DNA from: Thermincola carboxydiphila
Lineage (GTDB): Bacteria; Bacillota; Thermincolia; Thermincolales; UBA2595
NCBI GenBank assembly: GCA_016841325.1
Contig: JAENZJ010000001.1
Span: 186,001 to 250,000 of the forward strand
Reading direction: 5' to 3'
Length of the DNA: 64,000 nt
Shown here: in pieces, positions 1 to 64,000 of the stretch
Layout: each line of letters begins with the position of its first letter
Numbering within the stretch: the stretch's first letter is position 1
Position numbers and translations under genes: made by a program
Notes under the pieces: generated by a model
What the model saw: the letters and a program-made list of their open reading frames with translations, nothing else
What the model was told of the DNA's origin: nothing
Databases searched by the model: none

Positions 1-504
1 GGTACCAACAGAAGTAAGTTTTTTAGAGGAGAAGTAGATAAGTATACCTGGACGGACATAGGCTCGAGTTATCTACCTGCAGATATTTTGGCTGCAGTTT
101 TATGGGGGCAGTTAGAAGACCGCCATATAATTAATGCCAAGAGAGAGACGGTTTTTAATTATTACTGTGAGGCGCTGAAACCTCTTGAAGAGAAAGGTTT
201 GCTGCAATTACCCACTATACCGGAGGAATGTCAGCCTAACTTTCATATTTTTTATATTCTTGTCCGGTCGGAAGAAACAAGAAATGGCTTGATTGATAAA
301 TTAAAAGAAAGAGGCATCCAAAGTTTTTTCCATTATGTACCGCTCCACCTGTCTCCCATGGGTAAGAAACTGGGATACGAAATAGGCATGCTGCCTCTTA
401 CTGAAGATTTAAGTCAAAGGTTGTTGCGTCTGCCGATATATCCGGATTTATCAAAGGCTGATTTGGAATACATTGTGGATTCTATTTATCAAATAATTCA
501 GTGA
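1..504 (+). CDS. rffA: dTDP-4-amino-4,6-dideoxygalactose transaminase, 5'-truncated
   Basis: PLP-dependent sugar aminotransferase of the DegT/DnrJ/EryC1/StrS family, of which only the C-terminal 167 residues are present. The reading frame is open from base 1, and the segment GTNRSKFFRGEVDKYTW followed by DIGSSYLP is the signature of the WecE/RffA group, which aminates dTDP-4-keto-6-deoxyglucose. The catalytic lysine lies upstream of the window. A TTG at 88 could be read as a start, but conserved sequence before it shows the gene is simply cut by the window edge. It begins a + strand sugar-biosynthesis cluster and fits with the dTDP-sugar enzyme RmlA two genes on. Subfamily assignment is from motif recognition only. 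Confidence 0.85.
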   Translation, partial: GTNRSKFFRGEVDKYTWTDIGSSYLPADILAAVLWGQLEDRHIINAKRETVFNYYCEALKPLEEKGLLQLPTIPEECQPNFHIFYILVRSEETRNGLIDKLKERGIQSFFHYVPLHLSPMGKKLGYEIGMLPLTEDLSQRLLRLPIYPDLSKADLEYIVDSIYQIIQ

Positions 505-516
505 GGGGAGTAACCT

Positions 517-1536
517 ATGTCTGAAAAGGTAATTTTATTTGGGGCTTCAAAGCTAGGGCAGGCTGCCAAAATGCTGCTGACAGATAAGGTAAATATTGTT
601 GCTTTCTGTGATAATGATAGTAATAAATGGGGGAAAAACTTCGACGGCCTGAATATTGTTTCCCCTGGAAAACTCCTTGAATTAAAAGATATAAAAGTAA
701 TAATAACCAGCAGCTGTTATCGGGAAATTTCTAATCAGCTCTTGGAGTCAGGTATTAAAAACTTTGAGATTTTTACCTATGACTTATTAAATAATGCCTC
801 CTGGAACAGTCTTAAAAAAAATTACAGCATAAAACACATTAATCTGGGAGCCTTTTTGGATTCCATTGATAGTAAAAAGTTACAGGTAAGTAATTTCACG
901 TTTCTAACAGGAGGATCTGGGCTGCTGGATATTTTGTTTCTAAAGGCCTTAGCGGTAAAATTCAACGCAAAAACTTACCTGGAAATAGGCACCTGGATGG
1001 GGGAGAGTATAGCTGCTGTTTCAGAAGTTGTTGATAATTGCTACAGTGTATCTTTACCTGATGATGACTCGGACTTGGGGGACTACTTTAAAAGATTTCT
1101 TAACAAGAAAAACTTTAGCCGTTACTTTTCATACAGGAAAAACAATATAAAACATTATTTCGTAGATTCAAAAGAATTTAATTATAAAGAAATTCCCCAG
1201 GAAATTGACCTGGTGTTTATCGATGGAGACCACTCATACGAAGGAGTTAGAGCAGATACAAAAAACATTTTTAAAACTATTGATACCACTAAGACCATAG
1301 TGGTCTGGCATGATTTCAAGGAGAGAAGAAATGAATATATCGTAACAACGGTAAATGCCGTTTATGATGCGGTACCAAAGAATCTACAGGACAATATTTT
1401 CAGTGTTGACAATAATATGTGTGGTGTTTATATACCAGACAAGTTTGTTAAAGAGTTTAGTTTTGACAGTCCTTCAAACGAAATATATTCTTACAGTACA
1501 AAGATTGAGCCGACAAGACATGTTTTAACAACATAG
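517..1536 (+). CDS. SAM-dependent methyltransferase with N-terminal Rossmann-like module
   Basis: A 339-residue protein of two parts. Residues 1-90 are a small nucleotide-binding-like module (VILFGASKLGQ, then CDNDSNKWG and IVSPGKL) that recurs at the C-terminus of the three glycosyltransferases at 2522, 3550 and 4592. Residues 145-315 form a class I methyltransferase of the Methyltransf_24 type: YLEIGTWMGES is the SAM-binding motif I, and VFIDGDHSYEGVRADT with VVWHDF are typical of this family. ATG at 517 follows GAGGGGAG. It probably modifies a sugar of the surface glycan, but substrate and target atom cannot be read from sequence. Confidence 0.75.
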   Translation: MSEKVILFGASKLGQAAKMLLTDKVNIVAFCDNDSNKWGKNFDGLNIVSPGKLLELKDIKVIITSSCYREISNQLLESGIKNFEIFTYDLLNNASWNSLKKNYSIKHINLGAFLDSIDSKKLQVSNFTFLTGGSGLLDILFLKALAVKFNAKTYLEIGTWMGESIAAVSEVVDNCYSVSLPDDDSDLGDYFKRFLNKKNFSRYFSYRKNNIKHYFVDSKEFNYKEIPQEIDLVFIDGDHSYEGVRADTKNIFKTIDTTKTIVVWHDFKERRNEYIVTTVNAVYDAVPKNLQDNIFSVDNNMCGVYIPDKFVKEFSFDSPSNEIYSYSTKIEPTRHVLTT

Positions 1537-1599
1537 ATTCAACCTGGAAGTGTTGTATCCCACACGTTGTCATTAGTGACAGCGGAGAGGAGGTTTCTT

Positions 1600-2484
1600 A
1601 TGAAGGGGATTATTTTGGCTGGCGGATGCGGGACCAGACTCTATCCAAGTACAACGGCTGTCAGTAAACAGCTGCTCCCTGTATATGATAAACCAATGAT
1701 TTACTATCCTTTATCCACCTTAATGCTGGCAGGCATCCGGGACATATTGATAATATCCACTCCGGAAGATACTCCCAAATATAGACGATTATTAGGTAAC
1801 GGAACTAAGTGGGGTATTGAGCTATCCTATGAAGTGCAGAAAGAGCCTAAAGGAATTGCAGAGGCGGTTATTATTGGAGAAAACTTTATTAACGATCAGA
1901 GTGTCTGTTTAGTGTTAGGTGATAATGTTTTTTATGGGCAGGGACTGCCGAATATTTTAAGAAAAGCTGCCAAATTGGAATCAGGAGCAATAATATTCGG
2001 TTATTGGGTCAGTGAACCCGAACGGTATGGTGTTGTTGAGTTTAGTAAAGATGGCACCGTTTTGAGTCTTGAGGAGAAGCCTCAAAAGGCTAAATCAAAC
2101 TGGGGAGTGCCGGGCTTATATTTTTATGATCATAATGTGGTGGCAATGGCCAAAATGCTAAAACCTTCAGAACGCGGAGAGCTAGAGATTACCGATATTA
2201 ATAAAGAGTATTTAAGGAAAGGACAGTTAAGAGTAGAATTGCTCCAAAGGGGAATTGCTTGGTTGGATACCGGTACTCCGGACAGTCTGTTGGATGCTTC
2301 CAATTTTATTGCCACTATTGAGAAAAGACAGGGACTCAAAGTTTCCTGCATAGAAGAAGTTGCTTATCGAATGGGATATATAGATTCTGAGCAGCTGTTA
2401 GCTATAATTAAGGACTTGCCTAATAACGTTTACAGAAACTATCTGGCTCATTTACTGGAGTGGGTGTGTGAGCCCAGGAACTGA
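1600..2484 (+). CDS. rfbA: Glucose-1-phosphate thymidylyltransferase RmlA
   Basis: Makes dTDP-glucose from glucose-1-phosphate and dTTP, the first step of dTDP-deoxysugar synthesis. The 294-residue product starts [16 protein letters not shown], the nucleotide-binding signature. [16 protein letters not shown] and [10 protein letters not shown] are diagnostic for RmlA, and length is normal for the family. ATG at 1600 lies 6 bases after GGAGAGGAGG; the frame is open further upstream to 1567 but that start has no ribosome site. No rmlB, rmlC or rmlD is in the window. Supply of dTDP-4-keto sugar to the partial aminotransferase just upstream is the likely role. Confidence 0.95.
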
Positions 2485-2521
2485 TGACCAGAAGTTACCG
2501 TAATAACTCGAGGTGAAAAGA

Positions 2522-3529
2522 ATGGCTTTAGCGAGTTTTGTAATGTCAGTCTATAATGACGGCAGGTATTTAGCCGAGGCGATAAAAAGCGTATTAAACC
2601 AGACATATCCTGATATTGAGCTGCTAATTTTTAATGACGCATCAACAGATAACAGCCTGGATATTATCAGGAGCTTTTCTGACCCGCGAATTATATTTTA
2701 TCATTCCGATGAAAACAGAGGCAAGTCTTACGGTATTAATTTCATGGTAAAGAATTTTGCCAGGGGAGATTACATATTTCTGATGGATTCCGATGATATC
2801 TGTGACATACACAGGGCAGAGGAACAGATAAAGTACCTGCAGCAAAATCCCGGCTGTATTGCCGTTGGTTCAAACATCAATGTGATGTGGGAGGATGAGG
2901 AGACTAAATCTTTAGCTGAGCGAAAAAAGTCATGGTTTGACCAGGCACCCGATGAAGTTGACGGGCTGCTGCTTCAGGGCATGACGGTACCAGGTCCCAC
3001 CATCACCCTCAGAAAATCTAACTTTTTGGCAGTGGGTGGGTTATCGGTTAATTACAAAGCAGCCCTAGACTATGAATTTGTTTTAAGACTGACTGAGCAC
3101 GGCAGTGTTTTTAAGTTACCCAAAGAATTATACAGGTATAGGATTCACAGACAGCAAATGTCTCTGGCCAAAAAACAGTTCCAGTTTGAAAGTGCCTTAA
3201 GGGCAAAAGTTGAATACTTAAAAAGGAATAAGCATTTATTTGGCGGTCGTGATTTATATGTCTGGGGCTTAGGGAGTGTGGGAAGGACTGTAGTGAACTT
3301 GGCTGTAGAACTGGGGTTGAAGTTAAGTGCCATTATAGACAGCAACACTAATCTGCAGGGTAAGTCTTTTTCTAATATAAAAATCATATCTCCCACGGAA
3401 GTTTTGAGCCTGGGTTCGAAGCATGATAGTCTAATTATGTTGACAACTACTGTTGGCCGGGAGGAGGCCGCAGGTAAACTGGAGGATTCAGGTTATATCA
3501 GGTATAAAGATTTCTTTTGTTTAGCTTAA
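2522..3529 (+). CDS. Family 2 glycosyltransferase with C-terminal Rossmann-like module
   Basis: Inverting GT-A glycosyltransferase of about 335 residues. VMSVYNDGRYLAEAIKSVL and FNDASTDNSL form the nucleotide-binding half, and MDSDD is the metal-binding DxD motif. The last 85 residues (LYVWGLGSVGRTV, then IDSNTNLQGKS and IISPTEV) repeat the small Rossmann-like module seen in the neighbours. ATG at 2522 is preferred over GTG at 2513 because GAGGTGA sits 5 bases before it. Donor and acceptor are unknown. Codons are AT-rich like the flanking glycosyltransferases. Confidence 0.85.
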   Translation: MALASFVMSVYNDGRYLAEAIKSVLNQTYPDIELLIFNDASTDNSLDIIRSFSDPRIIFYHSDENRGKSYGINFMVKNFARGDYIFLMDSDDICDIHRAEEQIKYLQQNPGCIAVGSNINVMWEDEETKSLAERKKSWFDQAPDEVDGLLLQGMTVPGPTITLRKSNFLAVGGLSVNYKAALDYEFVLRLTEHGSVFKLPKELYRYRIHRQQMSLAKKQFQFESALRAKVEYLKRNKHLFGGRDLYVWGLGSVGRTVVNLAVELGLKLSAIIDSNTNLQGKSFSNIKIISPTEVLSLGSKHDSLIMLTTTVGREEAAGKLEDSGYIRYKDFFCLA

Positions 3530-3549
3530 CATTTGTGAGGTGGAAGCCA

Positions 3550-4566
3550 TTGCCTGAAGTAAGTGTGGTAATGTCAGTATATAATGCGGAAAAATACCTT
3601 GATGAAGCAGTGGTGAGTATTCTGAATCAGACTTATCAGGACTTCGAATTTATTATAATAAACGACGGGTCTACAGATAATTCTTTGGATATGATCAGAA
3701 GTTATGCCAGTGATGAGAGAATCAAAGTATACAGCTTTGAGGAAAACGGCGGGCTGGCCAATGCCTTAAACTTTGGTTTGGGAAAGGCCTCGGGCAGATA
3801 TATTGCCAGGCAGGATGCAGATGATATCAGCTGTGTTGACAGGTTGGCCAGGCAGAAGGAAATCCTTGATAAAACGCCTGATATTGCTCTGGTTGATTCG
3901 TTTGTGGAATATTTCCCGACTAACGCTGAAGTTGAGGAAAGTGAAAGATATCAATTTTATAAAAACGTTGTGGAAAAAGACAAAAACAGGCTACTTTCGC
4001 CTGAGGGAATAAGTGAAAAGTTATATTGGTATTGTTGTATAACCCATGGGACAATAATGGCTAGAAGGGAAGTTATAAAAGAAGTTGGTTATGATAGTAG
4101 TTTCAGGGTAGCAGAAGATTATAAGTTATTTTACCGACTCAATAAACTTGGTTATAAAACCTATAAAATAAACGAGGTCTTGTTGAAAATCAGGGTTTCG
4201 TCATCATCAAATATGGCCAGATATCGTGATTTAAATAACAGGATGATATTTCGGATAAAGGAAGATGAAATCCGTAATCTATATAAGGAAAGGAAGCCAT
4301 TGATCTGGGGAGCGGGCAGTGCTGGTTTGACAGTGTTGGAGATTCTTCGGGAAAACGGCCTGGATATTGAAGGGTTCCTTGACAGCAGCAGCGATAAACA
4401 GGGAACCCAAATTCAGGGCAGAAAGGTCTATTCCCCCGATATTTTAAAAGACCGGACAAAGGGTTATAAGGTTTTGATTGCGTCAAGTATAGGGAAGTTT
4501 CAGATAAGTGAATTGCTCAAAACGTGGGGGTATAAGCACTTGGATGATTTTATAGTCTACTTTTAA
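3550..4566 (+). CDS. Family 2 glycosyltransferase with C-terminal Rossmann-like module
   Basis: A 338-residue GT-A enzyme resembling its upstream neighbour. MPEVSVVMSVYNAEKYL and INDGSTDNSLDMI are the donor-binding half, RQDADD is the DxD-like metal site, and VAEDYKLFYRL the acceptor-side loop. The C-terminal 90 residues (LIWGAGSAGLTVLE, FLDSSSDKQGTQ, VYSPDIL) are the shared module. TTG at 3550 lies 6 bases after GTGAGGTGG; an earlier TTG at 3517 would overlap the previous gene and has no ribosome site. Probably arose by duplication within this cluster. The sugar transferred is unknown. Confidence 0.85.
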   Translation: MPEVSVVMSVYNAEKYLDEAVVSILNQTYQDFEFIIINDGSTDNSLDMIRSYASDERIKVYSFEENGGLANALNFGLGKASGRYIARQDADDISCVDRLARQKEILDKTPDIALVDSFVEYFPTNAEVEESERYQFYKNVVEKDKNRLLSPEGISEKLYWYCCITHGTIMARREVIKEVGYDSSFRVAEDYKLFYRLNKLGYKTYKINEVLLKIRVSSSSNMARYRDLNNRMIFRIKEDEIRNLYKERKPLIWGAGSAGLTVLEILRENGLDIEGFLDSSSDKQGTQIQGRKVYSPDILKDRTKGYKVLIASSIGKFQISELLKTWGYKHLDDFIVYF

Positions 4567-4591
4567 AAAACCTTGTATTGGGGGTGGGGAA

Positions 4592-5719
4592 ATGCCTAAA
4601 GTCAGTATAATAGTATTAGCCTATAATAACGCTAAATATTTAAAGCAGACCCTTGACAGCATAGAAAAACAGACATATCGGGACTGGGAGGTCGTTATTA
4701 TAAATGACGGTTCTACAGATGCCACTCCGGAAATCCTCCACATTTATGAAGCAAAACCAAAGTTCACAGTATATCACCAATCTAACCGGGGAATTCCCGC
4801 TTCAATGAATACAGCTTTAAACCTGATTCAGGGGGAATATGTATGCAAACTTGATTCTGACGACTGCTGGGAACCCGGTTTGCTGGAAACCCTGGTACCC
4901 GTTATGGATAACAGCCCTGCTGACACGGGAATTGTGTACTGTGACTCACAGAGAATAGATGGTGATGGAAAAGTACTTGTCCCCCGAATGGTAGGATTTA
5001 ATAATATAATGAGTGATCATCCGGTTAAAGACCTGTTATTTGGACTTTATTTTCCGGAGAGCACCTTTTTGTACAGAAGAGAGGTATTTACATCAGCCGG
5101 TCCCTATGATGAAAGGTTTTCTGTTGGCTCGGTATATGACATGTTCATAAGGATTGCTGATAAATACAAGTATAAATATGTTGATAAAAAGCTGGGATAC
5201 TATAGGACTCATCCGGGATGTGTAACTAAAAACAAAGAAAGAATGATGAATAATTTTGGTTTAATAATTGATAAAAATAAAAAGGTTTTCATAAAACACG
5301 GAATAGATGATGACCTGGTCGAAAAAGCAATTTCTTTGTGCAGACCTGATAAAAACGGCCGTTATAATTGCCCGTCAGCAGATTTAATGGCAAGGCTGAT
5401 GGTTTATGCGAAGTTTTATTATCTGAATAATCATGTGTTTCCTGATTTGGAAGAAGCCTGTATTTATGGAGCAGGCGCAGGTGGGAGATATTCACCTGAG
5501 GCAGCTGGATATTTTGGAATATCTATTCAAAAAATTTTTGACAGCAGTTGTGAGAAAAAAGGTCTTAACCTATCAGGAATAAGTGTTTCACATGCTGATG
5601 AGGTTTATCCCGGGGGACAGGCTAAAATTCTGATAATGTCAGAACATGCAGATGAAATTGCGGAAGGTTTATTGAAAAAAGATCTCCATCCTGAGACTGA
5701 TTTCTTTAAGATGTTTTAA
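4592..5719 (+). CDS. Family 2 glycosyltransferase with C-terminal Rossmann-like module
   Basis: A 375-residue GT-A glycosyltransferase. MPKVSIIVLAYNNAKYLKQT and INDGSTDATPE bind the nucleotide sugar; KLDSDDCWEPG holds the DxD metal motif. Residues about 285-375 carry a diverged copy of the shared module (CIYGAGAGGRY, IFDSSCEKKGLNLSG). ATG follows GGGGGTGGGG. It is the third consecutive glycosyltransferase with this appendix, which suggests the modules interact or bind a common ligand. Specificity unknown. Confidence 0.85.
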   Translation: MPKVSIIVLAYNNAKYLKQTLDSIEKQTYRDWEVVIINDGSTDATPEILHIYEAKPKFTVYHQSNRGIPASMNTALNLIQGEYVCKLDSDDCWEPGLLETLVPVMDNSPADTGIVYCDSQRIDGDGKVLVPRMVGFNNIMSDHPVKDLLFGLYFPESTFLYRREVFTSAGPYDERFSVGSVYDMFIRIADKYKYKYVDKKLGYYRTHPGCVTKNKERMMNNFGLIIDKNKKVFIKHGIDDDLVEKAISLCRPDKNGRYNCPSADLMARLMVYAKFYYLNNHVFPDLEEACIYGAGAGGRYSPEAAGYFGISIQKIFDSSCEKKGLNLSGISVSHADEVYPGGQAKILIMSEHADEIAEGLLKKDLHPETDFFKMF

Positions 5720-5742
5720 TTAAGTGATTTGGGGGGCAAAGC

Positions 5743-7161
5743 ATGGTTTCTGATAATCCCAAAGTAGGTATCGTAATATGCAACTGGAATAAAAAAGAAT
5801 ATGTCTTAAATTGCATAAAATCAGTAATTGAACAGGAATATGACGATTATGATCTTTATGTAGTTGATAATGCTTCGACAGATGGTTCTGTGGAAGCCAT
5901 CCGAGAGAATTTTCCTCAGGTAAACCTGATAGTTAATGAGGAAAATCTGGGCGGGTCAGGTGGATTTAACACCGGACTGAAGCGGATAATGGCGGAAGGA
6001 AAATACAAATATACATATTTATTGGACAATGATGTTGTATTAGATAATAATGCCTTAAAAGAATTAGTCACAACAATGGAAAGAGACCCCCAAACCGGTA
6101 TAGTCGGGTCTGCTATTTATCAGATGGACCATCCTGATAAACTACAGACTCTGGGTGCTTTTATCGATTGGCAGAGGGCAGAGACAAAGCCTCACTTGGT
6201 AGGTGTGACAGAAGACCTGGTTCCAGAAAAAGACTTTGAGGTTGATTATGTGATAGCATGTTCGCTTCTGGTACGGAATGAGTGTTTAAGCAGAGTAGGT
6301 TTAATGGACCAGGAGTATTTCCTCTATTTTGATGAAATTGACTGGTGTACGAGGTTAAAGAGAGCAGGGTACAGGATTTTGGCTGTACCGTCTTCCAGAG
6401 TATGGCATAAGATGGGTTCCCGTTTTAAGAATTCTAATTTACCATCCTATTATTATTGGCGAAATAAAATATTCTTTTTTAACAGACATACTCATGATGA
6501 ACAATGGAAGAAAACTAATTATGGTGTTTTTACAAGTTTATATCAGGCTGTATTTACATCGAAATATTTTGGTAAAAGGACTGTAGCCCAAACTCTGATG
6601 ACAGCTTTTTCCGATCTGCTGGCTAATAAAAGGGGTAAAAAGAGTGATCTCCCTCAGTCAGAGCCGGAAAGAGTGCCTAATCCTTTTAAAGAGATTGAAG
6701 GCAGCGTGTGTCGTGTATTGATATTAGGAAATATAACCGTGAAGATGCTGAACGAGGTTAGGGAAATGTTAATGGAGTATGCTGAGACAGAGAATTATAC
6801 CGTCCTGTCACAGCCAGGTGCATTACGAAGAGAAGTTGAATTGTATTCTGGAATATACATTGTCCATGAATGGCAGCAACTACATGATATATATGATATT
6901 GTGCTGTATGGAAGCAGCCAGATATTTGCAGACAGAGGGTGGAAAAACTGGCGTCGAAAGGTAGACAAACTGAATCCTAAACAATTTATTTTGTTTGACG
7001 GATACGGCAATTACCTGAGATTAAATCTGGGAGCCCGTCTAGTGACTGATTTGTATGCGGTTTTGTTTAGTTTCATGAGATTTATTGTTTTCCCCTTATG
7101 GCTAAGAAAACTGAATGCAATTAAGATTCAAGACGAAATCTTAACAAATAGCGGGAGTTGA
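5743..7161 (+). CDS. Rhamnosyltransferase-like family 2 glycosyltransferase, long form
   Basis: A 472-residue protein. Residues 5-260 match the rhamnosyl/galactofuranosyl-type GT2 group: VGIVICNWNKKEYVLNCIKS, VVDNASTDGSVE, NLGGSGGFNTGL, LLDNDV (DxD-like) and YFLYFDEIDWCTRLKRAGY. Residues 320-472 are a separate extension with no motif I can name, ending in a hydrophobic stretch near 450. The galactofuranose-supplying mutase encoded at 8682 makes a Galf transferase conceivable, but this is inference. It follows the preceding gene by 23 bases and ends just before the nucleotidyltransferase. Confidence 0.8.
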   Translation: MVSDNPKVGIVICNWNKKEYVLNCIKSVIEQEYDDYDLYVVDNASTDGSVEAIRENFPQVNLIVNEENLGGSGGFNTGLKRIMAEGKYKYTYLLDNDVVLDNNALKELVTTMERDPQTGIVGSAIYQMDHPDKLQTLGAFIDWQRAETKPHLVGVTEDLVPEKDFEVDYVIACSLLVRNECLSRVGLMDQEYFLYFDEIDWCTRLKRAGYRILAVPSSRVWHKMGSRFKNSNLPSYYYWRNKIFFFNRHTHDEQWKKTNYGVFTSLYQAVFTSKYFGKRTVAQTLMTAFSDLLANKRGKKSDLPQSEPERVPNPFKEIEGSVCRVLILGNITVKMLNEVREMLMEYAETENYTVLSQPGALRREVELYSGIYIVHEWQQLHDIYDIVLYGSSQIFADRGWKNWRRKVDKLNPKQFILFDGYGNYLRLNLGARLVTDLYAVLFSFMRFIVFPLWLRKLNAIKIQDEILTNSGS

Positions 7162-7166
7162 TTCTA

Positions 7167-7931
7167 TTGAAGGCAATTATCCTGGCAGCAGGAGCCTGTC
7201 GCAGATTAAGACCTTATACCGACAACATCCCCAAGTGTCTGGTGGATGTTGGCCCCAAAGCCATACTGGGTCACCAGCTGGATGCAATCATTGCCGGTGG
7301 TATTTCTGAAGTCGTAATTGTTGTGGGATATCTTAAAGAACAGATATATGATTATATAAGCCGGAATTACCCTGCATTAAATGTAAAATTCATTGTAAAT
7401 GAACAGTACAGTACAACAAATACCTTATATTCATTGTGGCTGACAAAAGAAGAAATGGCTGGAAGTGATTTCCTTTATTTTAATGCTGATGTGATCTTTC
7501 ATCCTGAAGTAATCCGCATGCTGGTTTCAAAGAGTGAGACATGCATGGCAGTCGATTTTAAAAAATGTGGCGAGGAAGAAGTTAAGGTTATCCTAAATGG
7601 ACAGGCAATTGTGGAAATTGGCAAGAAACTGGATGTACATAAAGCAGCAGGCGAATTCATTGGGATAGCAAAGTTCAATAAAGAGATAAACAATGTATTT
7701 ATCAGTAAATTAGAAGAAGGAGTGCAAAAAGGGCATGAAAATGCGTTTTTTGAGCTCGCAGTGGATGAAATGCTCTCAGAAGTCAGTGTGAGCGTCATAG
7801 ATATCTCTCATCTGCCATCTATAGAAATTGATTTTCCCGAAGATCTGGAGACTGCAAGGAAGGCAATCTACCCGAGAATAGTGGAAAGCGGGAACACTTA
7901 TCTGGATGAAGTGGCAGTATCCCGGGAATAG
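7167..7931 (+). CDS. Sugar/alcohol-phosphate nucleotidyltransferase (LicC/IPCT-like)
   Basis: A 254-residue nucleotidyltransferase that activates a phosphorylated sugar or polyol with an NTP. The N-terminus KAIILAAGACRRLRPYT and NIPKCLVDVGPKAIL are the nucleotide-binding signature, and YFNADVIFHPE carries the metal-binding aspartate. The family includes choline-phosphate and inositol-phosphate cytidylyltransferases. TTG at 7167 is chosen because GGGAG lies 9 bases before it; a TTG at 7158 is too close to that site. The next gene is a CDP-alcohol phosphatidyltransferase, so a CDP-activated product is likely. Confidence 0.75.
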   Translation: MKAIILAAGACRRLRPYTDNIPKCLVDVGPKAILGHQLDAIIAGGISEVVIVVGYLKEQIYDYISRNYPALNVKFIVNEQYSTTNTLYSLWLTKEEMAGSDFLYFNADVIFHPEVIRMLVSKSETCMAVDFKKCGEEEVKVILNGQAIVEIGKKLDVHKAAGEFIGIAKFNKEINNVFISKLEEGVQKGHENAFFELAVDEMLSEVSVSVIDISHLPSIEIDFPEDLETARKAIYPRIVESGNTYLDEVAVSRE

Positions 7932-7971
7932 GCTAATTACCAAATATATCGGAGATTTTGGGGTAATCCAT

Positions 7972-8664
7972 ATGTTAAGTAATATAATTAACAGGTACAG
8001 GAGTTTTAAAAAGCGTTATATAGTTACTGAACGAAGGAGGCATGAGTACTTTATCAACAGGTATTATGCCCATATTATTGACCCTTTTTTTACCAAGCTG
8101 GCATATGACCTGAAAATGACTCCAAATATGGTAACAATCCTGTCTTTTGTAGTCGGAACCACAGCAGCATTGTCGTTTGCCACATATCATTGGGTTGCCG
8201 GAGCTATACTTTTACAACTGCATCACTTTCTTGACGGAGCAGATGGTAACCTGGCCCGCCTGACTAACCGGTGTTCACCGTTTGGCGCTAAGCTTGACAA
8301 GGTTTGTGACCAGATTTTAAGACTGTTTTTGTTTGTTTCCATTGCCTGGGCGGTAGATGTCCCTGTGTGGGTTAAGGCTGCTTTTGTAGGGACAATTTAT
8401 ATGGATGTGGCTGTAGTTCAGTATTATGTAGTTCCATTTATGAAAAACCATACACTGGTAAGGGCTCCATGGAAACAGTGGTTTCTGGACAGGGGCATAA
8501 TACCTTCGTTTGATATATTTACAGTGTATTTTTTAATATCCTTATTTGCCTTATTGGGGAAATTAGACATTTTAGTTTACATAGTAATAATCGGAAAAAA
8601 CCTGGATTGGATATACAGGGTCTATGAATGCAGAAAATCCAAACTAATATGTGGGGAAGAGTAG
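7972..8664 (+). CDS. CDP-alcohol phosphatidyltransferase family protein
   Basis: An integral membrane enzyme of about 230 residues that displaces CMP from a CDP-alcohol. The complete family motif D-x2-DG-x2-AR-x8-G-x3-D-x3-D is present at about residues 86-111, beginning DGADGNLAR and ending KLDKVCD. Several hydrophobic segments surround it. ATG at 7972 has GGGG 8 bases upstream; starts further upstream overlap the previous gene. Together with the adjacent nucleotidyltransferase it resembles a split form of the fused inositol-phosphate cytidylyltransferase/di-inositol-phosphate synthase, or a pair that attaches a phospho-polyol to lipid or glycan. Confidence 0.85.
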   Translation: MLSNIINRYRSFKKRYIVTERRRHEYFINRYYAHIIDPFFTKLAYDLKMTPNMVTILSFVVGTTAALSFATYHWVAGAILLQLHHFLDGADGNLARLTNRCSPFGAKLDKVCDQILRLFLFVSIAWAVDVPVWVKAAFVGTIYMDVAVVQYYVVPFMKNHTLVRAPWKQWFLDRGIIPSFDIFTVYFLISLFALLGKLDILVYIVIIGKNLDWIYRVYECRKSKLICGEE

Positions 8665-8681
8665 GTTGCAGGAGGGTTGTT

Positions 8682-9770
8682 ATGTTTGACTTTCTGGTTG
8701 TGGGGTGTGGTTTATCAGGGGTTACCTGTGCCAGGCTGCTTGCCGAAAAAGGAAAGCGGGTCCTGGTAGCAGACAGGAGAAGCCATATTGGGGGCAATGT
8801 GTTTGATTCTTATAATGAGGATGGTATTTTAATACATAATTACGGGCCCCATATTTTTCACACAAACATCAAAGAGGTCTGGGATTTTCTGTCCCGTTTT
8901 ACTGAATGGTACTATTACCAGCATCGGGTGCTTGCCTTTGTCAATGGGAAAATGGTACCTATACCCATCAATTTGGATACTGTTAATATGCTGTATGGGA
9001 CAGACTATGACAGCCGCAATATCAGCGCCTTTTATGATCAAGTAAGGGATAGCGATAGGGAAGTAACCAATGCTGAAGACATGGTAATCAGCAAGGTGGG
9101 ACAGGAACTCTATGAACTGTTTTTCAAAGGCTATACCATAAAGCAGTGGGGTCTGCAACCCAAAGACCTTGATAAGGAGGTTACGGCCAGAATTCCAGTC
9201 AGGTACAGCAGAGATGACAGGTATTTTACCGACAGATACCAGGGTGTACCGGCACAGGGGTATACCAAAATGATAGAAAAAATGCTGGATCACAGTAATA
9301 TCAGTATACTCCTGAACACTGATTTTAAAGATATTCAGAATGAGATTAAGTACAGTAAAATAATTTTTACCGGCCCTATTGATTACTATTTTGACTATAA
9401 ATATGGCAGGCTGCCATACCGGTCTATTCGGTTTGAGTTTGTAACTTACAATATGGAATACTACCAGCCTGTGGCCACAGTAAACTACCCTAATGATTAT
9501 GATTTTACCAGAATCACGGAATTCAAGTATTTTACAGGCCAAAAATCTGATAAAACAACCATTGTAAAAGAGTATTCCACTTCCGATGGTGAACCTTACT
9601 ACCCGATTCCTCGGAGAGAGAATCGGGAATTGTATCAACTCTATCGGCAGGAAGCGGAGAAACTGGGAAATGTCCGGTTCATAGGGAGGCTGGGGCTGTA
9701 TAAGTATGCCAACATGGATATAGTTGTGAAAGATGCTATGGATCTGGTCAAGGGCGGAGATGTTTTATAA
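8682..9770 (+). CDS. glf: UDP-galactopyranose mutase
   Basis: A flavoenzyme that converts UDP-galactopyranose to UDP-galactofuranose for cell-surface glycans. The 362-residue product opens with FLVVGCGLSGVTCARLLAEK (FAD-binding GxGxxG) and then ADRRSHIGGN; YGPHIFHT, KGYTIKQWG and RIPVRYSRDDRYF are classic GLF signatures. ATG at 8682 lies 5 bases after GGAGGG; the frame is open upstream to 8628 without a ribosome site. Its stop overlaps the start of the ATP-grasp gene (TAATG), so the two are translationally coupled. It implies galactofuranose in the product of this cluster. Confidence 0.95.
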   Translation: MFDFLVVGCGLSGVTCARLLAEKGKRVLVADRRSHIGGNVFDSYNEDGILIHNYGPHIFHTNIKEVWDFLSRFTEWYYYQHRVLAFVNGKMVPIPINLDTVNMLYGTDYDSRNISAFYDQVRDSDREVTNAEDMVISKVGQELYELFFKGYTIKQWGLQPKDLDKEVTARIPVRYSRDDRYFTDRYQGVPAQGYTKMIEKMLDHSNISILLNTDFKDIQNEIKYSKIIFTGPIDYYFDYKYGRLPYRSIRFEFVTYNMEYYQPVATVNYPNDYDFTRITEFKYFTGQKSDKTTIVKEYSTSDGEPYYPIPRRENRELYQLYRQEAEKLGNVRFIGRLGLYKYANMDIVVKDAMDLVKGGDVL

Positions 9771-10747
9771 TGGTCAATTTCCTTTTTACCAGTATCGGGC
9801 GCAGGGTCGAACTGGTTAAACATTTTTGCCGCTGGGCGGAAGAACAGGGGAACAGTAAAATAGTGTCTGTGGATATCAGTTCGCTGGCGCCCGCCTCATA
9901 CTTTACTCATAAGCATTATTCTGTACCCAGGTTTAATGATTCGCAATATATTCCTGCACTGCTTGAGATATGTGAAAAGGAGAATATCAGAGGTCTGATA
10001 CCTCTATTGGAACCGGAATTTCCGGTCCTGTCAGAAAACAGGCAGAGGTTTGAGGCTATCGGGACCACCCTGGTACTATCTTCTGCCAAGGTTCTGGAAA
10101 CCTGCCGGGATAAATACCTTACATACCGGTTTTTCCGTTCTGCGGGCATTGCTACTCCGAAGACATACCTGCCTGAGGAATTGACAGACAATGAAATGTT
10201 ATCAGATAACCTGTTTCCTCTCTTTATAAAGCCCCGCTCGGGTATGGGAAGTGCCAACACTTTTAAGGTATACGGCAAAAGGGAACTGGATTTCTTCCTG
10301 GATTATATCCCTAATCCTGTTGTTCAGGAGTATATCGAGGGCATTGAATATACCATGGATGTGCTCAATGATTTTACCGGCACAACAATAGCTGTGGTCC
10401 CACGGGAAAGGATTGAGGTGCGCTCGGGAGAGGTTAGCAAATCCCGCACGGTAAAAGATCCAGAGCTTATTAGCCTCACCATTAAAGTTGCAGAAAAGCT
10501 GGGAGGCATTGGCCCCCTTACTATACAAGCTTTTAAGAAGACTGACGGGGAAATTGTGTTTACTGAAATCAACCCCCGGTTTGGCGGCGGAGTCCCGTTG
10601 GCGATAGAAGCAGGGGTGAAGTATCCTGAACTTCTGTCTAGAATTATTATTGGGAAAAAAGTGGAGCCTCAGGTTGGGGAATTTAAAGACGGTCTTTATA
10701 TGCTGAGATATGATGATGCATTATATACTGTTTTCCCGGAGGAGTAG
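9770..10747 (+). CDS. ATP-grasp domain protein, carbamoyl-phosphate-synthase-like
   Basis: A 325-residue ATP-grasp ligase. An N-terminal pre-ATP-grasp domain (FLFTSIGRRVELVKHF) precedes the ATP-grasp fold. KPRSGMGSANTFKV is the glycine-rich nucleotide loop, and VFTEINPRFGGGVPLAIEAG carries the metal-binding E-x-N-x-R residues. Such stand-alone CarB-like proteins ligate carboxylates to amines, but the substrate here is unknown. Start overlaps the glf stop by one base. The HAD-phosphatase gene follows after 6 bases, a pairing often seen in capsule and LPS clusters. Confidence 0.85.
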   Translation: MVNFLFTSIGRRVELVKHFCRWAEEQGNSKIVSVDISSLAPASYFTHKHYSVPRFNDSQYIPALLEICEKENIRGLIPLLEPEFPVLSENRQRFEAIGTTLVLSSAKVLETCRDKYLTYRFFRSAGIATPKTYLPEELTDNEMLSDNLFPLFIKPRSGMGSANTFKVYGKRELDFFLDYIPNPVVQEYIEGIEYTMDVLNDFTGTTIAVVPRERIEVRSGEVSKSRTVKDPELISLTIKVAEKLGGIGPLTIQAFKKTDGEIVFTEINPRFGGGVPLAIEAGVKYPELLSRIIIGKKVEPQVGEFKDGLYMLRYDDALYTVFPEE

Positions 10748-10753
10748 GCTGAT

Positions 10754-11509
10754 ATGCATTCAGTCGGAAAAAACTCATCACCCAGAGCAGTCATCTTTGA
10801 CCTCGATGACACCCTCTATGCTGAACGGCAGTTTGTGTACAGCGGCTTTAGGGCCGTAGCCCGGTATCTGGCCGGCAGATATGGGTTAAATGAAGCGGAG
10901 CTATTGCTGCGGATGCAGCAGCTGTTATGTGATGAAGGCAGGGGCAGGATTTTTAACCGGGTCCTTCAGGAAAATGGGCTGGATTCCTCTCTTGTGAGTA
11001 CATTGGTTGAGATTTACCGGAGTCACAAACCTGTTCTTGAGCTCTGTGCTGATGCCCGGGAAATTATCGGGGACTTAAGAGGAAAGGCGCATTGTTCAGA
11101 GGAAAATTCACAGGACCTTCAGCCGAAGGTAATGACCGGATTGATTACCGATGGGGCTGCAAAGGTCCAGTGGAACAAAATAAAAGCCCTTGGCCTGGAA
11201 GACATGATGGATATTATCATTGTCACCGACGATTATGGTATCGGGTGCTGGAAACCCAGTCCGGTCCCCTACCGGATAGTCATGGACAAACTGGGTGTTT
11301 TACCTCAATCGTGCCTATACATCGGAGATAATCCGGAAAAGGACTTTGTTACTGCCAGGGAACTGGGCTGGTATACCGTCAGGATCCGGAGGCCGGGCGG
11401 AATGTGTTATGAAATAGAAAAAACACCGCTGTATGAAGCCGATTATGATATTACCGATTTACTACAGATAAAAAATATTCTGCATAAGTTATGGGATCTG
11501 ATAATTTAA
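10754..11509 (+). CDS. HAD superfamily hydrolase
   Basis: A 251-residue HAD phosphatase. Motif I is FDLDDTLY (residues 17-24), motif II is GLITDGAAKVQ, motif III the lysine in WKPSPVPY, and motif IV GDNPEKDFVTA. An alpha-helical cap lies between motifs I and II. It should remove phosphate from a small metabolite, plausibly a sugar phosphate or the product of the partner ATP-grasp ligase. Translation starts at ATG 10754, 6 bases after the previous stop and preceded by GGAGGAG. Confidence 0.85.
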   Translation: MHSVGKNSSPRAVIFDLDDTLYAERQFVYSGFRAVARYLAGRYGLNEAELLLRMQQLLCDEGRGRIFNRVLQENGLDSSLVSTLVEIYRSHKPVLELCADAREIIGDLRGKAHCSEENSQDLQPKVMTGLITDGAAKVQWNKIKALGLEDMMDIIIVTDDYGIGCWKPSPVPYRIVMDKLGVLPQSCLYIGDNPEKDFVTARELGWYTVRIRRPGGMCYEIEKTPLYEADYDITDLLQIKNILHKLWDLII

Positions 11510-11561
11510 ACGTAAAATTCCCGAATTTAAGAGAGAAAATCTTATCACAGGAGGCCACCTA

Positions 11562-12611
11562 ATGTCACAGGATATCCAAATTGCCAACAAAAAAATAGGC
11601 CCCGGCCACCCCTGTTTTATCATCGCTGAGGCCGGCAGCAACCATGACCGGGACCTGGGCCAGGCCAGGCAGCTTATTGATGTGGCAGTGGCGGCCGGTG
11701 CTGATGCCGTCAAATTTCAGACATTTACAGCTGACAAAATTGCTGCCAATACCTCTCATGAAATAATGAAACTGGGTAACGAGTACGAGGGTGTCCCTAC
11801 TCTATATGAGCTGTATAAAGGCCTTGAACTGCCCCGGGAGTGGCAGGCTGAACTTATGGAATATGCAGCCCGAAAGGGAATCATATTTCTCACGACCCCC
11901 TTCGATTACGACGCTGTTGAACAGATGGCGGAACTCGATATTCCGGCATATAAAACAGCCTCCTTTGAACTGGTTGATTTACCCTTTCTCCATTACATCG
12001 GCCAAAAGGGGAAACCAGTCATCCTGTCAACAGGAATGGCATCCCTGGGAGAAATGGAAGAGGCCCTGGAAGCGGTTTATTCAGCAGGAAACCGGCAGGT
12101 AGTACTGCTGCACTGTGGTATCAGTTATCCCATGCCTTTGCAGGATGTTAACCTCGCTGTAATGGATACACTGGAAACGGCTTTTCAGGTACCTGTCGGG
12201 TATTCGGACCATACCCTCGGTATAACTGTCCCTGTAGCAGCAGCGGCCAGGGGGGCCAGGGTAATCGAAAAACACTTTACCATTGATAAGACCCTGAAGG
12301 GACCGGACCACAAGTTTGCCCTGAATCCCGATGAACTTACAGCAATGGTCAAAGGTATCCGGGAAGCCGAAATGTGTGTGGGCAGCCCGGTAAAAAGGCT
12401 TGCTGAGTCAGAGAAAATTCACCATAAGAGGGGCAGAAGAAGTATTTTTGCGGCCACAGACATTCCCAGGGGGACAGAGATAACCAGGGAGATGCTGGCC
12501 ATACTGCGCCCCGGTGTCGGGCTGCATCCCAGGTATTTGAATATAGTCATTGGCAGGAAGGCAGCGGTTGATATCGGGGCCAATGACCCGGTAACCTGGG
12601 ACAAGATATGA
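11562..12611 (+). CDS. N-acetylneuraminate/pseudaminate synthase family protein (NeuB/SpsE type)
   Basis: Condenses phosphoenolpyruvate with a six-carbon amino sugar to a nine-carbon nonulosonic acid. The 349-residue protein has the NeuB TIM-barrel (FIIAEAGSNHDRDL, AVKFQTF, FLTTPFD, KTASFEL, STGMAS, VGYSDHT, EKHFT) and a C-terminal SAF/antifreeze-like domain from about residue 290 (RRSIFAATDIPRGTEIT). ATG at 11562 follows CAGGAGG. It heads a three-gene cassette with a SpsF-type cytidylyltransferase and a PseG/SpsG-type hydrolase, next to fliS. Sialic, legionaminic or pseudaminic acid cannot be told apart by eye. Confidence 0.9.
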   Translation: MSQDIQIANKKIGPGHPCFIIAEAGSNHDRDLGQARQLIDVAVAAGADAVKFQTFTADKIAANTSHEIMKLGNEYEGVPTLYELYKGLELPREWQAELMEYAARKGIIFLTTPFDYDAVEQMAELDIPAYKTASFELVDLPFLHYIGQKGKPVILSTGMASLGEMEEALEAVYSAGNRQVVLLHCGISYPMPLQDVNLAVMDTLETAFQVPVGYSDHTLGITVPVAAAARGARVIEKHFTIDKTLKGPDHKFALNPDELTAMVKGIREAEMCVGSPVKRLAESEKIHHKRGRRSIFAATDIPRGTEITREMLAILRPGVGLHPRYLNIVIGRKAAVDIGANDPVTWDKI

Positions 12612-12621
12612 GGTGAAGTGG

Positions 12622-13356
12622 ATGTCAAAAACAGCGTGTATCGTTCAGGCCAGGCACAGTTCCACCCGTTTGCCCGGAAAGGTGCTCATGGAGGTTAACG
12701 GGAAACCCCTTTTGGAACATTTGGTCGCCCGCCTGCGCAGGACAAAGTCAATTGACGAAATAGTTATTGCCACAACAGTGAACCCTGATTGCAGGCCTAT
12801 CACAGAATTGGCTGAAAAATGCGGGGTTACCTGGTTTGCCGGCTCGGAGGAAGATGTCCTGGAGAGGTATCTTGGGGCTGCCCGGAAGGTAAATGCTGAT
12901 AACATAATCAGGATTACCAGTGACTGTCCCCTGATAGACCCTGCTACCATAGACAGAGTGGTTGACTGTTACCTTTCGGGAAATGCCGATTATGTCAGTA
13001 ATACCATCGAAAGGACTTATCCCAGGGGACTTGATACAGAGGTGTTTTCCAGGGATGCCCTGGAGCGGGCTGAAAGGATGGCAGCCGAGGGGCCATACCG
13101 GGAGCATGTGACCCTTTACATGTACCGCCATCCTGAACATTTTACCCTGCTTAATGTCAATGCTAAACCACCACTGGACAGGCCTGACCTGAGGCTGACT
13201 GTTGATACTCCTGAGGACTTCAGGCTGATTAGGGAAATCTATACATTGCTGTACAGACCCGGTGTTATCATTGACATGAGAGATGTAATCCGGCTTCTTG
13301 ATGAGAGACCTGACCTGGCAGATATAAATGCTCATATTGAGCAGAAAAAGGTTTAG
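12622..13356 (+). CDS. SpsF-like cytidylyltransferase
   Basis: Likely activates the nonulosonic acid with CTP. The 244-residue protein begins ACIVQARHSSTRLPGKVL, the acylneuraminate cytidylyltransferase signature. IVIATTVNPDC and RITSDCPLIDP are typical of the SpsF branch first known from Bacillus spore-coat polysaccharide loci. ATG at 12622 lies 5 bases after GAGGTGA, which decides against GTG at 12613. It sits 10 bases after the NeuB gene and 3 bases before the PseG-like gene. Confidence 0.85.
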   Translation: MSKTACIVQARHSSTRLPGKVLMEVNGKPLLEHLVARLRRTKSIDEIVIATTVNPDCRPITELAEKCGVTWFAGSEEDVLERYLGAARKVNADNIIRITSDCPLIDPATIDRVVDCYLSGNADYVSNTIERTYPRGLDTEVFSRDALERAERMAAEGPYREHVTLYMYRHPEHFTLLNVNAKPPLDRPDLRLTVDTPEDFRLIREIYTLLYRPGVIIDMRDVIRLLDERPDLADINAHIEQKKV

Positions 13357-13359
13357 CCA

Positions 13360-14460
13360 ATGAAAACAAGAAATAAAATTCGGGTGGCTTTCCGTGCTGA
13401 TGGCGGAACTCAACTTGGTATGGGGCATATCATGCGGTGCCTGGCCCTGGCAAAAGCCATGCAGGAAACTGCTCCGGGGGAAATCCCGGGTTACCCGGCC
13501 ATTAGGGACGAAAGTCTGGAAATAATATTTATTATAAGACGAAATACTGTTGTAAGTACTCTGATTGCAGAAAACAACCATAAAGTTATCGAAATCCCGG
13601 AAAATTTCCCTGGCGACGAAGCCGCACTTATTAAAGAAATTTTGGAAAAATACGATACAAATATTGTTATCACTGACTCTTATTTAATAGACCGGGATTA
13701 TCTGGAACAGGCTGGCAGTGCAGCTGACCTTCTTATTTCCATCGATGACCTCAACAAAATTATATTTCCTTCAGACCTGGTCATTAACGGAAATGTATAT
13801 GGTCCAAGCCTTGATTACCGGTCAGTCAGCATAGATACGGAATTCCTGCTGGGTACTGATTATGTGCTGCTCCGCGACGAATTTGCCCCAAAAGGGTATA
13901 GGAACATAAACAAAGAAGTTGAAAGAGTCCTGGTATCTGTGGGAGGAAGTGACCCGCTGGACCTGACCCCTAAAATATTACAGGCCCTAAGCCAGGTTCC
14001 CCTTGATTTTGAGATAAAAGTGATTATCGGGCCTGGTTTTCAAAATATGAAAAAAATAGCAGAATTTGCAGGTGTGACACAAAAGCCTGTTGAATTACTA
14101 CATAATGTTAAGGCAATGGCATCACTGATGACATCCAGTGACCTGGCGGTTACGGCCGGGGGGACAACTTTATATGAATTGTCGTGTACTGGCACACCGG
14201 CTGTTGTCCTGCTTCAGGCGAACAACCAAGATATTGCTGCCGCTGAAATGGCACGGCAAGGCACTGTTATCAACCTGGGAATGGGAGACGGTGTATCAGT
14301 TCCCGGGTTAGCTGCAGCAATCACTGAATTATGCAATGACCCGGAAAAACGCAGGGAAATGAGCAAAAGGGGGCAGGCTTTGGTAGACGGTAAAGGCTGC
14401 CGGAGATGTGCCCGTAAAATAATCCAAAAGTTCCATAAGAAAAAAGGAGTGGGGTTTTAA
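13360..14460 (+). CDS. pseG: PseG/SpsG-like UDP-amino-sugar hydrolase
   Basis: A 366-residue GT-B-fold protein. The N-terminal loop FRADGGTQLGMGHIMRCLALA is the PseG/SpsG signature, and the C-terminal half has VSVGGSDPLDLTPKIL and VTAGGTTLYELSCTGTPAVV. PseG removes UDP from UDP-2,4-diacetamido-2,4,6-trideoxy-L-altrose before condensation by PseI, whereas SpsG proteins are close relatives of uncertain substrate. The order synthase, cytidylyltransferase, hydrolase matches Bacillus spsE-spsF-spsG. Its stop overlaps the fliS start (TAATG), linking the cassette physically to a flagellar gene. Confidence 0.8.
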   Translation: MKTRNKIRVAFRADGGTQLGMGHIMRCLALAKAMQETAPGEIPGYPAIRDESLEIIFIIRRNTVVSTLIAENNHKVIEIPENFPGDEAALIKEILEKYDTNIVITDSYLIDRDYLEQAGSAADLLISIDDLNKIIFPSDLVINGNVYGPSLDYRSVSIDTEFLLGTDYVLLRDEFAPKGYRNINKEVERVLVSVGGSDPLDLTPKILQALSQVPLDFEIKVIIGPGFQNMKKIAEFAGVTQKPVELLHNVKAMASLMTSSDLAVTAGGTTLYELSCTGTPAVVLLQANNQDIAAAEMARQGTVINLGMGDGVSVPGLAAAITELCNDPEKRREMSKRGQALVDGKGCRRCARKIIQKFHKKKGVGF

Positions 14461-14873
14461 TGCAAGCTAATCCTTACAATACCTACAAACAGACGTCTGT
14501 GGAAACTGCCAGTCCGGAGCGCCTGGTGATTATGTTGTATGACGGAGCCCTGAAGTTTTTGCGGATTGCCAGGGAAGCTGTTGAAAACAGAAACATAGAA
14601 GAAGCAAACAGATATATTTGTAAGACCCAGGACATTATCAATGAATTTATTGTCAGCCTTGATATGAATACCGGGGAGATAGCCATAAATCTGCGCAATA
14701 TATATGACTTCTGGAACAGAATGCTTATAGAGGCAAACATAAAAAAAGATCCCGTCCTCATTGAAAAGGTCATGGAACAGGTACAGGAAATGCGCGATAC
14801 CTGGGCCGAAGCAGCACTTAAATACAAGTCAGGTCAGCCAACGGCTGCAGGTGGTGTAAATATTGAAGGTTAA
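14460..14873 (+). CDS. fliS: Flagellin export chaperone FliS
   Basis: Cytoplasmic chaperone that holds flagellin before export. The 137-residue helical protein has the family signature NPYNTYKQTSVETASPERL at the N-terminus followed by IMLYDGALKFL. Length is typical (about 130). The start overlaps the upstream hydrolase stop by one base and the end overlaps the next gene by 11 bases, so it is read as part of one operon. No flagellin, fliD or hook gene is in the window; they presumably lie elsewhere. Confidence 0.95.
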   Translation: MQANPYNTYKQTSVETASPERLVIMLYDGALKFLRIAREAVENRNIEEANRYICKTQDIINEFIVSLDMNTGEIAINLRNIYDFWNRMLIEANIKKDPVLIEKVMEQVQEMRDTWAEAALKYKSGQPTAAGGVNIEG

Positions 14874-15408
14874 AAACCTGAATAATCATATTCAACACAT
14901 TGTTACCGGCTATAAGCAGCAGGCAACACTGTATGTAAAACTGCTCCAAATGGCACAGAGGCTGGAGACAATTCTTACTGCAGAGTCAGCCATGACTGAC
15001 GAAGGGGATACGGCCGGGGGGTCTGAAAATCTGTCGGGACACCTTCAGCAAATAATGTCTGACCGGAGCCGGACTATTGATGATATTATCCGACTGGACG
15101 AGGATATCCGGCCCCACCGGGAAGCCGTAATGAACATCCTGCACCTGAAAGAGTTTGACCTCAGCAGGGTTCAGGATTTGATTCATGCAGACCTGAGGAA
15201 GGATTTCTTTGAACAACAAAAATTACTGGAAAAGCTGATTATAGAGATTATGGAAACTGACCGGAAGAACGAAACAGTTCTCAATAACAGAATGCAGGAT
15301 GTTGCGGCAGAGCTGAAAAAAATAAAGCAGCACCACCGCATTCAGCAGACATATCTTGACAGGCCGGAAAAATATCCGGAACCGCGGTTTATTGATAGCA
15401 AGAAATAA
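14863..15408 (+). CDS. Probable flagellar chaperone, FliT/FlgN-like helical protein
   Basis: A 181-residue, almost wholly helical protein with heptad-like leucines and no enzyme motif. The segment QATLYVKLLQMAQRLETIL and later RSRTIDDIIRLDEDIRPHR resemble FlgN/FliT-type export chaperones. In Bacillus the gene after fliS is fliT, so position supports the role better than sequence does. TTG at 14863 follows AGGTGGT by 7 bases and overlaps the fliS end by 11 bases. It could also be an unrelated coiled-coil partner of FliS. Confidence 0.5.
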   Translation: MKVKNLNNHIQHIVTGYKQQATLYVKLLQMAQRLETILTAESAMTDEGDTAGGSENLSGHLQQIMSDRSRTIDDIIRLDEDIRPHREAVMNILHLKEFDLSRVQDLIHADLRKDFFEQQKLLEKLIIEIMETDRKNETVLNNRMQDVAAELKKIKQHHRIQQTYLDRPEKYPEPRFIDSKK

Positions 15409-15469
15409 TCTGAAACTGCACAAGTACTTTACTTTATCCGGAAAAATAAACCGTGTTTACGGAAAATTA

Positions 15470-15498
15470 TTGCAAAAAATACAATCAGAATATATAAT
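15470..15498 (+). promoter_or_regulatory. Sigma-A-type promoter of the zinc-ribbon gene
   Basis: TTGCAA and TATAAT separated by 17 bases. Transcription would start near 15505, giving an 80-base leader to the zinc-ribbon gene. Confidence 0.65.
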
Positions 15499-15510
15499 TG
15501 ACTCATAATA

Positions 15511-15560
15511 CAACCTGCAACTGGGGCCTCCTTCTCGGGTGGCAAACGGGATCCAGGTTG
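15511..15560 (+). promoter_or_regulatory. Leader hairpin ahead of the zinc-ribbon gene
   Basis: CAACCTG (15511-15517) pairs with CAGGTTG (15554-15560) around a GC-rich interior, a perfect 7-bp closing stem in the leader. It contains GGGTGG as T-boxes do, but no other T-box element is present. Function unknown. Confidence 0.35.
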
Positions 15561-15587
15561 AATCACCTAGAAGTGGGAGGTTCTATT

Positions 15588-15866
15588 ATGTCATTCGAAG
15601 ACAAGACACTGGTATGTAAAGAATGTGGCAATGAATTTGTTTTCACTGCCGGAGAACAGGAATTTTATGCGGAAAAGGGCTTTGAAAATGAGCCCCAGAG
15701 GTGCAAAAGCTGTCGCTCCAACAGGCGTGCCGGCAGGAACAATGGAAGGCCCAGGGAGATGCACACTGTAATATGTGCTGATTGCGGTGCAGAGACACAG
15801 GTTCCTTTTGAGCCAAGGAATGACAGACCTGTCTATTGCCGTGACTGCTTTGAAAGCAGAAGATAA
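15588..15866 (+). CDS. Zinc-ribbon domain protein (zf-trcl type)
   Basis: A 92-residue protein with two zinc-binding parts. The first holds CKECG and CKSCRSNRR around FTAGEQEFYAEKGFENEP, the zf-trcl pattern. The second has CADCGAETQVPFEP and YCRDCFE. Both provide four cysteines for one zinc each. Such proteins are widespread in Firmicutes and unassigned; nucleic-acid binding is a guess. ATG at 15588 lies 7 bases after GGGAGG, whereas the frame's upstream extension to 15498 spans the promoter and is not coding. Confidence 0.8.
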   Translation: MSFEDKTLVCKECGNEFVFTAGEQEFYAEKGFENEPQRCKSCRSNRRAGRNNGRPREMHTVICADCGAETQVPFEPRNDRPVYCRDCFESRR

Positions 15867-15877
15867 ACAGATTGTCG

Positions 15878-15901
15878 ATAACCCGGAGAATTCCGGGTTA
15901 T
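15878..15901 (+). terminator. Hairpin terminator after the zinc-ribbon gene
   Basis: A perfect 10-bp stem, ATAACCCGGA with TCCGGGTTAT, and a 4-base loop, followed by a short T-rich stretch. A second stem, TCGA-ACAGG with CCTGTTCGA, lies at 15924-15950. Confidence 0.6.
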
Positions 15902-15994
15902 TTGATTATCTGCGTAAAAATATTCGAAACAGGTATTGGCGCCTGTTCGACAAATAGGTCAGGTAAATATGACAAAATTTTCGGATTCACAGAG

Positions 15995-16055
15995 TTATCC
16001 CCAGTTGAACCCTTGATTTTAATATTTATTAACAGGCTTATCCACATTATCCCCA
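15995..16055 (+). promoter_or_regulatory. Cluster of DnaA-box-like 9-mers
   Basis: TTATCCACA at 16038-16046 is an exact consensus DnaA box. TTATCCCCA occurs at 15995-16003 and again at 16047-16055, directly abutting the perfect box on the same strand. The 385-base gap between the zinc-ribbon gene and the cold-shock gene is otherwise AT-rich and noncoding. Confidence 0.45.
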
Positions 16056-16167
16056 GATAAAAGTATGCACAGTCGGGTTTTGTAACAGTAATTTTTCGAC
16101 ATTTGTTTTTTGGAATTTCAGCGAGTTATATGACAGAATTATGAATCTGATAGAAATTTACTTAGTG

Positions 16168-16196
16168 TTGACAAATTTTAGCTGCTATGTTAGGAT
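16168..16196 (+). promoter_or_regulatory. Promoter of the cold-shock gene
   Basis: TTGACA and TAGGAT with 17-base spacing. Transcription would begin near 16203, leaving a leader of about 50 bases with a weak hairpin (GTGGG with CTCAC) ahead of the ribosome site. Confidence 0.55.
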
Positions 16197-16251
16197 GAAT
16201 TAGTGGGTTTACCTAGGCTCACGGAGATATTTTTTAGGGGGAATGTAAAGA

Positions 16252-16449
16252 ATGTTAGGTAAAGTAAAATGGTTCAACCAGGAAAAAGGATTCGGCTTCA
16301 TTGAAAGGGAAGACGGAGGAGATGTATTTGTTCACTTTTCCGCCATTCAAGAAGAAGGATTTAAAACCCTGGCTGAAGGTCAGAGCGTTGAATTCGAAAT
16401 CGTGGAAGGTGCACGTGGGCCTCAGGCTGCTAATGTTGTAAAACTGTAA
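16252..16449 (+). CDS. Cold-shock protein, CspA family
   Basis: A 65-residue single-stranded nucleic-acid chaperone with one OB-fold. RNP1 is KGFGFIE and RNP2 is VFVHF, and the start [16 protein letters not shown] is canonical. Length is normal for the family. AGGGGG precedes ATG at 16252. It is a single-gene transcript with its own promoter and a strong terminator. Confidence 0.95.
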
Positions 16450-16472
16450 AACAGTACAAACCATGTGAATTC

Positions 16473-16501
16473 ACCCCAGGGACGGGTTCCCTGGGGTTTT
16501 T
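16473..16501 (+). terminator. Terminator of the cold-shock gene
   Basis: A perfect 10-bp stem (ACCCCAGGGA with TCCCTGGGGT), 5-base loop and a run of T: a textbook intrinsic terminator. Confidence 0.9.
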
Positions 16502-16670
16502 AAATGGTATTTGGATCGGGCGCAAATGAGGTAAAATTATACTGTTACACATTAGAAGGGGAAAGGTAAAGATAATTCCAAAGTATACAGAATATTTGCC
16601 GCTGCAGGAAGGATTTTTACCAATATTAAGGGAATAATAATAAAGAAAGTGACCGAAAGGAGTGGCCATT

Positions 16671-17186
16671 ATGAAGATCATTGTCAGGGGAAAAAATATT
16701 GAAGTCACTAATGCTTTAAAAGACTATGTCGAAAAAAAACTTGTAAAACTTGAGAAATACCTTGATCTGTCCGAGGCACAGGTTACTTTGGTAGTGGTGA
16801 AAGATACCCACAAGGTTGAGGTGACCATACCTGTTAATGGAATGATACTTAGAGGTGAAGAGGCAACGGGTGATATGTATGCTTCGGTGGACCTGGTTAT
16901 TGAAAAACTGGAAAAACAGATTAACAAGTATAAAGGCAGGTTTAATAAGAAAGCCAGGATTGATGGCAAAGTTGTACCAGTCACTGAGGACCAGAATTAT
17001 GAGGAACCTCTCATCAAAAAGACCAAGAGGTTTGCTGTTAAGCCAATGCCGGTGGAAGAGGCTGTTATGCAAATGAATCTGCTGGGACACAGTTTCTTTG
17101 TTTTCTCCAATGCCGAGACTGAAGAGGTTAATGTATTGTATAAAAGAAAAGACGGAAACTATGGTTTAATTGAGCCAGAGTTCTAA
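16671..17186 (+). CDS. hpf: Ribosome hibernation promoting factor, long form
   Basis: Dimerises 70S ribosomes in stationary phase. The 171-residue product has the N-terminal S30AE domain (MKIIVRGKNIEVTNALKDYV, KLVKLEKYL, VEVTIPVNG) and the C-terminal dimerisation domain of long HPFs (RFAVKPMPVEEAVMQMNLLG, FVFSNAET, YKRKDGNYGLIEP). ATG at 16671 lies 8 bases after AAAGGAG; the GTG at 16662 is part of that ribosome site. The leader has nested complementary segments (GGTAAA with TTTACC, TTCC with GGAA). Position before secA matches Bacillus. Confidence 0.95.
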   Translation: MKIIVRGKNIEVTNALKDYVEKKLVKLEKYLDLSEAQVTLVVVKDTHKVEVTIPVNGMILRGEEATGDMYASVDLVIEKLEKQINKYKGRFNKKARIDGKVVPVTEDQNYEEPLIKKTKRFAVKPMPVEEAVMQMNLLGHSFFVFSNAETEEVNVLYKRKDGNYGLIEPEF

Positions 17187-17211
17187 AAATTATTAATACA
17201 CCTTTTAACAA

Positions 17212-17250
17212 AAAGGGCTCACTCTTTCCGGGTGGGTCCTTTAATATTTT
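17212..17250 (+). terminator. Terminator of hpf
   Basis: An 11-bp stem with two wobble pairs (AAAGGGCTCAC with GTGGGTCCTTT), a 9-base loop and a following TTAATATTTT. Confidence 0.65.
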
Positions 17251-17382
17251 CAAAACTCAGCTCCGGGAGGAACTAAGAACTCTTGATTCACTAAGATGGC
17301 GGGCAAATCAAACGAAAATATATAAATTAACAGAATTTCGGAAAAATTTTCTGCTAATTTGTCTAAGAAAAAGAAGGAAAAA

Positions 17383-17412
17383 TTGCTTAAAAGTAGAAAA
17401 TAGAATTATAAA
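17383..17412 (+). promoter_or_regulatory. Possible promoter of the gene at 17479
   Basis: TTGCTT and TATAAA with an 18-base spacer in an AT-rich gap. Moderately convincing. Confidence 0.4.
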
Positions 17413-17478
17413 TTTTCAGAAGTAAGAATTATTGCATGAATGCAGGTTTAAAAATTTAGAAGAAACGCGGGGGTTTTT

Positions 17479-18135
17479 ATGGCATCAGAGAGATATGTCA
17501 AAGGCAAACTTGCCGATTATGAGGACATCATCAGACAGATAAAAGACGTCATTTCCGCGCGGATTGTTACCAACGAAACCGGAGAAATAGCCGAAATTCA
17601 TGTGCTGGCCGGATCCAGCAGGAGCCCAAAGCAGATAGTCAGGGATATTGAATCGGCTTTTATGGCTCAGTTTGGGGTCAGTATTGACCATAAAAAAGTA
17701 AGCGTTGCCCAGATGCAGGATGATGAAGGCTCCGGGCCAATGCAGGAAATAAGGCCTAAACTTTCTGCTGTGACCGTTGTTTCAGGGGGCCGGAAGACTG
17801 AGGCCAAGGTTGATTTGGAAATTGGCGGCGAAATATATGGTGGTATAGCCTCAGGGCCAAGTACGGCAAACAATAAACTGAGGGTTATCGCCCAGGCTAC
17901 GGTTTTGGCTATAGAAAGCTATATGAAGGGAACATGCAGCATTGTGACGGAGGATATTACACGGTTTCTGCTGGCCGGAAGGGATGCTGTGGCAGTTTCC
18001 GTTTCCCTGATAACTAACGTGGGAGAAGAGAGGTTGATAGGATCCGCATTCCTCAATCATGATGAAAGGGAAGCAGCTGTCAAGGCAACTCTTGCTGCCG
18101 TTAACCGGCGGATGGCACTGCTGCTCAATGATTGA
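17479..18135 (+). CDS. Conserved protein of unknown function with two LeuA-regulatory-like repeats
   Basis: A 218-residue soluble protein that I do not recognise by name. Residues 10-75 form a small alpha/beta domain (ISARIVTNETGEIAEIHVLA, SRSPKQIVRDIESAF) that looks like a ligand or nucleic-acid binding fold. The second half contains two similar beta-rich units followed by a helix: AKVDLEIGGEIYGG to AIESYM, and AVSVSLITNVGEERLIGS to AAVNRRM. The unit pattern recalls the isopropylmalate-synthase regulatory domain. ATG at 17479 follows GCGGGGG. It is transcribed alone, ahead of the HD-GYP pair. Confidence 0.6.
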   Translation: MASERYVKGKLADYEDIIRQIKDVISARIVTNETGEIAEIHVLAGSSRSPKQIVRDIESAFMAQFGVSIDHKKVSVAQMQDDEGSGPMQEIRPKLSAVTVVSGGRKTEAKVDLEIGGEIYGGIASGPSTANNKLRVIAQATVLAIESYMKGTCSIVTEDITRFLLAGRDAVAVSVSLITNVGEERLIGSAFLNHDEREAAVKATLAAVNRRMALLLND

Positions 18136-18161
18136 TACCAAAATGTAATGTTATTTTGAAG

Positions 18162-18456
18162 GACCGACAGAGGCCAGATCTTTGTTTTGAAATTTGTTTT
18201 TCAGTAAAGTAAGACCAGAAAAAAAAGCAAACAGACGAGCGAAACCCACCCGAGCGGAAGTCCAGATACCGACTGGTGCATAGCGATTACCGGTTGAGTC
18301 AGAGACAGAACGGGGGGTTACTTTACATGAAAGCAACTTTGGTTAAGATCGCTATGGCTATTGTTACTTTAGTTTTAGCAGGTGGTGCAGGTTGGAAACT
18401 GTAAAACATGATCTGCCAATTCCCTTAGAGTAACAAACTGTCGGTCTCTTATTTTT
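18162..18456 (+). ncRNA. Candidate structured leader RNA upstream of the HD-GYP genes
   Basis: An unassigned noncoding leader that fills the 336-base gap. GACCGACAG (18162-18170) is perfectly complementary to CTGTCGGTC (18437-18445). GTAAAGTAA (18204-18212) is perfectly complementary to TTACTTTAC (18318-18326), the 9 bases between the GGGGGG ribosome site and the ATG of the small ORF at 18327. Inside it CGACTGGT and ACCGGTTG form an 8-bp hairpin with two wobbles. The outer right arm is followed by TTATTTTTTAA just before the HD-GYP ribosome site. Looks like a translational switch; it does not match the c-di-GMP riboswitch consensus as I know it. Confidence 0.5.
18327..18404 (+). CDS. 25-residue hydrophobic peptide in the structured leader
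   Basis: A short ORF with a good ribosome site (CGGGGGG, 9 bases before ATG). It encodes a basic start (MKATLVK), a hydrophobic stretch IAMAIVTLVLAGGAG and a C-terminal WKL: a single membrane span. The start codon directly follows one arm of a 9-bp perfect stem, so translation may be blocked when the RNA folds. It could be a leader peptide for the HD-GYP genes, a small membrane regulator, or a toxin-like peptide. No homologue is recognised. Confidence 0.45.
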   Translation: MKATLVKIAMAIVTLVLAGGAGWKL

Positions 18457-18471
18457 TAAGGTGGTCTATCT

Positions 18472-19755
18472 ATGAAAGATTACCCTTTTTCAGCTAAAGT
18501 ATATATATGGATTATCGTTATTGTTGCTTCAATACTGTTATGGTTCTTAAGCCATGATATTAGTTACAATTGGGAGACTATTACAGGTTTTATATTTTTT
18601 GCAATCCTTGCGGCTATTACTGATTCGCTGCCTGTGTCATTACCCCGGGGAGGCCGTGTTACAGTCACAGTGGCAGTAGCTTATGCAAGTATCGTTTTGT
18701 TCGGCCCTTTGGTCTCGGTATGTATCATGATTTTTGCCAATTTAATCAGTGAGTTACTCTCAAAAAGTCAATTATATAAATTTACATTCAATTGTGCCCA
18801 GTTTATATTAGCTACTGGAACTGCAGGCTTGGTTTATCAATATTTAGGTGGAGAAAATTACGCTGTTAGTTTTAACAACTTAATCCCTTATCTGGGTGCT
18901 GCAGTTTGTTACATTACCGTTAATGCTATAGCTTTTTCTATTGCTTTCTCTTTAGTTAACGGAGTATCTATTTATGTGGTTTGGTTGTCTCATATCCGTT
19001 GGGCCATCCCTAATATGTTATTACTCGCTCCTTTAGGCCTCCTTATGGCCAAACTGTATACCTACACCGGTCCCATGGGAGTAATCCTCTTCTTTGCTCC
19101 ACTGCTCCTGGCCCGCTATATATTCAAATCCTACATGGACACCCGGGAAGTCTACCTGAATACCCTGGAAGCTCTGGCCAGTGCCCTTGATGCCAAAGAT
19201 AAATACACCAAAGGCCACTCTGACAGGGTGGCCGGTTATGCTGTGGAGCTGGCACGCCAGCTGAAGCTGCGGGAAGACCAGGTGGAAGCTGTTAACCACA
19301 TGGCTTTTTTGCATGATATAGGAAAAATCGGAATCAGTGATGAACTCCTGACCAGGGTAGGCAGGCTGGATGTCAGTGAGTTTGACAAGATCAAGCTGCA
19401 TCCCGTTATCGGGGAACACATCTTAAAGGAGCTTAACTACCTCGGCTCCTATACCCATTTTGTCAGGAGCCACCACGAGAAATATGACGGTTCCGGCTAT
19501 CCTGACGGGCTTAAAGGCCGGGAGATACCTCTTGGCGCCCGGATTATCACCCTGGCAGATTCTTTTGATGCCATGACCACCGACAGGTCTTACCGTGCCA
19601 AGATGACACCCGAAGAGGCACTGGAAGAGGTAAAACGCTGCTCAGGGACCCACTTTGATCCGGAACTTGTAGAGGCCTTTGTGGCTCTGCGAAGTGAAAA
19701 ACCGGCAGAGCAAACCGGCGCTTTTCTGGAGGCTGCATCAGCAGCCGAAAAATAA
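18472..19755 (+). CDS. Membrane HD-GYP domain protein (putative c-di-GMP phosphodiesterase)
   Basis: A 427-residue membrane protein. About seven hydrophobic segments fill residues 10-225, and residues 230-405 form an HD-GYP domain with HDIGKIG at 281-287 and DGSGYPDGLKG at 339-349, plus the helix signature KGHSDRV. HD-GYP enzymes hydrolyse cyclic di-GMP to pGpG or GMP. The metal-binding residues and the GYP loop are intact. ATG at 18472 follows AAGGTGG. The membrane half is AT-richer than the catalytic half. A paralogue follows after 42 bases. Confidence 0.85.
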   Translation: MKDYPFSAKVYIWIIVIVASILLWFLSHDISYNWETITGFIFFAILAAITDSLPVSLPRGGRVTVTVAVAYASIVLFGPLVSVCIMIFANLISELLSKSQLYKFTFNCAQFILATGTAGLVYQYLGGENYAVSFNNLIPYLGAAVCYITVNAIAFSIAFSLVNGVSIYVVWLSHIRWAIPNMLLLAPLGLLMAKLYTYTGPMGVILFFAPLLLARYIFKSYMDTREVYLNTLEALASALDAKDKYTKGHSDRVAGYAVELARQLKLREDQVEAVNHMAFLHDIGKIGISDELLTRVGRLDVSEFDKIKLHPVIGEHILKELNYLGSYTHFVRSHHEKYDGSGYPDGLKGREIPLGARIITLADSFDAMTTDRSYRAKMTPEEALEEVKRCSGTHFDPELVEAFVALRSEKPAEQTGAFLEAASAAEK

Positions 19756-19797
19756 ATGTTGGCATAAACAGGGCTAAGTATAGGCAGGGGAGAGCAT

Positions 19798-21054
19798 ATG
19801 GAAACAGGGGCTGTTTCAAAAACAACTGTTATCGGACACAGGGTAGTTTCTTTTTTTTCTGTAGCCTGTGGATTACTGGTTGTTTTCATCAGCGCTTTAC
19901 ATATTAATGAAAAATTTCTTTCTCCGGTGGCGATTTATGCGGTGCTGTCTTTTATCGCTCAGCTGATGCCGGTAAGGTTGTCACAGGGAACTGTTTTTTC
20001 GGTTGCTTTTATCCTGGATCTGGTACTGCTTTCCCTTTATGGTGTCCCTGCTGCCACATTAACAAGGTTTGTGACCACTTTGGCTGCCGGCTTCTTTTCG
20101 ACTCTTTTGGGGAAGGACGAATCTCTTGGCAGTATAGTAAAGCTGGCCTGCCAGATGGTCCTGGCAACCGGGGCTGCAGGAGTGGTATACCTGATTATTC
20201 CTGCACCGGTTGTGGCATCTGTTATTGCATCTGTGGTTTATTTCCTGGTATATGCGGTTTTTATTGCTTTTGAAGGCATGCTGCATACGGGAGATTCCTT
20301 TTCTGCCAACTGGTCTGCCACGATAAAGACTATTGGGGGTAATTACTTTGCCCTGGCATGTTTAACATATCTTTTAATTTACATCATTCAGAACAGCATA
20401 CTGGAATCACAGTTGTTTGTGCTTCTTCTCTTTTTTGTTCCGGTAATGCTTGTCAGCCACGCCTTTAGGTTGTCCCTGAACATTCAGCAGAGCTATCTGA
20501 AGACTGTACAGACTCTTGCCAAGGCCATAGAAGCCAAAGACCCTTATATGAAAGGCCATTCACAGAGGGTGGCCGAGCTCACCCTGGCCCTGGCAAAAGA
20601 TTTCTACTTCTCGGATAAAGACCTCCAAAAGCTTGAGTATGTTGCCCTCCTCCATGATGCAGGGAAAATAGGGGTCTCTGACGAAATATTGAATAAGCCC
20701 GGACCGCTGTCCCTGGAGGAATATGAGATTGTAAAACAGCACACCATTCTGGGGGCAGAAATTCTGCAGAAGATAAAGTTTCTTTCTTCAGAGGCGCCAT
20801 TCGTAAGGCACCACCATGAGAGGTATGACGGGACAGGTTACCCTGCAGGGCTGCAGGGTGAAAATATTCCACTCGTGTCACGGTTTCTGGCCCTGGCAGA
20901 TGCATATGATGCCATGACCACTGACCGCCCTTTCAGGGGGGCCAAGACGCCGCAGCAGGCGGTTGCGGAGATAGAGATACTGGCTGGAACCCAGTTTGAC
21001 CCTAACCTGATTGAAAATTTTAAGACAGTACTTCACAAACGGGGCGAAATTTAA
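19798..21054 (+). CDS. Membrane HD-GYP domain protein, second copy
   Basis: A 418-residue paralogue of the preceding protein, with the same layout: hydrophobic segments through about residue 220, then HD-GYP with HDAGKIG at 286-292 and DGTGYPAGLQG at 344-354. Catalytic motifs are intact. The membrane sensor halves are much less alike than the catalytic halves, so the two probably read different signals into the same cyclic di-GMP pool. ATG at 19798 lies 5 bases after AGGGGAG. The DUF5317 membrane gene follows after 18 bases. Confidence 0.85.
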   Translation: METGAVSKTTVIGHRVVSFFSVACGLLVVFISALHINEKFLSPVAIYAVLSFIAQLMPVRLSQGTVFSVAFILDLVLLSLYGVPAATLTRFVTTLAAGFFSTLLGKDESLGSIVKLACQMVLATGAAGVVYLIIPAPVVASVIASVVYFLVYAVFIAFEGMLHTGDSFSANWSATIKTIGGNYFALACLTYLLIYIIQNSILESQLFVLLLFFVPVMLVSHAFRLSLNIQQSYLKTVQTLAKAIEAKDPYMKGHSQRVAELTLALAKDFYFSDKDLQKLEYVALLHDAGKIGVSDEILNKPGPLSLEEYEIVKQHTILGAEILQKIKFLSSEAPFVRHHHERYDGTGYPAGLQGENIPLVSRFLALADAYDAMTTDRPFRGAKTPQQAVAEIEILAGTQFDPNLIENFKTVLHKRGEI

Positions 21055-21072
21055 CTACGGGGTGAAATTTAA

Positions 21073-21600
21073 ATGTTTTTTGAAATAATAATTATTGCAC
21101 TTATCATAGGGTTGGTGACCGGAGGACGTTTCGGCAACCTTGGGCAGCTGAATATCAGGTGTATATACATTATTGTACTGGCCTACTTAATTCAAGTAGG
21201 CATTGATTTTGGGGCTTCCAGGTGGGAGTTTGGGGGTTACCCCTACCTGCATATCTTTTCGTATTTTATCCTGCTTTTTGCCCTTATTAAGAACCGCCGC
21301 ATACCTGGGATGCAGTTGATAATTGCCGGGACCCTGCTGAACTTTGCCGTTATCGCACTGAACAGCGGCCAGATGCCGGTGCGTGCTGATGTGATTCCGG
21401 CAGAGATGGCAGAGTTTCTGGCATCCGGAAAGGCCGGAACCCATGGGCTGATGACAGGGGAGACCTATTTGGCTTTTCTTGCAGACATATTTTTTATAAA
21501 ATTACCGTACCAGCACCAATTGATCAGCATCGGGGATATCCTGATAAATGCAGGTGTCATGGCCCTGATCATAAAAGGAGTACGGGGGAATACCCAATGA
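21073..21600 (+). CDS. DUF5317 family membrane protein
   Basis: A 175-residue protein with about five hydrophobic segments. The start MFFEIIIIALIIGLVTGG followed by LGQLNIR, the middle NSGQMPVR and the end ISIGDILINAGVMALI are the pattern of DUF5317. The function is unknown. GGGGTGA lies 7 bases before ATG at 21073. Co-transcribed with the two HD-GYP genes, so it may act with them at the membrane. Confidence 0.75.
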   Translation: MFFEIIIIALIIGLVTGGRFGNLGQLNIRCIYIIVLAYLIQVGIDFGASRWEFGGYPYLHIFSYFILLFALIKNRRIPGMQLIIAGTLLNFAVIALNSGQMPVRADVIPAEMAEFLASGKAGTHGLMTGETYLAFLADIFFIKLPYQHQLISIGDILINAGVMALIIKGVRGNTQ

Positions 21601-21638
21601 ACTCCCTAAAACCCTAATATTCGCCATTCTGCCGCGGC

Positions 21639-21667
21639 TTGAACTCTTACCCTGAACGTGCTAAAAT
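21639..21667 (+). promoter_or_regulatory. Promoter of secA
   Basis: TTGAAC and TAAAAT separated by 17 bases, giving a secA leader of about 70 bases. Confidence 0.55.
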
Positions 21668-21695
21668 CTAAAATGTATATATCTGTGTTTATTGT

Positions 21696-21720
21696 GAGAC
21701 CGCACAGGTCTCTTTCCTTA
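21696..21720 (+). promoter_or_regulatory. Hairpin in the secA leader, possible attenuator
   Basis: GAGACC and GGTCTC form a perfect 6-bp stem with a 5-base loop, followed by TTTCCTTATT, about 20 bases after the expected transcription start and just before the secA ribosome site. Confidence 0.4.
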
Positions 21721-21741
21721 TTGAAAGAAGGGGTGTTTTTT

Positions 21742-24357
21742 ATGCTAGGGCTTGTGAAAAAGCTGTTTGATGATAATGCCAAGATTATTAAAAAGCTCCA
21801 GAAAACCGTTGCTGAAATAAATGATCTTGAGTCGGAGATTCAGAGACTGACAGACCAGGAGCTGCAGGCCAAAACGGGAGAGTTCAAAAACAGGCTGGCC
21901 AATGGCGCTGACCTTGATGACCTGCTGCCGGAAGCATTTGCCGTGGTCCGGGAAGCGTCAAAGAGAATACTGGGGATGCGGCATTTTGATGTCCAGCTGA
22001 TAGGCGGGATGGTCCTTCACCAGGGAAGGATAGCTGAAATGAAGACCGGTGAAGGTAAAACCCTTGTGGCCACTCTGCCGGCTTACCTCAATGCCCTTAC
22101 CGGGCGGGGAGTCCACATCGTTACAGTAAACGATTACCTGGCTACCAGGGACAGCGAATGGATGGGGCAGATTTTCCGTTTTCTGGGCCTCTCTGTTGGC
22201 CTGATAGTCCACGGGCTGGATTATGACCAAAAAATAGCGGCTTATAACTCTGATATTGTTTATGGAACCAACAATGAATTCGGTTTTGACTACCTCAGGG
22301 ACAATATGGTGCTTCAGAAAGAGCACATGGTCCAGAGAGACCTCTATTATGCCATAGTGGACGAGGTTGACAGTATCCTGATTGATGAGGCCAGGACCCC
22401 GCTCATTATATCCGGGCAGGCTGATAAGGCTACCGACCTTTACTACACGATGGCCAAAGTAGTGCCCAGGCTGAAAAAGGAAGAACACTTCACTGTTGAT
22501 GAAAAAGCCCATACTGTTGTCCTTACAGAGGAGGGTGTGGCTGCAGTTGAGCAGCTCCTGGGGGTGCAGAATCTGTATGAAGATGACCATATCGAACTCA
22601 CCCACCACTTGAACCAGGCCCTCAAGGCTTATGCCCTGATGAAAAGGGACAGGGATTATGTGGTCAAAGACGGTGAAGTAATCATAGTTGATGAGTTTAC
22701 CGGCCGCCTGATGCTGGGACGCCGTTACAGTGAAGGGTTACACCAGGCCATTGAGGCCAAAGAGGGTGTAAAGATAGAAAGGGAGTCCCAGACCCTGGCC
22801 ACCATTACGTTCCAGAACTATTTCCGGATGTATGAGAAGCTGGCAGGTATGACAGGTACTGCGGAAACTGAGGAGGACGAGTTCCGCAAGATTTACGGCC
22901 TTGATGTGGTGGTCATTCCTACCAACAAACCAATGATCAGGCAGGATTTGCCTGATGTCATCTATAAGACTGAAAAGGCCAAGTTTGATGCCGTTGTAGA
23001 CGAAATTGCGGAACGGCATGCCAAGGGACAGCCGGTGCTGGTAGGTACCATCTCCATTGAGAAATCCGAAGAATTAAGTGCTATGCTGAAGAAGCGGGGC
23101 ATCCCGCACCAGGTGCTGAATGCCAAGTACCATGAAAAAGAGGCGGAAATCGTGGCTCAGGCCGGCCGTCTCGGTGCGGTCACCATTGCTACCAACATGG
23201 CCGGACGCGGTACCGACATCCTCCTGGGGGGGAACCCCGAGTTCCTGGCACAGGCCCAGGCCAACAAGGGAGAAAACGGGCAGGTTGACCGGGAGGACTA
23301 TGAAAGGCTTTTCAAAAAAATTAAAGAGGAAACCGACCGGGAACACGAAAAAGTCGTTTCTCTTGGTGGACTGCATATTATCGGTACTGAGCGCCACGAG
23401 AGCCGCCGGATTGATAATCAGCTCCGCGGCCGTGCCGGGCGTCAGGGTGACCCCGGGTCCACCAGGTTCTATATTTCCATGGAAGATGACCTGATGCGCC
23501 TGTTTGGTTCCGATAACATCAGCAGCCTGATGGGTAAACTGGGGATGGAGGATGACATTCCTATTGAACATTCCCTGATTACCAGGTCAATAGAAACTGC
23601 CCAGAAAAGAGTGGAAAACCGCAACTTTGATATCAGGAAACACGTTCTGGAATATGATGATGTCATGAACAAACAGCGGGAAGTAATCTACGACCAGCGC
23701 AGGCAGGTGCTCCTTGAAGATAACCTCAGGGGGACCATCAACCAGATGATTGATACGCTGATGGACAGCGACCTGGATATTTACTGTAACCCGGGGGTGC
23801 ATCCCGAGGAATGGGACCTCCAGGGGCTGCTTGACCACGCCAGGGATTTGTACCTGCCCAATCACTCGCTGACTCCTGAAGACCTGACTGACATGGGCAG
23901 GGATGCGATAAAAGACCTGTTGTACCAAAAGTCAATGGAAACCTATGATGCCCGTGAGCAGGAGCTTGGTGAAGAACGTATCAGGCAGATTGAAAAGGTT
24001 ATCCTGCTCAGGATGGTTGATGAAAAATGGATGGACCACCTTGATGCGATGGACCAGCTGCGGCAGGGTATCGGGCTCCGGGCATATGGTCAGAAAGACC
24101 CCCTGGTGGAGTACAAGTTCGAGGGATATGAGATGTTCCAGAACATGATAGCCTCCATCCAGGAGGATGTTGTGCGCTATATCTTCCGGGTAAATGTGGT
24201 CCAGGAACCGGCACCCCAGCACCAGAATGTTACTGAGAACAGGTACAGTGAAGACAGCGGTCCCAGGCAGCCGCGGAAGGTGGAAAACAGGATCGGCAGG
24301 AATGACCCGTGTCCCTGCGGGAGCGGGAAGAAATACAAAAAATGTTGTGGGAAGTAG
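21742..24357 (+). CDS. secA: Preprotein translocase ATPase SecA
   Basis: The motor that drives unfolded proteins through SecYEG. The 871-residue protein has Walker A MKTGEGKT (residues 100-107), [16 protein letters not shown] in NBD1, the helicase-like GTISIEKSE and NMAGRGTDI of NBD2, and [21 protein letters not shown]. It ends in the zinc-binding SEC-C motif [21 protein letters not shown] at 21742 lies 8 bases after GAAGGGG; the open frame back to 21658 overlaps the promoter. A terminator follows. Confidence 0.98.
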
Positions 24358-24362
24358 TACCC

Positions 24363-24402
24363 AACGGGCTCTTGGCACTTAGGTGCAATAGAGCCCGTTT
24401 AT
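24363..24402 (+). terminator. Terminator of secA
   Basis: AACGGGCTCT (24363-24372) pairs perfectly with AGAGCCCGTT (24390-24399), with an inner GCAC/GTGC stem and a T tract. Confidence 0.8.
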
Positions 24403-24537
24403 ATTTATAAAGACTGCATAAAACGGTTGAGACAACTCAAGTGAAAAAAATGTCAAATTATCCATAATTTTTGCAGGAAAAGACGAAAAAACAGCTAATT
24501 ATTATATTAAATATGTGATTAAGAAGGTGGGCCAAGA

Positions 24538-25314
24538 GTGGATTTAACGTCAATTTTGGGACTTGTGGTCGGATTTGGAATGCTTATAGGCGGCTTTATG
24601 CTGGAGGGCGGGCATTTTACTTCCCTGCTGGAACCGACTGCGGCCATGATCGTTTTCGGCGGTACGGCAGGAGCAACTATTGCCAGCTTTTCGATGGAGG
24701 ATGTCAAGCAGATTCCCCAGTTGTTTAAAATCACTTTTACTGAAAAGAAATACGAGGTCCAGGAGCTTATTGCCATTTTGAGCAGTTTTGCAGAAAAGGC
24801 CCGGCGTGAGGGCCTGCTGAGCCTGGAAAGGGAGACGGCCACTATTGATGATGAGTTTCTTAAGCAGGGAATACAGCTGGTAGTTGATGGTACCGACCCG
24901 GCCCTGGTGAGGGATATTCTGGAGACCCAGATAGAGTTTACTGACCAGAGACATAAAATCGGGGCTGACATCTTTGAAGCCGCAGGTGGTTACTCACCTA
25001 CCATGGGTATTATCGGAACCGTTATGGGTCTTGTCCACGTTCTCAGTAACCTGGCTGACCCGGACTCCCTCGGCCCGTCTATTGCTGTAGCCTTTATTGC
25101 GACACTTTACGGTGTGGCTTTTGCCAATGTTGTTTACCTGCCTATCGGCCACAAATTAAAACTGAAGAGTAAGCAGGAGCGGTTTGTTATGGAGATAGCC
25201 CTTGAAGGCATCCTCTCTATCCAGGCCGGTGACAACCCGAGTATTGTAAAAGAAAAACTCAAGGCCTTCTTATCAGCAAAAGTTCGCCAGGAAAACATAG
25301 CCGCAAAGGAATAG
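24538..25314 (+). CDS. motA: Flagellar stator protein MotA
   Basis: Ion-channel subunit of the flagellar stator. The 258-residue protein has four hydrophobic segments (residues about 3-22, 31-50, 150-172, 180-200), and the cytoplasmic loop between the second and third carries charged residues for rotor contact. SPTMGIIGTVMGLVHVL is the conserved third-helix motif. GTG at 24538 follows AAGGTGG. Stop is 10 bases before motB. H+ or Na+ use cannot be decided. Confidence 0.92.
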   Translation: MDLTSILGLVVGFGMLIGGFMLEGGHFTSLLEPTAAMIVFGGTAGATIASFSMEDVKQIPQLFKITFTEKKYEVQELIAILSSFAEKARREGLLSLERETATIDDEFLKQGIQLVVDGTDPALVRDILETQIEFTDQRHKIGADIFEAAGGYSPTMGIIGTVMGLVHVLSNLADPDSLGPSIAVAFIATLYGVAFANVVYLPIGHKLKLKSKQERFVMEIALEGILSIQAGDNPSIVKEKLKAFLSAKVRQENIAAKE

Positions 25315-25324
25315 GGGTGATGGC

Positions 25325-26089
25325 ATGGGCAGACGCAAAGGCGAGCCGGAAAAGGCACCCAACCATGAAAGATGGCTCATTACATATGCTGACCTGATTA
25401 CACTCCTGATGATATTTTTCGTCCTCATGTACACCATCAGTAATGTAAATGCAAAGAAATTTGCCCAGTTGTCATCTTCCATGAGCCAGGCCCTGCTTGG
25501 GGAAAAAAGCGGATATTTTATCGGGGAAGCCCAGGGGCCGCTGATGGTGGATACCGGGCAGACCGCTGCCGGCGCCAAGACTGAGGCGGCCAGCATGGAA
25601 GGGGCTCTGGAAGAACTGGAAAAATACATCAAAGAAAAAGGCCTGGAAGGCAAGGTTGAGGTAGGCCAGGAAGAGCGCGGGCTGGTAATCAGTCTTAAGG
25701 AAGCCCTGCTCTTCAGGATCGGATCGGCAGAACTGACACCTGAAGCCAGGAATGTAGTTGCAGATGTTGGCCAGGTCCTGGCAAAGATGCCAAATAATAT
25801 CCGCATCGAAGGGCATACCTGTAACCTTCCCATCAATACGAGCCGTTATCCTTCTAACTGGGAACTCTCAACTGCCAGGGCAACCAATGTGGTCAGGTAT
25901 TTGGTAAACCAGGTAGGACTTAAACCGGAAATGCTGTCTGCCACCGGCTATGGTGAATTCCGGCCAATAGTTCCCAATACCTCTGAACAGAACAGGGCCA
26001 AGAACCGCCGGGTTGACATAGTGGTATTGAAGAGTGTGCTTAATGTTGCCGAACCCGGAAAGGATAACCAGGTAATCATTATTGAATAG
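25325..26089 (+). CDS. motB: Flagellar stator protein MotB
   Basis: Peptidoglycan-anchored stator subunit, 254 residues. The basic start MGRRKGEPEKAPNHERWLIT precedes one membrane span with the ion-binding aspartate in YADLITLLMIFFVLMYT. The OmpA-like domain (residues about 125-240) has IEGHTCNLPI, NWELSTARATNVVRYLV and NRAKNRRVDIV. GGGGTGA lies 5 bases before ATG. Operon with motA; a terminator follows. Confidence 0.93.
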   Translation: MGRRKGEPEKAPNHERWLITYADLITLLMIFFVLMYTISNVNAKKFAQLSSSMSQALLGEKSGYFIGEAQGPLMVDTGQTAAGAKTEAASMEGALEELEKYIKEKGLEGKVEVGQEERGLVISLKEALLFRIGSAELTPEARNVVADVGQVLAKMPNNIRIEGHTCNLPINTSRYPSNWELSTARATNVVRYLVNQVGLKPEMLSATGYGEFRPIVPNTSEQNRAKNRRVDIVVLKSVLNVAEPGKDNQVIIIE

Positions 26090-26115
26090 CCCGGTAACTA
26101 TTATTTAGACAACAG

Positions 26116-26151
26116 GGATGTCATGACACAATGTCAAAGGCATCCTTTTTT
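26116..26151 (+). terminator. Terminator of motAB
   Basis: GGATG and CATCC with an inner TGAC/GTCA stem, followed directly by six T. Confidence 0.65.
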
Positions 26152-26177
26152 CTACTGCAGGAAAGTTTCTGCAGTAG
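26152..26177 (+). repeat. Perfect inverted repeat before the HD-GGDEF gene
   Basis: CTACTGCAG, 8-base spacer, CTGCAGTAG: a perfect 9-bp palindromic pair directly after the motB terminator and 38 bases before the likely ribosome site of the next gene. Could be an operator or an RNA hairpin. Confidence 0.5.
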
Positions 26178-26231
26178 GAGATGCGGTCGTTTACCGGGAG
26201 CAGCAGATGTCATTGGAGGGAGGCTGGCCTG

Positions 26232-27410
26232 TTGCAGCTTAAGTTAATGTGTCATGGGGAGACAGTTGAATGTGAACGGACCGGGGATAACTGTCATTCA
26301 GCTATGTGCAGCCGTGAGCTGATGCTGAAAGTGATGCAGAGCCTGGTCAGTCCGCAGATAATGCCTGTTATTAACAGGGTATTTGAAATACAGGAATTAT
26401 TCCAGCTGGCTGATGTTGTCTGCCTTGGCGAAAATCAGCTGCACCATGTTGTACGTATGTGTGAACATGCACTCCAGGTCAGGGAAAACTGCCTTCAGGA
26501 GCTTGGTATAAGCCGGGAGACACTCCTCACGGCGGTCCTGTTCCACGATAGCGGTAAGGGAGAAGAAGTTGATGACAGGGGATTTGGGGAACGGAAGATT
26601 AAACAGGCAAAGGTGCCCAGGAAGCTGAAAAACTATGGTATTCCTGCCTGGGTAGAGTTCAGCACCCCGATCCATGACCATATTGAACGCAGCCTGGCGG
26701 TTGGGGAGACTTACAACCTAAAAGATGACATCCTTGAAGCCATTGCCTTGCACCACCACGCTAAAATCCTGCCTGAAACAGTGAAACTTATGGCAAGAGG
26801 GCTGTTCCTGCCGGGTGTAATCTATGAAGATATCCTGCACTATAAGCCGGAACAATATGCTGTAAGCGGCAGTACACTGGCCCAGGCTGTTGCTGTTCTC
26901 GACCAGTTGTGTGCTATTGAAAGAAAGTTTGAAGGGCGGGTTTGCCTTACCGGTAAACCGGAGAAAATGGAAGATGAACTGGTGAAAGACCTTGTTATTG
27001 GTGTCACCGATACTTCCGACCCGCGTATTGCCCTGCTGGGAAACAGCCTGGACGGGAGGGAGACAGTAATTCTGCTGGATATCAGGAGTTTTGGCTCCTT
27101 TGTGGCCAGTAACAGTGAATATAAAGTGCAGGCTATTAAGAAAGAGGTACTCCAGACCATCCGGTCGGTGATCCGGGTCCAGGATCTTTACCGGCAAAAG
27201 GACATGGTAAGTCTCGTCGGAGGGGACGAATATGCTGTGGTCACTAAAGTACAGGAGGAGACAGTAATCAATAAGATGATTAAACGGATCAGGGGTGCGA
27301 TAAAGAGCCGAACCGGCCTTGATGTCCGTTACGGCTACGGAACCGGGGGCACGATAGAGGGGAATTTCCACGTTGCCAGGGAGATGGCTAATTCACAAAA
27401 GGGGATCTGA
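26232..27410 (+). CDS. HD domain plus GGDEF domain hybrid signalling protein
   Basis: A soluble protein of about 392 residues. Residues about 65-230 form an HD phosphohydrolase domain (HHVVRMCEHAL, VLFHDSGKGEE, HDHIERS, ALHHHAKI). Residues about 265-385 look like a GGDEF domain: VILLDIRSFGSFV, then LVGGDEYAVVTKV as the GGDEY signature. It could make or sense cyclic di-GMP, with the HD part hydrolysing a nucleotide. TTG at 26232 is preferred, 8 bases after GGAGGGAGG; ATG at 26181 has a ribosome site flush against it. Following motAB suggests a link to motility control. Confidence 0.7.
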   Translation: MQLKLMCHGETVECERTGDNCHSAMCSRELMLKVMQSLVSPQIMPVINRVFEIQELFQLADVVCLGENQLHHVVRMCEHALQVRENCLQELGISRETLLTAVLFHDSGKGEEVDDRGFGERKIKQAKVPRKLKNYGIPAWVEFSTPIHDHIERSLAVGETYNLKDDILEAIALHHHAKILPETVKLMARGLFLPGVIYEDILHYKPEQYAVSGSTLAQAVAVLDQLCAIERKFEGRVCLTGKPEKMEDELVKDLVIGVTDTSDPRIALLGNSLDGRETVILLDIRSFGSFVASNSEYKVQAIKKEVLQTIRSVIRVQDLYRQKDMVSLVGGDEYAVVTKVQEETVINKMIKRIRGAIKSRTGLDVRYGYGTGGTIEGNFHVAREMANSQKGI

Positions 27411-27442
27411 ACACAAGGTACTGACATCAGGGGTATTAAATT

Positions 27443-27471
27443 TTGACAAAAATTTCAGCTAAAAGTATAAT
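27443..27471 (+). promoter_or_regulatory. Consensus sigma-A promoter of prfB
   Basis: TTGACA and TATAAT with exactly 17 bases between: a perfect vegetative promoter 52 bases before the prfB start. Confidence 0.85.
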
Positions 27472-27522
27472 TATATAGGCTGAGAAATATAACAGCTATA
27501 AAAAGGATTTGGGGGTATACGC

Positions 27523-28627
27523 GTGCTGGCTGATTTGAAAAAAGACCTGGAAACGCTTGGAAGGCGTATCGAAGATTTGAGGGTTTCTCTTTGACTTTGA
27601 CCAAAAATTAAAGAAGATGGCAGAACTGGAATCACGCACTGCTGAGGACGGCTTCTGGGACGATCCGGAAGCGGCTCAGAAAGTAATGCAGGAGATTAAC
27701 CGTCTGCAAAGCCGGATAAATGACTACAACCAGGTGTCACAAAGATATGAGGATGTCAACCTTCTCTGGCAGCTGGGCATGGAAGAGGGAGATGAGTCCC
27801 TGGAAAAGGAAGTTGCCAGGGATATAGAAGTCCTGGAAGCCATGCTCAGTGATATGGAACTGGTGCTGTTGTTAAGCGGCCCGTACGACAGGGCCAATGC
27901 TGTTATTTCACTGCATGCCGGGGCAGGAGGTACTGAGGCCCAGGACTGGGTCGAAATGCTCCTGCGCATGTACACCAGGTGGGCAGATGAAAGGAATTAT
28001 GGTGTGGAAACACTGGACTTCCTGCCTGGGGATGAAGCCGGTGTTAAGAGCGCTTCACTGCTTATTACAGGTGAAAATGTTTATGGTTATCTCAAGTCTG
28101 AAAAGGGAGTACACCGCCTGGTAAGGATATCGCCTTTTGACGCTTCAGGAAGAAGGCACACCTCGTTTGCTTCCGTTGATGTGCTTCCTGAGGTTGAAGA
28201 TGATAACCAGGTAGTTATAGACCCGGGGGACCTCAAGGTGGACACATACCGTTCCGGCGGGGCCGGCGGGCAGCATGTCAATAAAACCGACTCTGCGGTG
28301 CGGATCACACACCTGCCAACAGGGATTGTGGTCCAGTGCCAGAATGAACGTTCCCAGCATGCAAACCGCCTGAAGGCCATGAAACTTCTTCAGGCCAAAC
28401 TCCTGGACCTGCAGCTGAAACAGCGCGAGCAGGAGCTGAACGCCCTGCGCGGGGAACAACAGGAGATTGCCTGGGGAAGCCAGATAAGGTCATACATTTT
28501 CCAGCCTTACACCCTGGTGAAAGACCACCGGACGGGAGTCGAGACAGGCAATGTCGATGCGGTAATGAATGGAAATATTGACCCGTTTATCTCTGCTTAC
28601 CTGCAACTACAGGCCAAACGCCGCTAA
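27523..28627 (+). CDS. prfB: Peptide chain release factor 2, with programmed +1 frameshift
   Basis: Terminates translation at UGA and UAA. The gene is read as two frames: 23 codons from GTG 27523 to CTT 27589-27591, then TGA at 27592. A +1 slip skips T27592 and continues at GAC 27593 through the stop at 28627, giving 367 residues. The second frame contains RF2-specific SPF (RISPFDASGRR) and the catalytic GGQ (GGAGGQHVNKTDSAVR). GGGGG lies 7 bases before the GTG. Classic autoregulation: low RF2 favours the frameshift. Confidence 0.95.
27578..27595 (+). promoter_or_regulatory. RF2 programmed +1 frameshift site
   Basis: An internal Shine-Dalgarno-like TGAGGG precedes the slippery CTT-TGA-C. Reading past TGA in the +1 frame restores the conserved SLDFDQKLKKMAELE segment. 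Confidence 0.92.
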
Positions 28628-28733
28628 ATGACACCGGCAAATATGCCGGTAAAATGATGCCGGTAAAATAATGTGGTTAGAACAGGAGCTCCCGAGGGAT
28701 TATACTAGTAGCATGCTTGGGGAGTTGGCTTCC

Positions 28734-29576
28734 TTGAAATTTAGGGTTTTACGCGAATATTTTTTCATATTAATAGGAGTTATACTTACAGCAGTGGGAC
28801 TGGACATGTTTCTGGTGCCCAATAAAATTGCTGCCGGCGGGGTAAGCGGGATTGCCACCATCGTTTATTATGCGGCGCGTTTTCCGGTGGGCCTGACTAT
28901 GTTCATCATAAACGTGCCCCTTTTCCTGATCGGGATCAGGAAACTGGGGATGGGCTTTGGCATCAGGTCTCTGTTTGGGACGGTGACCATCTCCCTGGCT
29001 GTGGACCTCCTGGCCCCGGTTTTGCCCGTTCCTACCAGGGACCCGCTGCTTGCCTCCATTTACGGTGGTATCGTTACCGGAATAGGTATCGGTATTGTTT
29101 TCCGCAACAGGGGTACAACAGGCGGTACAGACCTGGCTGCCGCCATTGTGAATAACTATATGAAAATGAGTGTCGGTGTGGTTCTCTTTATGATTGATGC
29201 CTCAGTTATAATCGCCGCCGGCATTACCTTCAGGAGTGCGGAACTGGCTCTCTATGCCCTGCTTACTGTTTTCCTTACCTCAAGGGTAATTGACATGGTC
29301 CAGGAAGGATTTGGCTATGCCAAAGCGGCACTGATTATTTCAGACAGGCCCCGGGACATATCTGAGGCTATCCTGAGCCAGATGGACCGGGGTGTTACCA
29401 CTTTAAAGGGTAAGGGGATGTATACCGGGACTGACCGGGATGTGGTTTTTTCTGTGGTTACCAGGGCCGAGATTTCCATCCTGAAGGAATTGGTACATAG
29501 TATTGACCCCAGGGCCTTTGTTATTCTGACTGATGTCCATGAAGTCCTGGGCGAGGGTTTTAAGAAAAGAGTATGA
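28734..29576 (+). CDS. YitT family membrane protein (DUF161/DUF2179)
   Basis: A membrane protein of about 280 residues with five to six hydrophobic segments: ILIGVILTAVGLDMFLVPN, GGVSGIATIVYY, GLTMFIINVPLFLIG and GGIVTGIGIGIVFRNRGTTGG, the last being the family signature. A C-terminal cytoplasmic DUF2179 domain starts near residue 205 (YAKAALIISDRPRDI, GVTTLKGKGMYTG). Function unsettled. TTG at 28734 is preferred because GGGGAG lies 9 bases upstream; ATG at 28671 or 28713 are possible but poorly served. Confidence 0.85.
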   Translation: MKFRVLREYFFILIGVILTAVGLDMFLVPNKIAAGGVSGIATIVYYAARFPVGLTMFIINVPLFLIGIRKLGMGFGIRSLFGTVTISLAVDLLAPVLPVPTRDPLLASIYGGIVTGIGIGIVFRNRGTTGGTDLAAAIVNNYMKMSVGVVLFMIDASVIIAAGITFRSAELALYALLTVFLTSRVIDMVQEGFGYAKAALIISDRPRDISEAILSQMDRGVTTLKGKGMYTGTDRDVVFSVVTRAEISILKELVHSIDPRAFVILTDVHEVLGEGFKKRV

Positions 29577-29613
29577 AAATATTCATAAAACCGAGAAGGA
29601 GTGACAGAAGACA

Positions 29614-30447
29614 ATGGATAGTTCTATACTGCAGGATTTGGAGGTAAAGGCCTGCAACATGCGGCAGAATATCGTGAGGATGCTGGGGGAAGCCGGATCA
29701 GGCCACCCCGGGGGATCTCTTTCTGCTGCCGATATTGTAGCTGCCCTGTTTTTTAAGGAGATGAAGCTGGACCCGGAGAAGCCGGACTGGCCTGAAAGAG
29801 ACCGCTTTGTGCTCAGTAAGGGCCATGCTGCCCCTGTTCTATATGCCGCTTTGGCTGAGAAAGGGTTTTTTCCGCTGTATGAGCTGTTGACTCTGAGGAA
29901 AACCGGCAGCAGGCTGCAGGGCCACCCCAGTATGAAGCACCTTCCCGGGGTTGAGATGTCAACCGGCTCGCTGGGACAGGGGCTTTCGGTTGCTAACGGA
30001 ATGGCTATTGCCGGTAAACTGGACAAGCGCAATTACCGGGTATATGTCCTCCTGGGTGACGGAGAGATTCAGGAAGGCCAGGTCTGGGAGGCTGCCATGG
30101 CGGCTGCCCACTATAAGCTGGACAACCTGGTTGCCTTCCTGGACCATAATGGCCTGCAGATTGACGGACCGGTATCCCAGGTAATGTCACCGGAGCCTGT
30201 GGCTGATAAATGGCGTGCCTTTGGCTGGCATGTTGAAGAGATAGACGGCCATAATATGAAGGAGATTACAGATGTCCTGACCCGGGCCAGGGAAATCAAA
30301 GGCAAGCCTGTTATGGTTGTGGCCAGGACAGTAAAGGGAAAAGGAGTATCATTCATGGAAAATCAGGTTGGCTGGCACGGCAATGCCCCGAGGGCTGAGC
30401 AGACAGACCAGGCTCTGGCAGAGTTGGGAGGGAAGGCCGATGAGTAA
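29614..30447 (+). CDS. Transketolase, N-terminal subunit
   Basis: The thiamine-diphosphate-binding half of a split transketolase, 277 residues. [46 protein letters not shown] and the ThDP motif [20 protein letters not shown] are all present. The enzyme moves two-carbon units in the non-oxidative pentose-phosphate pathway. Split two-gene transketolases are common in Clostridia and archaea. ATG at 29614 follows GAAGGAG. It overlaps the next gene by 8 bases, so the two subunits are coupled. Confidence 0.92.
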
Positions 30448-31390
30448 AAAAATAGCGACACGGGAGGCTTATGGGAAAACACTGGCCCGCTTGGGTGCAG
30501 TGAACCCTGACATAGTAGTCCTTGATGCCGACCTTTCCAAGTCAACAAAGACAGCTGATTTTGCCGCCGAATTTCCTGACCGCTTTTTTGACATGGGAGT
30601 TGCCGAGCAAAATATGCTGGGGACAGCTGCCGGACTGGCAGCCGCAGGGAAAATACCTTTTGCCAGTTCCTTTGCGGTGTTTGCCACCGGGAGGGCCTTT
30701 GAACAGATCCGTAATTCCATAGCATACCCTGTACTGAATGTTAAGATTGCAGCCAGCCATGCCGGGATAAGCGTAGGTGAGGACGGTGCCTCACACCAGT
30801 CTGTTGAGGATATTTCCCTGATGCGGACACTGCCCAATATGACGGTGATTGTACCTGCTGATGCTGTGGAGACCGAAAAAGCGGTAGAGTCAGCAGTGGA
30901 GATCAAAGGGCCTGTTTACCTGAGACTTGGCAGGCTTGGCCTTCCGGTACTGTTTGACGAAAACTACCGGTTTGAGGTGGGAAAAGCAGTTACCCTCAGG
31001 GAGGGAAGTGATGTTACTATCATTGCCTGCGGCCTGATGACAGGACAGGCATTGGAGGCAGCAGATGCCCTGGGAGGGGAAGGAATTAGCGCCCGGGTAA
31101 TTAATATGCATACTATAAAGCCAATTGACAGGAATGTGATTATCAAGGCTGCTCTGGAAACCGGTGCAGTTGTTACCGCAGAAGAGCACAGCATCATAGG
31201 GGGGCTTGGCAGCGCTGTGGCTGAGGTCCTGGTACAGTCAGAACCGGTTCCCCAGGAGATGGTGGGGGTCAGGGACACCTTTGGCGAGTCCGGGCCGCCG
31301 GCAGAACTCCTGCAGAAATACGGGCTGACGGCCGGGGACATTGCTGCCGCAGCAAAGAGGGCTCTGGGCAGGAAAAAAGAGATAAAGTAA
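30440..31390 (+). CDS. Transketolase, C-terminal subunit
   Basis: The pyrimidine-binding and C-terminal domains of the split transketolase, 316 residues. [42 protein letters not shown] (with the catalytic glutamate) and [12 protein letters not shown]-like [16 protein letters not shown] are clear signatures. The C-terminal domain has [20 protein letters not shown] at 30440 lies after GGGAGGGAAGG; the open frame to 30368 lies inside the upstream gene and is not coding. Confidence 0.93.
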
Positions 31391-31450
31391 AGAAGTGTCA
31401 GTGGCTTATGGCAGTACTTTGGGAGAGATCAGGCAAGGGAGTGAGTATAA

Positions 31451-32347
31451 TTGAAACGGGTATCAAGCAGCAGTTCAGTGTTAAAGATGTCGCCGGATAA
31501 TCAGCCGGCGGCCCATATAGACTCAGGCAGTACTGTTGTATTCGAAACAATGGACTGTTTCAGTAATCATATCCAGCGGGAGGACCAGTTGTTCAGCTCC
31601 GTGGGGTGGGATCTGATAAATCCTGCTACCGGACCCGTCTACATAAATGGGGCGGAACCGGGTGACACTCTCAAAATTGAGGTGCTGGACATCGTTACTG
31701 CTGAAAAAGGGGTTATGACAACCGCCCCCGGGATGGGTGTGCTTGGTGAAATCGTATCTGAAACCACCAGGATAATTCCTATTAAGGAAGGTAAAGCCAT
31801 ATTTAATGAAAAGATACAGATTCATGTAAATCCTATGATAGGAGTTATCGGAACAGCTCCCCAAAAGGGGGAGATACCTACAGGCACACCGGAAAGTCAT
31901 GGCGGAAACATGGACTGTAAGAGAGTGGTCAAAGGGGCCACCCTTTATCTTCCGGTCAATGTACCTGGTGGACTTCTGTCTGTAGGAGATTTGCATGCGG
32001 TGATGGGAGATGGTGAAATAGTTGTCTGTGGCCTGGAAATTCCGGGTGAGGTTACTTTAAGGGTAACTGTTCTCAAGGGACAGACCCTGCCTCTGCCGAT
32101 GCTGGCTGAAGGTGACTCTGTAATGACAATTGCTTCTGCCAAAACCCTTGATGAGGCTGCTCAAATGGCTACAGTCAACATGCATTCCTTTTTATGCCAA
32201 GAGTTGAAGATGGATATTGATGAGGCAGGAATGCTGCTGTCCCTGCTGGGTGACCTCAAAATATGTCAGGTGGTTGATCCCCTGATGACTGCACGTATGG
32301 AGTTCCCCAGATGGGTTCTGGAGTCTTATGGCTACTCTTTACAGTAA
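31451..32347 (+). CDS. Acetamidase/formamidase family protein
   Basis: Predicted amidohydrolase that releases ammonia from short amides, 298 residues, soluble. The family pattern is clear: TGPVYINGAEPGDTLKIEVL, GVIGTAPQKGEIPTGTPESH, GGNMDCKRVVKGATLYLPV, GGLLSVGDLHAVMGDGE. TTG at 31451 follows GGGAG by 9 bases. It stands alone between the transketolase and a long noncoding gap. No amide transporter is nearby, so the physiological substrate is open. Confidence 0.88.
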   Translation: MKRVSSSSSVLKMSPDNQPAAHIDSGSTVVFETMDCFSNHIQREDQLFSSVGWDLINPATGPVYINGAEPGDTLKIEVLDIVTAEKGVMTTAPGMGVLGEIVSETTRIIPIKEGKAIFNEKIQIHVNPMIGVIGTAPQKGEIPTGTPESHGGNMDCKRVVKGATLYLPVNVPGGLLSVGDLHAVMGDGEIVVCGLEIPGEVTLRVTVLKGQTLPLPMLAEGDSVMTIASAKTLDEAAQMATVNMHSFLCQELKMDIDEAGMLLSLLGDLKICQVVDPLMTARMEFPRWVLESYGYSLQ

Positions 32348-32407
32348 TGTAATATTCTTGTGTGGTTTATAAATAATATGTTTTAAATGCAGGGGGCTGT
32401 CTGTTTG

Positions 32408-32765
32408 TTAAACTGACATCCGTTTCACGGACAGTTTCAAGAATAGTTCCCATGGTCAATCGATGCGCAGAACTGATGCTTTTTCTCAAAGGGTGTCAGT
32501 TCTGTTTTCAATTGCATTTGTTCTGATTCAATGTTCACCCGTTTCTTTTGTTTTGAGAAAAGGTATGTGGGTAAATTGTTATTATATTTTTCAGACAGTA
32601 TATATAGAGCTAAAAAACGTATATTTATAGAACGGTTATCTGTATTAAATAATGCCTTGTGCTCTCATCGGGGCTATTGCCAAAAGAGTTAAAGCCCATT
32701 ATATTACAGTTGGACTGCGCGGAATAATTTTTAAAAAACAACGCCATTAGCTTTGGCGTTTTTTT
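32408..32765 (+). ncRNA. Candidate noncoding RNA with hairpins and terminator in a 614-base gap
   Basis: The gap between the formamidase and ftsE has no ORF but contains several structures on the + strand. AAACTG-aca-TCCG pairs with CGGACAGTTT (32410-32437). CAGAACTGA pairs perfectly with TCAGTTCTG (32468-32504). An intrinsic terminator ends it at 32740-32765. It could be a long 3' untranslated region of the formamidase gene or a separate small RNA. The remaining 32766-32961 holds a TATAAT at 32850 that may serve ftsE. Confidence 0.4.
32740..32765 (+). terminator. Intrinsic terminator upstream of ftsE
   Basis: AACGCCA and TGGCGTT, 7-bp stem, 7-base loop, then a run of seven T. Confidence 0.85.
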
Positions 32766-32961
32766 CCCCCTACCCTACACTCCGGCAATACCTCACTACC
32801 CTCCCTAGAAAATCCTGCTAATTCTAAACTTTAAAAGAGGAATTTAAGATATAATGTCGAAAAAATTAACTATATTTGTGAGTCTGTGAGACAGGCCTAT
32901 GTTACGCCCAGCATATGTAGTACTGTGTCGGAACAATATTGTTAGGGGTGTTATTTATTAA

Positions 32962-33648
32962 ATGATACATATGATTAATGTCTCCAAGATTTATCCTAAT
33001 GGGACCAAAGCCCTGACAGATATAACAATGAGGATAGAGAAGGGAGAATTTGTGTTTCTGGTAGGTCCCAGCGGCGCCGGTAAGTCGACAATGACAAAGT
33101 TGATTTTTCGGGAAGAACAGCCATCAAGGGGCCAAATTCTCTTTAACCGAAAAAACATTTCCCGCTATAAGAGGCGTGAAATACCGTATATCAGAAGGTC
33201 AATAGGTGTCATATTCCAGGATTTCAGGCTCCTGCCGGGGAAAACGGTAGCTGAGAACGTTGCCTTTGCCCTTGAGGTGATTGAAGCACCCCGGAAGGAA
33301 ATTAAGAAAGCTGTGCCGGCAGCGCTGGAAATGGTCAGGCTTGCCGATAAGGCTAATGTAATGCCATCTGAACTCTCCGGAGGAGAGCAGCAGAGGGTGG
33401 CTATCGCCCGGGCTATTGTAAACAACCCGCCTCTGGTTATTGCTGATGAACCTACCGGAAATCTAGACCCTGACACATCATGGGAGATTGTAAACCTGCT
33501 CCAGGAAATAAACAAATGCGGGACAACCATTCTCATGGCCACACATGCCAAAGAAATAGTGGACTCCATGAAAAAAAGGGTTATTGCCCTGGAAAAGGGC
33601 AGGATTGCCAGGGATGAGGAAAGAGGTGGATACGGGTATGAAGATTAG
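32962..33648 (+). CDS. ftsE: Cell division ATP-binding protein FtsE
   Basis: ABC-type ATPase that works with FtsX to activate peptidoglycan hydrolases at division or elongation. The 228-residue protein has Walker A GPSGAGKST (residues 36-44), the Q-loop VIFQDFRLL, the signature LSGGEQQRVAIARA, and Walker B LVIADEPTGNLDP. Short N-terminus MIHMINVSKIYPNG is typical. GGGGTG precedes ATG at 32962. It overlaps ftsX by 11 bases. Confidence 0.96.
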   Translation: MIHMINVSKIYPNGTKALTDITMRIEKGEFVFLVGPSGAGKSTMTKLIFREEQPSRGQILFNRKNISRYKRREIPYIRRSIGVIFQDFRLLPGKTVAENVAFALEVIEAPRKEIKKAVPAALEMVRLADKANVMPSELSGGEQQRVAIARAIVNNPPLVIADEPTGNLDPDTSWEIVNLLQEINKCGTTILMATHAKEIVDSMKKRVIALEKGRIARDEERGGYGYED

Positions 33649-34531
33649 GACATTTGGCTACTTCATCCGTGAAGCCTGCAAATCCCTCTACCGTAATAAC
33701 TGGATGGGCCTGGCGTCCATTGGCACAGTTGCCGTATCCCTGATTATATTCGGGGCATCACTGATAACAGTCATGAATGCGAATTACCTGGCTACCAGGC
33801 TGGAATCAAATGTGGAAATAATAGCCTATCTGAAGGATAACGTCCCTGAAGATGAGGCCCGGGGGCTGTATGAAGAGATTAAAGACCTGCCCGGGGTTGC
33901 CAAGGTGAAGTTTAAGAGCAGGGACCAGGCGCTCAGGGAATTCAGGGAGGAGCTGGGGGCCCAGCAGAATATGGTAGATGCCCTCGGGGGCGATAATCCA
34001 CTGCCACATCTTTATGCCATAAATACCATAGCCCCTGAGGATGTGACCAGGGTGGCTGAAAGGATCCAGGCCTTAAAACAGGTGGACAAGGTGGATTATG
34101 GGAAGGATTTTGTGGAAAAGATGTTTTCCATCATTAAATGGGTGCGCCTGGTAGGCATGACGGTAATCGTCCTGCTTGGTCTGGCCGCTGTTTTCCTGAT
34201 TGCGACTACCATCAGGCTGACCGTTTTTAGCAGAAGAAAAGAGATAGAAATAATGAAGGTCCTGGGAGCTACCAACTGGTTTATCAGGTGGCCCTTCCTG
34301 CTGGAGGGAATGGCTCTTGGTTTTACCGGGGCGCTGCTTGCAGTCCTTGTAGTCGGTGTGAGTTATGTGTCATTTACTGATTACATCCAGAAAAATTTCA
34401 ATTATGCCGTTTTCGGACTGCAGACAGACCCGCAGTTTATGATGATACTTGGCGCTTCTATGCTGGGAGCGGGCATGTTTATCGGGGCTGTGGGAAGCGG
34501 AATTTCCATGCGCAGGTTCTTAAGGATCTAG
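33638..34531 (+). CDS. ftsX: Cell division protein FtsX
   Basis: Membrane partner of FtsE, 297 residues. One hydrophobic segment near residues 25-48 is followed by a large extracellular domain (NVEIIAYLKDNVPEDEA) and three segments near 175-200, 220-250 and 265-295. RKEIEIMKVLGATNWFIRWPF is the conserved cytoplasmic motif. ATG at 33638 is chosen for GAGGTGG 7 bases upstream and the canonical start MKIRTFGYFIREACKSLYRN; the longer frame to 33584 lies in ftsE. Confidence 0.95.
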   Translation: MKIRTFGYFIREACKSLYRNNWMGLASIGTVAVSLIIFGASLITVMNANYLATRLESNVEIIAYLKDNVPEDEARGLYEEIKDLPGVAKVKFKSRDQALREFREELGAQQNMVDALGGDNPLPHLYAINTIAPEDVTRVAERIQALKQVDKVDYGKDFVEKMFSIIKWVRLVGMTVIVLLGLAAVFLIATTIRLTVFSRRKEIEIMKVLGATNWFIRWPFLLEGMALGFTGALLAVLVVGVSYVSFTDYIQKNFNYAVFGLQTDPQFMMILGASMLGAGMFIGAVGSGISMRRFLRI

Positions 34532-34552
34532 TGGTGAAGGAGGGAAAAAACC

Positions 34553-35695
34553 GTGCATCAGATATCAAAAAAAGGGCGGATTTTTGCGGCTTTGGTACTA
34601 TCCTGCATGCTGCTGGCAGGTTCTATGCTACCATCTTATGCCGGCGAACTGGAAGACCTGATTAATGAGCAGAAACGGAAGCAGCAGGAAATGTCCCAAA
34701 CTCAGAAGCGGATTAATACAGAGAAGAAAAAGGAAAAGGCAGTATTAGAGGAACTGTCTGATCTGGACAGATCCATAGATCAGGTGGAAAATGACCTGGA
34801 GACGCTCCGTTTGCGGATTGAGGAGGTCAGTGGACAGGTTGATATAGTCAGGCGTGATTTAAAGGATGCTGAAGAAAGGCTGGGAGAGCGTACGGCAGTC
34901 CTTAATGTAAGGGTTAAGGACATATATATGAACGGACAGGTGAGTTACCTGGAAGTCCTGATGAGTGCCAACAGTTTTTCTGATTTTGTCACCAGATTTG
35001 AATTTTTGAGCCGGATTGTGAAACAGGATACTGAGCTGGTTAATGCAATTCAGGCTGAGCGGCGTAAAATAGCCAATAAAAAAGCAGACCTGGAGATGAA
35101 ATTAAACGAAATTAAGGATATGGAACGGAAAAAGTCCCGGCAGCAGTCCAGTCTGGAATCTATTAAGTCCAGCCGGGAAGAAAAGCTTGATGAAATTAAG
35201 TCTACCCAGGAGACCCTGAAAAAAGTCCTGGATGATATGGAGAAAGAGTCCAAGGCCCTGGATGAGCTGATCAGGAGGAAGTCGGCAAACTCAGGGGCTA
35301 AGGGTACCGGACAGCTTACCTGGCCTTTGCCGGGACATTCCCGGATAAGTTCAGAGTATGGCTGGAGGATGCATCCCATATTGAAGGAGCGCAGGTTCCA
35401 TGACGGGATTGATATACCGGCTCCCAGCGGGACAGCCGTAAAGGCTGCAGATAGCGGGACTGTCCTCTATGTTGGCTGGCAAAATGCTTACGGGAAGGTT
35501 GTCATTATTGACCACGGGGCCGGGATAACCACAATGTATGCCCACCTTTCGTCCCAGACGGTTTCTGACGGACAGGAAGTCACCAAGGGGGATACAATCG
35601 GAAAAGTCGGCAGTACCGGGTGGAGTACCGGCCCACACCTTCATTTTACAGTGAGGAAAGGCGGTTCACCGGTTAACCCCCACAGCTACCTGTGA
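34553..35695 (+). CDS. Secreted coiled-coil M23 murein hydrolase (EnvC/PcsB-like)
   Basis: A 380-residue exported peptidoglycan hydrolase. A signal peptide (ALVLSCMLLAGSMLPSYA) is followed by a long coiled coil at about residues 32-245 and an LytM/M23 domain at 255-380. The zinc ligands are all present: HDGID, MYAHLS and GPHLHFTV, so unlike EnvC it should itself be catalytic. Position after ftsEX matches the FtsEX-controlled hydrolases, where the coiled coil contacts FtsX. GTG at 34553 has GGAGGG 7 bases upstream. Confidence 0.9.
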   Translation: MHQISKKGRIFAALVLSCMLLAGSMLPSYAGELEDLINEQKRKQQEMSQTQKRINTEKKKEKAVLEELSDLDRSIDQVENDLETLRLRIEEVSGQVDIVRRDLKDAEERLGERTAVLNVRVKDIYMNGQVSYLEVLMSANSFSDFVTRFEFLSRIVKQDTELVNAIQAERRKIANKKADLEMKLNEIKDMERKKSRQQSSLESIKSSREEKLDEIKSTQETLKKVLDDMEKESKALDELIRRKSANSGAKGTGQLTWPLPGHSRISSEYGWRMHPILKERRFHDGIDIPAPSGTAVKAADSGTVLYVGWQNAYGKVVIIDHGAGITTMYAHLSSQTVSDGQEVTKGDTIGKVGSTGWSTGPHLHFTVRKGGSPVNPHSYL

Positions 35696-35805
35696 TGCGG
35701 CCACCTGCTATGAAAACATCTCAGCTGTTGTTTTTTTTCTAATATTATTGTACTATAATACATATATTTAAGTGTGTAGAAAATGTGGTTGGGTAGGTGG
35801 TATTG

Positions 35806-36969
35806 TTGTCAGAACGGCGCAGGGTACTGGTTGGAGTTGTGGGAGTATTGCTTGTTCTTGCTGTTCTCTCGGGTGGGTTTGTGACCGGTGCCTTGATAAC
35901 AGATTACGATAACCTGGGCACACTAACCCGGGTTATTTCTTTGGTACAAAAGCATTACCTGGAAACAGCGGAACCTTCTGATATGGTCGATGGGGCCATA
36001 AAAGGGATTGTTGATTCACTGGGGGACCCTTACTCAGTGTATATGCCCCCAAAAATGTACAAAGAACTCACAGACCAGGTGAGGGGCAGTTTTGGCGGTA
36101 TTGGTATCCTGGTAAGTCAGAAGGAGGAACACCTTGTAGTAGTCAAGCCAATAAAGGACACTCCCGCCTACAAGGAAGGCATTAAGGCCGGGGATATCAT
36201 TTTTAAGATTGACGGGAAAGACACCAAGGATATGGATATGGATTCAGCTGTTAATATGATGCGGGGTCCTGTGGGCACCGAGGTCACAGTGACAGTTTTC
36301 CGGGAGTCAGATAACAAGATGCATGATTTTACACTTGCCCGGGAAATTATCAGGGTCCCAACTGTTGAAGGGGAAATTCTCCCGGATACGGATATTGCCT
36401 ATGTCAGCATAATGCAGTTTACTTTGAATACAGCTGCAGAGCTCCAGAAAACCCTTGCTGAACTGGGGGTTTCCATGGAGAATCAGGACAACGGAAAAGT
36501 AAAGGGGATAATCCTTGACATGAGGGGAAATCCCGGCGGGGAACTGGAAGCTGCTGTTAATGTTGCCGACATGTTTGTCCCTGAAGGGCCAATAGTTTAT
36601 ATAACCTACCGGTCTGCAGATGAGGAAATGTATAAGGCCGACAACAGGTATCTCAATTTACCGCTTGTAGTCCTGGTTGACGGGAACAGTGCCAGCGCTT
36701 CCGAAATTGTAGCCGGCGCCATCAAGGATACTCAGGCCGGGACCCTGGTTGGGACTAAAACGTTTGGTAAGGGTGTTGTGCAGTCACTTTATGAGCTGCA
36801 GAACAATGCAGGCCTTAAACTGACTACCGGTAAATACCTTACTCCCAAGAGGAAGGACATTAACAAAAAGGGTATTGAGCCAAATGTAAAGATTGAAATG
36901 GCTGAAGATGCTGAAACAGATGTCCAGCTTGAAAAGGCAATAGAAATTCTTGAGCAGAAGATTAAGTAG
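35806..36969 (+). CDS. ctpA: C-terminal processing peptidase, S41 family
   Basis: A membrane-anchored serine protease of about 387 residues. An N-terminal span (VLVGVVGVLLVLAVLSGGFV) leads to a PDZ domain (FGGIGILVSQKEEHLVV, AGDIIFKIDGKD) and the S41 catalytic domain with serine in GNSASASEIVAGA and lysine in GTKTFGKGVVQ. It resembles CtpB, which signals in sporulation, and lies at the Bacillus ctpB position. TTG at 35806 has TAGGTGG 5 bases upstream. A TATAAT at 35754 probably marks its promoter. Confidence 0.92.
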   Translation: MSERRRVLVGVVGVLLVLAVLSGGFVTGALITDYDNLGTLTRVISLVQKHYLETAEPSDMVDGAIKGIVDSLGDPYSVYMPPKMYKELTDQVRGSFGGIGILVSQKEEHLVVVKPIKDTPAYKEGIKAGDIIFKIDGKDTKDMDMDSAVNMMRGPVGTEVTVTVFRESDNKMHDFTLAREIIRVPTVEGEILPDTDIAYVSIMQFTLNTAAELQKTLAELGVSMENQDNGKVKGIILDMRGNPGGELEAAVNVADMFVPEGPIVYITYRSADEEMYKADNRYLNLPLVVLVDGNSASASEIVAGAIKDTQAGTLVGTKTFGKGVVQSLYELQNNAGLKLTTGKYLTPKRKDINKKGIEPNVKIEMAEDAETDVQLEKAIEILEQKIK

Positions 36970-36976
36970 ACCCAAG

Positions 36977-37003
36977 AGCCACGATGGAGACTTCGTGGCT
37001 TTT
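36977..37003 (+). terminator. Terminator of ctpA
   Basis: AGCCACGA and TCGTGGCT with an 8-base loop and four T. Confidence 0.75.
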
Positions 37004-37014
37004 ATCAATATTTA

Positions 37015-37065
37015 GGAAATTATACTTTGAGGTAAAATCGTGGATAACCTCAAAGTATAATTTCC
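37015..37065. repeat. Perfect 19-bp inverted repeat
   Basis: The 19 bases at 37015-37033 (starting GGAAATTATACTTTG) are repeated exactly in inverse at 37047-37065, with a 13-base spacer. It lies 11 bases after the ctpA terminator and about 75 before the next start. It has no T run and is AT-rich, so it is not an ordinary terminator. Confidence 0.8.
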
Positions 37066-37141
37066 GGATATCAACAAAAGTTTCCTTAAAGTTTCGATAG
37101 AAACTCTTGTTCTAGTGAGGATATGGGTAAGGAGCAGGTCC

Positions 37142-38392
37142 ATGAGTGAATTGCTTTTATTTGTTAAACTGATAGCCGGAGAATTGTTTGGGGTGCTGCA
37201 GAACCTTCTCTTCTGGGTGGTGCTGGCCCTGGTGGCCTTTCAATACCGCAGGATTGCCAAAACCCGGGAGAGCCTTTTTGGCATCAGGGGCAATACGGTA
37301 CTCCGGGATACGCTTTCTGCTACATGGTATGGGCTAATAGGCGGCTTGCTGGGCAGTGTTCTCCTGGTTACGGCAGGGATTAACCTGACAGGCCTGGCCA
37401 TCAACTTCGTCTGGCCCCTGGCCCTGTTCCTGATGCTGATAAATCCCAGGTTCCTCTGTTTTTCATATGCGGGGGGAATTGTTGCCCTGAGCAATTTGCT
37501 GCTTGGAGTTCCTGCGGTTGATGTGCCCCAGTTGATGGGATTGGTGGCCATCCTGCACCTGGTCGAAAGTCTGCTTATATATTTCAGCGGGCATGCAGGT
37601 GCTTCGCCTATGTACATGAAAAAGCCATCCGGACAACTGGTGGGCGGGTTTACCCTGCAAAAATTCTGGCCCCTTCCGATTGTGGCAGTGGCCTTTTTGC
37701 CTGATGCATCAGGACTTACCTTATTGCCCCCAATGCCTGACTGGTGGCCTCTGATACAGTCGGAAAGCGATTTTATCCTGGGAATGTCAGGGGTACTGTT
37801 CCCCTTTGTGGCGGGACTGGGATATGGCGACCTGGCCCTGGCCCATACGCCTGTTGAAAAAAGCAAACTCTCGGCACGGAATCTGGGGATATATAGTTTT
37901 GTTTTGCTGGGCCTGTCCCTGCTGGCCTCGTATTTTAGGGTTTTCGAATTCCTGGCTGCAATTTTTGCTCCTATTGGACATGAGATTGTGATTTATATAG
38001 GGCAGAACACAGAATTGAAGGGCAGGCCTATTTTTGTGCCCCCTCTCAGGGGAGTCCGAGTACTGGAGGCAGTACCCAACACAGCAGTACAGGCTGCCGG
38101 GATTCGCTCTGGGGATATTATCTTTACGGTAAACGGGGTACCGGTCAACAGTAAGCGGGATATAGAGGCAGTGCTGGGCAGCGGTACACGCCTGCTGGAA
38201 ATTGAATTCATCACCCACAGCAGAAACAAGTGGCAGAGAGTCATCCTGAAACTGAAGCCGCACCAGCCTGCAGGAATAATCGCCGTCCCTGAAGGTGATG
38301 AATACACATATACGGAATTTGCCAGCCAGAGTATAATTTCCCGTATTCTGGAAAAGGTCCGCGGTGGTAAAGTTGTCAAAAAACGCAGATGA
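37142..38392 (+). CDS. PDZ-domain polytopic membrane protein, MinJ-like
   Basis: A 416-residue protein with about eight hydrophobic segments over residues 1-290 and a C-terminal PDZ domain at about 300-375 (GVRVLEAVPNTAVQAAGIRS, GDIIFTVNGVPVNSKRDIE). This layout and its place after ftsEX and ctpB match Bacillus MinJ, the bridge between DivIVA and MinD. Sequence similarity cannot be measured here, so the MinJ role is an inference. ATG at 37142 lies 8 bases after AAGGAG. Confidence 0.65.
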   Translation: MSELLLFVKLIAGELFGVLQNLLFWVVLALVAFQYRRIAKTRESLFGIRGNTVLRDTLSATWYGLIGGLLGSVLLVTAGINLTGLAINFVWPLALFLMLINPRFLCFSYAGGIVALSNLLLGVPAVDVPQLMGLVAILHLVESLLIYFSGHAGASPMYMKKPSGQLVGGFTLQKFWPLPIVAVAFLPDASGLTLLPPMPDWWPLIQSESDFILGMSGVLFPFVAGLGYGDLALAHTPVEKSKLSARNLGIYSFVLLGLSLLASYFRVFEFLAAIFAPIGHEIVIYIGQNTELKGRPIFVPPLRGVRVLEAVPNTAVQAAGIRSGDIIFTVNGVPVNSKRDIEAVLGSGTRLLEIEFITHSRNKWQRVILKLKPHQPAGIIAVPEGDEYTYTEFASQSIISRILEKVRGGKVVKKRR

Positions 38393-38518
38393 ATGTATAA
38401 TGTTATAGAATGTTAACTTTTCTGCCACAATTTGTTCACATTTAATCTATATAATGTTAGTCAGGGGTTTTGTAAAATGCTTTTGAGAAAATGTCCCCGA
38501 AAAAACTTATGGGAGACG

Positions 38519-38707
38519 ATGCCGGTGAAATGTCCTAGATGCCAAAGTGACAGGTGGCTTGGTGTGCTGCATACTATCCACAGAAAAGACTGTACTTTGG
38601 AAACATATTTCTGTAAAAACTGTTATATAGAATTTGTCATGCGTAATGGCAGGCTTTCGGGGGTATACAGGGTTTTGGCCAATGGAAGACTGCTGCAGAT
38701 AAGTTAA
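38519..38707 (+). CDS. Small zinc-ribbon protein of unknown function
   Basis: About 62 residues with two CxxC pairs, CPRCQSDRW and FCKNCYIEF, which should hold one zinc, then a basic tail. No family name recognised. The start is uncertain: ATG 38519 has GGGAG only 3 bases upstream, GTG 38525 has it at 9, and ATG 38477 would need the AGGGG at 38463 just downstream of a TATAAT at 38450. A hairpin at 38746 follows. Confidence 0.6.
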   Translation: MPVKCPRCQSDRWLGVLHTIHRKDCTLETYFCKNCYIEFVMRNGRLSGVYRVLANGRLLQIS

Positions 38708-38745
38708 ACCCAAATGAACGGTCTTTTCTGTCATGTCTGACCTGG

Positions 38746-38767
38746 CCCCGTCACACGAGTGGCGGGG
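38746..38767 (+). terminator. GC-rich hairpin, possible weak terminator
   Basis: CCCCGTCAC and GTGGCGGGG, 9-bp stem with ACGA loop, between the zinc-ribbon and glycosylase genes; only two T follow. Confidence 0.4.
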
Positions 38768-38784
38768 TTGCGTGTAACCAGGTA

Positions 38785-39462
38785 ATGAATCAGACCAGTC
38801 AGGATATCGGGGTGGTATGGGTGCCGCAACAGGAAGCGCTGGAAAGGTGCAATTCAATAGAGGCACTGGCTGTCCTGGCCAGTGACTGCCACAGCTGCGG
38901 GCTGCGGGAAGGCTGCCGCGGTGTTGTGTTCGGTAAAGGGAGCCCTAAAGCAAAGCTGATGTTTATCGGAGAAGGGCCCGGCGCTGAGGAGGACCGGCAG
39001 GGCCTGCCTTTTGTGGGCGCTGCCGGGAAATTGCTGGATAAGATCATTGCAGCTGCCGGGTTTACCATGGATGAAGTCTATATTGCCAATATAGTGAAGT
39101 GCAGACCCCCGGGCAACCGAAACCCCTCCCCTGAGGAAGCCGCTGCCTGCAAACCCTGGCTCTTAAAGCAGATTGAATTGATTAATCCCGCTATAATTGT
39201 ACTCCTGGGATCAGTGGCCCTGCAGAACATGATTGACCCCAAGGCTCGGATAACCCGGGAACGCGGTAAATGGGTCAGAAGGCAGGGTATTTACTGTATG
39301 GCCACTTATCACCCGGCCGCCCTGCTTCGTGATGCCTCCAAAAAGAGGCCTGTCTGGGAGGATATTAAACAGGTCAGGGACCTCTATCACCGCTTAATTG
39401 GCTGCAGAGCTGAATTACCCGAACGTTTTCCGGGGATCAGCAAGGCACCTTTGCGGAGATAA
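38785..39462 (+). CDS. Uracil-DNA glycosylase, family 4
   Basis: Removes uracil from DNA as the first step of base excision repair. The 225-residue protein has the iron-sulfur ligands of family 4: CHSCGLREGC near the N-terminus, then CRPPGNRNPSPEE and CKPW. The active-site motif is GEGPGAEEDRQGLPFVG and the second motif TYHPAALLRD. The fourth cysteine spacing is normal. It ends 2 bases before the convergent cyclase gene, with a GC-rich hairpin at 39478-39509. Confidence 0.9.
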   Translation: MNQTSQDIGVVWVPQQEALERCNSIEALAVLASDCHSCGLREGCRGVVFGKGSPKAKLMFIGEGPGAEEDRQGLPFVGAAGKLLDKIIAAAGFTMDEVYIANIVKCRPPGNRNPSPEEAAACKPWLLKQIELINPAIIVLLGSVALQNMIDPKARITRERGKWVRRQGIYCMATYHPAALLRDASKKRPVWEDIKQVRDLYHRLIGCRAELPERFPGISKAPLRR

Positions 39463-39464
39463 GC

Positions 39465-40154
39465 TTAGACCAACAACGGGGCCGCCGGGGTTTTTCCCTG
39501 GGTGGCCCCAAAAATATCAGTCCAGAGGTTTGCTGTTTTCTTCAGCCGGTAAAGGTGGCTTCCCATGGCCAGGGAGATTCGCTGGGTTTCTTCAGAAACG
39601 ACAATAATCAGGGCATCTGTCTGTTCTGTCAGCCCCAGTGCTGAGCGGTGCCTCATGCCCATTGGCTGGCCGTGTTCAAAAAGGGTCTTCTGGGACAGGG
39701 GGAGGACACATCCCGCTGCGGCAATCCGGTTTTGCCTGATAATCACAGCCCCATCGTGGAGCGGGTTCCCCGGGTGAAAGATGGTCTCAATCAAAGGGGC
39801 CGTGATCACCGCATCAATAGGTGTGCCTGTACATATATAGGGTGACAGGTCATCTCGTCTTTCGATTACCATAAGGGCGCCGTGTTTCCTCTTAACAAGC
39901 CTGTTGAGCGCTTCCACGACTCCTTCAAAATGCCCCAGGCTGGGGAGGAGACAGTTCTCGAACTGGTATGTCAGGAGCAGGCTTTCAACTTCGTCTGTTG
40001 TTTCCCGAAGGTTAGTAAAGCTGTGGAAAATTTCTTCACAGGATGCCTTCTTATCCAGCAGGTTTTCCGTCGCCTTAGCGGCTGTAATAATTTCGAAAAG
40101 GTGTGTATGGATTTTTTCTTTTACATCTGTGGTTACAGACTCAGCAACTCTCAA
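39465..40154 (-). CDS. Diadenylate cyclase, CdaS-like
   Basis: Makes cyclic di-AMP from two ATP. The 229-residue protein has an N-terminal helical region (about 1-80) and a DAC domain (about 85-215) with both signatures: DGAVIIRQNRI (DGA) and MRHRSALGLTEQ (RHR). No membrane span is present, so it differs from CdaA and resembles CdaS, whose N-terminal helices restrain activity. TTG start at 40154 has GGAGGG 8 bases upstream on the minus strand. It is divergent from the M-box transcript and near mgtE and corA. Confidence 0.85.
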   Translation of the reverse strand: MRVAESVTTDVKEKIHTHLFEIITAAKATENLLDKKASCEEIFHSFTNLRETTDEVESLLLTYQFENCLLPSLGHFEGVVEALNRLVKRKHGALMVIERRDDLSPYICTGTPIDAVITAPLIETIFHPGNPLHDGAVIIRQNRIAAAGCVLPLSQKTLFEHGQPMGMRHRSALGLTEQTDALIIVVSEETQRISLAMGSHLYRLKKTANLWTDIFGATQGKTPAAPLLV

Positions 40155-40221
40155 TGTGTGCTCCCTCCAGTGACATGTAGTATACCAACAGTATTGTTTA
40201 CAGATATTCGATTTTAATTCG

Positions 40222-40250
40222 TTGACATTTTGCAGCTATTGACATATACT
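40222..40250 (+). promoter_or_regulatory. Consensus promoter of the M-box transcript
   Basis: TTGACA and TATACT separated by exactly 17 bases on the + strand, about 30 bases before the riboswitch. Confidence 0.85.
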
Positions 40251-40277
40251 GAAAACGTAAGTTGATATATAGCATCA

Positions 40278-40445
40278 AGCTTCGTTAGGTGAGGCTTCTG
40301 CACAGATCATACGCCACTGCCCGGAAATGTCGAGAGACGCCAATGGGTTAACAGGTACTGCCGGATTAAGGTTTTACCTAATGTGGCTGAACCGTTTGGG
40401 TTCTAGCTGTGTATGTGCCAAAGCTCGTACGAGGGAGACAGATGT
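40278..40445 (+). promoter_or_regulatory. M-box (ykoK) Mg2+ riboswitch, + strand
   Basis: The conserved blocks of the M-box are present in order: TTCGTTAGGTGAGGC, ACGCCACTGCCC, AATGTCGAGAGACGCCAATG, AACAGG, AAGGTTTTACCTAATG, TTCTAGCTGTG and GTGCCAAAGCTCGTACG. The M-box binds Mg2+ and stops expression of Mg2+ transporters. AGATGTGTTA (40440-40449) can pair with TAATACATCT (40464-40473) as an antiterminator that competes with the terminator at 40470. Remarkably no transporter lies downstream on this strand; mgtE is convergent. Confidence 0.95.
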
Positions 40446-40469
40446 GTTAGTTTCTTATTCTGTTAATAC

Positions 40470-40493
40470 ATCTTCCTCCCGGAAGATTTTTTT
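40470..40493 (+). terminator. Riboswitch-controlled terminator
   Basis: ATCTTCC and GGAAGAT with a 4-base loop and seven T: the expression platform of the M-box. Confidence 0.85.
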
Positions 40494-40510
40494 CATTTGG
40501 GGTGATTTTT

Positions 40511-40615
40511 ATGGATGCTGCGCCTAGATGCGGCCAAAAAAATATGATAAAAACCGGCATCCAAAATTTAATGAAAGAAAATGCTGCGAGGGGGTCTTTG
40601 TGTCTTTTGAACTGA
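40511..40615 (+). CDS. 34-residue ORF downstream of the M-box
   Basis: The only + strand ORF after the riboswitch terminator. GGGGTGA lies 5 bases before ATG. The peptide starts MDAAPRCGQKNMIKTG and ends SLCLLN; it has two cysteines and no membrane span. It may be a Mg2+-regulated micropeptide, a remnant of a lost gene, or chance. GGATGC over the start can pair with GCATCC at about 40557, which might influence initiation. No homologue recognised. Confidence 0.35.
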   Translation: MDAAPRCGQKNMIKTGIQNLMKENAARGSLCLLN

Positions 40616-40677
40616 GACGGGTATTTCTGTTTATATTCATTTTATATTGATATGAATATCAGCGGTTGATGTTAGGG

Positions 40678-40717
40678 TCCTCCCCGGGTGTTTCTTTAAG
40701 GGGAGGATTTTTGTTTT
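40678..40717 (+). terminator. Terminator ending the M-box transcript
   Basis: TCCTCCCC and GGGGAGGA, 8-bp stem, 14-base loop, then TTTTTGTTTT. Termination falls about 4 bases before the convergent mgtE stop codon. Confidence 0.85.
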
Positions 40718-40721
40718 CAGG

Positions 40722-42080
40722 TCACTGCAGGTAAATGATAAATGCAGAGGCAGTGCCGAAATAAATACTTAAGGAAAAAATATCGTTAAGTGTGGTAATC
40801 AGGGGTCCTGAGGCTATAGCCGGGTCTATCCTGAAATAATACAGCAGCAGGGGAATCACTGTACCGGCCAGTGTCCCGATTATAAGGGTCAGGAACAGGG
40901 AACTGCCAACAATAAAACCAAGGAACAGGTTCCTCTGCCACGTGTATGCTACCAGTGCAATCAACACTCCACAAATGGCTCCTATAGTGATACCTACTCC
41001 CAGCTCACGCATTAACAGCCGGAAAACTGTGCGCCGGTCAATATCATGGGCGGCAAGGCCGCGGACAACCACAGCCAGTGACTGGGTTCCGGTGTTTCCT
41101 GTCATCCCGGCAATCATAGGCATAAAAAAGGCAAGAGATACGGCTTTTTGCAGGGTATCTTCAAATTTGCTGATAATACTCCCCGATATTAACCCGATAA
41201 ACAGCAGCATAATCAGCCAGGGCAGCCTCAGGAAGGATGCTGTTACAGCCCGGGTATTGAAATCTATTGCTTTACCTGATGCAGAAAGTTTGCCGATATC
41301 TTCATTGGCTTCCTGAATAAGTACATCAAGCACATCATCAACAGTCACTATTCCCAGGAGACGGCCCTGACCGTCAGTGACCGGAAGAGCGACAAAGTCA
41401 TATTTTTCAAACAAGCGGGCCACTTCTTCCTGATCGGTGTCGGCGGTTACTGAAATGACCCGGCTGAACATAATATTGTCGATCCTGTCATTAAGGTCGG
41501 CAAGGAGCAGGTCACGGTATGAAACAACACCTGTTAACCTGCTGCCTTCATCGAGCACATAAAGGTAGTAAATGTTTTCTGCTATTTCAGCAAAGTCTTT
41601 CAGCTTATCAACTGCTTTTCTTACGGTATAGGCATTACGGATCCAGACATAACGGTTAGTCATAATACCTCCGGCGGTTTCCGGAGGGTATTGCATCAGG
41701 TTCCTTACATTTTGTGATTCTTCAAGGCCCATGGATGCAAGGAACTCCTGGCTTTTGTTAAGGGAGAGCTCATTGAGCAGGTCTGCCAGGTCGTCATTTT
41801 CCATCAGGTCCATGACTCTGGAAGCTACCCCGGTGCCCAGCCGGTTCAGGATATCCAGCTGCAGCGGTATATCCAGTTCCTGAATCAGAATTGCTGTCTC
41901 CTTAAGGTCCAGGTATGTGAGGAATTCATTCCGCAGAATATCAGGTGTATTTTGATAAGCTTCAGCCACATCATAGGGCTGCAGTTCCTCTATGACTTCC
42001 CGAAAACCCTGCCGGTTTTTGCCGGTCAGGCAGTTGGTCAGGGTATTTTGGGTCCGGATTTCCGACGTATCATGCAGCAT
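40722..42080 (-). CDS. mgtE: Magnesium transporter MgtE
   Basis: Mg2+ channel, about 452 residues. The N-terminal superhelical domain (residues 15-120, ending MGLEESQNVRNLMQYPPETAGGIMT) is followed by a CBS pair (YVLDEGSRLTGVVSYRDLL, PVTDGQGRLLGIVTVDDVLD) and five membrane helices from about residue 275 with GMTGNTGTQSLAVVVRGLA. Mg2+ binding to the cytosolic domains closes the channel. ATG at 42080 has GGTGA 8 bases upstream; ATG 42101 has no ribosome site. Its own upstream region is too short to hold an M-box. Confidence 0.95.
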   Translation of the reverse strand: MLHDTSEIRTQNTLTNCLTGKNRQGFREVIEELQPYDVAEAYQNTPDILRNEFLTYLDLKETAILIQELDIPLQLDILNRLGTGVASRVMDLMENDDLADLLNELSLNKSQEFLASMGLEESQNVRNLMQYPPETAGGIMTNRYVWIRNAYTVRKAVDKLKDFAEIAENIYYLYVLDEGSRLTGVVSYRDLLLADLNDRIDNIMFSRVISVTADTDQEEVARLFEKYDFVALPVTDGQGRLLGIVTVDDVLDVLIQEANEDIGKLSASGKAIDFNTRAVTASFLRLPWLIMLLFIGLISGSIISKFEDTLQKAVSLAFFMPMIAGMTGNTGTQSLAVVVRGLAAHDIDRRTVFRLLMRELGVGITIGAICGVLIALVAYTWQRNLFLGFIVGSSLFLTLIIGTLAGTVIPLLLYYFRIDPAIASGPLITTLNDIFSLSIYFGTASAFIIYLQ

Positions 42081-42211
42081 AATTTTATCACCGCTAATCA
42101 TGGTATTTTTAGATTACACAGCTTAGTGTACCCCTATCGGTGACTAGTTTACTACTTTACAGCTAAAGCCGTTTTTTGGCAGATAGGAAAGTATTACAGA
42201 AAGGAGTGAGA

Positions 42212-43162
42212 GTGGTGATCAAGATATATAATTCCGATTTATCAGGGAAATTTTTCGAGACAGACACAATAACAAGGGGATGTTGGATAAACCTGATAGA
42301 TCCCACCGAATCGGAAATTCAGCTGATATCTGAAAAATTGGGGATTGAATCCGATTATATCAGGGACCCCCTTGATGAGGAGGAAAAATCCAGGATTGAG
42401 AAAGAAGACGGGACTCTTTTGATAATTGTTGACATACCGGTTTTCAATACTGTTGAGGAGACCTCTACCTTTGATACCATTCCCCTTGGGATGATAGTCG
42501 TGGGAGACAACTATTTTGTTACTGTCTGCCTCAAAGAAAACCCTATTATAAACGATTTCGCCAACAACAGGGTAAAGGGTTTCTTTACTTTTAAGAAGAC
42601 CCGGTTCATCCTGCAGCTCCTTTACAGAATAGCTGTATATTACCTGAGGTACCTGAAACAGATTAACAGGAAGACTGACCAGATCGAGAGAAGGCTGCAT
42701 AAGTCAATGAAGAACCAGGAACTCTTTTCCCTGCTGAGCCTGGAAAAGAGTCTGGTATACTTTACCACATCACTGAGGTCAAATGAGATTGTCATGGAAA
42801 AACTGCTTAAATCGGGCTGGCTGAAGCTCTATCCGGAGGATGAGGATATCATGGAGGATGCCATTATTGAAAACAAACAGGCCATCGAAATGGCCCATAT
42901 ATACAGCAATATCCTCAGTGGTATGATGGATGCCTTTGCTTCAGTTATCTCAAATAACCTGAACATTGTGATGAAATTCCTGACATCGGTTACCATTGTC
43001 CTTTCCATCCCGACTATGGTTGCCAGCTTTTTCGGTATGAATGTCAGGCTTCCCTTCGGTTTTGACACGGGAAACCCTTATGCTTTTTCGCTGATAATCC
43101 TAATTTCCCTGGGAGGGACATTTTTTGCCACCCTGTTACTGGCTAAGCGTAGGATGTTCTGA
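42212..43162 (+). CDS. CorA family Mg2+/divalent cation transporter
   Basis: A 316-residue pentameric channel protein. The N-terminal cytosolic domain is followed by long helices and two C-terminal membrane spans (VTIVLSIPTMVASFFGMNVR with the GMN selectivity motif, then LIILISLGGTFFATLLLA). GTG 42212 or 42215 is the start: AAGGAG lies 6 or 9 bases upstream. It is divergent from mgtE. A second Mg2+ channel beside MgtE suggests different affinity or direction; Ni2+ or Co2+ transport cannot be excluded. Confidence 0.9.
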   Translation: MVIKIYNSDLSGKFFETDTITRGCWINLIDPTESEIQLISEKLGIESDYIRDPLDEEEKSRIEKEDGTLLIIVDIPVFNTVEETSTFDTIPLGMIVVGDNYFVTVCLKENPIINDFANNRVKGFFTFKKTRFILQLLYRIAVYYLRYLKQINRKTDQIERRLHKSMKNQELFSLLSLEKSLVYFTTSLRSNEIVMEKLLKSGWLKLYPEDEDIMEDAIIENKQAIEMAHIYSNILSGMMDAFASVISNNLNIVMKFLTSVTIVLSIPTMVASFFGMNVRLPFGFDTGNPYAFSLIILISLGGTFFATLLLAKRRMF

Positions 43163-43191
43163 GGAGCAGTGACTTAAAATATCGGCAATAC

Positions 43192-43224
43192 CGGGGTGTC
43201 CTGAAGTACTTTCAGGATGCCCCG
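43192..43224 (+). terminator. Large hairpin after corA
   Basis: CGGGG-tg-TCCTGAA pairs with TTCAGGA-tg-CCCCG; a strong stem but without a clear T run. Confidence 0.5.
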
Positions 43225-43327
43225 AATTACTTTCAAGAATTAAGATTTTAAGAGAACTTTTTGGTTTTTAATAAATCTGAGACATGTATGGCTGTTTGCG
43301 GAGATTTTTCATTGTGTTCGAGGCGTA

Positions 43328-43454
43328 GTCCAACTTAACGAATCCCTTGATAGAGCACCGGGCGGAGGCCACGGATGGCCGGAGCCGCCATTGAGCCATG
43401 GAAGGCGAATTGGCGGGAATCCGTTGCGATATCAATGAAGGAGTTTAGTTGGAC
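43328..43454 (+). ncRNA. Candidate structured RNA with two AYGGAY-like loops
   Basis: A 127-base element in the 480-base gap before uvrB. GTCCAACTTAA and TTTAGTTGGAC close it (10 of 11 paired), TTGATA and TATCAA form a second stem, and two inner hairpins show loops ACGGAT (GGCC stem, 43367-43380) and ATGGAA (GCC stem, 43395-43406). This resembles the TwoAYGGAY RNA motif, and GGA in a hairpin loop is the CsrA recognition element. A terminator follows at 43550. No ORF crosses it convincingly. Confidence 0.5.
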
Positions 43455-43549
43455 AGATGAGAACACTGAAAACATCGGAGCAAATTGCCATACATGGCGG
43501 CAGAAATAGAGAAATTAACATTGAAGGATAAGTTACCCAAATTATCTTG

Positions 43550-43578
43550 ACAGCATCCGGGATATCCCGCCTGTTTTT
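43550..43578 (+). terminator. Terminator just before uvrB
   Basis: ACAG-cat-CCGGG, ATAT loop, CCCG-c-CTGT, then five T. It would end a transcript from the structured element; the uvrB -10 boxes lie after it. Confidence 0.7.
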
Positions 43579-43643
43579 CATTAAACAGAAATGTGTTATA
43601 ATATAATGTTGCAAAATAAATAAAACGAATGTGGAGAGGGACT

Positions 43644-45656
43644 ATGGAATTTAGGCTGCAATCAGAATATAAACCAACTGGGGACCAGCCCCAGGCGATT
43701 GAGAAACTAATCAGGGGACTGGAGAAAGGACTGAAGCACCAGACTCTGCTGGGAGTGACCGGTTCAGGCAAGACCTTTACCATGGCTAATGTAATTGCAC
43801 AGGTAAAGAGGCCTACCCTTGTCATTGCCCATAATAAGACACTGGCTGCCCAGCTGTGCGGGGAGTTCAAGGAGTTTTTTCCTGACAATGCGGTGGAATA
43901 CTTTGTGAGCTATTATGACTATTATCAGCCTGAAGCATATATCCCGCAGACTGATACCTATATCGAAAAAGATGCTTCCATCAATGAGGAGATAGACAAG
44001 CTCAGGCACTCGGCTACTGCGGCCCTGTTTGAACGGCGGGATGTGATTATTGTGGCCAGTGTATCCTGTATTTACGGCCTGGGTGACCCCACAGAATACC
44101 GGGACCTGGTCTTGTCTGTGCGTAAGGGCGCTGAAATTGGCAGGGATGCGATGCTGCGAAAACTGGTGGATATCCAGTACACCAGAAATGATATGAATTT
44201 CGTCCGGGGGACCTTCAGGGTGAGAGGGGATGTTGTGGAAATATTTCCGGCTTCCCACGGCGAACAGGCCATCAGGGTGGATTTCTTTGGTGATGAGGTG
44301 GACCGGATTGTGGAAATAGACACTCTTACCGGAGAGGTGCTGGGGGAAAGGAGCCATGTATCCATTTTCCCTGCCAGCCACTTTGCCACATCCCGGGAAA
44401 AGCTGGACAGGGCCATCGGCAGTATTGAGGCGGAACTGGAATGGCGGCTGGCTGAGCTCAGGGAGCAGGGAAAGCTCCTGGAAGCCCAGCGCCTGGAACA
44501 GAGGACTAATTTTGATATCGAAATGATGCGGGAAATGGGCTATTGTTCCGGAATCGAAAACTATTCCCGGCACATAACCGGGAGGAAAGAGGGGGAACCC
44601 CCCTATACCCTGCTGGATTATTTCCCGGAGGATTACCTGATTATTGTTGATGAGTCCCATGTTACCCTGCCCCAGGTCCGGGGCATGTATGAAGGTGACC
44701 GTTCCCGAAAGGCTGCCCTCATTGAGCACGGGTTCCGGCTGCCCTCGGCCCTGGATAACCGGCCCCTGATGTTTAGGGAGTTTGAGGAACATATCAATCA
44801 GATTATATATACTTCGGCAACCCCGGGCCCTTATGAGCAGGAGCACAGCCGGCAGGTTGCGGAACAGATTATCAGGCCTACCGGGCTTCTGGACCCCGAG
44901 GTTCACGTCAGGCCTGTCAAAGGGCAGATTGATGACCTTCTGGATGAGGTCAGGATCCGGGTGGAAAAGGGTGAGCGGGTATTGGTAACCACCCTGACTA
45001 AAAAAATGGCAGAGGACCTGACAGATTACCTCAGGGAAACGGGAATCAAAGTAAGGTACCTGCATTCAGACATCAAAACACTGGAACGGATGGAGATCAT
45101 CAGGGAACTGCGCCTGGGAGTGTTTGATGTTCTGGTGGGAATTAACCTGCTCCGGGAGGGCCTGGATATTCCGGAGGTTTCACTGGTGGCAATCCTTGAT
45201 GCAGACAAGGAGGGGTTCCTGAGGGCAGAACGCTCCCTGATACAGACCATCGGCCGGGCGGCGCGGAATGCGGGAGGCCAGGTTATCATGTATGGTGATG
45301 TGATTACAGATTCCATGGCCAAGGCCCTCAGTGAGACTAACCGCCGCCGCCAGATCCAGATGGAGTATAACAGAAAACATAATATCACACCACAGACTAT
45401 TAAGAAGGCAGTAAGGGATGTAATTGAAGCTACCAGGGCTGCCGAAGCGGAGGCGGTTTACCGGACTGACGGTCCCAGGACAGAGAAGATGTCGCGCCGT
45501 GAGCTCAATAAATTTATTGCCGGGCTGGAAAAAGACATGCGGGAAGCAGCTAAACATCTTGAATTTGAGAAAGCGGCACAGCTGAGGGATTTGATTATTG
45601 AGCTGCGGGCGCAGGCAAGGGGGAAAAGCAGCAAAAGCGGCAGGAAGGAACTGTAA
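43644..45656 (+). CDS. uvrB: Excinuclease ABC subunit B
   Basis: Damage-verifying helicase of nucleotide excision repair, 670 residues. Walker A is [12 protein letters not shown]; the beta-hairpin region reads [29 protein letters not shown] is motif [22 protein letters not shown] and QTIGRAARN are helicase motifs V and VI. A C-terminal UVR domain ([20 protein letters not shown]) binds UvrC. ATG at 43644 follows GAGAGGG. Two overlapping TATAAT boxes at 43597-43607 mark its promoter; no clear LexA box was found. Confidence 0.97.
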
Positions 45657-45802
45657 GATAGGATCGATCCCGGGTATACTATGAATGGTTGATTTGAAAG
45701 TAAAAAGACCAGTCATAAACGTAGCACGAGAAGTACCACTGACCAGCCTAATAATAGTATATCCAATAGCCCATAATTTGTAAACAGCTTTTAACAAATT
45801 TT

Positions 45803-46567
45803 CTATTCATTATATATAAAATGACTAAGAGGCATATGAAAAAAACCATACAGATTGGATATGCCTTGGGGATAATCCTTTTTCTTACGCTGTACAATTT
45901 TAAAAAACTTTTCAATATGACTAACGTATTCTGCATTTTTATATTTGATTTCAGTTTCATCTCTGGAAGCAATAACATTTTCGAAATAATGCCGAATTAC
46001 ACCGGCCACAAAATCAGCAATTTGAATTCCCGGAGTTATGGAACTTCTTACAAAAAACGGACTTTCTACTATGTTTGTGCACTGCTTTCCAAGTTCATGT
46101 CTGAATAAGTAGTTATTAAAAGCCAATGCTAAATTTTTATCTTTATTGTTGGCATCGTTATCATAAACTATTAGCCCTTGATGTCTTTGTTCCTGACAAT
46201 ATCTGTTAATCCGCTCGAGTAAATGGCAGTAATTGCGGGGGAGTAGTCCTGCTTCATATTTTATGTTTTTGGTTGGTCGGGGTATAATTATGGCAAAGAT
46301 ACCTAAGGTCATAGTGTCGATATATGCAAAAAGTTCTTCAACAAATTTATGTTTATTTAAACTCTCATTTCTTAAAGTGCTTGGGTTTAGAAATTCTGTT
46401 GACTTATACTCTCTATCAGAGTTTCCCAAGATGTTTTGCTTTAAACTGAACAATGTATTAGTTAGCTCCCTAACATGAATTTCTTTGATACAGACTGCAA
46501 CCAAGGCGGAGATTTTGCAAGTGTCGGTCGGATGAGGGTGTCCACTCTCGTCTATAAAAGCAAGCAT
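45803..46567 (-). CDS. DUF3800 domain protein
   Basis: A 254-residue protein of the DUF3800 family, with the N-terminal acidic motif AFIDESGHP, the internal IVYDNDANNKD and the C-terminal PGIQIADFVAGVIRHY. The family has an RNase-H-like look and is frequent in phages and mobile islands; function unknown. It is on the minus strand, AT-rich in codon use, and placed between uvrB and uvrA, which suggests later insertion. ATG at 46567 has GGTGA 6 bases upstream; GTG 46579 is an alternative. Confidence 0.8.
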   Translation of the reverse strand: MLAFIDESGHPHPTDTCKISALVAVCIKEIHVRELTNTLFSLKQNILGNSDREYKSTEFLNPSTLRNESLNKHKFVEELFAYIDTMTLGIFAIIIPRPTKNIKYEAGLLPRNYCHLLERINRYCQEQRHQGLIVYDNDANNKDKNLALAFNNYLFRHELGKQCTNIVESPFFVRSSITPGIQIADFVAGVIRHYFENVIASRDETEIKYKNAEYVSHIEKFFKIVQRKKKDYPQGISNLYGFFHMPLSHFIYNE

Positions 46568-46736
46568 TATTTTCACCACTTTCTTCTTAATCTTTAATTA
46601 ATACGACACATATATGGTAAATCCTGCTAATTAGTCTATATATTGATGAAAATAGGAGCGTTTTTTACGGTTTATAGGATATGTTATAATCAATTGAGTT
46701 GTTCAAACTATAGGCTTTTACTGGAGGAACGTATTT

Positions 46737-49580
46737 ATGGCTAAAGACAAAATAATTGTAAAGGGCGCCAGGGTACACAATCTGAAGAATATTGATGTGG
46801 CCATTCCCAGGGATAAATTTGTGGTTATTACCGGCCTCAGCGGTTCCGGGAAGTCGTCCCTGGCTTTTGATACCATATATGCAGAGGGACAGAGAAGGTA
46901 TGTGGAATCTCTTTCGGCTTATGCCAGGCAGTTCCTGGGCCAGATGGACAAACCCGATGTGGAGTACATTGAGGGACTGTCCCCGGCTATCTCCATTGAT
47001 CAGAAGACCACCAGCCGCAACCCGCGTTCCACTGTGGGTACGGTGACCGAGATCTATGATTACCTGAGGCTGCTCTTTGCCAGGATTGGTCATCCCCACT
47101 GTCCCGAGTGCGGCAGGCCCATTACACAGCAGACGGTGGAGCAGATTGTGGACAATCTGCTGGGTATGCCTGAGGGGACCAAAATCCAGGTCCTGGCGCC
47201 CCTGGTTAAAGGGCGCAAGGGTGAGCATGCCAAGGTATTTGATGATGTCCGTAAAAACGGTTATGTGCGGGTACGCGTAGATGGGGAAATGATGGAGGTT
47301 ACAGATGAGATCAAACTGGACAAAAACAAAAAACACTCCATTGAAGTAGTTGTTGACCGAATTGTCATCAGGCCTGACGGAGGTACCCGACTGGCGGATT
47401 CACTGGAACTGGCCCTGAACCTTTCAGGGGGCACGGTACTGGTAGATTTCATCGGTGGTGAAGAAATGGTTTTCAGCCAGAACTTTGCCTGTGCCGAATG
47501 CGGGATCAGTATGGAGGAGATATCCCCCAGGATGTTTTCCTTTAACAATCCTTACGGGGCCTGCCCCGAGTGCAGCGGGCTGGGGACTAAGATGGAGATT
47601 GACGCGGAGCTGGTTATTCCTGACCGGACCAAATCCATTGCCCAGGGGGCCCTGGTACCGTGGAGCTCCAATGCAGCCTGGTATTTCCAGTCACTGGAGA
47701 GCCTGGGTAAGGCTTACGGTTTTGATGTGCATACACCTGTCAGTGAACTTACAGATGAGCAGTTAAATGTAATTTTATATGGTACGGGAAACACCAAAAT
47801 AAATTACCGCTTTGAAAAAGAGGGCAGAAGGCATATCTTTAATGCTCCTTTTGAGGGAGTTGTCAACAACCTCTCCCGCAGGCACAGGGAGACAAATTCT
47901 GAGTGGATGAGAGAGGAAATTGAGTCATACATGAGTACCCATCCATGTCCCAAGTGCAGTGGAGCCAGGCTGAAACCGGAAAGTCTGGCGGTAAAGGTCG
48001 GGGACAAGTCCATATATGAGGTCACCAGGATGACGGTACAGGAAGCCCTGAAATTCTTTGAGGGCCTGTTCCTTTCGGAAAGGGAAAGTGTTATCAGCCG
48101 CCAGGTGATGAAAGAAATCAGGGAAAGGCTCGGTTTCCTGATTAATGTGGGACTGGACTACCTGACCCTGGACAGGGCAGCCGGGACCCTGTCAGGCGGG
48201 GAGTCACAGCGAATCAGGCTGGCTACCCAGATTGGTTCCAGCCTTGTCGGGGTACTCTACATCCTTGATGAGCCCAGTATCGGGCTGCACCAGCGGGATA
48301 ACAGGAGGCTGATCCAGACCCTGGAACACCTGCGGGACCTGGGGAATACCCTGATTGTGGTAGAGCATGATGAAGACACTATGCTGGCGGCTGACCATAT
48401 CATCGATATCGGACCCGGTGCCGGTGAGCATGGGGGACATGTTGTGGCTGAGGGAACCCTCAAGGATATCATCGCTGAGAAAAAATCCATTACCGGACAG
48501 TACCTCAGCGGCAAGAAGAGGATACCTGTACCGGTGCTCAGGAATAAGCCCAACGGCAACTGGCTGGAGATTATTAATGCCAGTGAGCATAACCTGAAAA
48601 ACATTAATGTACGCATCCCCATGGGGGTATTTGTCTGTGTGACCGGTGTTTCCGGAAGCGGGAAGAGTACCCTGGTCAATGAGATCCTGTATAAGAAGCT
48701 GGCCCATGACCTGCACGGGGCTAAGGCCAGGCCGGGCGAACACGGGGAAATCAGGGGGCTGCACCTTCTGGACAAGGTCATTAATATTGACCAGTCTCCT
48801 ATCGGGCGGACTCCGCGGTCCAACCCGGCAACTTACACCGGGGTCTTTGACGGTATCAGGGAGTTATTTTCCCAGACTCCGGAAGCCAAGATGCGCGGGT
48901 ATAAGCCGGGGCGTTTCAGTTTCAATGTCAGGGGCGGACGCTGTGAGGCCTGCCGCGGTGACGGGATTATCAAGATTGAGATGCATTTTCTCCCTGATGT
49001 TTATGTGCCGTGTGAGGTCTGTAAAGGCAAACGATATAACCGGGAGACACTTGAGGTAAAATATAAGGGTAAGACCATTTCTGATGTGCTGGATATGATA
49101 GTCGATGAAGCCGCTGAATTTTTCAAAAATATTCCCAGGATACACCGCAAACTGAAAACCATTCAGGATGTGGGGCTGGGTTACATCAGGCTGGGACAGC
49201 CGGCAACCACACTGTCGGGTGGTGAGGCCCAGCGTGTCAAGCTGGCCACAGAACTGAGCCGCAGGAGCAATGGAAAGACCCTCTATATCCTTGATGAGCC
49301 AACTACCGGGCTGCACATCGCGGATATCCATAAGCTTCTGGGTGTCCTCAACCGACTGGTGGAGGCCGGGGACACGGTTTTGGTAATTGAGCACAACCTG
49401 GATGTCATTAAGACTGCTGATTACCTAATTGACCTGGGACCTGAGGGTGGTGACCGGGGAGGGACTGTGGTTGCCCGGGGGACGCCAGAGGAAGTGGCTG
49501 CCGTACCCGAATCATACACCGGACAGTACCTCAAACAGCTTCTGGAACGTGAAAAGGCCCTGGTAGTCAATGGAGTGTGA
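46737..49580 (+). CDS. uvrA: Excinuclease ABC subunit A
   Basis: DNA damage sensor of excision repair, 947 residues, a tandem ABC ATPase. First Walker [12 protein letters not shown]; zinc fingers CPECGRPI and CAECG with CPECSG; signatures [12 protein letters not shown] and [12 protein letters not shown]; second Walker [12 protein letters not shown]; and CEACRGDGI with CEVCKGKRY. Length is standard. ATG at 46737 follows CTGGAGG, and TATAAT at 46685 is the likely -10 box. uvrC follows with the ATG 6 bases beyond the stop. Confidence 0.98.
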
Positions 49581-49585
49581 ACAGG

Positions 49586-51445
49586 ATGGACTTAGCCGAA
49601 AAATTAAAATACCTGCCCCAGGCTCCAGGAGTCTATATAATGAAAAACAGTTCCGGAGAAATTATATATGTGGGTAAGGCCCTGTCCCTGAAAAACCGGG
49701 TCAGGTCTTATTTTCAGTCATCCAAAAACCACAGCCCCAAGGTGATCAGCCTGGTCACCCAGGTGGCAGATATTGAATATATCCTCACTGATTCCGAGGT
49801 TGAAGCCCTCATCCTGGAATGCAACCTGATTAAGAAACACCGCCCCAGGTATAATGTGAGGCTGGTTGACGACAAGAGCTATCCTTATGTAAAGGTTACC
49901 CTGAATGAGGAATATCCCAGGGTTTTTATGACCAGAAAGGTGGTCCGGGACGGGGCCCGCTACTACGGCCCCTATACCGATGCCGGGGCCCTCAGGGAGA
50001 CTCTGAGGCTGCTGAAGAAAGTGTTTCCTATAAGGCAGTGCCGCCAGAAGTCGGTGGACAGGCAGAAACGACCCTGCCTTAACTACCATATCAGGCGCTG
50101 CCTGGCTCCCTGCCAGGGAGAAGTGAGTACTGTGAGGTATCTCGAAATGATAAAAAATGTCTGCCTGTTCCTTGAGGGCAGGCATGAAGAACTGGTTAGG
50201 ACCCTGGCTGCCCGTATGGAGGAAGCGGCGGAAAACATGGATTTTGAGCAGGCGGCAGAGCTCAGGGACAGGATAAGGGATATTGAAAAGGTCGTGGAAA
50301 AACAGAAGATAGTGTCTGCTGATCCCACTGACCAGGATGTCATTGCCCTGGCCAGGGAGGGTGAGCTTTCCGGTGTGGTGGTGTTCTTTGTCAGGGGCGG
50401 CAAGCTGATGGGACGGGAACACTTTATCATTGACGAAACCTCGGAAATGGAAGACAGTGAAATCCTGACATCTTTTGTGAAACAGTATTATATCCAGGTG
50501 GAGTATATTCCCAGGGATATCCTGCTTCCTGCGGAACTGACCGAAACAGAGGTCATTAATGCATGGCTGGAAGAGAAGAGGGGCGCCAGGGTCTATCTCA
50601 GGGTCCCCCGCCGGGGTGAAAAGGCCCGGCTGGTGGAAATGGCCCGGAAGAATGCGACAGAAGAACTGGCACAGCACCGGGTCAGGGAGGAACAGGCCCG
50701 GGCCCGGCTGGAAGGTGCGCTCCTGGGGCTTAAGGATTACCTGGAACTTGCCAGGATTCCCCGGCGGATAGAGTGTTATGATATTTCTAACATCCAGGGG
50801 ACGGAGTCTGTTGGTTCAATGGTGGTTTTTACGGGTGGGAAACCGCGGCCCGACCTTTACCGGCGTTTTCGCATCAAAACCGTTGAGGGGCCCAATGACT
50901 TTGCCAGTATGCAGGAGGTCCTCAGGCGCAGGTTTAACCGGGGGCTCCGCGAACAGGAAGAGATTGCAGCCGGGAAGCTGGAGAGGGAGAAGGCCAGATT
51001 TGCCGAAATGCCTGACCTGGTCATTATCGACGGGGGCAAGGGTCAGCTGAGTGCAGCCCGGGAAGTTATGCGGGAGCTTCAGGTGGACCCCATTGCCACA
51101 TACGGCCTCGCCAAGGAGCAGGAACTCCTCTATGGTGAGGGCAGCCCTGAACCGGTTGTCCTGCCGCGGAATTCTGAGAGCCTTTACCTGGTCCAGCGTA
51201 TCAGGGATGAGGCCCACCGTTTTGCCATCACATATCACCGCAAGCTGAGGGGGAAACGCTCCCTGAAATCGGTCCTGGATGATATCCCCGGTGTCGGGGC
51301 CAAGAGGCGCAAGGCCCTGGTGGAACACTTCAGGTCCATGGCCCGCCTGAAAAATGCAACTATCGAACAGCTTGCAGAGGTACCGGGGATGACGCGCCCG
51401 GTGGCTGAAGCCGTATATGAATTTTTTCAGCAGGAAGATGATTGA
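49586..51445 (+). CDS. uvrC: Excinuclease ABC subunit C
   Basis: Dual nuclease that cuts on both sides of the lesion, 619 residues. The N-terminal GIY-YIG domain (APGVYIMKNSSGEIIYVGKA) makes the 3' cut. A UVR domain (AARMEEAAENMDFEQAAELR) binds UvrB. The RNase-H-like domain (RIECYDISNIQGTESVGSMV, DLVIIDGGKGQL) makes the 5' cut, and a C-terminal helix-hairpin-helix pair (LDDIPGVGAKRRKALVEHF) binds DNA. ATG 49586 is preferred to GTG 49577, which is too close to GGAG. Confidence 0.97.
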   Translation: MDLAEKLKYLPQAPGVYIMKNSSGEIIYVGKALSLKNRVRSYFQSSKNHSPKVISLVTQVADIEYILTDSEVEALILECNLIKKHRPRYNVRLVDDKSYPYVKVTLNEEYPRVFMTRKVVRDGARYYGPYTDAGALRETLRLLKKVFPIRQCRQKSVDRQKRPCLNYHIRRCLAPCQGEVSTVRYLEMIKNVCLFLEGRHEELVRTLAARMEEAAENMDFEQAAELRDRIRDIEKVVEKQKIVSADPTDQDVIALAREGELSGVVVFFVRGGKLMGREHFIIDETSEMEDSEILTSFVKQYYIQVEYIPRDILLPAELTETEVINAWLEEKRGARVYLRVPRRGEKARLVEMARKNATEELAQHRVREEQARARLEGALLGLKDYLELARIPRRIECYDISNIQGTESVGSMVVFTGGKPRPDLYRRFRIKTVEGPNDFASMQEVLRRRFNRGLREQEEIAAGKLEREKARFAEMPDLVIIDGGKGQLSAAREVMRELQVDPIATYGLAKEQELLYGEGSPEPVVLPRNSESLYLVQRIRDEAHRFAITYHRKLRGKRSLKSVLDDIPGVGAKRRKALVEHFRSMARLKNATIEQLAEVPGMTRPVAEAVYEFFQQEDD

Positions 51446-51495
51446 TTTTTATGGTATTATATAGTAAAGGGAAGTAAAGGGAAGGGGGTTATCAA

Positions 51496-51864
51496 ATGAG
51501 GGGCCTGATTATACGCTGGGTGTTAAATGCCCTGGCGCTGCTGGCGACTGCATGGCTGATGCCGGGAATCGGGTTGGATGGTTTCGGGGCGGCCTTGATT
51601 ACTGCCCTGGTCCTGGGAATTGTTAATGCCATTATCCGACCGGTAATCCTGTTTTTTACCCTGCCTTTAAATATTGTCACCCTTGGTCTGTTTACCCTGG
51701 TAATAAATGCAGTCATGCTTCTGATAACTGCATCTGCAGTTGCCGGTTTTTCAGTTTCCGGGTTTTGGGCCGCATTTTTTGGCTCAATTATAATCACAAT
51801 CATCAGTGGTATCTTAAGCCGTGCCGTTATTGATGATGACAGCGGCAAAAGAAGATACAGGTAA
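51496..51864 (+). CDS. Phage holin family 4 / YvlD-like membrane protein
   Basis: A 122-residue protein with four hydrophobic segments and a short polar tail. The motif ALVLGIVNAIIRPVILFFTLPLN followed by LVINAVMLL is typical of the Phage_holin_4_2 (DUF360, YvlD) group. Despite the family name, these chromosomal proteins are not known lysins; a link to envelope stress is suspected in Bacillus. AAGGGGG precedes ATG at 51496. Confidence 0.8.
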   Translation: MRGLIIRWVLNALALLATAWLMPGIGLDGFGAALITALVLGIVNAIIRPVILFFTLPLNIVTLGLFTLVINAVMLLITASAVAGFSVSGFWAAFFGSIIITIISGILSRAVIDDDSGKRRYR

Positions 51865-51916
51865 AAGCAGGAGGCAAGGAGAAATATAGATAACGGTGAT
51901 GGAGGTTCCTGGTATT

Positions 51917-52723
51917 GTGCGGAGATTCAGACTTATAGCAACAGATCTTGATGATACCCTTCTGGATGATAACCTGCAGATTTCTTCCAGGAACAGAAGG
52001 GCACTGCAAAAAGCAGCTGAAATGGGATGTGTGGTCACCATAGCAACCGGCAGGATGTACCGTTCGGCCCGCCCGGTGGCCCTTGAACTGGGGATAGAGG
52101 TTCCGATCATCACTTACCAGGGGGCATTGGTGAAAAACGCCCGCTCCGGTGCGGTGCTGGCAGAAAGACCGGTGCCTTTTGGCCTGGCGTGTGAGGTGCT
52201 GGCTGAGGGATATAAGGCCGGTGTACATATGAATCTTTATTTCAATGACTGTCTCTATGTGGACAGTCTGACAGAAGAAGGGACAGGCTATGCCAGGCTG
52301 TCCGGAGTTGAGCAGCATCCGGTGGGCAGCCTGGTTAACTATCTGGAATCAGTGGGGGAGGACCCCACAAAAATTTTATATATTGCCGGACCTGAAAAAG
52401 TGGACAGGCTGCAGACTGCACTGGCGGTAAAATTTGGGGGCAGTCTCTATATCACCAAATCAAAACCAAACTACCTGGAATTTATGCACCCACAGGCTAC
52501 CAAGAAACATGCACTTCAGGACCTGGCCCGGAGTCTTGGGATCCCCAGGGAGGATATTATAGTATTTGGGGACAGCTACAATGACCTGGACATGATCGGG
52601 TATGCCGGTTTGGGTGTGGCCATGGCTAATGCCCCGGCCGAGGTCAGGGAAAAGGCTGATTATGTGACAGATACCAATAACAGGGACGGAGTGGCCAGAT
52701 TTTTGGAGCGGTTATTAACATAG
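51917..52723 (+). CDS. Cof-type HAD-IIB phosphatase
   Basis: A sugar-phosphate or FMN-type phosphatase of about 268 residues. Motif I is ATDLDDTLLDD, motif II ITYQGALV-like with TIATGRMYRSARPVA, the C2B cap spans about 85-190, and motif IV is VFGDSYNDLDMIGYAGLGVAM. KKHALQDLARSLGI carries the motif III lysine. GTG 51917 has GGAGG 11 bases upstream; GTG 51896 and ATG 51899 are alternatives with AAGGAG 14-17 bases away. Substrate unknown. Confidence 0.85.
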   Translation: MRRFRLIATDLDDTLLDDNLQISSRNRRALQKAAEMGCVVTIATGRMYRSARPVALELGIEVPIITYQGALVKNARSGAVLAERPVPFGLACEVLAEGYKAGVHMNLYFNDCLYVDSLTEEGTGYARLSGVEQHPVGSLVNYLESVGEDPTKILYIAGPEKVDRLQTALAVKFGGSLYITKSKPNYLEFMHPQATKKHALQDLARSLGIPREDIIVFGDSYNDLDMIGYAGLGVAMANAPAEVREKADYVTDTNNRDGVARFLERLLT

Positions 52724-52761
52724 AATTCACATCTAAGAGACTTATATTTAGGGGGATGGAA

Positions 52762-53661
52762 GTGGGCGGAGTAAGGCACAGAATACCGGTCATTGTTGGG
52801 ACAGCAGCGCTTATTTTAATTCTGACAGTACTTGGGACAGCTGCTTTTATTGCCGGCCAGGCTAAAGAAAGGTTTAACCGGGAACGGGTGATTTTTGCCA
52901 TGGCTGACCCGGCCGGTGATGATTATGGGCCGGGAACATACGAGTACCCCACGGATTCAATTTTTGACCCTAAAAAAGAACATTTTGACCTGCAGGAGTT
53001 TTCGGTTTCTGCTCACAGGAATATATATAATTTTGATCTGGCTTTTCCCAGGGTAACCAATCCCTGGGGGGCATCGGAAGGGTTCAGCCATACCATGGTC
53101 CAGATATACATATCAGATGACCCCGACAGAGGCAGGATTGAGACCTTCAGGGAAGGCGCCAATGTTATATTTGACCCCCGTCACCCATGGCAGTATTTTA
53201 TTAAGGTAGTCAGCTTCAACAAGACTGCTGTATATCATGCCAGCGATTATGACGGAGCCGATGGCCGGGACAGTGGAGTCAAAGCCAGGCTTCAGCCTGA
53301 CGGCGGCACATTAAGGGTAACCGTACCTAAAGAGCTGCTGCCCGGTGACCCCTATAAATGGCGGTATTATGTCCTTGTTGGCTCTCAGGACGGCCTGGGA
53401 CCGGATAATTTCAGGAAAGTTAATACCACTGCCGGCCGATGGGTATTTGGCGGCGGCACAGACTCTGATTATGATCCTAATATAATCGACCTCCTGGCTC
53501 CTCCCGGCAAACAGGAAAGTCTGCTGGGCTCCTATGATGCTGCCCGGCGGCAGCCGGCGGTGATCGAGCCTGTGGGCCCCCCGGAATCGTCAATGACCGG
53601 GTGGGAAAAAATGCTTGATAAGGTTATCGTATTTTTGCAAAAAATGAAGGTAAAGATTTAA
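52762..53661 (+). CDS. Membrane-anchored glucodextranase C-terminal (DOMON-like) domain protein
   Basis: About 299 residues: a basic start and one membrane span (VIVGTAALILILTVLGTAAFIAG cut to its core at residues 10-32), then a beta-rich domain. FAMADPAGDDYGPGTYEYP opens the glucodextranase C-terminal domain pattern, and KVVSFNKTAVYHASDYDG and PYKWRYYVLVGSQDG belong to it. Such modules bind glycans at the cell surface. GTG 52762 is preferred, as AGGGGG lies flush against ATG 52756. Followed after 13 bases by a GH15 enzyme. Confidence 0.75.
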   Translation: MGGVRHRIPVIVGTAALILILTVLGTAAFIAGQAKERFNRERVIFAMADPAGDDYGPGTYEYPTDSIFDPKKEHFDLQEFSVSAHRNIYNFDLAFPRVTNPWGASEGFSHTMVQIYISDDPDRGRIETFREGANVIFDPRHPWQYFIKVVSFNKTAVYHASDYDGADGRDSGVKARLQPDGGTLRVTVPKELLPGDPYKWRYYVLVGSQDGLGPDNFRKVNTTAGRWVFGGGTDSDYDPNIIDLLAPPGKQESLLGSYDAARRQPAVIEPVGPPESSMTGWEKMLDKVIVFLQKMKVKI

Positions 53662-53674
53662 AAGGGGGCAGGAC

Positions 53675-55624
53675 GTGAAACCGCTGATAAATACTGCAAT
53701 TATCGGAAATGGCAGGATTCTGGCCGCACTAAGTTCCAAAGGCGGGCTGCACAGGTTCTTCTGGCCTCAGATAGATAATGCCCAGCATATTAACCATACC
53801 TGGGCTGCAGTTTTAACCCCGGCTTTTGGTGACCGGGCGATCAGGCTTGATGACGAGGGAAACTGGGTTTATTCCCAGGAGTATGTCAGTGATACCGGGA
53901 TCCTGCAGACAACAGCAAGGTCCAAGAGGGGCGGCCTTCTGGTCATTTCCCGGGACTTCGCCTGCCCGGACAGGGACATTGTCTGCCGCAGTTTTGAGGT
54001 TAAAAACTGTTCTGACAGGCCTCTGCCGGTGGTGTTTCTGTTTTATGCCTCAATGCATCTCAATGAGAGCCCCCAATATAATGCCACCAGGTTTGACCAT
54101 GATGAGGACATTTTGTTTCATTACAGGCAGGACATATGGTTTGCCATTGCCGGTGACAGGGAAACTGACGACTTCCAGTGCGGTATAGGAAGCGAATATG
54201 CATTATCTGGCAATTTTGACGGCAACAGTGTGGCTATGTCTCCTGACGGATGCCAGGCATGGAACCTGAGAACCCTGGAACCGGGGCAGACATCTCACCT
54301 GGCGGTTTTTATCACTGCAGGGCATAACAGGCAGGAAGCAGAGGATAATATAATATATGCCCGGAAAACAGGGTGGGACAATTTGCTGCAAGAAACGGCA
54401 GAGTTTTGGGAACATTACCTGGGGCAGGCATATATCCCTGCAGGGGCAGGGCCTGAGGTGGTTACACTGTATCAGCGCTCTGTTATGGTATGTAAACTCC
54501 TGATGAACCGGGATACCGGGGGAATTATTGCGGCCCCGGAATTTGATGAGCATTATACCCGGTGTGGAGGTTATGCATATGTCTGGGGGCGGGATGCGGC
54601 CATGATAGCTTATGCCATGCTGAAGGCGGGGTACCCGGGCTATGCCAGGGATTTTTTCCGCTGGGCGGCCAGGAACCAGTATCCTACGGGGGAATGGCCC
54701 CAGCGGCAGTATACCTCCGGGCAGCTGGCCCCGGGCTGGGGGGACCAGGTGGACTCAACCGGGGCAGTGATATGGGGCATTTACCAGTACTGCAAAGAAA
54801 CATGGGACCATGCGTTTTTAGGGGAAGTTTGGCCTGCGGTCATGCGGGCCGGGGAATATTTGGAGAAGTGGATAAGTGAAGAATCGGGTTCTTCACGGAT
54901 GTCATGGGACCTTTGGGAAGAACGCTTCGGCGAGCATGCCTATTCATGTGCTGCGGTCTGTGGCGGACTTAAGGCAGCAGGATTGCTGGCCAAAACGTTT
55001 GGAGAGTTTGATATTGCACTTAAGTGGCTGGAAACGGCAAAGGTCTTTGGGGAAAATATTGCCGCCTATTTCTGGGATCCCGCCCGGGAGAGGTTTATCA
55101 GGTCAGGATGGATGGCCGTCAGGTGGGAGGAGTTTGAAGACAGGAAAAGTAACGGCTTCCGGGTCAGGGAGGTTATCGGTAACAAGGGGTATATTTCCTA
55201 TGAATATTTTGGAGATGATACCGCCGATGCCAGCCTGCTGGGGCTGACCGTACCTTTTGGAGTGGTCCTGCCGGAAGATGCAAAGATGGTTAAAACAGTG
55301 GAACACCTGGAGACAGCCCTGACAAATCCGGATACCGGCGGAATCCGGAGATATGCCACCGACAGTTATATTGGCGGTAATCCCTGGGTCTTAACAACCC
55401 TTTGGCTGGGGATGTACTATGGGTCCAGGGGGGACTGGGAGAAAGCAGCCGGGTTTGTCCGCTGGACCCTGGAGCACCGCACTTCACTGGGCTTCCTTCC
55501 GGAACAGGTAGACCGCAATACGGGACAAACCGCCTGGGTAGTGCCCCTGGCATGGTCCCATGCGATGTTCATACTCTTGGTGAACATGTTTGCCGAAGCC
55601 GGGCAGACTTCGTATTTAGCCTGA
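53675..55624 (+). CDS. Glycoside hydrolase family 15 (glucoamylase-type)
   Basis: Predicted inverting exo-alpha-glucosidase of 649 residues, without a signal peptide, so cytoplasmic. An N-terminal beta-sandwich (IGNGRILAALSSKGGLHRFFWP) precedes the (alpha/alpha)6 barrel with GGYAYVWGRDAAMIAYAML. The two catalytic acids fit DLWEERFGEHAYS and LPEQVD. Likely substrates are maltodextrin, glycogen or trehalose. GTG at 53675 follows AAAGGGGGCAGG. Works with the debranching enzyme next door. Confidence 0.85.
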   Translation: MKPLINTAIIGNGRILAALSSKGGLHRFFWPQIDNAQHINHTWAAVLTPAFGDRAIRLDDEGNWVYSQEYVSDTGILQTTARSKRGGLLVISRDFACPDRDIVCRSFEVKNCSDRPLPVVFLFYASMHLNESPQYNATRFDHDEDILFHYRQDIWFAIAGDRETDDFQCGIGSEYALSGNFDGNSVAMSPDGCQAWNLRTLEPGQTSHLAVFITAGHNRQEAEDNIIYARKTGWDNLLQETAEFWEHYLGQAYIPAGAGPEVVTLYQRSVMVCKLLMNRDTGGIIAAPEFDEHYTRCGGYAYVWGRDAAMIAYAMLKAGYPGYARDFFRWAARNQYPTGEWPQRQYTSGQLAPGWGDQVDSTGAVIWGIYQYCKETWDHAFLGEVWPAVMRAGEYLEKWISEESGSSRMSWDLWEERFGEHAYSCAAVCGGLKAAGLLAKTFGEFDIALKWLETAKVFGENIAAYFWDPARERFIRSGWMAVRWEEFEDRKSNGFRVREVIGNKGYISYEYFGDDTADASLLGLTVPFGVVLPEDAKMVKTVEHLETALTNPDTGGIRRYATDSYIGGNPWVLTTLWLGMYYGSRGDWEKAAGFVRWTLEHRTSLGFLPEQVDRNTGQTAWVVPLAWSHAMFILLVNMFAEAGQTSYLA

Positions 55625-55681
55625 TAATGATCCGATGTTTATTAACGCTGGTCAGGTTTGACTCTGATTGGAGGGCATAAG

Positions 55682-57673
55682 ATGATTTTTGGCCGTAATG
55701 AACTGGGGGCATATGAACACAATACCGGCAGGCAGTGGCTGGTCGCCAACGGGTTGGGGGGGTTTGCCTCATCAACTGTCGTTGGTGCAAATACCAGCAA
55801 ATATCACGGGCTACTTTTTGCCTCCCTGAAACCCCCTGTGGAGAGGACCCTGCTGTTGGCCAAACTGGAGGAAGAGGTAAGGATAGGGGGAGAGACTTAT
55901 CTCCTGGGCTGCAACCGGACGGGAACAGGTATTTATCCTGAAGGGTACAATTACCTGCATGCTTTTGAACTGCGGCCTTTTCCCACATATACTTATGCCA
56001 TAAAAAATGTCATCCTGGAAAAAACGGTCTTTATGGTCCGGGAGACAAACATTACCATTGTCAGGTATACTGTCTATTCCGGCAGCGCTGACCCGGTCAG
56101 GGTCAGGGTAACCCCTTTGGTTAACTGCAGGCATTATCACCACACTGTGCGCAAAAATGACTGGTCATTTAACCAGGAAACAGGGCAGAAGTCTGTGGTT
56201 ATTGAAGCATACCCGGGAGCGCCAAGATTGCGTCTCTATTCAGACCGGGCAACATATCACAAGGGGAGCGGGTACTGGTTTGAGGGGATGTTTTATGTTC
56301 AGGAGGCGGAAAGAGGGCTGGACCCCTGGGAAGACCATTTTATGCCGGGCAGCTTTGAGGTGGCGCTATCTGACGGGGAATCCTTCAGTATCATCGCTTC
56401 AGTGGCAGAAGAAAGAGATGTTACCAATCCGCTGCTGGAGCAGGTAGGCGCTGAACGCCGCCTGGCCGGTATTATTGAGCAGCTGGGATTTAATGAGGAG
56501 TTTGTCAACAGGCTGGTCCTGGCTGCAGATACATTTATTGTGCGCAGGGAATCAACCGGGGCCAGTACTGTTATTGCCGGGTACCCCTGGTTTACCGACT
56601 GGGGCCGGGATACCATGATAGCTCTGCCGGGGCTGACCCTGGTGACCCGGAGGTTTGCAGAGGCCAGGGAGATCCTGAAGACCTTTGCCAAATACTGTGC
56701 AGACGGCCTGATTCCAAACATGTTTCCCGACCAGGGGGGAGAGCCGCTGTACAATACAGTTGACGCTTCACTGTGGTTTTTCCACTCTGTCTATAAATAC
56801 CTTCAATATACGGGGGACCATAAATTTATTAAAAATGAGATTTATCCTGTCCTCAGGGAAATTATCAGGAATTACCGCCAGGGAACGAAATTTAATATCG
56901 GGATGGATGATGATGGCCTGGTTTATGCCGGTGAACAGGGTGTCCAGCTTACCTGGATGGATGCCAAGGCCGGTGACTGGGTAGTGACTCCGAGGCACGG
57001 AAAACCGGTTGAAATCAATGCCCTGTGGTATAATGCCCTTGAGGTTATACTGCGCCTGGCCGGTGCATACCGTGATAACGGAGATGATTTTGACAGCCTG
57101 GCTGCCAGGGTCAGGAACAGTTTTGTAAACCGGTTTTGGAACCCGGAACAAAAGTGCCTCTATGATGTAATTACCGGAAACGGTAAGGATGCATCGGTCC
57201 GGCCCAACCAGATTTTTGCGGTTTCCCTGCCTTTCTCACCACTGGACCACGGCAAACAGGTCCATGTGGTGAATACAGTATGGCGTGAGCTTTATTTTTC
57301 TTATGGGCTGAGGAGCCTGTCCCCCGGGGACAGTGAGTACCACGGAAGGTACTGTGGTGATGTCGTCGGGAGGGATTCGGCTTATCACCGGGGAACGGGA
57401 TGGGGCTGGCTGGCCGGCCCGTTTATAACTGCTTTCCGGAAAGTACATGACTACTCTCCTGAGAGCAAAGTGATTGCAGAACGCTTTATGATGCCCTTTA
57501 AGGCTCACCTGAGGGACCACGGTATAGGGTCGATATCTGAGGTTTTTGACGGTGACCCGCCGCACCAACCCAGGGGCTGTTTTTCCCAGGCCTGGAGTGT
57601 TGCTGAGGTCCTGCGGGCTTATGTTGAAGATATACTCGTAAAGTTACCGAATAAAGGGGGAATGATGTTATGA
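55682..57673 (+). CDS. Amylo-alpha-1,6-glucosidase (glycogen debranching enzyme)
   Basis: A 663-residue debranching enzyme. The N-terminal domain (RQWLVANGLGGFASSTVVGA, NTSKYHGLLFA) is the bacterial GDE N-terminal signature, and the (alpha/alpha)6 catalytic domain has VIAGYPWFTDWGRDTMIALP, YNTVDASLWFFHSVYKYL and LTWMDAKAGDWVVTPRHGKP with the catalytic acids. It cleaves alpha-1,6 branch glucose. ATG at 55682 lies 7 bases after GGAGGG. The stop overlaps the next start (ATGA-type), so expression is coupled. Confidence 0.9.
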   Translation: MIFGRNELGAYEHNTGRQWLVANGLGGFASSTVVGANTSKYHGLLFASLKPPVERTLLLAKLEEEVRIGGETYLLGCNRTGTGIYPEGYNYLHAFELRPFPTYTYAIKNVILEKTVFMVRETNITIVRYTVYSGSADPVRVRVTPLVNCRHYHHTVRKNDWSFNQETGQKSVVIEAYPGAPRLRLYSDRATYHKGSGYWFEGMFYVQEAERGLDPWEDHFMPGSFEVALSDGESFSIIASVAEERDVTNPLLEQVGAERRLAGIIEQLGFNEEFVNRLVLAADTFIVRRESTGASTVIAGYPWFTDWGRDTMIALPGLTLVTRRFAEAREILKTFAKYCADGLIPNMFPDQGGEPLYNTVDASLWFFHSVYKYLQYTGDHKFIKNEIYPVLREIIRNYRQGTKFNIGMDDDGLVYAGEQGVQLTWMDAKAGDWVVTPRHGKPVEINALWYNALEVILRLAGAYRDNGDDFDSLAARVRNSFVNRFWNPEQKCLYDVITGNGKDASVRPNQIFAVSLPFSPLDHGKQVHVVNTVWRELYFSYGLRSLSPGDSEYHGRYCGDVVGRDSAYHRGTGWGWLAGPFITAFRKVHDYSPESKVIAERFMMPFKAHLRDHGIGSISEVFDGDPPHQPRGCFSQAWSVAEVLRAYVEDILVKLPNKGGMML

Positions 57674-58743
57674 ATAACGTGAATGACCTCAACAGTGTTG
57701 AAAGGATTGAGACTAATGATCCCGGCCGGATGCTGGATGCCCTGTGGAGAATGCCGGAACAGTGTGAGGAAGCCCTGGCAATAGGCCGGAAGACTGAAAT
57801 ACCTTCCGGATATGCCTCTGTTTCCAATATAGTGGTGACAGGGCTCGGAGGGTCAGCCATCGGGGGTGATTTCCTGCGCCTGTACATAGCCGAAAAAACA
57901 GGGGTACCGGTGATCGTAAACCGGGACTATACCCTGCCTGCATTTGTTGACAGCAAAACACTGGTGTTCGCGGTCAGTTATTCCGGCAATACCGAAGAGA
58001 CTCTCAGTGCATATGCCCAGGCCAGGGAGACAGGCGCCAGGATAGTAGCCCTGACCAATGGAGGGAAGCTGCGCCGGTTGGCTGAAGATGACGGTTATCC
58101 GGTGATAGTTGTACCTGCCGGGATATCACCAAGGGCTGCAACCGGATACCTGTTAATTCCCACTCTGACGGTATTGGAAAAACTGGGGCTGATCAGCGGC
58201 CTGGACGCTGAACTGGATGAACTGACCCGTACCCTGAGGTCCCTCAGGGAGGAACTGCAGCCTAAAGTCCCTGTTGAACAGAATCCTGCCAAACAAATAG
58301 CGACCAGATTTTATGGTAAAATACCGGTAATCTGGGGAGCTGCAGGCAGCACTGAGGTAGTTGCCATGAGGTGGAAAGGTCAGGTGAATGAAAACGGTAA
58401 AGCGCCGGCTTACTGGAACGTCTTCCCTGAACTAAACCACAATGAGATCGTGGGTTTTGAAGAACCCTCAGCCCTGCTGGGGCAGCTGGAAATTGTAATT
58501 CTCAGGGACAGCGGGGATCATCCCCGGGTTCAGAAGCGCATGGAAATAAGTAAAGATATTATCAAAGATGTGGTCAGTGGTATCACTGAGGTATGGTCCC
58601 GGGGCGAGGGGCGCCTGACCAGGATGTTTTCCCTGACCTATATAGGCGACTATGTCAGTGTCTACCTGGCAACCCTATATGGCATTGACCCCACACCGGT
58701 TAGAAATATTGACCACTTAAAGCAAAAACTGGCGCACAGCTAG
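57670..58743 (+). CDS. Bifunctional phosphoglucose/phosphomannose isomerase
   Basis: Interconverts glucose-6-P or mannose-6-P with fructose-6-P, 357 residues. Two SIS domains are seen: IVVTGLGGSAIGGDFLRLY with FAVSYSGNTEETLSAYAQA, and IPVIWGAAGSTEVVAMRWKG with FPELNHNEIVGFE. The C-terminal histidine of DPTPVRNIDHLKQKLA fits the PGI/PMI group. Overlap of 4 bases with the debranching gene. It feeds glucose released by the block into glycolysis. Confidence 0.9.
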   Translation: MNNVNDLNSVERIETNDPGRMLDALWRMPEQCEEALAIGRKTEIPSGYASVSNIVVTGLGGSAIGGDFLRLYIAEKTGVPVIVNRDYTLPAFVDSKTLVFAVSYSGNTEETLSAYAQARETGARIVALTNGGKLRRLAEDDGYPVIVVPAGISPRAATGYLLIPTLTVLEKLGLISGLDAELDELTRTLRSLREELQPKVPVEQNPAKQIATRFYGKIPVIWGAAGSTEVVAMRWKGQVNENGKAPAYWNVFPELNHNEIVGFEEPSALLGQLEIVILRDSGDHPRVQKRMEISKDIIKDVVSGITEVWSRGEGRLTRMFSLTYIGDYVSVYLATLYGIDPTPVRNIDHLKQKLAHS

Positions 58744-58785
58744 CGCCCCTGGGACGTGTTGATGATAAGGGAGAGGTGAACTGCC

Positions 58786-59529
58786 ATTAAACTGGAACTT
58801 AAAGCGGACTTACATATTCATTCTGTTGCCAGCGGACATGCATACAGTACTATAGGAGAAATAGCCGCTGCGGCCCGGGACAGGGGACTTCAGATGGCAG
58901 CTATTACCGATCACGGGCCGGCAATGCCGGGAGGCCCCCACTTTTATCATTTTGGTAACCTGCGGGTTCTGCCCCCTGAAATCGGGGGCGTCAGGATCCT
59001 TAAAGGTGTTGAGGCCAATATAATTAATGATAAAGGGGACCTTGACCTGGACAGGTACTATCTTGAAAGGCTGGACGTGGTCCTGGCTGGCTTTCATGCC
59101 AGGTGTTTCGGCTCTTCGGTCAGGGAGGACTGTACCAGGGCCCTGCTGAATGCCATGGAGAACCCCCTGGTAGATATCATTGTCCATCCCGGAAATCCTG
59201 AATTCCCGCTGGACTATGAGGCTGTAGTCAGGAAAGCAGCTGAAAAAGGCATTCCCCTGGAGATAAATAACAGTTCTTTTTGCGGCAGCCGTAGGGGAAG
59301 TTCTGCCAACTGCTCCAATATAGCCCGGATGATAGCTGCTTATGGCGGACCCGTGGTTATTGGGAGTGATGCTCACTTCGCTGAAGATGTGGGCCGTTTT
59401 GATTATGCCGTCGAAACTGTAATAGTGGCAGGTATCCGGGAGGAACAGGTGTTAAACACTTCTGTGGAGAAAGTACTGAATTACCTGAGCAGAAAGAAAA
59501 ATGACACAACTGATGCCATTGAAAAATGA
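58786..59529 (+). CDS. PHP domain phosphatase, YcdX-like, with apparent ATT start
   Basis: A 247-residue metal-dependent phosphoesterase. Motifs match YcdX: DLHIHSVASGHAYSTIGE, AITDHGPAMPGGPHFYHF, ILKGVEANI, GFHARCFG, VHPGNPEFPLD, EINNSSFCGSRRGSS and GSDAHFAEDVGRFD. The first ATG (58894) would remove the first metal-binding motif. No ATG, GTG or TTG lies between it and the in-frame stop at 58777. GAGAGGTGA is 6 bases before ATT 58786, giving a start that fits YcdX length (about 245). CTG 58792 is the other choice. Confidence 0.8.
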   Translation: MKLELKADLHIHSVASGHAYSTIGEIAAAARDRGLQMAAITDHGPAMPGGPHFYHFGNLRVLPPEIGGVRILKGVEANIINDKGDLDLDRYYLERLDVVLAGFHARCFGSSVREDCTRALLNAMENPLVDIIVHPGNPEFPLDYEAVVRKAAEKGIPLEINNSSFCGSRRGSSANCSNIARMIAAYGGPVVIGSDAHFAEDVGRFDYAVETVIVAGIREEQVLNTSVEKVLNYLSRKKNDTTDAIEK

Positions 59530-59544
59530 TAAAAGGTGATACCA

Positions 59545-60498
59545 TTGCATGATGAATTTTTGATTGGAATAGACCTTGGCGGTACAAACATAAAAGGCGC
59601 CCTGCTCGATATAAATGGGGGGATTATTGAAAAAAAGGAGATCCCCACTCTGGCTAATACGGGGCCTGAAGCAGTTGCCGGCAGGATTGCCGGGATGATA
59701 ACAGAACTTGAGATTACAGCCAGGGAGAGGTCTAAGGGTGTAACCGGTGTGGGCATAGGGGTGCCTGGGCAGCCTGAGCGCAGTACAGGAGACGTTATTT
59801 TTGCCCCTAACCTTTACTGGAGAAATGTCCCCCTGGTTAAATACCTCCGCAGGAAAACTGCGCTGCCGGTATTTTTGGAGAATGATGCCAATGTGGCAGC
59901 TTTGGGGGAACAATGGCGCGGTGCCGGTCAGGGTTCGGCAAATATGGTCATGGTGACAATCGGTACCGGCATAGGCGGCGGAATTGTTCTTGACGGGTGC
60001 CTGTACACGGGAGCTAACGGGGCAGCCGGTGAACTGGGGCATACGGTTATTGAGCCGGGAGGGCCCCAGTGCAGTTGTGGCCGCAGGGGATGCCTGGAAA
60101 CCCTGACTTCGGCAACAGCCATGGTCAGGATGGCCCGGGAAGCCATGGACAGGGGCGTCATTACCGAACTTTTCCGGGAGGAGAACCTAGAGGCCAGGGA
60201 TATCATTATGGCAGCCCGGGCCGGGGACAGGCTGGCCCTGGAGATAGTGGAAAAGGCGGCATATTACCTGGGAATAGGGCTGGGCAATATTATAAACATC
60301 CTGAACCCGGACACCATTGTCATTGGTGGTGGTGTTTCCAGGGCCGGGGAACTGCTGTTTGAACCCCTGTGCCGGGCGGCCCGGGAAAACTGCCTGGAAT
60401 CTGCCGGCAGTATTGTCAGGATAGTCCCGGCCCAACTGGGCAATGATGCCGGCTTTGTAGGGGCCGCGCAGCTGGTGCTGCAAAATACAAAAAGGTGA
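59545..60498 (+). CDS. ROK family glucokinase
   Basis: Phosphorylates glucose with ATP, 317 residues. The phosphate loop IGIDLGGTNIKGALLD opens the protein; VENDANVAALGE-like LENDANVAALGEQWRGAG, GTGIGGGIVLDG, GELGHTVIEPGGPQCSCGRR and the zinc motif CSCGRRGCLE follow. TTG at 59545 has AAGGTGAT 5 bases upstream; GTG 59536 lies within that site. Glucose from GH15 and debranching is the probable substrate. Confidence 0.9.
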   Translation: MHDEFLIGIDLGGTNIKGALLDINGGIIEKKEIPTLANTGPEAVAGRIAGMITELEITARERSKGVTGVGIGVPGQPERSTGDVIFAPNLYWRNVPLVKYLRRKTALPVFLENDANVAALGEQWRGAGQGSANMVMVTIGTGIGGGIVLDGCLYTGANGAAGELGHTVIEPGGPQCSCGRRGCLETLTSATAMVRMAREAMDRGVITELFREENLEARDIIMAARAGDRLALEIVEKAAYYLGIGLGNIINILNPDTIVIGGGVSRAGELLFEPLCRAARENCLESAGSIVRIVPAQLGNDAGFVGAAQLVLQNTKR

Positions 60499-60580
60499 AA
60501 ATGGATAAAATACCTCACGGACATTTTATTGTGTCAGCCGGTTATTTCCAATGTCAGCCGATTTAAGTGAGGTGTTTTTT

Positions 60581-61324
60581 ATGGAGTTTTTTGCTGACTG
60601 GCACACTCATTCCAGTTATAGTGACGGAAGGGGCACAATCGCGGAAAATGCGGAGGCGGCCCTGGCCAGGGGTCTGTGCGAGCTGGCCATAACAGATCAC
60701 GGTCCCGGTAATATCGGGACAGGAGTTAAAAACGGAGCCGCCTATTTTGATATTATTGATGAGGTCAGGGAAGTTGCCGAAAGGTATCCTGAACTTACCA
60801 TAAAGGTCGGCGCAGAGGCAGATATTACCGGGAGTGACGGGGCTATAGATGTTCCCCGGAAAGTCCGGGACAAGCTGGATATCCTGATTGTGGGCTTGCA
60901 CCCTTATGTTGTGCCTTCCTCTCTGGAAGGGGCCTGGTCGGTGGTGGGCATTAATCGGCTGGCCGGTATAAGCAGGGGGATGCGTGAAAGGGCTCGGACA
61001 GCCAATACCAAAGCCCTTAAAGAAGCAGTATACAGGTATGATGTGGACTTTATCAGTCATCCGGACCTGAAAATGCCGGTTGATGTTGGTGAACTGGCTG
61101 AGACCTGTGCTGCCTGCAATACGGCTATCGAAATAAATACCGGTCACCACTATGACAAAGAAGACCTGGTGAGAGCGGCATTAAAAACAGGTGTTAACTT
61201 TGTTGTCTGCAGTGATGCCCATTTCCCGTCATCGGTCGGGGAACTGCAGGAGGGGGCCGCAGTCCTGAAAAAGTTCGGGGTTCCCCGGGAGAGGGTATTA
61301 AATGCCGTAAAGAGAGAGTGTTAA
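60581..61324 (+). CDS. PHP domain protein
   Basis: A 247-residue PHP phosphoesterase, paralogous to the one at 58786. Motifs: FADWHTHSSYSDGRGT, AITDHGPGN, VGAEADITGSDG, IVGLHPYV, FISHPDLKMP, EINTGHHYDKED and CSDAHFPSSVGE. The metal-binding histidines and aspartates are complete. ATG 60581 lies 8 bases after GTGAGGTG; the longer frame from 60551 is not needed. Substrate unknown, perhaps a sugar phosphate or histidinol-phosphate-like ester. Confidence 0.85.
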   Translation: MEFFADWHTHSSYSDGRGTIAENAEAALARGLCELAITDHGPGNIGTGVKNGAAYFDIIDEVREVAERYPELTIKVGAEADITGSDGAIDVPRKVRDKLDILIVGLHPYVVPSSLEGAWSVVGINRLAGISRGMRERARTANTKALKEAVYRYDVDFISHPDLKMPVDVGELAETCAACNTAIEINTGHHYDKEDLVRAALKTGVNFVVCSDAHFPSSVGELQEGAAVLKKFGVPRERVLNAVKREC

Positions 61325-61414
61325 ATAGCATAAAAAGAGGGTGTCAAAGCAGTTTTGAAGGAGAAACGGTTTTGGCGACGAAATAGTCAGTAACCGATAA
61401 TATGGGGTGGAGAA

Positions 61415-62293
61415 ATGAATGATATAAAATTTGTAATTGTAACCGGGCTGTCGGGAGCGGGGAAAACCCAGGCCATATGGTGTCTGGAGGACCTCGGGTT
61501 CTTCTGTGTGGATAACCTGCCTCCGACCCTGATTCCCAAATTTGCCGAACTTTGTGCACAATCAGAAGGGAAAATAAATAAAATAGCATTGGTAGTTGAT
61601 ATCAGGGGCGGCGGATTCTTTGATGCAGTATATGATTCCCTGGAAAATCTTAAATCACTGGGGATCAAGTGTGAAATTCTGTTCCTGGATGCATCTGACG
61701 AGACCCTGGTAAGGAGGTTTAAGGAATCACGGCGGCGCCATCCCCTTGGTACCCATGGCAGGGTCCTGGAGGGTATTCGGGAAGAGCGGCTGAAGCTGGA
61801 AGAACTGAAAGGCAAGGCCAGTAAGGTGATAGACACCTCCAATCTCAGCAACAAGCAGCTTAAGGAACAAATAACCCTGCTTTACGGAGGAGAAAATGAA
61901 GAACACAACCTGAACATAAATGTAATGTCTTTCGGATACAAGTACGGGATACCGATGGATGCTGACCTGGTCTTTGATGTCAGGTTCCTGCCCAATCCTC
62001 ATTATATTGAGGAGCTCAGGCCGCTCACCGGCAATGACCCCCAGGTTCAGGAATATGTACTTGATTCTCCTGTCAGCAGGACTTTTATGAGAAAATTTTC
62101 CGGCCTGATTAAATTCCTCATCCCCCATTACATCAAAGAAGGGAAGACCAGCCTGGTTATAGCCATTGGCTGTACCGGCGGGCAGCACCGTTCGGTTACA
62201 CTTGTCAACAGGCTGTTTGAATCCCTGAAATCCAGCAACTACCTGGTTAACAAAAGACACCGCGACCTGGAGAAAAACACGTCAGGGGTGTAA
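61415..62293 (+). CDS. rapZ: RNase adapter / nucleotide-binding protein RapZ (YvcJ)
   Basis: A 292-residue P-loop protein. Walker A is [18 protein letters not shown], then [13 protein letters not shown], the C-terminal domain has [23 protein letters not shown], and [19 protein letters not shown] is the diagnostic end. In E. coli it guides RNase E to GlmZ; in Bacillus YvcJ is a nucleotide-hydrolysing protein of less clear role. GGGGTGGAG precedes ATG. yvcK follows after 3 bases. Confidence 0.95.
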
Positions 62294-62296
62294 TGT

Positions 62297-63595
62297 ATGG
62301 AGAGACTTAAATGGCTTTACCCCGGTTTGCGGATTAAGCGCTGGATGTTTCTGGCTTTTGCCGGGGCTGTCTGTTTTGGTGCCGGGGTAATACTGGTGAC
62401 AAACAAGTTGCACCATATTCTTCAGGGGTTTCCCCTGGAAACAGGGCTCCTCCTTCTTGCAGCAGGAGCTTTTATGGTGTGCATCGGGACGCGAAACACC
62501 CTGAATTCAATAATACGGGCCCTGGCTCCGGGGAGAGAGGAGGATGTTGCCGGACTTATCTACCGCGAGCATCACCTCAAGCGGGGGCCCAAAGTCGTTG
62601 TCGTCGGTGGGGGGACCGGTCTTTCGGTGCTGCTCCGGGGCTTGAAAAAATACACCAGCAATATTACAGCCATTGTTACCGTTGCCGATGACGGGGGCAG
62701 TTCCGGAAAGCTGCGCGGTGAATTTGGGATCCTGCCTCCGGGAGATATTCGGAACTGCCTGGTGGCCCTGGCAGATAAGGAGACATTGATGGAAGATCTG
62801 TTTCAGCACCGGTTTTCCAATGGTTATGGCCTGGCGGGACACAGTATGGGAAACTTGCTGCTAACAGCAATGACCCAGGTGGTTGGAGATTTTGGGACAG
62901 CAGTGAGGGAGATGAGCAAGGTACTGGCTGTCAGGGGTCAGGTTTTGCCGGCCACCCTGAAGAACTGCAGCCTCTGTGCCGAACTCGAAGATGGCAGCAT
63001 TATTGAGGGTGAATCAAAGATCCCGCGTACAGGTAAAAAGATTAAGCGGGTATTCCTGAAACCGGGAGACTGTGAACCTGTACCGGAAGCTTTTCGGGCT
63101 ATCGCAGGCGCCGACCTGATTATCCTGGGTCCGGGAAGCCTGTATACCAGCGTGATCCCTAACCTCCTGGTACGGGGCATGGCTGATGCCATCGCCGCTT
63201 CCCCGGCAGTAACGGTATATGCCTGCAACATTATGACACAACCGGGTGAGACCGATGGCTTCACGGCATCTGACCACATCAGGGCGATTCACCGCCATGC
63301 CGGGTCAGGGTTGATTGATTATGCCATCGTCAATGTTCAGGAAATCCCCCGGAGGCTGCTGCGGAAGTATCAAAAGGACGGCGCTGTTCCGGTTAAGGCT
63401 GACCTGAGACAGATAGAAGAAATGAAAGTAAAACCCGTTAAAGAGGACCTGGTTTTCGAGAGCGATTTGGTACGCCATGACCCGGTCAAACTGGCGGAAT
63501 CAGTGATGGGGCTTATCGGTCAACTTGGGCTGGGTCAGGAGAAATCCCTGCTGCCGGGGCTGTTTCAGGTAAGGCAAAAGGCAAAAGGGGTGTAG
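62297..63595 (+). CDS. yvcK: YvcK-type gluconeogenesis factor with N-terminal membrane segments
   Basis: A 432-residue CofD-like protein. Two hydrophobic segments near residues 18-36 and 48-65 precede the core: KVVVVGGGTGLSVLLRGLK, TVADDGGSSGKLRGEFGILPPGD, SMGNLLLTAM, LGPGSLYTSVIPNLL. YvcK binds UDP-sugars and is needed for growth on gluconeogenic carbon and for cell-wall balance; the N-terminal membrane anchor is found in many Clostridia. AGGGGTG lies 6 bases before ATG at 62297. The usual next gene, whiA, is absent. Confidence 0.93.
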   Translation: MERLKWLYPGLRIKRWMFLAFAGAVCFGAGVILVTNKLHHILQGFPLETGLLLLAAGAFMVCIGTRNTLNSIIRALAPGREEDVAGLIYREHHLKRGPKVVVVGGGTGLSVLLRGLKKYTSNITAIVTVADDGGSSGKLRGEFGILPPGDIRNCLVALADKETLMEDLFQHRFSNGYGLAGHSMGNLLLTAMTQVVGDFGTAVREMSKVLAVRGQVLPATLKNCSLCAELEDGSIIEGESKIPRTGKKIKRVFLKPGDCEPVPEAFRAIAGADLIILGPGSLYTSVIPNLLVRGMADAIAASPAVTVYACNIMTQPGETDGFTASDHIRAIHRHAGSGLIDYAIVNVQEIPRRLLRKYQKDGAVPVKADLRQIEEMKVKPVKEDLVFESDLVRHDPVKLAESVMGLIGQLGLGQEKSLLPGLFQVRQKAKGV

Positions 63596-63687
63596 GTGCA
63601 CCATATTATGACAAAATTTGCAATGTGAGAAGGAAATAAAAATATTTTGTCGAAAATAAAATACGTGTTACGAGTTTTAACTAAAAT

Positions 63688-63770
63688 AGGAATGCCTGCT
63701 ATTAAGAGTAGGACTTCCTTTCTGGCATCTATTGATACCATCCGGTATCCGGCGTGGAAACCGTATGGTA
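63688..63770 (+). promoter_or_regulatory. Structured leader ahead of the DUF2294-like gene
   Basis: Two hairpins in the gap after yvcK: AGGAA with TTCCT (63688-63719) and TACCAT-cc-GGT with ACC-gt-ATGGTA (63736-63770), followed 10 bases later by TTTTGTTTTTTT. It could be a terminator or attenuator. No riboswitch class recognised. Confidence 0.35.
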
Positions 63771-63809
63771 CAGGGATGTCTTTTGTTTTTTTAGGAGAAG
63801 GTATTATCA

Positions 63810-64000
63810 GTGGCTACCAAGGGGGTGCCTGGAAGACGTGGAGGGGATCCGGTGTCTAACCGACCAGACTGCACTTATGCCCGGCATATACTGCTGAGTG
63901 AAACCAAAAAGATTTATAAGGAACTGTTCGGAAAGGGTCCTGAAAACGTTAGGTTACGTATAGCGGGTGATGTCGTGGTCATCGAACTTTCCCGTTTCCT
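63810..64000 (+). CDS. DUF2294-like protein, 3'-truncated
   Basis: The first 63 residues of an open frame that runs off the window. The segment ETKKIYKELFGKGPENVRLR followed by IAGDVVVIEL matches the DUF2294 pattern (GRGP..., then I.D.V.V). The function of this family is not known to me. GTG 63810 has AGGAGAAGG about 10 bases upstream; GTG 63852 with GGAGGGG is an equal candidate and would remove the basic, glycine-rich N-terminus. Confidence 0.5.
   Translation, partial: MATKGVPGRRGGDPVSNRPDCTYARHILLSETKKIYKELFGKGPENVRLRIAGDVVVIELSRF

Follow-up and report, generated by a model that had tools for sequence, protein, structure and literature searches.

The M-box unit and its neighbourhood

The window, a stretch of 64,000 nucleotides from Thermincola carboxydiphila, carries on its + strand an M-box riboswitch followed by a short open reading frame (ORF) and a second intrinsic terminator, and this unit is bordered by a divergent diadenylate cyclase gene and a convergent mgtE (Table 1). 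A covariance-model search aligned the aptamer, the sole M-box of the host genome, to positions 1-169 of the RF00380 model, scoring 131.5 bits (E 2.3e-30) where the gathering score is 44. Its expression platform is of the terminator/antiterminator type, and the two antiterminator strands read GGGAGACAGATGT (40433-40445) and ACATCTTCCTCCC (40468-40480). Aptamer, promoter and platform are those of other RF00380 M-boxes, and the riboswitch is ordinary in itself. What sets the locus apart from an ordinary M-box is the addition of a leader ORF and a second attenuator, followed by mgtE in reverse, so that no Mg2+ transporter gene in sense orientation stands directly 3' of the unit; a transporter in that place is usual for RF00380 M-boxes but does not define the aptamer.

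The ORF encodes MDAAPRCGQKNMIKTGIQNLMKENAARGSLCLLN. In the sequence, the U-tract of terminator 2 is confined to the + strand; this terminator is therefore part of the M-box transcript and no canonical terminator for mgtE.

Table 1. Features of the M-box unit and of the adjacent genes in the window.
Feature	Position	Strand	Remarks
Diadenylate cyclase gene, divergent from the M-box promoter	39465..40154	-	Pfam DAC
Sigma-70-type promoter, TTGACA-17-TATACT	40222..40250	+	11/12 match
M-box aptamer	40274..40444	+	RF00380 covariance-model match, 131.5 bits, full length
Antiterminator, stage 1	40433..40480 (40433-40445 with 40468-40480)	+	Complementarity read off the sequence
Intrinsic terminator 1 of the M-box	40470..40493	+	Stem 40470-40487 and U-tract, z -4.9
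Shine-Dalgarno GGGGTGA of the leader ORF	40499..40505	+	Read off the sequence; kept in G001 and G002
Leader peptide ORF, 34 codons, MDAAP...	40511..40615 (ATG to stop)	+	Kept in G001 and G002
Segment A GAGGGGGT, predicted antiterminator strand in the ORF	40588..40595	+	Predicted partner of the terminator 2 5' arm
Intrinsic terminator 2 (proposed stage 2 attenuator)	about 40675..40712	+	-18.1 kcal/mol, z -2.5
mgtE, convergent, between switch and corA	40722..42101	-	Pfam MgtE, CBS, MgtE_N
corA, predicted ancestral target of the M-box/leader unit	42215..43162	+	Pfam CorA

The original prediction had described an M-box on the + strand with a consensus promoter, an antiterminator/terminator pair, a 34-codon ORF with a good ribosome site, a second terminator ahead of the convergent mgtE and no transporter directly downstream, and all of these elements are recovered here. 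It had also proposed to look for the ORF and the convergent layout in related genomes, and both are kept in G001 and G002. It had overlooked both the divergent cyclase gene and corA just past mgtE.

The latter gene matters for the interpretation. In four genomes of the same family (G003, G004, G005 and G008), an M-box, a short ORF and a terminator stand directly before corA, and the terminator there is the counterpart of terminator 2; in a fifth, G007, the M-box and short ORF stand before an mgtE. A genome of the same order (G009) has a leaderless M-box before corA. The reversed mgtE between the M-box/leader unit and corA is found in three Thermincola genomes, in the same place in G001 and G002. 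As the unit precedes corA, and once mgtE, in relatives, mgtE would have come to lie between switch and corA; the simplest reading is that it entered there, and corA is the predicted ancestral partner of the Thermincola unit. The suggestion that an inversion had parted mgtE from its own M-box is thereby ruled out, since it is corA that the M-box, leader and terminator 2 precede in the relatives. In G008, too, a diadenylate cyclase gene is the upstream neighbour of the M-box/corA unit, so that c-di-AMP and Mg2+ transport may conceivably be linked.

A leader peptide family behind M-boxes

M-boxes were found in 133 of 398 sampled Bacillota genomes, and 144 M-box loci were gathered, nearly all of them from this sample. 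When the ORF of 10-75 codons with the best Shine-Dalgarno (SD) sequence between M-box and main gene was picked without regard to any motif, 93 loci yielded one, and 75 were left once within-genus repeats had been removed. Asp or Glu occupies codon 2 in 51 of these 75 leader ORFs but in 17 of 118 main genes (Fisher 3e-14), and Pro occupies codon 5 in 27 of 75 against 4 of 118 (Fisher 2e-9), the starts of the main genes having been called automatically and some of them wrongly (for example at L001). Dinucleotide shuffles gave 2.8 ORFs with an acidic second codon where 50 were observed, and 0.57 with both this codon and the proline where 38 were observed. As a control, 30 SAM-riboswitch leaders contained three such ORFs, in which the motif was absent. 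An artefact of SD selection alone is ruled out by the shuffles together with these leaders.

Applied as a rule, the motif finds a leader in 83 of the 144 loci, distributed over 35 families, and misses three more loci of the family to which Thermincola belongs; a recognisable leader is absent at about two fifths of M-box loci. Conservation is confined to some five residues at the N-terminus (MDSGP, MDPDP or MDAAP, for instance), while the body and length of the peptides vary freely. Within Thermincola's family the peptides start with MDAAP, MDGWP, MDVAP, MDAGP, MDGAP or MDGGP and have little else in common, and no Pfam match was obtained for the leader peptides tested. At the conserved positions several synonymous codons are in use (Asp: GAC 34, GAT 22; Pro: CCT 44, CCG 16, CCC 11, CCA 6), which indicates selection on the peptide and not on the RNA alone. 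The genes behind the leaders differ: Desulfosporosinus hippei has MDSGPYHSRF before mgtE, while Ectobacillus panaciterrae (MDPDNPRSCK) and Carboxydocella thermautotrophica (MDGSKGKD) have theirs before corA. In M-box mgtE loci resembling L023 (MTERI..., families f11, f103 and f119) the MDxxP leader is absent; at L023 itself a different short ORF follows an SD (MSSVRQNER...) and may be a leader of another type.

More than half of the sampled loci of a textbook riboswitch thus carry an unannotated leader peptide under selection between switch and gene. These MD..P... peptides, placed between magnesium riboswitches and magnesium transporters, apparently form a phylum-wide set that had not been described. 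Leader-peptide attenuators responding to Mg2+ are known as such, and the new part is the family behind M-boxes, which sets them in tandem with a riboswitch. A search of the open-licence literature found no account joining M-box riboswitch and leader peptide, the nearest being a report on mycobacteria (PMC12810186). It describes uORF2/Rv1805A as a conserved short ORF directly 3' of the mycobacterial M-box with an invariant Pro7, specific to mycobacteria and of a function that its discoverers call unclear.

In the phylum Actinomycetota, 21 of 296 sampled genomes had an M-box. Loci with downstream mycobacterial PE-like genes carry MSPGDSPY, MSPSDSPY, MSPDDSPY or MSSSDSPG behind strong SD sequences, the MSPxDSPY type accounting for six loci in two genomes (L290, L292 and L311-L314), and other loci of this sample carry MESDPG, MPEDGE or MPDDGE. 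The MSPxDSPY ORFs match the Pro7 of uORF2, Rv1805A having been compared by its description. With the Bacillota leaders they have in common an acidic N-terminus with proline, a likeness of pattern that need not mean homology; uORF2 differs from them in having a translational platform with Rho. From this likeness in sequence, uORF2 may belong with the Bacillota leaders, and a shared role is suggested.

The family also recalls the Mg2+ leader peptides of enterobacteria. MgtL of mgtA, whose acidic/proline N-terminus (EPDP) destabilises ribosomes (PMC11282234), and MgtQ of Salmonella mgtCBRU, which has Asp2 and Glu5 and an acidic N-terminus with the same effect (PMC8092293), share two traits with the M-box leaders. 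One is that the leader of a Mg2+ transporter gene contains a short ORF with an SD, a trait found Bacillota-wide and, at the window locus, in the ancestral layout only. The other is the acidic and proline-containing extreme N-terminus, although MDAAP of the window, with a single acidic residue, is weaker than EPDP. In MgtL failed translation means expression, and the same logic is proposed below for the M-box leaders; their kinship was compared at the level of the motif only. MgtL however lacks an M-box ahead of it and acts on a terminator that depends on Rho (PMC11282234), whereas the leaders described here would act through an intrinsic terminator or a hairpin that hides the SD. In MgtQ, alternative 1:2, 2:3 and 3:4 pairings free the SD of a Mg2+ transporter, as may be the case in the M-box leaders, but it has 8 codons and lies inside an operon without a riboswitch (PMC8092293). 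In its ancestral layout, with a leader ORF before corA, the window unit resembles CorL, the leader of Salmonella corA, as the latter is described. CorL is a Gram-negative, Rho-linked leader without an M-box. Its name appears in PMC11552253.

RNA pairing and a proposed second attenuator

At this locus, folding predicts that as long as the 3' arm of terminator 2 has yet to be transcribed, segment A is bound to the 5' arm (mean p 0.73); taken in the window alone, the complementarity of A to this arm (A:B) is no better than in shuffles (p 0.29). The same early pairing between the 5' arm and a G-rich segment of the ORF, preceding synthesis of the 3' arm, was predicted in all eight family genomes folded, and it was lost once the ORF was covered. 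In G007 the partner of the ORF segment is the strand that hides the SD of mgtE, and in L017 and L016 both paired segments depart from the family form in step. A terminator or SD-hiding hairpin is clear at 41 loci, and at 17 of them the complementarity between ORF body and the 5' arm of this hairpin exceeds that of shuffles (p<0.05, where 2 are expected; Fisher 3e-13); in these 17, segment A lies at a median of 28 nt from the ORF end and is mostly SD-like. Owing to this complementarity, a ribosome finishing the ORF would let the OFF hairpin form, and one failing early would not.

These data are consistent with a two-stage Mg2+ attenuator, which we consider reasonably likely, in which an M-box switch is followed by a leader peptide attenuator that senses translation; the leader peptides probably act as a second, translation-based switch. 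Stage 1 would be the standard M-box transcription switch. In stage 2 the N-terminal MDxxP motif would render early translation fragile at low Mg2+. A ribosome completing the ORF would cover segment A, terminator 2 would form and the output would be off, while a ribosome that had dropped off, or was held, at the first codons would leave segment A free to pair with the 5' arm, and transcription would continue. Elsewhere than in Thermincola, the OFF structure may be an SD-hiding hairpin in place of terminator 2. Against the model speak the chance-level A:B complementarity at the window locus, the mixed polarity of the folds described below, the single acidic residue of MDAAP and the layout in Thermincola, where the unit has no transporter directly behind it. 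If this model is true, RNA and ribosome would each take a reading for Mg2+ transport in Bacillota, a double control for which enterobacteria have so far provided the examples, and the mycobacterial uORF2 (Rv1805A) would gain a direct, testable role.

Attenuation of the Trp-operon kind, in which the ribosome would pause and not drop off at MDxxP, mask segment 1 and let 2:3 form, is an unlikely alternative, though the strongest one. Its cue may be slow Asp-Pro or Gly-Pro synthesis, reflecting the state of EF-P or ABC-F, and the effect of Mg2+ may then be indirect; B. subtilis ribosomes do stall on Asp-Pro repeats if EF-P is missing (PMC11381351). At 13 of 70 loci the complementarity between start region and ORF body exceeds that of shuffles (Fisher 3e-6). 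Moreover, when equilibrium folds were computed in four ribosome states, about ten of the 50 SD-type loci followed a Trp-like 1:2, 2:3, 3:4 scheme, the transporter SD being most open, or ON, with only the start occupied. Others among the SD-type loci looked most open after full translation, however, and polarity across all 50 was mixed; the association with Mg2+ genes and the resemblance to MgtL and MgtQ also favour ribosome destabilisation over pausing. The leader family may, on these folds, hold more than one output logic.

For Thermincola, the two-stage attenuator would have a particular consequence. With mgtE reversed between unit and corA, a read-through transcript would cross mgtE in antisense and, 1.5 kb further on, could extend into corA. 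The M-box transcript may act on mgtE as an antisense RNA or by transcriptional interference, the latter as the original prediction had suggested, and Rho might end an untranslated antisense RNA of 1.5 kb. Only tentatively, and with less confidence than the two-stage model itself, do we propose that most M-boxes of Bacillota, and the mycobacterial ones, work together with a nascent-peptide Mg2+ sensor, an MgtL-like trick evolved independently in which ribosomes would fail at an acidic/proline N-terminus at low Mg2+, and that the tandem switch of Thermincola drives a read-through RNA in antisense to mgtE and in sense to corA.

Conservation of the Thermincola unit

When G000 is compared with G001, identity at the fourfold-degenerate sites of three genes (mgtE, corA and the cyclase gene) is 54-60%, but it amounts to 94.8% in the promoter region, 97.1% in the aptamer, 86.3% in the platform, 88.6% in the leader ORF and 86.7% in the stretch 3' of it. 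The unit is not decaying but under purifying selection, and its orphan layout is peculiar to the genus and still selected. These values make it quite improbable that the Thermincola unit is a left-over that has lost its function and that the leader family matters only in relatives, even though mgtE parts the unit from corA and the M-box is gone in G002. In the latter genome promoter, aptamer and terminator 1 have been lost, but the leader ORF (86.2%) and the stretch 3' of it (88.3%) are kept; in G003 the M-box is truncated, and leader, terminator 2 and corA are kept. The leader module is thus retained without an intact M-box in two genera.

A small protein acting in trans, for example on MgtE or CorA, is very improbable, as conservation stops after some five N-terminal residues and the examples tested lack a Pfam match, despite an ORF with a good SD that G002 retains without an M-box; the micropeptide acting on MgtE of the original prediction is unlikely because of this same short conservation and because the peptide is also found ahead of corA and of many other genes.

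An AT-rich stretch containing promoter-like boxes replaces the M-box in L052 (G002) and truncates it in L028 (G003), leader and terminator 2 being retained at both loci; for the G002 piece a mobile element is unsupported, as just one copy of it was found across six genomes. A strong hairpin (40629-40668, + strand) that follows the stop codon of the leader and precedes terminator 2 is kept in the three Thermincola genomes.
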